Virus record (IMG/VR): IMGVR_UViG_3300010430_006925
Span: 1-24,905 of that record
DNA from: a virus
Direction: 5' to 3' (one strand)
Length of the DNA: 24,905 nt
The notes below the pieces were generated by a model. It was given only the letters and a program-made list of their open reading frames with translations. It was not told where the DNA came from and searched no databases. Both the position numbers and the translations under genes were made by a program. Positions 1 through 24,905 of this stretch are shown one piece after another (within the stretch, counting starts at the first letter, position 1; the number at the start of each line of letters is the position of its first letter).

Positions 1-138
1 CTATTCTTCTGCGGCTTTGCGGAAGTTCTTGGCGTCGATCATCGCCTCACAGAAGCCGCGAATGTCTCCGACTGGCAGCGCCCGGGCGTAATCTTCAGCC
101 CATTGGGCTTGTTGCAGCAACCATTCTTTTCGGCTCAT
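1..138 (-). CDS. small hypothetical protein (45 aa)
   Basis: I do not recognise this 45-residue protein. It begins MSRKEWLLQQAQWAED, is mostly charged, and has no signal peptide, membrane segment or metal motif. A GGAGGTAAGAGG Shine-Dalgarno stands just upstream of the ATG, and its first bases overlap the stop codon of the upstream leftward gene (151-360). The two genes are therefore probably co-transcribed and translationally coupled. The stop codon coincides with the window edge, so what follows is unknown. The good ribosome binding site supports a real gene despite the short length. Confidence 0.6.
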   Translation of the reverse strand: MSRKEWLLQQAQWAEDYARALPVGDIRGFCEAMIDAKNFRKAAEE

Positions 139-150
139 CCTCTTACCTCC

Positions 151-360
151 TCAGTTCCGCAGGACGGCCAGGCCGCCGTGTTCTTCGGCCAGTGCGTCGG
201 CGTGCATCTCAGCAGCTGACAGGTCGGAGAACGGTTCGATCTTGTGCTTGGCGAAGCCGACACCCTTAGGCGTCATGCGCTGGAGATAGACGCGCCAGCC
301 GCTGCCGGATGGCTCGATGCATACCGCGAAATCTCTGGTCTGATTGTGTGGGCAGGTCAT
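151..360 (-). CDS. small hypothetical phage protein (69 aa)
   Basis: This is an unrecognised 69-aa protein, first of a two-gene leftward unit. The central part (GWRVYLQRMTPKGVGFAKHKIE) followed by an acidic/alanine helix (SAAEMHADALAEEHGG) suggests a small alpha/beta fold, but no family is evident. The start is set by an AAAGGAAC Shine-Dalgarno eight bases upstream. A plausible promoter (TTGACT, 18-bp spacer, TATTTT on the minus strand) and a GC-rich hairpin precede it. Its expression is divergent from the rightward cassette beginning at 549. Confidence 0.65.
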   Translation of the reverse strand: MTCPHNQTRDFAVCIEPSGSGWRVYLQRMTPKGVGFAKHKIEPFSDLSAAEMHADALAEEHGGLAVLRN

Positions 361-376
361 GCCGGTGTTCCTTTCG

Positions 377-406
377 TGATGGGGCCGGGTTTCCGATCCG
401 GCATCA
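377..406 (-). promoter_or_regulatory. hairpin in the 5' leader of the 151-360 gene
   Basis: Inverted repeat: TGATG plus CCGG (377-381, 385-388) pairs with CCGG plus CATCA (398-401, 402-406), with three unpaired G in one arm. In the leftward transcript it lies just upstream of the GAAAGGA ribosome binding site. It matches the hairpin-plus-Shine-Dalgarno arrangement found at several other genes here. Confidence 0.5.
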
Positions 407-408
407 CA

Positions 409-438
409 AAAATAGCGAACAAAGTTCTATTTAGTCAA
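409..438 (-). promoter_or_regulatory. sigma70-like promoter for the leftward genes 1-360
   Basis: On the minus strand a TTGACT -35 (438-433) is separated by 18 bp from a TATTTT -10 (414-409). It lies in an AT-rich stretch that contrasts with the GC-rich genes on either side. Transcription would begin just before the hairpin at 377-406. Confidence 0.5.
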
Positions 439-471
439 TCCATTCATTTTACTTTTTTATGTTTTTATGGC

Positions 472-499
472 TTGATTGCGTAACTTATTTATATATCCT
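472..499 (+). promoter_or_regulatory. possible promoter for the 549-3723 cassette
   Basis: TTGATT (472-477), 16 bp, then TATCCT (494-499), inside the AT-rich divergent region 407-500. The match is only moderate. Position and base composition support a promoter somewhere here. Confidence 0.35.
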
Positions 500-508
500 G
501 ACTTCAGA

Positions 509-526
509 GGCAGTCGGAAACCTGCC
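509..526 (+). promoter_or_regulatory. hairpin in the 5' leader of the 549 gene
   Basis: GGCAG (509-513) can pair with CTGCC (522-526) around an 8-base loop. It is followed by CCGAAAGGA and the ATG at 549. It is the shortest member of the recurrent hairpin-leader set. Confidence 0.4.
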
Positions 527-548
527 GCTAAACCGAAAGGACAAGACC

Positions 549-1373
549 ATGACCACTATCAGGACAGAAATCGCACCTCGTGCGACCATCACGCAGCTTG
601 TAGGAATTCGGGACAGGGCGCTGAAACGATATGCCGCTCTGCTCAAAGAGGCGTCCGAGATCAACGCCCTGATTGCCCCGCTGAACGAGCAGCCCCACCG
701 GCTCCCCACAATCACAACCACGATCAACCGCAGCGGCTACAGCAGCGATACATCGGTTGAGAGCTATCGGAAGAGCTTGGACGCCGGGGCATGGGACCAT
801 CTGATGGACAAAACCGAACTGCGGGATCTGATGAGCGCGAACCAGAAAGCTGATCTGCGTGCGCAACTGTCCGAGAACCCACCCGAGTTCACTCTGGAAG
901 CGGCTGTTGCCACCTTCGATGATATGCGCGCCCGGTCCGGCGAGATCTTCCGGCAAGGGCTGGTTGATGTCTTCGAGGGGCTGCCGCGCGACTTCCGCAG
1001 CCATGACGGCTTCAAGATCGGGGCACGCTGCGTGATGACAAGCGCGGTTTCATGGTGGAGCGGTCGCGCCAGCTGGCAGCACTGCACCTATAGTGACCGC
1101 CGGAGCCAGATCGCAGACCTTGACCGCACCTTTCACCGACTGACCGGAACACCCTGGACCCTGAACGCCTCAGACGTGGCGGCGAAGGCTATGCAGGAGG
1201 GGGAAACCGAGGTCGAAACCAAGTTCTTCCGGCTCCGCTGGTTTCAGAATGGCAATGTCCACGTCTGGTTCACCGACAAGGCCGCCACGCGGGACGCCAA
1301 CAAACTGCTGGCCGAGCACTACGGCGCCAAGCTGGGGCAGATGCACCTGCACCCGGATCAGCGCGCAGCGTGA
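549..1373 (+). CDS. DUF4942-like phage/plasmid protein
   Basis: A 274-aa protein whose C-terminal half resembles the DUF4942 family of plasmid and phage proteins of unknown function. The clue is the end of the protein, FQNGNVHVWFTDK followed by ANKLLAEHYG, which recalls the family's GN-H-F and N-x-L-x-x-Y pattern. The N-terminal half is helical and charged. I chose the ATG at 549 because AAAGGA lies 8 bases upstream; the frame stays open back to 459, but that extension runs through the AT-rich promoter region. It heads a rightward cassette followed by a methyltransferase-like gene. The family call is by eye and moderate; cellular role unknown. Confidence 0.7.
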   Translation: MTTIRTEIAPRATITQLVGIRDRALKRYAALLKEASEINALIAPLNEQPHRLPTITTTINRSGYSSDTSVESYRKSLDAGAWDHLMDKTELRDLMSANQKADLRAQLSENPPEFTLEAAVATFDDMRARSGEIFRQGLVDVFEGLPRDFRSHDGFKIGARCVMTSAVSWWSGRASWQHCTYSDRRSQIADLDRTFHRLTGTPWTLNASDVAAKAMQEGETEVETKFFRLRWFQNGNVHVWFTDKAATRDANKLLAEHYGAKLGQMHLHPDQRAA

Positions 1374-1387
1374 GAAGGATCGAACCG

Positions 1388-2134
1388 ATGCAAACCACCA
1401 TGTTTGAAACATTCGACGCGCACCCCGGCCGCCCCCTCAAGGTTCTGATCGGGTGCGAACAGTCCGGCGTTGTGCGGGACGCCTTCAACGCCCTTGGCCA
1501 TGATGCGTGGTCCTGCGACCTGCTGGCCGCTGAGACGCCATCAAACCGCCATATCGTGGGCGACGTGCGGGACGTGATGAATTGGGATAGCTGGGATCTG
1601 CTGGCCGTCATGCACCCGCCCTGCACCCGGCTATGCAACTCCGGCGTCCGCTGGCTGACCAAGCCGCCGGCCAACTGGCAACCCGGCTATCCCGAGGGAT
1701 GGGAGAGCATGAGCGAACCCGCGCGGCTGGCGTGGATGTGGGAAGACCTCGACCGCGGCGCGGCGCTGTTCTCGGATGTCTGGAACGTCGAGCACATCCC
1801 CATGGTCGCGGTAGAAAACCCGGTCATGCACAAACACGCGAAGGCCCGAATCCGCAACTTCCGCCCGGCGGCGCAAAGCGTCCAGCCTTGGCACTTCGGC
1901 ACCGACGAGGCGGGACCAGACAACGAGAAGAAGCGTACCTGCTTTTGGCTGCGGAACCTCCCCAAGCTGCGCCGCACTGGCACGCTTGACGGGACCACGG
2001 CGCGCGAGAGCGTCCACAAGGCCAGCCCCGGCGCGGATCGCTGGAAGGAGCGCAGCCGGTTTTTCCCCGGTATCGCTGCCGCAATGGCCGACCAGTGGGG
2101 CGGCGCGGCGCAACTGGCCGCCCGAGCTGCCTGA
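1388..2134 (+). CDS. C5-cytosine DNA methyltransferase-like phage protein
   Basis: A 248-aa protein of a type common in phages and usually labelled DNA cytosine methyltransferase. An SAM-binding-like start (VLIGCEQSGVVRDAF, about residues 19-33) leads to SCDLL. A catalytic-type HPPCTRLCNSG (76-86) carries the Pro-Cys of motif IV, and AVENP (141-145) stands in for the ENV of motif VI. The C-terminal region contains DRWKERSRFFPGIAAAMADQW, the conserved tail of this group. At 248 aa it lacks room for a normal target-recognition domain, so activity on cytosine is not certain. The ATG at 1388 follows GAAGGA with an 8-base gap. A second in-frame ATG at 1400 and an upstream GTG at 1370 are alternatives. 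Confidence 0.75.
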   Translation: MQTTMFETFDAHPGRPLKVLIGCEQSGVVRDAFNALGHDAWSCDLLAAETPSNRHIVGDVRDVMNWDSWDLLAVMHPPCTRLCNSGVRWLTKPPANWQPGYPEGWESMSEPARLAWMWEDLDRGAALFSDVWNVEHIPMVAVENPVMHKHAKARIRNFRPAAQSVQPWHFGTDEAGPDNEKKRTCFWLRNLPKLRRTGTLDGTTARESVHKASPGADRWKERSRFFPGIAAAMADQWGGAAQLAARAA

Positions 2135-2144
2135 CCCATTGCAG

Positions 2145-2164
2145 CGCGCCCTTGCTGGGGCGCG
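2145..2164 (+). promoter_or_regulatory. GC hairpin upstream of the 2208 gene
   Basis: CGCGCCC (2145-2151) pairs perfectly with GGGCGCG (2158-2164) around a 6-base loop. A weaker ATGGG/CCCAT stem follows at about 2170-2187, then CCGAAAGGA and the ATG at 2208. No U-tract follows, so it looks like a leader structure rather than a terminator. Confidence 0.5.
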
Positions 2165-2207
2165 TCACCATGGGCCGGAACCCCATGACAACCGAAAGGA
2201 AACGGAT

Positions 2208-2597
2208 ATGAGCAACCTTGCCGAACACATGGACGAACAGGACGAAATCGCCGCGCTTTGCGAAGCCGGGGAATGTGACCACCCGGAATGCCACCAGAAG
2301 GAATTCACCGTGCTTCTGGGCGTCACCGTCCGAGCCTATGGCCATGCAACAGTAACCGCCAGCAGCGCTGAAGAAGCCGCAGAGATCGTCAGGTCTACCG
2401 CAGATCAACAGACCGGACCTTGGGACAGCGCCAATGACCCGGAATGGTCAACGGCTTGCGAGGCAACCATCCTTCATATCGAAACCACCGATGGGGAGGT
2501 TCTGGCGGAAGATCTCGCGCTATACCCAGACGACGACGCACATGCAGTGATCGATGCTGCCACCCTGGCCGAGTTGATTAAGGAGCAGGAGGAATGA
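2208..2597 (+). CDS. acidic hypothetical protein (129 aa)
   Basis: This is an unrecognised, strongly acidic 129-aa protein. Near the N-terminus it has a Cys/His cluster (CEAGECDHPECHQK, about residues 18-31) that could hold a metal ion. A predicted beta-rich middle (FTVLLGVTVRAYGHATVTA) is followed by an alanine/glutamate helix. The ATG at 2208 is chosen for the AAAGGA eight bases upstream; the frame is open further left but inside the preceding gene. The stop overlaps the next start (ATGA), indicating coupling with 2594-3202. Confidence 0.7.
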   Translation: MSNLAEHMDEQDEIAALCEAGECDHPECHQKEFTVLLGVTVRAYGHATVTASSAEEAAEIVRSTADQQTGPWDSANDPEWSTACEATILHIETTDGEVLAEDLALYPDDDAHAVIDAATLAELIKEQEE

Positions 2598-3202
2598 GCC
2601 AACTTTCCTTCCTCGACACGCTGGCCCCGCCCCCGAAGCCGCCCCGCTGGACGCCGCCGCCGCGCCGCAAGGTGATGACCCGCGCCTATGGCCGGGACTA
2701 TGAAATGGAAATCATCGGTGATGCCCCTGATCCGTTTGAAATCGAAGTGCGCGGGATCCGATGCCTTATCAGCTATTCAGGCGGTTTCTGCACCTACACG
2801 ATGGACAAACCGGGCGCATTGTTCTGGAGCGAAACCGGATTCCGATCCTTCGGTCGCACGACAACAGACCCTGACGAGATCAGCGCGATGATTGAGGAGC
2901 ATATCGACAAGCCAACGCGAGACATGGGCTGCGGCGGCAAACTGGTCAAGTGGTGGCCGATGTGGGTCCTGCAGTGGTGCCAGAACCGCACCAAAGATCT
3001 GGAATGGAACAGGAACGAATTTTGGACGCAATGGGGGCCAGAGAAACATGCCGAATGCTGGGCCAAACACGACGCCGAGCAACTGGCGGCGCTGCAATGC
3101 ATGAAGGCCGACGGGATTGACCCGGACGAGGTGATTGCCTCCCATCGCCCCAAACACCCGCCGGTTTCCATGATGGAATGGCAGACGGGGAGAGCCGCAT
3201 GA
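2594..3202 (+). CDS. hypothetical phage protein (202 aa)
   Basis: An unrecognised 202-aa protein. The N-terminus is Pro-rich (residues 9-24, APPPKPPRWTPPPRR), followed by a mixed alpha/beta region and a Trp-rich stretch (KWWPMWVLQWCQNRTKD, around 118-134). No catalytic motif is evident. It is translationally coupled on both sides by ATGA overlaps, with a GGAGGA ribosome binding site inside the end of the preceding gene. The short N-terminal MSQLSFLDTL resembles the MSQLFETEET start of the next gene, suggesting a shared small interaction motif. Confidence 0.65.
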   Translation: MSQLSFLDTLAPPPKPPRWTPPPRRKVMTRAYGRDYEMEIIGDAPDPFEIEVRGIRCLISYSGGFCTYTMDKPGALFWSETGFRSFGRTTTDPDEISAMIEEHIDKPTRDMGCGGKLVKWWPMWVLQWCQNRTKDLEWNRNEFWTQWGPEKHAECWAKHDAEQLAALQCMKADGIDPDEVIASHRPKHPPVSMMEWQTGRAA

Positions 3203-3393
3203 GCCAACTGTTCGAAACCGAGGAGACGCCAGATGGAACGCAGACCCTCGTTCCGGGCGTGGAGCCGACCACTGAGCGGGAGAAGCTGGAGAAACGCATG
3301 AGCGGGCCTCTCCGTGGCTCCAGCGCCCCTTGTGATCGCGGACTGTTTGACGATTGCGCGCGGGCTCAGCTTGATATGCTAGATCTGATCTGA
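3199..3393 (+). CDS. small hypothetical protein (64 aa)
   Basis: An unrecognised 64-aa protein. The start at 3199 overlaps the upstream stop as ATGA, so I prefer it to the ATG at 3178 inside the preceding gene. The N-terminus MSQLFETEETPDG recalls that of its upstream neighbour. Two cysteines late in the protein (PCDRGLFDDCARAQ) are the only notable residues. Confidence 0.55.
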   Translation: MSQLFETEETPDGTQTLVPGVEPTTEREKLEKRMSGPLRGSSAPCDRGLFDDCARAQLDMLDLI

Positions 3394-3401
3394 AATGAGG
3401 T

Positions 3402-3444
3402 GCCCTGCGCCCTCCTCGGAAAGAGGCGGAAACGGACGCAGGGC
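3402..3444 (+). promoter_or_regulatory. GC hairpin upstream of the 3469 gene
   Basis: GCCCTGCG (3402-3409) pairs perfectly with CGCAGGGC (3437-3444). Inside, CCTC-GGAAA-GAGG can form a second small stem. The structure is followed by CCGAAAGGA and the GTG start at 3469, matching the other hairpin leaders. Confidence 0.55.
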
Positions 3445-3468
3445 GGGTGCCCCGAAAGGAACGAGACA

Positions 3469-3723
3469 GTGACCGAATATACGGATCTATCTCCGCAGGC
3501 AAGATTTGCCATGGTCGACCGGATGGCGTCCCAGCTGTTCGAAACACACCGCTGGAAGGCTGCTCTTGCCCGGAAGTACGGGATCACACCAGAGGCGGTG
3601 AACAAATGGCGGTCGGCCGGCGCCCCGGTCTGGGCCTGTGTCGCGCTGGACGACGCGCTTGCTGCTAAGGCGCTGGAGACCATCAAGCAGGCGGTGCGGG
3701 AGACGGACATACAGCCTGAATAG
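3469..3723 (+). CDS. small HTH (Cro-like) regulator
   Basis: An 84-aa protein with a helix-turn-helix in its middle: KAALARKYGITPEAVNKWRSAG, about residues 27-48. This layout is that of small Cro/YdaS-like phage DNA-binding proteins. It starts with GTG at 3469, chosen because AAAGGA lies 8 bases upstream after a strong hairpin; upstream codons of the same frame run through that hairpin. It is the last gene of the rightward cassette. Its target is unknown; it could regulate the cassette itself or the divergent promoter region near 400-500. Confidence 0.65.
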   Translation: MTEYTDLSPQARFAMVDRMASQLFETHRWKAALARKYGITPEAVNKWRSAGAPVWACVALDDALAAKALETIKQAVRETDIQPE

Positions 3724-3728
3724 GCTGT
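3711..3728 (+). terminator. hairpin between convergent operons
   Basis: ACAGCCT (3711-3717) and AGGCTGT (3722-3728) form a 7-bp stem with a 4-base loop, followed by TTTACTT. The TAG stop of the HTH gene (3721-3723) lies inside the hairpin, and the leftward operon's last stop codon (3729-3731) abuts it. It probably ends rightward transcription, though the T-run is short. Confidence 0.5.
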
Positions 3729-3959
3729 TTACTTGACTTCTGGGAGCGTTTCCCGCGCCACCCTCATCAGGTCTTCTTTTGTTTCGCATCCCGCTGCATG
3801 ACCGATGGACCAAAGACAGGCGCGCAAGCGATTAATCTCCCGCTCCTGCTGGTCAATCTTCATTTCCTTGATCAACAGATCATCAGCGGCACGACCACAG
3901 ATGTTTGCGATATGTGTTTTCGGCCCAACTTCGGCCAGGAGTTCATCCCTCAAGCCCAT
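3729..3959 (-). CDS. small helical hypothetical protein (76 aa)
   Basis: An unrecognised 76-aa protein and the last gene of the long leftward operon. The middle (DDLLIKEMKIDQQEREINRLRACL) is a likely coiled-coil helix, and the rest is also helical. An AGGGAG ribosome binding site lies about 8 bases before the ATG, overlapping the region just after the stop of its upstream neighbour (3970-4173). Confidence 0.55.
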   Translation of the reverse strand: MGLRDELLAEVGPKTHIANICGRAADDLLIKEMKIDQQEREINRLRACLWSIGHAAGCETKEDLMRVARETLPEVK

Positions 3960-3969
3960 GTCTGGCTCC

Positions 3970-4173
3970 CTATTCGGACTCTGCGTTTTGATTGGACATA
4001 TGCCTCCAGCTACAGACAGCCCAGCCAGTTACGATGCCAACCATAATTACACTCAGGCCATCGACTAGATGATAAAATGCAGTCTCTTCAAACGACACCT
4101 CGATCAAGCGCCCGGCAGCACCGGCAAAAAACGAAAAAGCGCACCACCATACCCAGAACTTCACGGCTCGCAT
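3970..4173 (-). CDS. small membrane protein (67 aa)
   Basis: A 67-aa protein with two likely transmembrane segments: WVWWCAFSFFAGAAG (about residues 8-22) and LSVIMVGIVTGWAVCSW (about 40-56). The ribosome binding site AGGAAAGGAG before the ATG is strong. Small two-span proteins at the end of phage early operons can act in superinfection exclusion or host-membrane effects, but nothing here identifies such a role. The start lies within a longer overlapping frame (4088-4270) that may not be real. Confidence 0.55.
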   Translation of the reverse strand: MRAVKFWVWWCAFSFFAGAAGRLIEVSFEETAFYHLVDGLSVIMVGIVTGWAVCSWRHMSNQNAESE

Positions 4174-4270
4174 CTTTCGCTCCTTTCCTGAGCTCAGTGA
4201 TCATTTGAGCGATCTTGGCAGATTCCCATCGCCTGCCTTTGCACGTCGCACACATCGCCTTGCCCCTCAT
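4088..4270 (-). CDS. possible small CxxC protein overlapping the membrane protein gene
   Basis: A 60-aa reading frame whose ATG (4270) overlaps the stop of the preceding gene as ATGA. A second in-frame ATG (4255) has GAGGGGCAAGG upstream. The N-terminus has a CATCKGRRW zinc-knuckle-like CxxC. It overlaps the first 86 bases of the membrane protein gene in another frame, which is unusual. Either the frame is real and the overlap is tolerated, or only one of the two is translated. Confidence 0.3.
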   Translation of the reverse strand: MRGKAMCATCKGRRWESAKIAQMITELRKGAKDASREVLGMVVRFFVFCRCCRALDRGVV

Positions 4271-4431
4271 CTGATGTATTTGACCGGGGTGGATTTCATC
4301 TCCTCTCCCCAGCGTTTGATTGCGCTTCCGATGGCCTGCCCGAAGATCTCCCGCACCGGGCCGCGCGGAAGGCACCAGAGACCAAGGGCGAACAATCGCC
4401 ATGCAACAAAGAGCCTGATAAGCTTCAGCAT
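4267..4431 (-). CDS. small hypothetical protein (54 aa), amphipathic N-terminus
   Basis: A 54-aa protein starting MLKLIRLFVAWRLFALGLW, a short hydrophobic/basic segment that could be a membrane anchor, then a charged helix. It has the best ribosome binding site of the neighbourhood (AGGAGGAAATCGAG before ATG). It overlaps the upstream gene's last codons and shares an ATGA with the next frame. Not recognised. Confidence 0.5.
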   Translation of the reverse strand: MLKLIRLFVAWRLFALGLWCLPRGPVREIFGQAIGSAIKRWGEEMKSTPVKYIR

Positions 4432-4634
4432 CTCGATTTCCTCCTGATTTTCGGGATCCGGCTTTTACCGGAGACGAGGGCGAACCATTGCCCCTTGCGC
4501 TTGATCACCTGATTGGAGCCGCGCCTTTTCGCCAAGATGAAAGCTCGGTGGTAATCCTGCTGCTCCGCCACAATCCTCGCGGACTGTCGCGCTCTTAGGG
4601 AAGAGGCAAAATAGGCTGATCCGACGCTAAACAT
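4425..4634 (-). CDS. small basic hypothetical protein (69 aa)
   Basis: A 69-aa, Lys/Arg-rich protein (ending KSRIPKIRRKSRC) with no recognised fold. The start at 4634 sits three bases after the stop of the upstream gene with a poor Shine-Dalgarno, so translation may depend on coupling. It overlaps the next gene by 7 bases. The basic character suggests nucleic-acid contact, but that is a guess. Confidence 0.45.
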   Translation of the reverse strand: MFSVGSAYFASSLRARQSARIVAEQQDYHRAFILAKRRGSNQVIKRKGQWFALVSGKSRIPKIRRKSRC

Positions 4635-4637
4635 GGA

Positions 4638-5030
4638 TCACGCGAACCCCAGCTTTTTCGCCAGGCGCGCGGCAAGATCGTGGTCGCTCTCCAGCCGCCG
4701 GATCAGTTCTCGGATCTCAGCGCGTTCCCGTCGCGCCTCAGCCATCTTGAACGTCTGAGACCACGACTTCTTGCTTGCGATATGCTCTGGGATATGGCGC
4801 ATGTCGAGCCTGTCGCCATCTGCTTTTTGGTATAGCGCGCTCAGCAGGGTATCGACCCCTGGGTCCATTGTTTGGCAGGCTATACCGCACTCGGAGACAC
4901 CATTGCCGATGGGGGCTGCGATTCCGCCGCCACTCGCCGCAATCTCCTTGGCCACGGCCTTAGGGTCCACCGTTGCGCTGGCAGCAAGACCGCCGCCGAG
5001 CAGACGCAGAATTCCTCTACGGTTAAGCAT
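4638..5030 (-). CDS. hypothetical protein with Tat-like N-terminus (130 aa)
   Basis: A 130-aa protein that begins MLNRRGILRLLGGGLAASA, resembling a short twin-arginine signal (RR, then a hydrophobic Gly/Ala stretch). It continues with a low-complexity Gly/Ala region and ends in a charged helix (ARRERAEIRELIRRLES). The start at 5030 has GGAGGTGGACG just upstream inside the end of the preceding gene; an upstream ATG at 5087 is less likely. Export would be odd for an early gene, so the resemblance may be fortuitous. Confidence 0.55.
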   Translation of the reverse strand: MLNRRGILRLLGGGLAASATVDPKAVAKEIAASGGGIAAPIGNGVSECGIACQTMDPGVDTLLSALYQKADGDRLDMRHIPEHIASKKSWSQTFKMAEARRERAEIRELIRRLESDHDLAARLAKKLGFA

Positions 5031-5595
5031 CGTCCACCTCCCACGCTCGGCATGTCTCACAGCAGAACCAGCCCCATCCGTCAGCAAAGATCCAGCCTAC
5101 TAGCTTTGCCCGCTCCTCGGCCTTTTCGTAGTCATCTCCTGCACCCGCAAACCATTGTGTCTTGAAGCAACAGCCGCAGTTGAACGCGGTTTGTGTGAGC
5201 CGCCGATCCTTCGTATCGGCTCGCCAGTCCTCCGGCGCGATCCTCTCGGCACTGCCATCCGGCTTGATGCGCAGGAACCCGGCGCCATGCTCGGCTGCGT
5301 CCTCCAGCGCCGCGTCAAGCTGAAGCTCTGCCCCCCCCTGCATGATCTGATGCGCCGTCTTCAACTCGTTTTGAGTAAAGATTCGACCTGGGTTCAGCTT
5401 GGATACGTCCGGGAAATCGGTGGGAACAATCATCAGCGGCGGCTGCATCAGGTTCGCCATTTCCACCATCCATTCTCGAGACCATTCGGCAAAGCTGTCT
5501 GCAATCCGCTGGAATACAAGGTGCGTTCTTTCATCACACCGAGCCGGGTACGGCACGCGGTGTTTCTTTTCGTACCACGTCTTGAAATCTTCCAT
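5023..5595 (-). CDS. hypothetical phage protein with C-terminal Cys cluster (190 aa)
   Basis: An unrecognised 190-aa protein. The N-terminal third is helical (DSFAEWSREWMVEMANLM), and the middle resembles an alpha/beta domain. The C-terminal 50 residues carry two Cys pairs (NCGCCFKTQWF and WFCCETCRAW) that could form a zinc ribbon. The start at 5595 directly abuts the upstream gene's stop codon (5596-5598). Its own stop overlaps the next gene by 8 bases. Confidence 0.6.
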   Translation of the reverse strand: MEDFKTWYEKKHRVPYPARCDERTHLVFQRIADSFAEWSREWMVEMANLMQPPLMIVPTDFPDVSKLNPGRIFTQNELKTAHQIMQGGAELQLDAALEDAAEHGAGFLRIKPDGSAERIAPEDWRADTKDRRLTQTAFNCGCCFKTQWFAGAGDDYEKAEERAKLVGWIFADGWGWFCCETCRAWEVDDA

Positions 5596-6264
5596 CTACC
5601 TCACCTCCACGGTCATGAACTGATAGGGCACCCGATAGCCGCCAGCCTCCCAGGCATCGGCGATGGTATCGAGGGTGGTGCGCAGGGCGGCGGCCAAGGC
5701 CTTGCGCTGACGGTCTGGCACCTGCGGGCGACCCCATTTGCCGTTCTGCACCGGGATCCGGGTCCAGCCGTTGGCGATGGCCATGTCAGAGAGGGTGCGC
5801 TGGAACACGCAGACCCCCTGCGCCAAAGCCAGCGCCTTGATCTGCTGGTGGCGCCCCAGAACATAGGAACCGCGGACTGTGCCCACGGGATAGGTGAATG
5901 CCGGGGCGGCTGTCAGCGCCTTGGCCGCGCACCCTACCATCATCATCTTGTGGACCTTGGCCTCGGAGTACCCCCCGCCCCCGGTCGACGTTCTGTCCAC
6001 ATACTCGCGCAGGAACTCCTTGCCAGCGCCGCCCATGGCCTGCTCATAGAACGCGCCGAAGCAGTTCCCCACGGCGCGCTGCGTCGGGGTGACATCAAGG
6101 CGCGGGTCCAGCAACTGGTGAACACTGGTTCGCATCCCCGCCCCTGTCTGGCGGTCCAGGCGCGGGCCTTCACGGTCGTAGACCTCGGCGGTTGCCTGCT
6201 GCCTGATACGTTGCCCGCCTTTGCGCAGGAACTGCTCGGCCTCTTTTTTGGTGACGGCCATCAT
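5596..6264 (-). CDS. hypothetical protein (222 aa)
   Basis: An unrecognised 222-aa protein with a basic N-terminus (TKKEAEQFLRKGGQRIRQQ), a Met-rich middle (SEAKVHKMMMVGCAAKAL) and a basic segment near 165-180. Two ATGs (6264 and 6261) follow a strong GGAAGGGAAC ribosome binding site; I use the first. The upstream gene's TGA overlaps the second ATG. Its long opposite-strand reading frame (5155-6285) is a composition shadow. Confidence 0.6.
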   Translation of the reverse strand: MMAVTKKEAEQFLRKGGQRIRQQATAEVYDREGPRLDRQTGAGMRTSVHQLLDPRLDVTPTQRAVGNCFGAFYEQAMGGAGKEFLREYVDRTSTGGGGYSEAKVHKMMMVGCAAKALTAAPAFTYPVGTVRGSYVLGRHQQIKALALAQGVCVFQRTLSDMAIANGWTRIPVQNGKWGRPQVPDRQRKALAAALRTTLDTIADAWEAGGYRVPYQFMTVEVR

Positions 6265-6476
6265 GTTCCCTTCCTTTTTCCGTAGTGCTTTTCAGCGACA
6301 TTGATCAGGTGCTGGCGGGACCAGTCGTCATTGATCTCGTCGGGATCGATTACCAGAAGTCCGTGCTTCTGCCATGCCAGCTTCATCGCGGCTTCGTTCC
6401 TCTCCCGCGCGTCGGAACCGGTCGGCGTGGGGCCGTTGGCCTGCCGATAGATACTGCTGATAGGTGCGTTCCTCAT
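6261..6476 (-). CDS. small hypothetical protein (71 aa)
   Basis: A 71-aa unrecognised protein. The start at 6476 forms an ATGA overlap with the upstream stop and has GGAGGAAG eight bases ahead. Residues ARERNEAAMKLAWQKHGLLV look like an amphipathic helix running into a strand. The end DDWSRQHLINVAEKHYGKR is reminiscent of short helical phage proteins, without a match I can name. Confidence 0.55.
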   Translation of the reverse strand: MRNAPISSIYRQANGPTPTGSDARERNEAAMKLAWQKHGLLVIDPDEINDDWSRQHLINVAEKHYGKRKGT

Positions 6477-7024
6477 GCCTGCTTCCTCCGGCATTTCTCC
6501 GAGATGTGCGCGATTGTCAGCGGAGCCTGCGGCTTCACCGCCATGCCGATGCACCGCGCGACGTGTTCCTCCAGCTCTCGCAGGTGCGCCCAATTGGTGT
6601 AGGGCCGCGTCACCTCTGCCATCGCCAGATCTGCCGGGAACTGCGAAACCGTGGTGCCAACCCAGCGCCCGGGCCAAAGACGGCATTGAGACGGAACCAT
6701 GTTCGGGGCGTGATCCCCGGATGACATCGCCAAGGCTGTGACAACCTTTTCGTTTACCTGCAGAACGATCCACGGGCGGATCTTGCCCCCAACGAATTTG
6801 GCGATGAACACGTCGCCGCGCCGTAGCTCCTCAACCTTTGTCGGCGCCCTGCTCTGCCCCTCCTCGATCACTTGGGGCTTTGGCGCCGCCTTCTCAGGCT
6901 CTGGCCTCTGCGCAATCGTATTCAGGAGAGTCTTTACCTCCCCCTTGGAGTATTGCCTCTTCGCATCGCGCTCGACCTCCCCCATCAAACGCTCTGCCAT
7001 CTGCTTCGGTGTCTCGGTCGTCAT
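6473..7024 (-). CDS. hypothetical protein with PemK-like beta fold hints (183 aa)
   Basis: A 183-aa protein. Residues 1-75 are helical and charged (MTTETPKQMAERLMGEVERD). The second part, starting LRRGDVFIAKFVGGKIRPWIVLQVNE, recalls the G-D-V...R-P-x-x-V pattern of PemK/MazF-like beta barrels, a weak similarity. The start at 7024 is chosen for GAGGAGG upstream and the ATGA overlap with the small gene before it; the frame is open to 7375, but only across other genes. A toxin role is unproven and no partner antitoxin is visible. Confidence 0.55.
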   Translation of the reverse strand: MTTETPKQMAERLMGEVERDAKRQYSKGEVKTLLNTIAQRPEPEKAAPKPQVIEEGQSRAPTKVEELRRGDVFIAKFVGGKIRPWIVLQVNEKVVTALAMSSGDHAPNMVPSQCRLWPGRWVGTTVSQFPADLAMAEVTRPYTNWAHLRELEEHVARCIGMAVKPQAPLTIAHISEKCRRKQA

Positions 7025-7197
7025 GGCTTTTGCCTCCTCTGGAAGAACGGGCGGTTTCCGACATGCCAGGCGCGGCAAGTCCGGCACTTGTAGGCTTGGA
7101 CCGGGCTGCCACGTCTGGTCCTGATCCTTTTGGCAACCTTGCACGCCTGTGCGCGGGTCAGCGGGTCTTTCGTGTTGCAGGCTGGGTCTTCTGTCAT
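7021..7197 (-). CDS. tiny Cys-rich protein (58 aa), zinc-ribbon-like
   Basis: A 58-aa protein that fills the gap between the MT-A70 gene and the 7024 gene. It overlaps both by ATGA junctions, which strongly supports translation. A C-(x12)-C spacing near the N-terminus and a later CRTCRAWHVG suggest a small zinc-binding fold; KRIRTRRG gives a basic patch. Its ribosome binding site is GGGGCAGAGG. Function unknown; nucleic-acid binding is plausible. Confidence 0.6.
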   Translation of the reverse strand: MTEDPACNTKDPLTRAQACKVAKRIRTRRGSPVQAYKCRTCRAWHVGNRPFFQRRQKP

Positions 7198-7766
7198 GCC
7201 TCTGCCCCCTCGAATTTTCCGACCTCATCACCGAAGACATCGAAGCCTTCGCGCTCCTCTCGGCTGAACAGTTCGAGACGGGGAACATCTCCGACCAGCG
7301 CCCGGGCTGCCTCATAGGCCTCCTCGGGCTTGCGGCTGTGCTCGCGCGCCTTGGCGTCCACGATAGAGCGGACATTGCGCGCGAATTTCGGCTTGCCGAT
7401 GGTGCCGATCAGGAAGGGCTCACCGGCGGAGCGCAGGCAATAGCCGGTGCCAAATGCCAGATGCCCGTTCTTGGTCCGCTTCACCCAATGGCCAGCGGTC
7501 TTGAACTGAAACCCCCATGCAGCCATGACATCCAGCGCCTGAGGCAGCATAGGGTTGGTGCCCCAGAGCCAGAGCGCGCAGTCGGGCGCGGCGAGATGCG
7601 ATACCGGCATGGCCTTGATCTGGTCCAGCGTCATGCAGCTGTAGTGGGCAGTGGGGTTCTTACGCTCCCCGGCCTTGCTCCAGTTGCGGAACAGCCACGG
7701 CGGATCCGCCATGATCAGTCCGTAGCGAAGGCGCGGGATCGCGTCGAAGTCGGTGAAGATCGCCAT
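7194..7766 (-). CDS. MT-A70 family N6-adenine methyltransferase
   Basis: A 190-aa SAM-dependent methyltransferase. The catalytic DPPW lies at residues 21-24, followed by ALWLWGTNPML (SAM-pocket region), HSRKPEEAY and RLELFSREEREGFDVFGDE. These are the signature blocks of the MT-A70 group. The length is typical of phage members. It most likely methylates adenine in DNA, protecting phage DNA from host nucleases. The start at 7766 overlaps the upstream stop as TGATG and has GGGGAGG upstream. No cognate restriction enzyme is adjacent, so it looks like an orphan methylase. Confidence 0.88.
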   Translation of the reverse strand: MAIFTDFDAIPRLRYGLIMADPPWLFRNWSKAGERKNPTAHYSCMTLDQIKAMPVSHLAAPDCALWLWGTNPMLPQALDVMAAWGFQFKTAGHWVKRTKNGHLAFGTGYCLRSAGEPFLIGTIGKPKFARNVRSIVDAKAREHSRKPEEAYEAARALVGDVPRLELFSREEREGFDVFGDEVGKFEGAEA

Positions 7767-8026
7767 CAGGCCGCCCTCCCCTGTTCCCGCTTCTCGAATC
7801 CCCTGATCAGGAAGACCTTCAGATAAACGATATGCAGGTGCATCAGGGCCCGCACGTCCTGGCTTTTGGAAAGCTCCTTGGCCAGATCTCGTGGCTTCAG
7901 CCCCTTGGGGTTCCAGCTCATCACCAGATCCCGCTCCTCATCGGATACCTGCTTGACCTCCTCTGCCGTGGCGCAGGCGCGCAGACGTTCCTTGATGCGG
8001 TTGGCTTCCTGAACGACCTCGCTCAT
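7766..8026 (-). CDS. small helical hypothetical protein (86 aa)
   Basis: An 86-aa, mostly helical protein (EVVQEANRIKERLRACATAEEV, then KGLKPRDLAKELSKSQDVRALMHLHIVYL). The start at 8026 is taken because of the ATGA overlap with the upstream Cys-rich gene and a GAGGCAG ribosome binding site; an ATG at 8083 is inside that gene. Not recognised. Confidence 0.55.
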   Translation of the reverse strand: MSEVVQEANRIKERLRACATAEEVKQVSDEERDLVMSWNPKGLKPRDLAKELSKSQDVRALMHLHIVYLKVFLIRGFEKREQGRAA

Positions 8027-8211
8027 TGCTGCCTCGCCCAGGTTTTCTTCAGCCGCGCGCGCCAGCCTTTCGGCGGCGGCCACGATATACCCCAGTCCCG
8101 AAGTGTTGCCCGCGTCCAGCCGCCGGACTTGGACTTGGCTTTTTCCACCTCTGCAGGAGACGGCACCGGCCGCTGCAGGTCCGCATCACAATATGGGCAT
8201 CGCTTGACCAT
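8023..8211 (-). CDS. tiny CxxC protein (62 aa)
   Basis: A 62-aa protein with an N-terminal MVKRCPYCDADLQ zinc-knuckle-like motif, then a basic Trp-rich segment (GWTRATLRDWGISWPPPKGW). The upstream GGGGAG ribosome binding site and TGATG overlap with the preceding gene support the 8211 start. It sits among several similarly small Cys-rich proteins of the operon. Confidence 0.55.
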   Translation of the reverse strand: MVKRCPYCDADLQRPVPSPAEVEKAKSKSGGWTRATLRDWGISWPPPKGWRARLKKTWARQQ

Positions 8212-8438
8212 CAGAACATCTCCCCTTCCATCGCTTGGTGCTTCAGCTTCTCCCAGAGGCGGGCCAGTTTCGGCCCCTGCGTCTGGTCTCCCTTCCGCCA
8301 CCGGCGTTTTCGCTTGTGGTAGATCCCGCGCAGGCGTTTGGAGGTCAGCGACCAGTGCTTGCCGCAGATCCACTCGCTGAAGGGCTCGGCGGTGGTGCGG
8401 CGGCAGAACGGAATGCAGCAGGTGGTTCGATTGGTCAT
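8211..8438 (-). CDS. small Cys/His basic protein (75 aa)
   Basis: A 75-aa basic protein beginning MTNRTTCCIPFCRRT, then WICGKHW and RLRGIYHKRKRRWRKG. The C-x3-C...C-x2-H spacing could bind zinc, and the Arg/Lys block could contact nucleic acid. The start at 8438 overlaps the nuclease-like gene's stop as ATGA; GGAGG is upstream. Family not recognised. Confidence 0.55.
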   Translation of the reverse strand: MTNRTTCCIPFCRRTTAEPFSEWICGKHWSLTSKRLRGIYHKRKRRWRKGDQTQGPKLARLWEKLKHQAMEGEMF

Positions 8439-9208
8439 GCCAAGCCCGCCTCCTTGGTCCATTTCTCAAGGTCGAAGGTGATCTCGTCGTAGACGCGGGA
8501 GTGCTCGGTCTTGAATTTGTCCGCCGGGAACGATGGGCCAGCCACCCATTCGCCCCGCACCGCTCCCTTTTCCAGCCAGTGGCCCGTCATCCACCGCGAC
8601 GGGTCGATACCAAGCGCCTTGAAATGTGCCCGGGTGATTTTCCCATGGGTTTCCACCCAGACGCAGACCTTCATCGCCTTGATCTTCCAAGCCCCCATGA
8701 CCACCGGGGACTTGTCGCCCGCGATCACGTCCGGGACATACTCGGGAAGCTCCAGCCGCTCGATAGGTGCACAATCGAGCCAGCGGTTGTTGTCGCCCCA
8801 GCGTTGCTCCTTCAGAGGCTCAGTCTTCGGGAGTTTAGGGCGGGAGAACCACTTGCAGCCTGTGCGGCTGTTGGAATCGTAGGAACTCACATATTTGCTT
8901 TTGCGCGACACGGTGATGATCGTGATCCCCAGCATCTTTGAGATCCCGACCAGATCGGCGTTCGTGACCTTGCCGACCAGCACCGCGCGGAAGTCTGGGC
9001 CCGGATAGTGGAATTGCGGATGGCTTTCGCAGACCTGGAGAAGCACCTTCGGGTTCAGCACTAGTTTGGCTTCAACCCCGACCTGCGCGCCTGTTTCATG
9101 GACCAGAACCATGTCGAACCCGCCGGTCTCGTTGTAGACCGTCCAGTCCTCAGGAAGCGTTTCAGCGAAGGCCGCGCACAGATCCTTTTCATAATCGAAA
9201 TCCGGCAT
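8435..9208 (-). CDS. putative PD-(D/E)xK nuclease-like protein
   Basis: A 257-aa protein. Its first 60 residues read like the core of a PD-(D/E)xK nuclease: a helix, then NETGGFDMVLV (acidic residue at the end of a strand) and GVEAKL (the E-x-K on the next strand), then a helix. The C-terminal two-thirds contains HGKITRAHFKALGIDPSRW, which may be a DNA-binding helical unit. It sits directly downstream of dnaB in the operon, suiting a replication-linked or repair nuclease. The start at 9208 forms a TGATG overlap with the helicase stop; a TTG at 9220 is an alternative. Assignment by motif only. Confidence 0.55.
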   Translation of the reverse strand: MPDFDYEKDLCAAFAETLPEDWTVYNETGGFDMVLVHETGAQVGVEAKLVLNPKVLLQVCESHPQFHYPGPDFRAVLVGKVTNADLVGISKMLGITIITVSRKSKYVSSYDSNSRTGCKWFSRPKLPKTEPLKEQRWGDNNRWLDCAPIERLELPEYVPDVIAGDKSPVVMGAWKIKAMKVCVWVETHGKITRAHFKALGIDPSRWMTGHWLEKGAVRGEWVAGPSFPADKFKTEHSRVYDEITFDLEKWTKEAGLA

Positions 9209-10602
9209 CAGAACGCCCAACCGTCCTGCTGCTCAGGGATGTCGAAGAAGCGGTTGGTGCCCATGTCACAGGCGACCTTGACCGAACCGATCTCCCCCAT
9301 GCGCGCCTTGCCCACGATGATCTCGGCCATGCCCTTCCAGTGCGCCAGCTCGGCCTCCCAATCGGCGCGTTCTTCTTCCTTTTTCGGTGGGGTTTGGCGG
9401 ACCAGATAGTATTCGGGACGATGGACGAAGAGGACGTTATCAGGGGCATTCTCCAGATCGCCGGAGCCGCGAAGATCCCGCAGCGCGGGTCGGGTATCCT
9501 CCCGCGCACCGATACTGCGATCAATCTGCGCCAGCGCCAGGACATGCACGTCCAGCTGCTTGGCGACCTGCTTCAGATCATTGGCAACCTGCGCCAGCCT
9601 GACATGCGCGCTCTCGCCCCTGCCGCGCACCAGCTGGATATAGTCGATCACCAGAAGCCTGAAGCCTTTGAACTCGCCGTTCGGCACCATCTTGCGCTTC
9701 AGCTTTTTCCCTTCAGACAAAATGGATGGCACGTCGCGCACCCGGTCGGAGAACACCTCAAGCGGCAGGCTCTCCAGTTCCTTGGCCGCCTCAACCACCT
9801 GCCGCCAAGTGTTCTCGCTCATCTTCCGGTCATAGGCCTTGTAGGGCACCATGGAGACCGAGCTATTGATCCGGTTCGCCAGATCCTCTTCGGGCATCTC
9901 CAAGGTGACAAAACCTACACCGTGCCCTGCCCGCGCCGCAGCCGTCGCGATGGATAGCGCCAGCCCTGTCTTGCCCATGGACGTGGCACCGCCAAGAAGC
10001 GTGTACCGCTTGGGGTTCATAGACACGACCTCATCCAATGCGCGGATGCCGGTCGGCACGCCCAGAACCGCGCCCTGCTGTACCTCCTGCATCTGCTCCA
10101 GGGCTAGGCTCTGCGCCTTGAGGAAGGACATCGTGCGCGGCTCCGCCGATGTTTCTTCCCGCTCATGAAGCAGAAGTTCCAGCTCAGCTGCAGCATCATC
10201 GGCACCGCGCCCGTTCTGGAGCTCTCCAGCCAGCTGCTCCAGACGACCGGCCAGCGTCCGACGCCCGTGAAGGTCGACCAGCATTTTCGCGTAGTATTTG
10301 ACCTCCGAACCAGAAACGCTGGCCACGACCATGTTGCTCAGATATCGGCCACCGCCAATTTCCTGAAACCCTTCGTTTGCCGCCATATCGGTCTGCACCG
10401 TGACCGGCGAAACCAGATGATCCCGCGTGATCCGAGCCGCGATGTTCTTCCAGATCAGCCCATGAACCGGATCCCAGAAATGTTCGGGATTCAGCATACT
10501 CGCCACCTCGTGGTAGCGGTCGTTGACGGCCAGCACCGCGCCAAGCACCTGCTGCTCGGCCTCGATCGAATACATGCCGGCGGAAATCTGTTGGTGTTTC
10601 AT
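9208..10602 (-). CDS. dnaB: replicative DNA helicase, DnaB family
   Basis: A 464-aa hexameric replicative helicase, close to the usual DnaB size. It has an N-terminal helical domain (SIEAEQQVLGAVL, residues 12-24, through FWDPVHGLIW). A linker follows, then the RecA-like motor: Walker A GATSMGKT (205-212), EMPEEDLANR, Walker B LLVIDYIQL (316-324), and the arginine-finger/DnaB signature region RDLRGSGDLENAPDNVLF. It unwinds DNA at the fork for phage replication. The start at 10602 overlaps the O-like gene's stop as ATGA and has GGGAGAG upstream. The gene pair matches the O/P or DnaA-like/DnaB order of other phages. Confidence 0.95.
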   Translation of the reverse strand: MKHQQISAGMYSIEAEQQVLGAVLAVNDRYHEVASMLNPEHFWDPVHGLIWKNIAARITRDHLVSPVTVQTDMAANEGFQEIGGGRYLSNMVVASVSGSEVKYYAKMLVDLHGRRTLAGRLEQLAGELQNGRGADDAAAELELLLHEREETSAEPRTMSFLKAQSLALEQMQEVQQGAVLGVPTGIRALDEVVSMNPKRYTLLGGATSMGKTGLALSIATAAARAGHGVGFVTLEMPEEDLANRINSSVSMVPYKAYDRKMSENTWRQVVEAAKELESLPLEVFSDRVRDVPSILSEGKKLKRKMVPNGEFKGFRLLVIDYIQLVRGRGESAHVRLAQVANDLKQVAKQLDVHVLALAQIDRSIGAREDTRPALRDLRGSGDLENAPDNVLFVHRPEYYLVRQTPPKKEEERADWEAELAHWKGMAEIIVGKARMGEIGSVKVACDMGTNRFFDIPEQQDGWAF

Positions 10603-11495
10603 GCTGCTCTCCCGTAGCCAAATTTCTTGAGCCAATACCGGGCCGCCGCGTTCGGCCGGCCGTTGTCATCTGCCATCGAAGGGGGAACCCGACCGTCCCT
10701 GAGCATCGCGTGCTGGTGCCGGGATAGGTCTTCCTCCCGCGGCTCGCCGTTGTCGCTGTCCTCGAATTCGGTCCAGCGATGATCGTTAAGCCAGCCCTGC
10801 GGGTATTTGACATGCGGCCGGAACTCGCCCGGGGCGGCGCTGCTGAGCCATTCGGCATACCGCTCTGCCCCGCTGATGATCCGATCTGGATCCGCGTGCT
10901 TGATCGCCGCCTTCCATGCTTTGAGCGCGTTCGGTTTGCCCGCCTTCTTCGGATAGGCCTTCCAGAACTTCTCGAAGCTCTCTTCGATGCTGTCGGGCTT
11001 CTTGGCCTCGGCACCATCTCCATTTTCTGGAGTTGGCTGACCTGATGCTGAGAAAAGATCTATCGACCCTTCGCGCGCAATGGGTGGTTCATGGGTGGTT
11101 AAAGGGTGGTTTGGGTGCACCGGGTGCACGTCTTGGGGTGCACCTGATGCACCTGACGGGTGCACCTGATGCACGGGTGCACCTGATGCACCCCTATCGT
11201 CACGGGTGCTTGGGAGCTTACGGATACCGTCCAAAATCAGCTTGTACTCGTAGGTGTATCCGTTCTGGCAGGGTCTGGTTCCGATCTTGAGCAACAGTCC
11301 TTCCTGCTCGAAATCTTTGATCACCTTCTGAACAGATCTCTTCCCGAGCTCGGTGTCGGCTGCGATGTGAGATTTACTCGTCCAGATGCCTGAGCCGTCA
11401 TCGCTCGCCCGATCTGCCAGATACATCATCACGGCTTTTCTGGTGGGTGATCCAAGGCGCCTTTTCTGCACCAAAGTTGTGCATTCATTGCTCAT
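10599..11495 (-). CDS. O-like phage replication initiation protein
   Basis: A 298-aa origin-binding protein. Residues 1-90 form a winged helix (SPTRKAVMMYLADRA...KRSVQKVIKDFEQEGLL), typical of phage replication initiators. Residues about 100-150 are a low-complexity Gly/Ala/His/Pro linker. The C-terminal part has FWKAYPKKAGKPNALKAWKA and KYPQGWLNDHRWTEF, the conserved blocks of phage replication proteins that load the helicase. The DNA encoding the linker is an array of direct repeats (11082-11191), as lambda's origin lies within gene O. The start at 11495 has AGAGGAGCG upstream and is coupled to the small HTH gene by ATGA. Confidence 0.8.
   Translation of the reverse strand: MSNECTTLVQKRRLGSPTRKAVMMYLADRASDDGSGIWTSKSHIAADTELGKRSVQKVIKDFEQEGLLLKIGTRPCQNGYTYEYKLILDGIRKLPSTRDDRGASGAPVHQVHPSGASGAPQDVHPVHPNHPLTTHEPPIAREGSIDLFSASGQPTPENGDGAEAKKPDSIEESFEKFWKAYPKKAGKPNALKAWKAAIKHADPDRIISGAERYAEWLSSAAPGEFRPHVKYPQGWLNDHRWTEFEDSDNGEPREEDLSRHQHAMLRDGRVPPSMADDNGRPNAAARYWLKKFGYGRAA
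11082..11111. repeat. GGGTGGTT repeats at exact 11-bp spacing
   Basis: Three perfect GGGTGGTT copies at 11082-11089, 11093-11100 and 11104-11111, each 11 bp after the previous, about one helical turn. They fall in three different codon frames of the replication gene, so the DNA rather than the protein appears to be conserved. They adjoin the 17-bp iterons. Confidence 0.75.
11113..11191. repeat. 17-bp iterons, candidate replication origin
   Basis: Three perfect copies of GGGTGCACCTGATGCAC at 11136-11152, 11158-11174 and 11175-11191, plus two half units GGGTGCAC at 11113-11120 and 11122-11129. Copies are 22 and 17 bp apart. The repeat is translated as GASGAP in one frame and VHQVHP in another, which argues for selection on DNA. 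The position inside the O-like gene matches lambda-type origins. Confidence 0.7.
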
Positions 11496-11674
11496 GCCTC
11501 GCTCCTCTCGTATAGGCGGCCCAGGTTGTCGGTCTCCCGCAGGATCTCGACCTCCCTCCGCACGTCCTCCACGGCGCAGGACAGACGCAGTGCGATGTCC
11601 TCGACGCCGAGACCTTCAGCCAGCGCCTCACGGACGCGGCAAATCCATTGGGTGTTTTGCTCAGCCGTGGGCAT
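11492..11674 (-). CDS. small HTH-like protein (60 aa)
   Basis: A 60-aa protein with a probable helix-turn-helix, EGLGVEDIALRLSCAVEDVRREV, about residues 15-37. The ATG at 11674 lies within the last codons of the RuvC-like gene (14-bp overlap) after a G-rich run. The stop overlaps the replication gene's start as ATGA. It could help transcription or origin binding; no family is evident beyond the HTH. Confidence 0.6.
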   Translation of the reverse strand: MPTAEQNTQWICRVREALAEGLGVEDIALRLSCAVEDVRREVEILRETDNLGRLYERSEA

Positions 11675-12236
11675 GGAACAGATCCCCCCCCGGCTGCGCC
11701 TGGTAGCCACGCGCAAACTCAGCACAGGCCCAATCCCAGATCGCGCAGGCGTCGGCTGCGTCATCGTCACCATCGACATCCCATTTCAGGAGCTCGCAGC
11801 GTTTCAGCACTTCCCGCTTGATCGCCTTCTTCTTGGCGTCCTTCGATTTCAGGTATGGGAAGTCGTTGACCGAGATGGACCGGCCCAAGAAATGCTTGCG
11901 CACCGTGCTGAGATTTGCCGGTTTGCAGGTGACACCTCGATTGGCGGCACACCCGCGCACGCAGGCGACGAGCCCGATCAGGTAATGGGATGCCTTGGCA
12001 CCGCCGATTGCGGCCTCCACGACGATCAAATCCGGGCTGTGATGCTCGATCAGGCCCTGTGTCATCTTGAGGGCGTTCGAAAACCGGCGCCCATCAAGCG
12101 CAGCCTTTGCATCCTTGGACAAGCGCCCCCTATCGGGCGCCTCTCCAAGACTGATCGACCACGCACGCGGTTGGCTACCGGAATCGCCCACGGCGATCCC
12201 GGTTTGCGTTGCGATATCCAGCGCGAGGATCTTCAC
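11661..12236 (-). CDS. RuvC-like Holliday junction resolvase
   Basis: A 191-aa RNase H-fold resolvase of the phage RuvC type. The acidic residues are in the expected places: D7 in KILALDIATQTG, E74 in LIVVEAAIGG, and the C-terminal acidic cluster D157-D159/D162 in GDDDAADACAIWDWA. It would cleave recombination intermediates during phage replication and packaging. The GTG start at 12236 overlaps the upstream stop as GTGA. The length is slightly above bacterial RuvC (about 170). Confidence 0.85.
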   Translation of the reverse strand: MKILALDIATQTGIAVGDSGSQPRAWSISLGEAPDRGRLSKDAKAALDGRRFSNALKMTQGLIEHHSPDLIVVEAAIGGAKASHYLIGLVACVRGCAANRGVTCKPANLSTVRKHFLGRSISVNDFPYLKSKDAKKKAIKREVLKRCELLKWDVDGDDDAADACAIWDWACAEFARGYQAQPGGDLFHAHG

Positions 12237-12781
12237 GCGCTGCCCCGGTCAAAATCGATGGGGGTGACGTTCCCCTTGCCTTCGCCCATGGTCTTGTCGA
12301 CCGCCGCATTGAACTCCGCGGTCTCGGAATCCACGGCTTTCAGTTTCGGCTTGGGTTTTGCAGCTGCTGCCTTAGGCTTGGCGGCCTTGGGTTTGGTTGC
12401 CGCTGCCTTCGGTTTAGCCGCGGGCTTTGCCTCTTCCTTCGGCTTCGGGCCCTCCAGATCCATTTCGCCGGTGCCCGCGCCGTTGACGTGTTCACGCAGC
12501 AAAGGCGTCAGAACCTCCAGCGACCGGATGATGTCCATCGCTTTGTTCTGCCCATCCTTCATGTCCATCTTTTTCAGAACGGTCATGGCCCAGCGATAGG
12601 CCTGGCTGTTCAGACCGGTCTCGTCCAGGAACTTGGTGGTCTTCGCTGAACTTTCGCTAGAATCCGACGCACGGGCACGCGCCTCCTTCACCCGAGCGGT
12701 AATCTCGGCGATCAGCTGATCCAGCGTGACCTCCGGCCCGTCAAATGCTTCGCGCACGGCGGCGCCTTCACTCTTTCCCAT
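12233..12781 (-). CDS. histone H1-like Ala/Lys/Pro-tailed protein, possibly GapR-related
   Basis: A 182-aa protein with two parts. Residues 1-100 are helical, with FLDETGLNSQAYRWAMTVLKKMD, which loosely recalls the DUF2312/GapR group of alphaproteobacterial DNA-binding proteins. Residues 111-149 are a histone-H1-like tail of repeated K-P-K-A-A units. The last 30 residues are acidic to neutral. It probably binds phage DNA in the early stage of replication. The start at 12781 has AAAGGAGAG upstream; the longer frame to 12886 lies within the neighbour gene. Related role inferred from tail composition and operon place. Confidence 0.6.
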   Translation of the reverse strand: MGKSEGAAVREAFDGPEVTLDQLIAEITARVKEARARASDSSESSAKTTKFLDETGLNSQAYRWAMTVLKKMDMKDGQNKAMDIIRSLEVLTPLLREHVNGAGTGEMDLEGPKPKEEAKPAAKPKAAATKPKAAKPKAAAAKPKPKLKAVDSETAEFNAAVDKTMGEGKGNVTPIDFDRGSA

Positions 12782-12932
12782 GGGGATCTCTCCTTTGCTG
12801 ATGGGGGGATAAACGAGACGCCAGATCCTTTGCCCGGCGCTTGAACTGGCGGTATTTCCGCAAGGCTCGAACCGCCAGAACCTCATTGAGGCGCTGGCGC
12901 AGGTGCAGTGACAGCCTTCGAAAATCAGTCAT
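12768..12932 (-). CDS. small basic protein (54 aa)
   Basis: A 54-aa, very basic helical protein (LRKYRQFKRRAKDLASRLS). The start at 12932 lies in the last codons of the upstream HTH gene (8-bp overlap) with GAAGG ahead. Its end overlaps the H1-like gene by 14 bp. Not recognised; nucleic-acid binding is likely from charge alone. Confidence 0.45.
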   Translation of the reverse strand: MTDFRRLSLHLRQRLNEVLAVRALRKYRQFKRRAKDLASRLSPHQQRRDPHGKE

Positions 12933-13257
12933 TGATGGCGCCTTCCATTTTCTGAAAGACGACCTCGGCACCGGCAACGATCATCACCCGCGTGACAACA
13001 TTCACCGATGCATCGTTGTCGCAACGCAGCCAGTTTCCAACCTGACGCTCTGAGCAACCCAGAGCCCTAGCCGCACTACGGCAAAGCTCACGTTCAGACT
13101 TCGCGGGGAAAGCAACCCAGAGAAGTTCCGCGAACCACCGCCGCGCACCTCTCCTGCCGGTTTTCGATTGTGCAAGATTTTTCCAGCATTCGTTTACACA
13201 TTTGATGCGTGCATCAGAAACCGGAACATCCACAAGAAGGCGAGGAGCGCGGGTCAT
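12925..13257 (-). CDS. HTH regulator, second gene of the leftward operon
   Basis: A 110-aa protein with a helix-turn-helix, SAARALGCSERQVGNWLRCDN, around residues 65-85. The helices after it (VVTRVMIVAGAEVVFQKM) may dimerise. Its place just after the first small regulator corresponds to CII-type or Cro-type genes. The start at 13257 overlaps the upstream stop as ATGA, so I reject the ATG at 13374 inside the preceding gene. Confidence 0.6.
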   Translation of the reverse strand: MTRAPRLLVDVPVSDARIKCVNECWKNLAQSKTGRRGARRWFAELLWVAFPAKSERELCRSAARALGCSERQVGNWLRCDNDASVNVVTRVMIVAGAEVVFQKMEGAIND

Positions 13258-13532
13258 TGCGCCCGCTCCAAGCCATTGTTTTGATCTGCTGTCGCATCCT
13301 CGCGAAACGAGAACAGGTCCTTGGGGCACTCCAGGCCCGAAGCACGACACATGCACTCGATGACACGATACCAAGAGGAAGGCAGTTCACCTTTCCACAT
13401 GGCTTGAGCGATAGCTTTGTGACCCGGCGCATTGCTTCCGCCCGGGCCGCCAAACAGTCGCGAGCGCACCTTTTCTCGATCAAGCAGCTCGATCAGCTCT
13501 CTGGCTGTAGATGGTTTGTGTTGGGTAGGCAT
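13254..13532 (-). CDS. first gene of the leftward operon, Cro/YdaS-like
   Basis: A 92-aa protein with a possible helix-turn-helix (GHKAIAQAMWKGELPSSWYRVIECM, about residues 37-61) typical of small Cro-like or YdaS-like early proteins. It is the first cistron after the left operator. No Shine-Dalgarno precedes the ATG at 13532, and the predicted start site of the overlapping promoter falls at about that ATG, so the message may be leaderless. It may compete with the repressor at the same operator, as Cro does. Confidence 0.6.
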   Translation of the reverse strand: MPTQHKPSTARELIELLDREKVRSRLFGGPGGSNAPGHKAIAQAMWKGELPSSWYRVIECMCRASGLECPKDLFSFREDATADQNNGLERAQ

Positions 13533-13538
13533 GCGACC

Positions 13539-13567
13539 AAAAATCTAATATTTTTAGATTTTGTCAA
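13539..13567 (-). promoter_or_regulatory. leftward early promoter
   Basis: On the minus strand a consensus TTGACA -35 (13567-13562), a 17-bp spacer that covers most of the operator, and a weak ATTTTT -10 (13544-13539). The predicted start is about 13532, at the ATG of the first gene. Confidence 0.55.
13542..13560. promoter_or_regulatory. left operator, 19-bp palindrome
   Basis: AATCTA, seven bases, then TAGATT, with arms that extend to AAAATCTAA/TTAGATTTT. It sits directly downstream of a TTGACA -35 of the leftward promoter, so a bound repressor would block it. The same arms and spacing recur at 15541-15559. Confidence 0.75.
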
Positions 13568-13606
13568 GGTCGCGAAGCTTAGGTCGTCCATTTTTCTTAG
13601 ACTGGG

Positions 13607-13612
13607 TACAAT
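13607..13612 (+). promoter_or_regulatory. -10 element of the repressor gene
   Basis: TACAAT, one base from consensus, ends 6 bases before the repressor ATG at 13619. The -35 position (TCGTCC) is poor, as in activator-dependent promoters such as lambda PRM. Initiation would fall at or next to the start codon. Confidence 0.45.
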
Positions 13613-13618
13613 CAGGCT

Positions 13619-13936
13619 ATGAAAGAAAAATCGAGAATCAAGAAGTTTGCGGACATATCAAATCGCCTGCGCGCGGTCCGAGAGTTCTATGGAATGAAGA
13701 GCAAAGAGTTCGCAGAACAGGCGGACGTCTCGCCTAAATCCTACTCTCAGTGGGAGTCTGGCGACTTTCGAATTTCCATCGATGGAGCGATCAAAATACA
13801 GTCCCGGTACGGGATCTCCCTCGACTTCATATACACCGGAAGGCTGGACACATTGCCCATCAAAATGGCAAGCGCAGTTGCGTCCAGCCCCCTGCTCAAG
13901 AACACCAAAGCATCTACGGTGAACCCGGAAAGCTGA
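13619..13936 (+). CDS. XRE/C1-type repressor
   Basis: A 105-aa Cro/C1-type helix-turn-helix protein: ISNRLRAVREFYGMKSKEFA, then EQADVSPKSYSQWESGDFRIS. A following segment with SLDFIYTGRLDTLP is typical of small alphaproteobacterial XRE proteins. It lacks a long cleavable C-terminal (LexA/CI peptidase) domain, so induction would not be by RecA-driven self-cleavage. It lies next to the left operator and is transcribed away from the leftward operon, the position of a prophage repressor. No clear Shine-Dalgarno; probably leaderless. Confidence 0.75.
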   Translation: MKEKSRIKKFADISNRLRAVREFYGMKSKEFAEQADVSPKSYSQWESGDFRISIDGAIKIQSRYGISLDFIYTGRLDTLPIKMASAVASSPLLKNTKASTVNPES

Positions 13937-14007
13937 GCAGCTTCAATAATCAAATCAATCTGTTCTTCTGTCATGTTCAGTCCCTTCCCCCCCTCTCAAA
14001 ACGAGAC

Positions 14008-14035
14008 ATTGCAACACACGCAATTGTTGTGCAAT
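14008..14035. promoter_or_regulatory. palindrome/promoter before the second regulator
   Basis: ATTGCA (14008-14013) and TGCAAT (14030-14035) are perfect outer arms of an imperfect 28-bp palindrome. TTGCAA (14009-14014), 17 bp, CAATAC (14032-14037) gives a promoter on top of it. Its arms differ from the AATCTA operators, so a different protein, perhaps the 14073 product itself, may bind here. Confidence 0.5.
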
Positions 14036-14048
14036 ACTTTGGAGGTTG

Positions 14049-14072
14049 ATGTACGATTTTTTGGATTTTTGA
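14049..14072 (+). CDS. possible 7-codon leader ORF
   Basis: ATG at 14049 preceded by GGAGG encodes MYDFLDF and stops immediately before the regulator's ATG at 14073. The Shine-Dalgarno gap is only 3 bases, shorter than usual. The 14073 gene has no Shine-Dalgarno of its own, so reinitiation from this tiny ORF is conceivable. Confidence 0.25.
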   Translation: MYDFLDF

Positions 14073-14804
14073 ATGCCGACAGTCCACGACAAGATCAGAC
14101 AGCTCATGCAAGACAGGGGCCTGAACGAGAGGCAGCTGGCCGCGATGGCCGGCATCAAATACACGACCTTCAACAGCGCCCTCAACAACAACCGAAAACT
14201 TTCGTTTGAAACTATCGACGCTATATCTGGCGCCACCGAAGTAGATATCCGCTACTTCTCACGAAACTCACCATCGCTATCGCTCGCCGGGACCGGGGAA
14301 GATCCGGTGCAGAAAAAGGCAATGGAGATCCTGGACAAGGCCCTCCAAACCGCCACCCGAAAGGCCGCATACCACGGCAGCGCCATATCCCTGGAAACAT
14401 TTCTCGATTGGTGGTTTGCAAATAACGGGCGCCTTGAAGGTTTCGGACAGCTATCGCCCTTTGTTGATCTATTCCACAAACCCACCACCGAAACGCTTCA
14501 GATCCAACCACGCAAGACCGCGCCGAACAGCCTGGCAAGTATTTGCTTTGACGTAACCAACCCGGACCAGTTGAAGCAAACGCTCGACGGCTTCAGCGAA
14601 ACCGCCAATCGACAACTGGTTGAGGCACACCTTGAAGCCATCAAGCGAGGCGAGCCAATTCTGACTCACCCACGCCTCGATGAGACCCTGCGCGACGGTT
14701 CCCGCTTCACGCGCACCTACCGCCGCGTCCTGGCGCCAGTGACCCTAGCGGACGGCACGGTCCTCGTCGCCAATTATTCGCAAGACCTTCAACCGGCACC
14801 CTGA
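14073..14804 (+). CDS. HTH regulator with possible PAS-like C-terminal domain
   Basis: A 243-aa protein. Residues 1-60 form an XRE helix-turn-helix (VHDKIRQLMQDRGLNERQLA, AGIKYTTFNSALNNNRKLS). A linker and helix follow (KKAMEILDKALQTATRKAAY). The last 100 residues end in FTRTYRRVLAPVTLADGTVLVANYSQDL, the pattern of alphaproteobacterial PAS-like sensory domains (R-R-x-L-x-P at a strand). It may sense a small molecule or redox signal and control lysogeny or other genes. It converges with a GNAT gene and overlaps it by 16 bp at the 3' ends. The domain call is tentative. Confidence 0.6.
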   Translation: MPTVHDKIRQLMQDRGLNERQLAAMAGIKYTTFNSALNNNRKLSFETIDAISGATEVDIRYFSRNSPSLSLAGTGEDPVQKKAMEILDKALQTATRKAAYHGSAISLETFLDWWFANNGRLEGFGQLSPFVDLFHKPTTETLQIQPRKTAPNSLASICFDVTNPDQLKQTLDGFSETANRQLVEAHLEAIKRGEPILTHPRLDETLRDGSRFTRTYRRVLAPVTLADGTVLVANYSQDLQPAP

Positions 14805-15478
14805 CCACCGACCTCCAGGTCCGAGAGAAGCACGTGCTCCAACTCCTTCCGAGGCGCTCCCACCCACCACTCCGTACTACTCCTGACGGTCGGTTCGGGC
14901 GCCGCCCATTTCTGCGCATTCGGGAGGCTCTGAGTGAACCCATACACCTGATCCAACCGCGCGCGCTTGTGACGGTCAGGAATAAACGCGTACACCCAAT
15001 CAACGTCCCAGTTTAGTATCGCCAAGACGTTCACTAGGCGCATAAACGCCTCCAGCCGCCGAACCCGACCACGGCTTTTCTCATCGAATGTCAGCTCCCC
15101 GATATATGCCAGTCGGCCCGCCATTTTCTCAGCCAAAGGTTGCGCCACCCACTCAATGGCAGCACCCCCTGCGTTCGGAAAATGGTGCTTTGAAACTCGG
15201 CACTGATAGTCTGAAAACTTCTCCCGCCCGATATCCTGGACCATCGCGGCAACGCCCCCAACGCGCCTCCCGTTCTCTATTAGAAACAGCCAGAACGCCG
15301 TTCTCTCGGTGTGATCGACGCGCTCGATAGAAAAGCCCGGCATCTGAAAATTTCGACCGACCTCCGATGCCGCAGCCGGTACTGCCTCGAAATCAGTGAA
15401 GTACTCCAACTCACACCCGGCCTCTTCGATCCTGCGCAAGTAAAGCGCAGCCACCTCCAACAATTTCAGCTTTTGCAT
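14789..15478 (-). CDS. GNAT-like acyltransferase
   Basis: A 229-aa protein with the outline of a GNAT fold. WLFLIENGRRVGGVAAMVQD is a strand-turn-strand like motif D. IGELTFDEKSRGRVRRLEAF contains the beta strand and an R-x-x-R/G-type acyl-CoA pyrophosphate loop. VDWVYAFIPDRHKRARLDQVYGF resembles the last strand-helix. LuxI-type invariant residues are not evident, so an AHL synthase is not claimed. Its ATG (15478) has GAGGAA upstream; transcription would start within the right operator region. It is convergent with, and overlaps, the HTH-PAS-like gene. Substrate unknown; a modified protein, antibiotic or signal are all possible. Confidence 0.55.
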   Translation of the reverse strand: MQKLKLLEVAALYLRRIEEAGCELEYFTDFEAVPAAASEVGRNFQMPGFSIERVDHTERTAFWLFLIENGRRVGGVAAMVQDIGREKFSDYQCRVSKHHFPNAGGAAIEWVAQPLAEKMAGRLAYIGELTFDEKSRGRVRRLEAFMRLVNVLAILNWDVDWVYAFIPDRHKRARLDQVYGFTQSLPNAQKWAAPEPTVRSSTEWWVGAPRKELEHVLLSDLEVGGQGAG

Positions 15479-15510
15479 TTCATTTCCTCACCAATACCCC
15501 CGCGCAAGCG

Positions 15511-15529
15511 AGGCTAAATTTTTTAGACT
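15511..15529. promoter_or_regulatory. degenerate third operator
   Basis: CTA, seven bases, TAG (15514-15526) with flanks that match 9 of the 12 arm bases of the AATCTA-N7-TAGATT operator. Its centre is 30 bp from that of the right operator, about three helical turns, which would allow cooperative binding. It overlaps the likely -10 of the leftward GNAT promoter. Confidence 0.45.
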
Positions 15530-15536
15530 TTTTTCC

Positions 15537-15564
15537 TTGCAATCTAAATTTTGTAGATTATTCT
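15537..15564 (+). promoter_or_regulatory. rightward early promoter
   Basis: TTGCAA (15537-15542), 16 bp, TATTCT (15559-15564). The spacer is filled by the right operator, so repressor binding would exclude RNA polymerase. The predicted start is about 15571, giving a leader of about 75 bases before the first gene at 15647. Confidence 0.55.
15541..15559. promoter_or_regulatory. right operator, 19-bp palindrome
   Basis: AATCTA-N7-TAGATT, identical in both arms to the left operator at 13542-13560, in the -35/-10 spacer of the rightward promoter. The two sites bracket the repressor, second regulator and GNAT genes at about 2 kb. Confidence 0.75.
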
Positions 15565-15646
15565 CCTCTACAGAGACGCAAGATTGCGCACACGAATACT
15601 AGATCACATCAGCAGGCAGTGTCCACGAAGCCGAAAGAGTTGAGCC

Positions 15647-16024
15647 ATGAACATTCCAGCCGACATCCCAACACCACCTGACGCCCCGATCCTGGCGGCG
15701 CTCAAGGATCCGGTGGTGCAAACCTACAGCACCATTGAGGGGCGCTATCGTGGCTGGACCTATGTGGTCCACCGCAAGGAAGAAGGTCACGCCCGGTTTG
15801 ATCACTATGCGGTCTGCGGCTCAAAGGTGGTCGAGATCGATTACACCAGCCGTTCGCTGATCCCGTTTCTGGCCTTCCAGTGGCTCGTGCAGATGGACTT
15901 CCCGACGCGCCACGATCTGCCGCACTGCTCCCATTTCGATCTGCCTTTCATGAACGCCCCGCTCCGAGCGCAGGAAGTCGAGCGCATGTGGCTCTGGAAC
16001 CGCGTCAAAGATCTAGCGGCCTGA
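15647..16024 (+). CDS. first gene of the rightward operon (125 aa), unknown
   Basis: An unrecognised 125-aa protein. A Pro-rich N-terminus (ADIPTPPDAPILAALKD) leads to a beta-rich section (YSTIEGRYRGWTYVVHRKEEG) and a Trp/Phe-rich C-terminus. No HTH or catalytic motif. It is the first cistron after the right operator, a position often held by antirepressor, Cro or host-takeover proteins, but its sequence fits none of these. The ribosome binding site is weak (AAAGAG). Confidence 0.6.
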   Translation: MNIPADIPTPPDAPILAALKDPVVQTYSTIEGRYRGWTYVVHRKEEGHARFDHYAVCGSKVVEIDYTSRSLIPFLAFQWLVQMDFPTRHDLPHCSHFDLPFMNAPLRAQEVERMWLWNRVKDLAA

Positions 16025-16080
16025 ACACTCCCCCCGCGCTGTTTTGGGAGACACCATCCCATCCTCGCAGCGCGCACCTC

Positions 16081-16131
16081 GGCGGGCGGAAAAGACCACC
16101 ACTCACAACAACAATCGGAACTCCGCCCGCC
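16081..16131 (+). promoter_or_regulatory. GC hairpin upstream of the 16157 gene
   Basis: GGCGGGCGGA (16081-16090) pairs perfectly with TCCGCCCGCC (16122-16131) around a 31-base, A/C-rich loop. It is followed by ACTTTTCTTTCGAGAGGAAC, so the same element ends next to the ribosome binding site. The long unstructured loop could bind a protein. Confidence 0.55.
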
Positions 16132-16156
16132 ACTTTTCTTTCGAGAGGAACACCCC

Positions 16157-17230
16157 ATGAAGGACCAAGTTGAAACAGACGCCCCTGAGAAAGAGGACAC
16201 CGGCTCCACGGATCTGATCGTCCTGCCCAAGAAGACTGATCTTGCCAGCTACTTCCATGGCACCGGCGGCAAGAAGGAAGACCAGGGTATCCCGCAACTG
16301 ATGGACATGATCGAGGCGTCCTTGAAGGGCGTCACCCATGACGTTTCCACCGCAAAAGGCCGGAAGGCCGCGAAGTCTTTGGCCAGACAGGTTTCCAGTT
16401 CCAAGACAGTTTTGGAGGAGGTCCGCAAGGAAATCACCGAGGAGTGGCGCGCCAAGACCAACAAGGTGAACGCCGCAGGCAAGATCGCTGTCGAGCGCCT
16501 GGACGCGCTGCGGGACAAGATCAAGGGTCCGGCCGAGGAAGCAGAGAAACAGGAAGCCGAGCGGGTCCGGAAGATCCTCCTGCGCATGGATGCCTTCGAC
16601 ACCAGCGTTCTGAGCGCCCACGACAGCAGCGCCGAACTGAAAGCCAAGATCGAACAGATCGAAGCGATCGAGGTGGATAGCAGCTTCGAAGAGCACGAGG
16701 CCGATGCCCGGGTTCAGAAGGCTGCGGCTTTGGACAAGTACCGGTCTGACCTTGGCATTGCCGAGGCGCGGGAAGCGCAGGAGGCGGAGCTGGAGCAGCT
16801 GCGCCGCGAGAAAGCCGAACGCGAGGCCAAAGAGGCCGAGGAAAAGGCCGCGAAGGAACGCGAGGAGCATGAGCGCGCTGAGAAGGAACGGCGCGAGAAT
16901 GAGAAGCGTGAAGCCGCCGAGCGGGCCGCCAAGGAAGCCGAGGAGAAGGCTGCCCGGGATAAGGCCGAGGCGGAAGAGCGCCATCGCCTGCAGCTGGCGG
17001 CTGCCGAAGCCCGGGAACTGGAGGCCGTCGCAGCTGAGCGCCAGCGCATCGCTGATGAGGAGCGCGCCAAGGCGGAAGCCGAAGCCAAGCGCAAAGCCGA
17101 TGCCGAACACCGCGCGAAGATCACCGCTGAAATCGTGGCCGCCATCACAAACCTGCAGCCTGCGGGCTGGGAACCTCTGATCGACGCGATGATCGACGGC
17201 AAGATCCCACATGTGAAGGTCTGCCTGTAA
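16157..17230 (+). CDS. coiled-coil phage protein (357 aa)
   Basis: A 357-aa protein dominated by a charged coiled coil. The N-terminal 160 residues contain amphipathic helices (KGRKAAKSLARQVSSSKT, KTNKVNAAGKIAVERLDALR). Residues about 200-325 are a nearly pure Glu/Lys/Arg/Ala helix of the type in TolA or phage scaffold-like proteins, and the last 30 residues are a small conserved cap (PAGWEPLIDAMIDGKIPHVKV). Proteins like this often precede recE/recT in phage early operons (DUF1351-like). A structural role in recombination is possible but unshown. The ATG follows AGAGGAA. Confidence 0.7.
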   Translation: MKDQVETDAPEKEDTGSTDLIVLPKKTDLASYFHGTGGKKEDQGIPQLMDMIEASLKGVTHDVSTAKGRKAAKSLARQVSSSKTVLEEVRKEITEEWRAKTNKVNAAGKIAVERLDALRDKIKGPAEEAEKQEAERVRKILLRMDAFDTSVLSAHDSSAELKAKIEQIEAIEVDSSFEEHEADARVQKAAALDKYRSDLGIAEAREAQEAELEQLRREKAEREAKEAEEKAAKEREEHERAEKERRENEKREAAERAAKEAEEKAARDKAEAEERHRLQLAAAEARELEAVAAERQRIADEERAKAEAEAKRKADAEHRAKITAEIVAAITNLQPAGWEPLIDAMIDGKIPHVKVCL

Positions 17231-17255
17231 TCCGCGCCAGCGGATGGACCGGAGA

Positions 17256-17292
17256 GCGTGGTGAAAGTTGGTCCTTGAAGCACAGACCACGC
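17256..17292 (+). promoter_or_regulatory. hairpin upstream of the DnaQ-like gene
   Basis: GCGTGGT (17256-17262) pairs with ACCACGC (17286-17292), with a further GGTC/GACC pair inside. CACGAAAGG and the ATG at 17345 follow. It fits the recurrent leader pattern. Confidence 0.45.
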
Positions 17293-17344
17293 CACCCTGG
17301 GCACGGCGACGAGAAAAGGCCCAACCCACGAAAGGTAAGACAAA

Positions 17345-18082
17345 ATGGATTTGCTTGAAATCAATGCCCGCCTGGTCCGCGTCATCGACTATGAAACTAC
17401 CGGCACGCCGGAAGATGAAAACGCTGAGATCATCGAGTTTGGCAGCGTTGATGTGTGCTTGGATACTCTTTGCATTTCTGATGGCTGGACATCGCTAGCG
17501 AAGCCATCCGGCCAGATCCCCCCCGTCACCATGGCGGTTCATCACATCACAGACGATGACGTAGCGAACGCGCCCAGCCCCAGCGATTTATGGGGCGAGT
17601 TTTGGGGCGGCTGCGGCAAGGAGGACATTGCAGCCGCTCACAACGCAGATTTTGAGAAGCATTTCCACGATGGCGCAGGCAGACCATGGATCTGCACCTA
17701 CAAATGCGCTCTGGTGGTCTGGCCGGATGCGCCAAGCCACGGCAACCAGGCTCTTCGTTATTGGCTCGGCATCGACAAATCACACCCCGACTTTGACACC
17801 GCTAAGGCCATGCCTCCACACAGGGCGCTGCCGGATGCCTATGTGACGGCTCACATTCTGGTCGAGCTTCTGAAGGCCCGCACGGTGGATGAGCTGGTGA
17901 ATATCTCGAAGTATCCAGCCCTCCTGCGCACCCTACGTTTCGGAAAACACAAAGGCACCAAGTTCGAGGACGCCCCTTCGGATTACCTCACTTGGATCCG
18001 GGACAAGAGCGATCTGGATGAGAACACCAAGTTCACCGCTTCATACTGGCTCAAGCGTCGTGCCGCAGGTGGTGCGCAATGA
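17345..18082 (+). CDS. DnaQ-like 3'-5' exonuclease with DUF3820-like C-terminus
   Basis: A 245-aa protein. It has the DEDDh exonuclease motifs: D15 and E17 in VRVIDYETTG, VHHITDDDV (66-73), AHNADFEKH (D102), and HRALPDAYVT (H159, D164). The C-terminal LRFGKHKGTKFEDAPSDYL (197-215) with SYWLKRR is the small DUF3820-like domain often fused to phage DnaQ-type exonucleases. It would trim DNA 3' ends for phage recombination or repair. AAAGG precedes the ATG, and its stop overlaps the next small ORF as ATGA. Confidence 0.9.
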   Translation: MDLLEINARLVRVIDYETTGTPEDENAEIIEFGSVDVCLDTLCISDGWTSLAKPSGQIPPVTMAVHHITDDDVANAPSPSDLWGEFWGGCGKEDIAAAHNADFEKHFHDGAGRPWICTYKCALVVWPDAPSHGNQALRYWLGIDKSHPDFDTAKAMPPHRALPDAYVTAHILVELLKARTVDELVNISKYPALLRTLRFGKHKGTKFEDAPSDYLTWIRDKSDLDENTKFTASYWLKRRAAGGAQ

Positions 18083-18189
18083 CCCGCAGCAACCTCATTG
18101 ATCTGGACCTGATTGTCGTTCGCCTCACAGAAAAGGCTGTGCTGGCGGAGTTCCCGTTCATTGCGGCCTGTGCCGTGGGGTACGTGTGA
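18079..18189 (+). CDS. 36-aa ORF coupled to both neighbours
   Basis: A 36-residue frame starting MTRSNLIDLDLIVVRLTEK. Its ATG overlaps the exonuclease stop as ATGA, and its TGA overlaps the next ATG as TGATG. The double coupling supports translation. It could be a remnant of a longer small gene; no function is evident. Confidence 0.4.
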   Translation: MTRSNLIDLDLIVVRLTEKAVLAEFPFIAACAVGYV

Positions 18190-18683
18190 TGCGCGGTTTT
18201 GCTTGTGTAGGCCTCTTTCGCCCAAAAACATCCGAGAATGTTGGCGGAGTTCTGCGGGCGGCTCATTGCTATGGTGTTGCCCAAGTCAACATCCATGGCG
18301 CCCGTGGCAAGGCCTTGTCTCACCAGTGCAATACGACAATGGCTCATCGGCACATCCCAACCTTCATTGTCGATGACGTGCTCCAGTACGTCCCATACGA
18401 CTGTCAGGTTGTGGCTGTGGATCTGTGCGATGGAGCAGAACCTCTTACTAGTTTCCAACACCCGCAGCGCGCCATGTACGTGTTCGGCCCAGAGGATGGC
18501 ACGCTAGGAAAGCGGCACACCGACCGCGCGCAGCATACCGTTTTCATTCCCACAAGGGGTTGCATGAACTTGGCCGCCGCAGTGAATGTGGTTCTCTATG
18601 ACCGCTTGCTGAAATCAGGCCGGTTCGATGCCCCCTATGAGCGTCACGCCAGCAGTGATCAATACGTGAGGGGGGCAGAATGA
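18189..18683 (+). CDS. SpoU/TrmH-like RNA 2'-O-methyltransferase
   Basis: A 164-aa SPOUT-family protein. It shows the three SpoU motifs in order: ENVGGVLRAAHCYGV (motif 1, N17 and R23), AMYVFGPEDGTLGKR (motif 2, E102), and FIPTRGCMNLAAAVNVVLYD (motif 3, N127, with Cys where Ser is usual). It therefore likely methylates a ribose 2'-O in tRNA or rRNA. The length equals a minimal SPOUT domain, as in TrmL. The ATG at 18189 overlaps the preceding stop. Such a gene is not a usual part of a phage recombination operon and may help maintain translation in infected cells. Confidence 0.8.
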   Translation: MRGFACVGLFRPKTSENVGGVLRAAHCYGVAQVNIHGARGKALSHQCNTTMAHRHIPTFIVDDVLQYVPYDCQVVAVDLCDGAEPLTSFQHPQRAMYVFGPEDGTLGKRHTDRAQHTVFIPTRGCMNLAAAVNVVLYDRLLKSGRFDAPYERHASSDQYVRGAE

Positions 18684-19648
18684 CCCCCGAGATCCGCACC
18701 CTTGCCCCCGGCGAGAAGATCTCGGAACCGGGTTTCTACAACATCTCGCTTGATGTGCATCACAGCCAGTGCTGCGACGAGTTCTGCGTGACGAGCGGCG
18801 TCCTGCGCCGGATGCAGATCGACACCCCAGGCGATGTCTGGGCGTTCCATGACGATAACCCGGAACGCTGGGAGCGGGAGGAGACGGACGCGCTGCGCCT
18901 TGGCCGCGCCATGGCGGCTTTTGTCGAAGGCGGGGTCGAGGAGGTGGAAAAGCACTTCTACGTGCTGCCCGACAGCCGCCCGCAGCGGCCCACACGGCAG
19001 CAGCTTAACGCGATCAAGGAGGGTCGTGGCTCCAAGTCAGCGATGGCCTCTCTCGCGTTCTGGCGGGAGGCGGACACGGATCCTCGTGAACATATCACTG
19101 AACACCAGATGAACCTGATCTGTGACATGGGCCGCGCCCTGGCCAAAGACCCGATGGCGGCCGCGCTTTTGGGCGGGATCCCCGAGGTCACGATGGCATG
19201 GAAGGACGAGCACACCGGTATCTGGTGCCTGTCCCGGCCCGACCAGATCTCATTCGATGGGTATGCCGGCGATTACAAGAAAATCAGCCCCCAAGGCGCG
19301 ACCTTCGATCATGCGCTCTGCTACCGCGCGATCAAGAAGCATCGGTATGACATGCAGATGAGCTTCGCCCATGAGGGGTTTGAGCAGCTGACCGGAAATC
19401 AGCCGCAGGCAGTTGGCCTGATCTTCCAGTCCGACCGGCGCCCGCACTTCTGCATCCCGGTCGAGATCCCTGAGGAAGAGATCGAATTTGGCCGCTTCTA
19501 CAACCACCGGAGCCTCTGGCGGATCAAGGAATGCTTGGACAGCGGCCATTGGCCTGAGCCCGGCGAACATCCCGGCATCTTCCATTGGTCCGACGAAGAG
19601 CGCGAACGGATCCTTGAAGAAATGAATATGGAAGGCACAGCCCCATGA
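18680..19648 (+). CDS. RecE-like PD-(D/E)xK exonuclease
   Basis: A 322-aa nuclease of the RecE/DUF3799-like PD-(D/E)xK type. ALRLGRAMAAFVEGG (residues 71-85) matches the helix before the core. GIPEVTMAW supplies the first acidic strand. LSRPDQISFDGYAGDYKKI (residues 185-202) gives the R-P-D and D-x-K catalytic pair. It would digest dsDNA 5' to 3' and hand 3' tails to the RecT-like annealer encoded next. Both junctions are ATGA. MTPEIRTLAPG at the N-terminus has no evident signal. Confidence 0.85.
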   Translation: MTPEIRTLAPGEKISEPGFYNISLDVHHSQCCDEFCVTSGVLRRMQIDTPGDVWAFHDDNPERWEREETDALRLGRAMAAFVEGGVEEVEKHFYVLPDSRPQRPTRQQLNAIKEGRGSKSAMASLAFWREADTDPREHITEHQMNLICDMGRALAKDPMAAALLGGIPEVTMAWKDEHTGIWCLSRPDQISFDGYAGDYKKISPQGATFDHALCYRAIKKHRYDMQMSFAHEGFEQLTGNQPQAVGLIFQSDRRPHFCIPVEIPEEEIEFGRFYNHRSLWRIKECLDSGHWPEPGEHPGIFHWSDEERERILEEMNMEGTAP

Positions 19649-20607
19649 GCAAAGAAGTACAGCCATTCCAGGAAGCGGCGCCAGCCACTATCGCCAATGC
19701 AGGAATGCAGTCCGGTGGCGCAATCGCATCCCTGGTCCCTCAGAACCTTGAAGACGCCTTTCGCCTGTCAAAGGCATTGTCCTCGGCGGGCGATATGGTT
19801 CCTGAGAGCTTCCGCGGAAATCCAGAAGCGACTATGGCCGCCATTATCCGCGGTATGGAGATCGGACTGGCGCCGATGCAGGCGCTTTCCAATATTGCCG
19901 TCATCAATGGCCGTGCCTCACTCTGGGGCGATTCCATCCCCGCCCTAATGCAGCGATCCGGCCACCATATCGACGTGGTAATTGAGGGCGAAGGCGACGC
20001 CATGAAGGCGGTCGCTACGCTGGAGCGCGGCGACACCGGAAAACGCTATGTCCGGGAATTCTCTGTTGCTGACGCCAAGGCTGCAAACCTATGGGGCAAA
20101 AAAGGCCCTTGGCAGACCTATCCCAAGCGGATGCTGACCCATAGGGCGCGCTCTTGGGCAGTGCGGGACGGCGCGGCCGACGCGCTGATGGGCCTTCAGA
20201 TTGCAGAAGAAATGCAGGATGTCCCTCCTCCCCGCGATGTGACGCCGCGCGAGGCCAAGCCCGGCGGTTTTGCAGCCCGTGCGCAGGCCGCCCGCCAGCA
20301 AGCGGAACCGGAAGACGCACAGGTCCCCACAGACGCGGCAGAGGACCCCACCTCTGACGAACAGCACACCGACACCCTCGACGGCGAAGTCCTCCCCAAC
20401 GCCGACGAGGATGCCGCCCCTGATGAGCAGCAGGGCCACGGCAGCACCGAACAGACCGAGGCCTACTTGGCTGGTGCTGCCGCATTTGGCGACGGCTTCG
20501 GATCCGGTGATTGCCCGCACAAAGAGGACGGTCCCGATAACACGGATTGGCTGCGCGGCTGGAACGATGCCTACAACGCGGCCGATCAGGAAGGCGGTGA
20601 CGCATGA
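19645..20607 (+). CDS. recT: RecT-like ssDNA-annealing protein with Rmf-like tail
   Basis: A 320-aa recombinase. Residues 20-190 match the RecT annealing domain: EDAFRLSKALSSAGDMVPESFRG, AAIIRGMEIGLAPMQALSNI and WQTYPKRMLTHRARSWAVRDG. Residues 190-265 are a disordered acidic Glu/Asp/Pro/Thr linker. The last 50 residues (AYLAGAAAFGDGFGSGDCPH and WLRGWNDAYNAA) resemble a ribosome modulation factor-like element. The annealer would pair ssDNA made by the RecE-like nuclease. The tail is an extra module beyond the usual ~270-residue protein. Confidence 0.85.
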   Translation: MSKEVQPFQEAAPATIANAGMQSGGAIASLVPQNLEDAFRLSKALSSAGDMVPESFRGNPEATMAAIIRGMEIGLAPMQALSNIAVINGRASLWGDSIPALMQRSGHHIDVVIEGEGDAMKAVATLERGDTGKRYVREFSVADAKAANLWGKKGPWQTYPKRMLTHRARSWAVRDGAADALMGLQIAEEMQDVPPPRDVTPREAKPGGFAARAQAARQQAEPEDAQVPTDAAEDPTSDEQHTDTLDGEVLPNADEDAAPDEQQGHGSTEQTEAYLAGAAAFGDGFGSGDCPHKEDGPDNTDWLRGWNDAYNAADQEGGDA

Positions 20608-20912
20608 GCCAAATCATCACCCTACAACAGGACGAAAGCCCTGAAACCGCAGAGAAGGTGAAGCGCAACGGTCTGGTCGCTCAGCAGGCTATGCAGCTGA
20701 TCTCAAAGCGGCACCGCAAGCTTGATCCAGAGCAATCCTTTGAAGCGGTCGCCAACACGATCGGCATCATCTGCGCTGAGTTCGTTCTCGATGCCCACGA
20801 GATCGCTGGAGCGGAGCTCTCCTCTGCAATGCGCGACCTCATCAACCTCCACATAGACCGGGCGCTTGCAGCTGTCGACGCCACGCCGGAAGACAAGAAA
20901 GGGATGATCTGA
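20604..20912 (+). CDS. small hypothetical protein (102 aa)
   Basis: A 102-aa helical protein (AVANTIGIICAEFVLDAHEIA, SSAMRDLINLHIDRALAAVD). It is coupled to recT by ATGA and ends one base before the next gene. Not recognised. Its place suggests a role in recombination or its regulation, but that is only location. Confidence 0.55.
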   Translation: MSQIITLQQDESPETAEKVKRNGLVAQQAMQLISKRHRKLDPEQSFEAVANTIGIICAEFVLDAHEIAGAELSSAMRDLINLHIDRALAAVDATPEDKKGMI

Positions 20913-20913
20913 G

Positions 20914-21258
20914 ATGTCCAATTTCACCTCCCCCGAAGACGCCAAGGCACTGCGCTGCCCTCTGGCCCGGACATTCGGTGATGACAAACCTCTGAGTTCG
21001 GAATGCCAGGGTCAGGTCTGTGCGGCCTGGCGATGGAAGCCGATCAGCGCCAAGGACCCGCGCTTTACCAAAGCGATCAACGAGGAAATGGAGCGCCTGC
21101 ACACCGAGCATATGAAAGAGCACCCGCTGTCCGACCGCAAGAAGGACGGGTTCCACCAGCAGGCGGTCAAGAACGTGAGCGCGGACAAGGAAGCATACGG
21201 CGTTCCCTCTGAGCCTGAGCTGGGCTTCTGCGGCCTTGGTGGAGTGCCTTTGCTATGA
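20914..21258 (+). CDS. hypothetical Cys-containing protein (114 aa)
   Basis: A 114-aa protein with CPLART near the start, CQGQVCAAWRWK at residues 31-42 and GFCGLGG near the end; these cysteines may bind zinc. The middle is a charged helix (KAINEEMERLHTEHMKEH). It starts one base after the upstream stop and overlaps the nuclease-like gene as ATGA. No family recognised. Confidence 0.55.
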   Translation: MSNFTSPEDAKALRCPLARTFGDDKPLSSECQGQVCAAWRWKPISAKDPRFTKAINEEMERLHTEHMKEHPLSDRKKDGFHQQAVKNVSADKEAYGVPSEPELGFCGLGGVPLL

Positions 21259-21647
21259 ACGAGTTCTCCCGCATTTATCGCCCCGAAATGTTGCCCAAGA
21301 TCCGGTCCGACGCGATCATGGAGGCTGCAAACGGCGCCCCATGCACGATCCGCATTGCATCATTCATACCCGGTCGAAAGTGCCTTGGCCGTGACACCAC
21401 CGTTGGCTGCCATCTCCCTATCTGGGGCAAAGGGACTTCCACCAAAGTCACCGACATGGCCGTTGGGTTTGGCTGCCGGGCTTGCCACGACATCATTGAT
21501 GGCGTCGATCGCGAGGCGCTGCGCTATCTGGAAAAGTACTATGGGGCGGCAATGCTGGAACGCCTCCTCAAAGGCCTCACCGAGACCCATGCCCTCCTCA
21601 TCCAGAAGGGCGTGATCGTGGTCCCAGATGGGGAGATCATCGCATGA
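21255..21647 (+). CDS. YbcO-like (DUF1364) putative HNH-type nuclease
   Basis: A 130-aa protein matching the YbcO/DUF1364 pattern of phage recombination-region nucleases. Cysteines C30 (GAPCTIRI) and C43 (GRKCLGRDTTVGCHLP) precede H53, then GKG...D and CRACHDIIDG (C74, C77, H78). The arrangement is that of a zinc-structured HNH (beta-beta-alpha-metal) fold. It probably acts on DNA structures in recombination. The start at 21255 overlaps the preceding stop. Confidence 0.8.
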   Translation: MNEFSRIYRPEMLPKIRSDAIMEAANGAPCTIRIASFIPGRKCLGRDTTVGCHLPIWGKGTSTKVTDMAVGFGCRACHDIIDGVDREALRYLEKYYGAAMLERLLKGLTETHALLIQKGVIVVPDGEIIA

Positions 21648-21766
21648 GCCGTCACCACTTCGATCCAAACGAGAGCGATCTCGTGGGCGCCGCCAAATTC
21701 GCCCTTGGCGTGGTTGTCGTCGCCGGAATCGTCATCGCGATCAGCACCATCGCATTGATGTTCTGA
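21644..21766 (+). CDS. small single-span membrane protein (40 aa)
   Basis: A 40-aa protein with a short charged N-terminus (MSRHHFDPNESDLVGAA) and one transmembrane helix of Val/Ile/Ala (residues 18-40). Start and stop overlap both neighbours (ATGA and TGATG), so it is very likely translated. Role unknown. Confidence 0.55.
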   Translation: MSRHHFDPNESDLVGAAKFALGVVVVAGIVIAISTIALMF

Positions 21767-21930
21767 TGGGACAGAAACCTTCACGACAGATCCACCTGCT
21801 CCGGCCCAGCTCCAATGGGATCACGAAACGCCAGATCCTGCGCGCATCGCAACTCAAGAGCCTGGCCACCCGGAAGAAGAAACCGACCCTCCCGAAACCG
21901 ACTTGGGAAAAAGACGAGGAGAAAAAATAG
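21766..21930 (+). CDS. small basic protein (54 aa)
   Basis: A 54-aa, highly basic protein (TKRQILRASQLKSLATRKKKP), coupled to the membrane protein by TGATG. No fold is apparent; the lysine-rich end (KDEEKK) suggests disorder. The longer frame back to 21628 runs inside the nuclease gene and is not preferred. Confidence 0.45.
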   Translation: MGQKPSRQIHLLRPSSNGITKRQILRASQLKSLATRKKKPTLPKPTWEKDEEKK

Positions 21931-21931
21931 C

Positions 21932-22240
21932 ATGTCATTCTTCGCTGAAATCCCTCCACTTGAAGCCCGTGTCCTCCAGGATCCCCTTGCGAGGGATGTG
22001 CTTGAAGCAGTTGGAGACATGATCGAGCGGCTGCAGAAAGTCTCCTCGATGGACCAGATCAATCGGCGCATGGGCGCGACCAGCAGAACGCTGGAGACAA
22101 CCACGCACCTCCTCTTCAATGCCGGCCTCTTGGACGCCAAGCCAGCGGGCCAAGGAAAATCCTACACCGACTACACGCTGACCGCGGCTGGCTGGAAAGC
22201 CATCCAACGGGAACAGCCGTTCTGGATAGCTCCCCTCTGA
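21932..22240 (+). CDS. winged-helix DNA-binding protein
   Basis: A 102-aa protein with a winged-helix region: SMDQINRRMGATSRTLETTTHLLFNAGLLDAK (about residues 34-65) followed by the wing SYTDYTLTAAGWKAIQ. A GAGGAGA ribosome binding site precedes the ATG at 21932. It could regulate operon genes downstream, which are separated from it by a hairpin-containing gap. Confidence 0.65.
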   Translation: MSFFAEIPPLEARVLQDPLARDVLEAVGDMIERLQKVSSMDQINRRMGATSRTLETTTHLLFNAGLLDAKPAGQGKSYTDYTLTAAGWKAIQREQPFWIAPL

Positions 22241-22244
22241 TGGG

Positions 22245-22315
22245 CGCCGGGACATGAAAGCCGTTCATCCCGTCCGGTTCCACCAGCCCGCAAAGGCCTC
22301 CCAATAGGCCCGGCG
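22245..22315 (+). promoter_or_regulatory. hairpin between 22240 and the DUF551-like gene
   Basis: CGCCGGG (22245-22251) pairs with CCCGGCG (22309-22315) around a long loop that includes a second GGCCT/AGGCC stem. TCTTTC follows, so a terminator is possible, but the usual CAAAGGAG ribosome binding site comes right after. Confidence 0.4.
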
Positions 22316-22345
22316 TCTTTCAGAGAGAAGCAAAGGAGAATGAGA

Positions 22346-22576
22346 ATGAAATGGGAACCGATCAGCACTTTTGAGGACGATGGAACACCAGTGGATCTAT
22401 GGGTTTCCGACGAGAATTACCCGGTCGGCGGTCAGAGATTTCCGGACATGACTTACCGAGAAGGCAGCGCTGGTGAGGCAAATGACTGGACTGGTGAAAT
22501 GCTGGACCTGTCCGACTGCAGCTACGGCCCGAGCGATGTGACCCACTACATGCGTGTAACCGCACCAGCCACCTGA
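22346..22576 (+). CDS. DUF551-like phage protein (76 aa)
   Basis: A 76-aa protein that begins WEPIST, carries a charged centre and ends VTHYMRVTAP, like the W-x-P...V-T-H-W-M of the DUF551 family common in phages. The start at 22346 is chosen over the ATG at 22340 because AAGGAG is 7 bases from it but only 1 from the other. The protein is short and of unknown role. Confidence 0.6.
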   Translation: MKWEPISTFEDDGTPVDLWVSDENYPVGGQRFPDMTYREGSAGEANDWTGEMLDLSDCSYGPSDVTHYMRVTAPAT

Positions 22577-22585
22577 CCTCAATAC

Positions 22586-22609
22586 CTGCCCCTGCGGTGT
22601 CGGGGGCAG
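22586..22609 (+). promoter_or_regulatory. hairpin upstream of the zinc-ribbon gene
   Basis: CTGCCCC (22586-22592) pairs with GGGGCAG (22603-22609) with a 10-base loop. It is followed by the GAGAGGAAG ribosome binding site for the ATG at 22636. Confidence 0.5.
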
Positions 22610-22635
22610 TGATGGAGAGCAGAGAGGAAGATGAG

Positions 22636-22824
22636 ATGCCGGACCAACCCCAATGCCAAAAATGTGGTCGGTTCATACCTTACAGCCGCGCAACGCTGTG
22701 TGGCGGTCTTGACGGGTTCCCTAGCCCAAGTTGGGACGAATGGTGGGACGGGATTTGTGAGAAGTGCGAGCGCAAAGATGCTGCTGAAAATGAACTAGAG
22801 CAAATGACCCAGGAGGCCCAATGA
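22636..22824 (+). CDS. small zinc-ribbon protein (62 aa)
   Basis: A 62-aa protein with two Cys pairs: CQKCGRFIPYSRATLCGG and ICEKCERK. The four-cysteine spacing suggests a zinc ribbon. MPDQPQ at 22636 follows GAGAGGAAG; the earlier ATG at 22597 overlaps the hairpin. Its stop overlaps the next gene as ATGA. Role unknown. Confidence 0.6.
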   Translation: MPDQPQCQKCGRFIPYSRATLCGGLDGFPSPSWDEWWDGICEKCERKDAAENELEQMTQEAQ

Positions 22825-23468
22825 CTGACCGCCCTATCCTATTCAGCGCGCCGATGGTTCAGGCCATCCTGCGTGAGATCTACAATCCGGGCGCCGGGAA
22901 GACGCAGACGCGCCGGGTGCTGAAGCCCCAGCCGAGTGGAGACGTTTACAGGTTCGGGTGGAGTGTCGGCCAAGGAGCAACATGGGCCGATCAGAATGGT
23001 GGTTACGACAAGCTGCCATTTTGGGCGGGGGACAAGCTCTGGGTCCGGGAGCAATGGTCAGGCGAGTGGGCATGGCATGACTGGAAGCCATCAACTCGGG
23101 TTTCAGGGGCTTATGGTGGGGAAGTCTATGACCGAAACACCATCTGGTATTGGGCCGATGGCAATCCCGAATATGGCGATTGGGAACGCCCTCGCCCCTC
23201 GATCCACATGCCACGATGGGCCAGCCGGATCACGCTTGATGTGACGGACGTGCGGGTGCAGCGGTTGCAGGAGATCGATGAACAGGACGCCAAGGCAGAG
23301 GGATACGAGCACGAAATCTACGCCACCCGCGCGTCGTGCTGGTTCCGCACCCTCTGGGACAGCCTGAACGCGGATCGCGGCTTCGGCTGGAGCGATAACC
23401 CGTGGGTCGTGGCGATCACCTTCCGCCCGCACCTCTGCAACATCGACCAGATGGAGAAAGCAGCATGA
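22821..23468 (+). CDS. phage ASCH-like conserved protein
   Basis: A 215-aa protein of a conserved phage family. The N-terminus RPILFSAPMVQAIL, then GKTQTRRVLKPQP, GDKLWVREQWSG, PSIHMPRWASRITLDVTDVRVQRLQ and NPWVVAITF are its blocks. The family contains an ASCH-like RNA-binding fold and is sometimes called a morphogenetic protein, but its task is not established. It overlaps both neighbours (ATGA), consistent with tight co-translation. Confidence 0.8.
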   Translation: MTDRPILFSAPMVQAILREIYNPGAGKTQTRRVLKPQPSGDVYRFGWSVGQGATWADQNGGYDKLPFWAGDKLWVREQWSGEWAWHDWKPSTRVSGAYGGEVYDRNTIWYWADGNPEYGDWERPRPSIHMPRWASRITLDVTDVRVQRLQEIDEQDAKAEGYEHEIYATRASCWFRTLWDSLNADRGFGWSDNPWVVAITFRPHLCNIDQMEKAA

Positions 23469-24415
23469 CCGTAGACACGAGCACAGCAGCCATCACGGAC
23501 CGCTGCCAGCACCTAGATCACTGCGCGCATGACGGCAAAAGCGAGGACGCCGCGCGCATGATGGCCCTTCTTTCAGAGCGGAACGAATGGATGTCGGCTT
23601 TCGGCCATTTCCTTTCCGAAATCCCGCTGCAAGACGTCTTGGGCGCATCAGGTTCTGTTCAAGACGCCATCGACTATTTCAAGGCGGCTATTGCCGAGCG
23701 CGACGCCCTGCGCGACCAACTAGCAGCGGCCCGGAATGAGGCGCTGGAGGAGGTGCGTCGCAAGATTGCAGGGCTAAGCCTGGGCAATCCTGAAGGCGAA
23801 ATTGGCGACGAGATTTTGCGCATTGCAGTAATGGAAATCGAAGACCTCAAGTCCACCACCCCTGCCACGCGCTGTGATGTTTGCGGTGACAGCGGGTCTG
23901 TATCCACCTTCGATATTGATCAGAATGGTGAGCATATTGAAATCGCATGCCCGGAATGTACTGCTTCCGCGCCGCACCAAATTGATCGAGTGTCGCTTGC
24001 TGATATTGAAGGGTACGGGACAAACAGTACCCCTGCCCCGCGCGAGACATTTCAGTCTCAGGTAAAGCCTTGGGAGTTCGATGCGCCATATGCTCTGACC
24101 CGAACAGAAACCCTTGGGAAGGTTTGGTATCAGCTTTCAGCGCATGGGGTGGGGATCGCATCGTTCTTAGTAGAAAGTTGGGGTAGCGAGCAAGCTTGCA
24201 TAGAGGCGGCATGGCATCATGCCTACGATACTGCCCCGCGCGAAGTAACCGTGCAGGAGGCATACCTTGCCGGGTTTATGGCAGCGGGCGAGGGATACAA
24301 TGGGGAGTACCCATTCCAAGACAAAGATGCTTCGCCAGAAGACTGCGATATGTGGGTTAATCAGCGCGATGAAGACCTCCGCGCCCTAGCACAGGAGGGG
24401 CAGAGCGATGTGTGA
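23465..24415 (+). CDS. hypothetical protein with Cys pair domain and Rmf-like tail (316 aa)
   Basis: A 316-aa mosaic protein. Residues 1-120 hold a His/Cys start and a coiled-coil helix (ERDALRDQLAAARNEALEE). Residues 136-165 carry CDVCGDSGSVSTF and CPECTAS, like a DnaJ-type or zinc-ribbon Cys pair. The C-terminus (VQEAYLAGFMAAGEGYNGEY) resembles an Rmf-like element, similar to the one on RecT. The start at 23465 overlaps the preceding stop. Confidence 0.6.
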   Translation: MTVDTSTAAITDRCQHLDHCAHDGKSEDAARMMALLSERNEWMSAFGHFLSEIPLQDVLGASGSVQDAIDYFKAAIAERDALRDQLAAARNEALEEVRRKIAGLSLGNPEGEIGDEILRIAVMEIEDLKSTTPATRCDVCGDSGSVSTFDIDQNGEHIEIACPECTASAPHQIDRVSLADIEGYGTNSTPAPRETFQSQVKPWEFDAPYALTRTETLGKVWYQLSAHGVGIASFLVESWGSEQACIEAAWHHAYDTAPREVTVQEAYLAGFMAAGEGYNGEYPFQDKDASPEDCDMWVNQRDEDLRALAQEGQSDV

Positions 24416-24698
24416 CGCACCGAAATACTGCAAAACGCGCGTATCCAAAGTCTTGGCAGACATCAATCGGCTCAGAACGGCTATCCGCGCGCACGATGAC
24501 GAGGCGGCAGAGCAGGCATGGGAGAAGGTCGAACGGTGGACCGGCTTCATAGCGGGTTCCGTTAGTCGCGCAGACACGCTCACTGCCCTGGAGCAAGAGA
24601 ACGCGCAGCTACTGCTGGTCAATGACCTCCTTGGAAAGCAACTCATCGCCGCATGGGATGAGATCAGTGCCCAAGAAGCCAAACAGGAGATCGGGTAG
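24408..24698 (+). CDS. helical hypothetical protein (96 aa)
   Basis: A 96-aa helical protein (KVLADINRLRTAIRAHDDEAAEQ, TALEQENAQLLLVNDLLGKQL) with probable coiled coil. The ATG overlaps the previous gene's last codons by 8 bases. It ends exactly before the excisionase-like gene. Not recognised. Confidence 0.55.
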   Translation: MCDAPKYCKTRVSKVLADINRLRTAIRAHDDEAAEQAWEKVERWTGFIAGSVSRADTLTALEQENAQLLLVNDLLGKQLIAAWDEISAQEAKQEIG

Positions 24699-24905
24699 AT
24701 GACGAGCCAATCCATACCAGACGACGCAAAGTTCGTGACAGCGACTCAGGCTATCAACTCCCCCCGGTGGCCATTTGGAAGGGACACCTTCTACAGGATG
24801 GTTAAGGAAGGCCATATCACCAAGAGACACCCCTACCCAGGTTCCCGTCCGGTCTACTCGGTCTCTGAAATCGACGGCATCTATGAGCAATCCAGCGGAG
24901 CATAG
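24699..24905 (+). CDS. excisionase / AlpA-like DNA-binding protein
   Basis: A 68-aa protein that reads like a winged helix of the Xis/AlpA type: a first helix (ATQAINSP), WPFGRDTFYRMVKEGHI as the recognition region, then RPVYSVSEIDGIYEQ as the wing and last helix. Such proteins bend att-site DNA for excision and are encoded beside the integrase. It abuts the preceding stop and ends at the window edge, so the neighbour beyond is not seen. Confidence 0.7.
   Translation: MTSQSIPDDAKFVTATQAINSPRWPFGRDTFYRMVKEGHITKRHPYPGSRPVYSVSEIDGIYEQSSGA

Follow-up and report, generated by a model that had tools for sequence, protein, structure and literature searches.

A probable lambda/P22-type replication origin inside the initiator gene of a phage from IMG/VR

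Positions 11,070–11,192 of the window (the whole stretch of DNA analyzed, an IMG/VR virus record of 24,905 bp) very probably constitute a replication origin of the lambda/P22 type inside its own initiator gene. The analysis showed the anatomy of this segment, the conservation of its DNA pattern, the association of its iterons with O-like genes, and the covariation of the iteron arms with an arginine of the initiator's recognition helix. The initial annotation had proposed a lambda-type origin within the initiator gene, and this is still the best reading in view of the anatomy, the relatives, a blind scan, and the likeness to lambda and P22. No match to the window at the DNA level was found in the phage or plasmid collections searched.

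The O-like replication initiator gene (10,599–11,495, minus strand) encodes a protein of 298 amino acids. In Pfam, HTH_36 (PF13730) was matched at residues 16–68 (4.4e-8), and the PHROG family phrog_270, "replication initiation protein," covered most of the protein (residues 8–283, E = 1.8e-46). The lambda O family (PF04492, Phage_rep_O), which lambda O itself matches at 5.7e-36, showed no match to the window initiator, and no Rep family of the Rep_3 or TrfA kinds, as found in iteron plasmid replicons, was among its Pfam matches. In the AlphaFold2 model (mean pLDDT 73), a confident winged helix (residues 1–92) is followed by a disordered linker (about 100–167, pLDDT mostly below 50) and a helical C-terminal part (170–292). 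Codons 102–138, within this linker, hold all of the iterons and boxes described below. The profiles and the model together describe an N-terminal DNA-binding domain, a flexible linker over the origin, and a C-terminal domain. No solved structure matched the initiator by sequence, and a fold search returned generic winged helices only, none at E ≤ 0.001. The nearest named relatives of the initiator include a Paracoccus replicon. Just past the linker (11,046–11,066, minus strand), the protein carries SIDLFSA, with DLFSA, DLFAG, or DLFHK at the same position in relatives L286–L290, a segment resembling motifs of the sliding-clamp-binding type.

Directly downstream lies a DnaB-type replicative helicase gene (9208–10,635, minus strand; PF03796, 1.1e-53; PF00772, 4e-22; phrog_19, 1.8e-75), whose listed ORF overlaps the 3′ end of the initiator gene and whose product is the presumed client of the initiator. 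A RuvC-like gene precedes the initiator gene. Elsewhere in the window, two Cro/CI-type HTH genes stand in succession at 13,619–14,804 (plus strand), divergent from the replication operon, and an Exonuclease VIII-like PDDEXK protein is followed by a RecT-like annealing protein at 18,680–20,607 (plus strand), a phage recombination pair.

On the coding (minus) strand, the linker repeats parse as four 17-bp dyads of the form GGTGCA-N5-TGCACC, in which 6-bp arms (GGTGCA and TGCACC) flank a 5-bp spacer. Iteron 1 (GGTGCATCAGGTGCACC, 11,176–11,192, codon frame 0) abuts iteron 2 (CGTGCATCAGGTGCACC, 11,159–11,175, frame 2), and these are followed by iteron 3 (GGTGCATCAGGTGCACC, 11,137–11,153, frame 0) and iteron 4 (CGTGCACCCGGTGCACC, 11,114–11,130, frame 2), all on the minus strand, with starts 17, 22, and 23 bp apart. 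The coding strand thus reads GGTGCATCAGGTGCACC, CGTGCATCAGGTGCACC, cgtca, GGTGCATCAGGTGCACC, ccaaga, CGTGCACCCGGTGCACC, and ca, and then enters the boxes. The earlier description of three perfect 17-bp units was borne out, GGGTGCACCTGATGCAC being found on the plus strand at 11,136, 11,158, and 11,175, whereas the accompanying "two half units" proved to be a fourth dyad with the spacer CCCGG in place of TCAGG. GTGCA-N5-TGCAC was found nowhere else in the 24.9 kb, and its four occurrences compare with a mean of 0.15 and a maximum of 2 in 5000 synonymous-codon shuffles encoding the same protein.

Past iteron 4, three copies of AACCACCC follow on the minus strand at 11-bp steps: box 1 (11,104–11,111, frame 0), which starts 2 nt after the iteron, box 2 (11,093–11,100, frame 2), and box 3 (11,082–11,089, frame 1). 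The coding strand reads AACCACCC ttt AACCACCC atg AACCACCC, and the plus-strand form GGGTGGTT stands at 11,082, 11,093, and 11,104, so that the exact 11-bp step noted at the outset was confirmed. AACCACCC occurs in the window only as these three boxes. The AACCACC count (3 versus a synonymous-shuffle mean of 0.45 and maximum of 3) was less extreme than that of the iterons, and phased AACC pairs in the window gave p = 0.03 by shuffling. Gene by gene, the codon-shuffle test of the boxes was weak (p about 0.01–0.5), as much of AACC is already fixed by the protein sequence. The boxes lie in a 44-nt stretch (11,070–11,113, minus strand; A14 C19 G5 T6 on the coding strand), the presumed unwinding element, which is A/C-rich and G-poor but only 45% A+T compared with 41% for the window. 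At 20–70 nt past the last iteron, only GCGCGCG and no strong stem was present, and a downstream hairpin element is weak or missing in the window. A G-quadruplex in the GGGTGGTT strand was considered and dropped, as the SfV-type boxes (TGACTGGTTC) have no G runs.

The repeats are read in different codon frames (iterons 0, 2, 0, 2; boxes 0, 2, 1), and the translations GASGAP and VHQVHP, from which the initial annotation had argued that the DNA is what is kept, were correct. The mixed frames alone do not prove this, because they also arise when a unit whose length is not a multiple of three is simply duplicated in tandem; the four iterons of lambda are likewise read in frames 0, 2, 2, and 1, which makes mixed frames an ordinary feature. 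The claim itself was upheld by the codons of relatives, as described below. We also considered that selection acts on the protein linker, with H/P/G-rich motifs touching a partner and the DNA repeats following from that. Peptides of the NHP..T..EPP type do recur in the clade, but one DNA repeat is read in different frames, synonymous sites are conserved, and 12-bp steps in SfV and L289 give EPVKEPVNEP or EPSIEPSIEPS, keeping the box DNA and not the peptide. This explanation is thus very improbable.

To compare relatives for the repeats, as the initial annotation had suggested, three initiators (L286, L287, and L288; 57, 51, and 46% identical) were gathered by protein and not by repeats. Their iterons stand at gene nucleotides 303/320/342/365 in frames 0, 2, 0, 2, with the layout unchanged, and their boxes keep the 11-bp steps of the window. 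The iteron letters change in step, in all copies and in both frames, and where the window has TCAGG as spacer, L286 has GGAGG and the L120/L087 group GGARA. At positions where a pair of proteins shares the amino acid, the same codon was used at 121 of 139 positions (87%) in the origin versus 185 of 413 (45%) in the winged helix, counts pooled over non-independent pairs among the four proteins; single pairs gave p = 2e-5 (window/L286) and 5e-9 (L287/L288). This holds although, as protein, the origin part is not the better conserved of the two (53–72% identity versus 66–81% for the winged helix). The kept layout, together with synonymous conservation above that of the winged-helix part, shows selection on the origin at the DNA level, and the relatives show that the DNA pattern, more than the encoded protein, has been kept by evolution.

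These comparisons also bear on whether replication slippage simply left the repeats behind in a tolerant disordered linker, neither the DNA nor the peptide sequence mattering. In favor of slippage, the linker is disordered in the model, and low-complexity G/A/P linkers occur in many relatives. However, layout, frames, and synonymous codons are kept across 46–57% protein identity, changes of the arms affect every copy and follow the recognition helix, and the spacing follows helical turns. The window and its close relative L001 differ by 0 changes in the origin versus 2.7 expected, but this gives only p = 0.05 alone, and the comparison was set aside as a conservation test since the pair is too close. 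On the codon comparison of relatives, slippage is already largely refuted, and we consider it a most unlikely explanation.

To examine the class more widely, IMG/VR was scanned blind for two tandem GGTGCA-N5-TGCACC dyads within 30 bp, which returned at least 120 stretches. O-like ORFs were called with an iterated HMM, whose first round, built on four seed proteins, matched 111 candidate ORFs; an alignment built from 18 initiators proved too heterogeneous for scanning a collection. Among the matches listed, the array lay inside an O-like ORF in 113 of 120 stretches (94%), although such ORFs account for 8% of the sequence in those loci. Iterons of this class therefore mark O-like initiators strongly. 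Iteron steps were measured across about 75 genes, from a non-redundant set of 80 of which most carry iterons; from start to start, they piled up at 21–24, then at 31–33 and 42–46 bp, and steps of at least 25 bp were phased at 10.5–11.5 bp (p about 1e-4). Multiples of three were not preferred within the 21–24 bp steps (75/153). The helical phasing indicates that the iterons tend to lie on one helix face, as expected for an O-some.

The arms were then related to the recognition helix (KRSVQ in the window, with Arg53) in 25 initiators collected on the basis of protein similarity. Iterons of the GGTG[AC]A type were present in 15 of the 16 initiators with Arg at the Arg53 position and in none of the 9 without it, a count that ignores common descent. 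In the pattern-selected set, Arg stood at this position in 63 of 65. Relatives without Arg53 carry the arms GGTC[AC]A (L290), AGTCC (L295), and GGGTCC (L275). In L290, the recognition helix reads SKQTVL. This association fits direct readout of the arms by the initiator's own winged helix. L275 is the Paracoccus denitrificans replicon NZ_CP141053 (444,513–449,794), whose GGGTCC-N5-GGACCC dyads and AACCATCC boxes are unannotated in the plasmid record; its initiator and dyads are probably a prophage origin.

In the class as a whole, the 0–40 nt past the last iteron are A-rich (0.34–0.41) and G-poor (0.13–0.19) on the coding strand, with an A+T content of 0.54–0.61 versus 0.44–0.51 further on and with autocorrelation at 11 and 12 nt. 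Of 59 genes selected by their iterons, 18 have AACC boxes that start 2–3 nt past the last iteron. An AACC pair phased at 10–13 bp lies within 55 nt past the last iteron in 22 of the 59, compared with 0.7 after shuffling, and in only one of them in the next 55 nt. The AACC core and its phasing are kept in relatives lacking GGTG arms (L290, L275, and L295); L296 has AACC-cored boxes at 10-nt steps, and the boxes of enterobacterial and Vibrio phages read GAACCAGTCA. A class-wide hairpin excess was observed at +20 to +70 nt past the last iteron (mean z about −1.2 over 68 genes) and was absent at 0–40 and beyond 50 nt. Lambda and P22 both have a palindrome or hairpin past the unwinding region, although it is not known to be required.

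The initial annotation had counted two iteron families. The 17-bp dyads were confirmed, but the AACCACCC boxes are probably not a second family. In a variant of the origin model, otherwise unchanged, the winged helix that binds the iterons would bind the boxes as well; in favor of this, the boxes come directly after the iterons, their 11-bp steps place them on one helix face, and CACC is present in both the half-site and the box of the window phage. However, the boxes have no dyad and stay AACC-cored at 11–12 bp steps in relatives with the arms GGTGAA, GGTC[AC]A, GGGTCC, and AGTCC and with other recognition helices, and the enterobacterial boxes read GAACCAGTCA while the iterons there are GTGCA-N5-TKCAC. 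We therefore regard a second site set as unlikely. Because the boxes are kept when the iteron arms and the recognition helix change, they are probably, judging from these comparisons, an unwinding or loading element rather than a winged-helix site.

Similar arrays were also encountered elsewhere. L291 (39% protein identity) has five iterons and, following them at about 2930–2974, four AACCATCC boxes spaced exactly 11 bp apart. Exact 11-bp AACCACC arrays occur in other phage replication genes beyond HTH_36 initiators: 6 of 7 further carriers scanned match primosomal, DnaD-like, or replication-initiation families, the array being antisense in three of the six (L176, L252, and L261) and sense in L205, L225, and L266. 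The families of these six carriers include DUF1376/primosomal, DnaD-like, and other replication genes. The AACCACC triple array was rejected as a stand-alone marker, being too unspecific; among 120 matches, 101 had other steps and 19 exactly 11 bp, the former being largely 12-bp repeats in unrelated proteins.

The arrangement was compared with known systems. The lambda origin, which is proven, consists of four 19-bp imperfect inverted repeats and an A+T-rich tract in gene O (PMC7466680), and P22, L, and lambda each have their own iterons within the O-like gene, which in P22 and L is followed by a DnaB-type helicase gene (PMC8022706). In NC_001416, the lambda iterons read TCCCTC-AAAAC-GAGGGA, so that lambda and the window share four iterons with 6-bp arms and a 5-bp spacer, at comparable steps (20/24/23 in lambda and 17/22/23 in the window). 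The stretch directly after them is the opening region in lambda and presumably also in the window. They differ in arm sequence and in N-terminal family (PF04492 versus PF13730); lambda also has an imperfect palindrome, ATTCGTCAGAGAATTCTGGCGAAT, beyond the opening region and employs the loader P with host DnaB, whereas the window encodes its own DnaB-type gene. P22 (NC_002371), like L, resembles the window in having iterons in the O-like gene (gene 18 in P22), an A/C-rich stretch after them, and its own DnaB gene (gene 12) directly downstream; its annotated origin comprises iterons, an A-rich stretch, and a hairpin within gene 18. The P22 iterons are of the GGTAAA type and those of the window of the GGTGCA type, P22 carries ACAAAAGACAATA repeats where the window carries phased AACCACCC boxes, and the strong CCCCC...GGGGG hairpin that ends the P22 origin (CCCCCTTACCCCCTAAAGGGGG) is weak in the window. 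By gene order the window is closest to P22, and P22 gene 18 with its DnaB gene is the best analogue.

The replication proteins of the SfV, mEp460, and ST64B type and of Pseudomonas phage AV001 have a related HTH domain, and their GTGCA-N5-TKCAC iterons are followed by GAACCA boxes, as in the window. The enterobacterial members differ in their mostly in-frame iteron steps (21 and 24) and 12-bp box steps, and the genes downstream also differ (dam in SfV and a DnaC-like loader in PhiR49_2).

Winged-helix proteins often autoregulate. The repeats might accordingly be not a replication start but operators for repression of the initiator's operon, whether by the initiator itself or by a different regulator; bound iterons within a gene could perhaps block RNA polymerase. 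However, the promoter scan found no promoter-like site in the initiator gene, the iterons sit mid-gene, over 300 nt past its start, and the equivalent sites are proven origin DNA in lambda (PMC7466680) and annotated as the origin in P22. An operator function in place of an origin is thus hardly likely. A GC-skew analysis showed no turning point at the origin site, and an Rfam scan found nothing.

From the origin reading, we infer binding, opening, helicase loading, and a role of the boxes as an opening/loading element. The O-like winged helix would bind, as dimers, the four 17-bp dyads, about two helical turns apart, and the bound iterons would be wrapped into an O-some. This would put strain on the neighboring A/C-rich stretch, in which the AACCACCC boxes start 2 nt past the last iteron; the stretch would open, one of its strands would be held, and the DnaB encoded by the adjacent phage gene would be loaded. 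At RK2 oriV, the unwinding-element 13-mers are bound as single strands by TrfA in a strand-specific manner (PMC4081077). RK2 resembles the window in having short repeats near the initiator iterons, and strand-specific recognition of the boxes is proposed by this analogy, which is functional only, as RK2 differs in having a plasmid Rep and 13-mers.

We tentatively propose, at slightly less than an even chance, that origins of this class consist of two separately evolving parts: dyad iterons that change together with the recognition helix, and phased AACC boxes (11–12 bp steps, typically 2–3 nt past the last iteron) that are kept across differing arms. In this view, the boxes would signal opening or helicase loading in a strand-specific way, would be recognized by a factor different from the winged helix, and would be a phage counterpart of the 13-mers of oriC and RK2. 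Searches of the open-access literature turned up no account of the GGTGCA-N5-TGCACC class or the phased boxes, which is weak evidence of novelty since older subscription papers lie outside it. Origins of the lambda/P22 type are already known in kind, and the separately conserved phased box array could be a new part.

The origin, initiator, and helicase together form a compact module of about 2.3 kb in a phage of uncharted kin. The class has a readable code, in which a recognition-helix arginine goes with GGTG-type arms, and because the iteron pattern alone finds O-like genes, origins of uncultured phages are predictable by pattern search. If phased AACC boxes are indeed a general opening or loading signal, their recognition in lambda-type unwinding regions would be directly testable.
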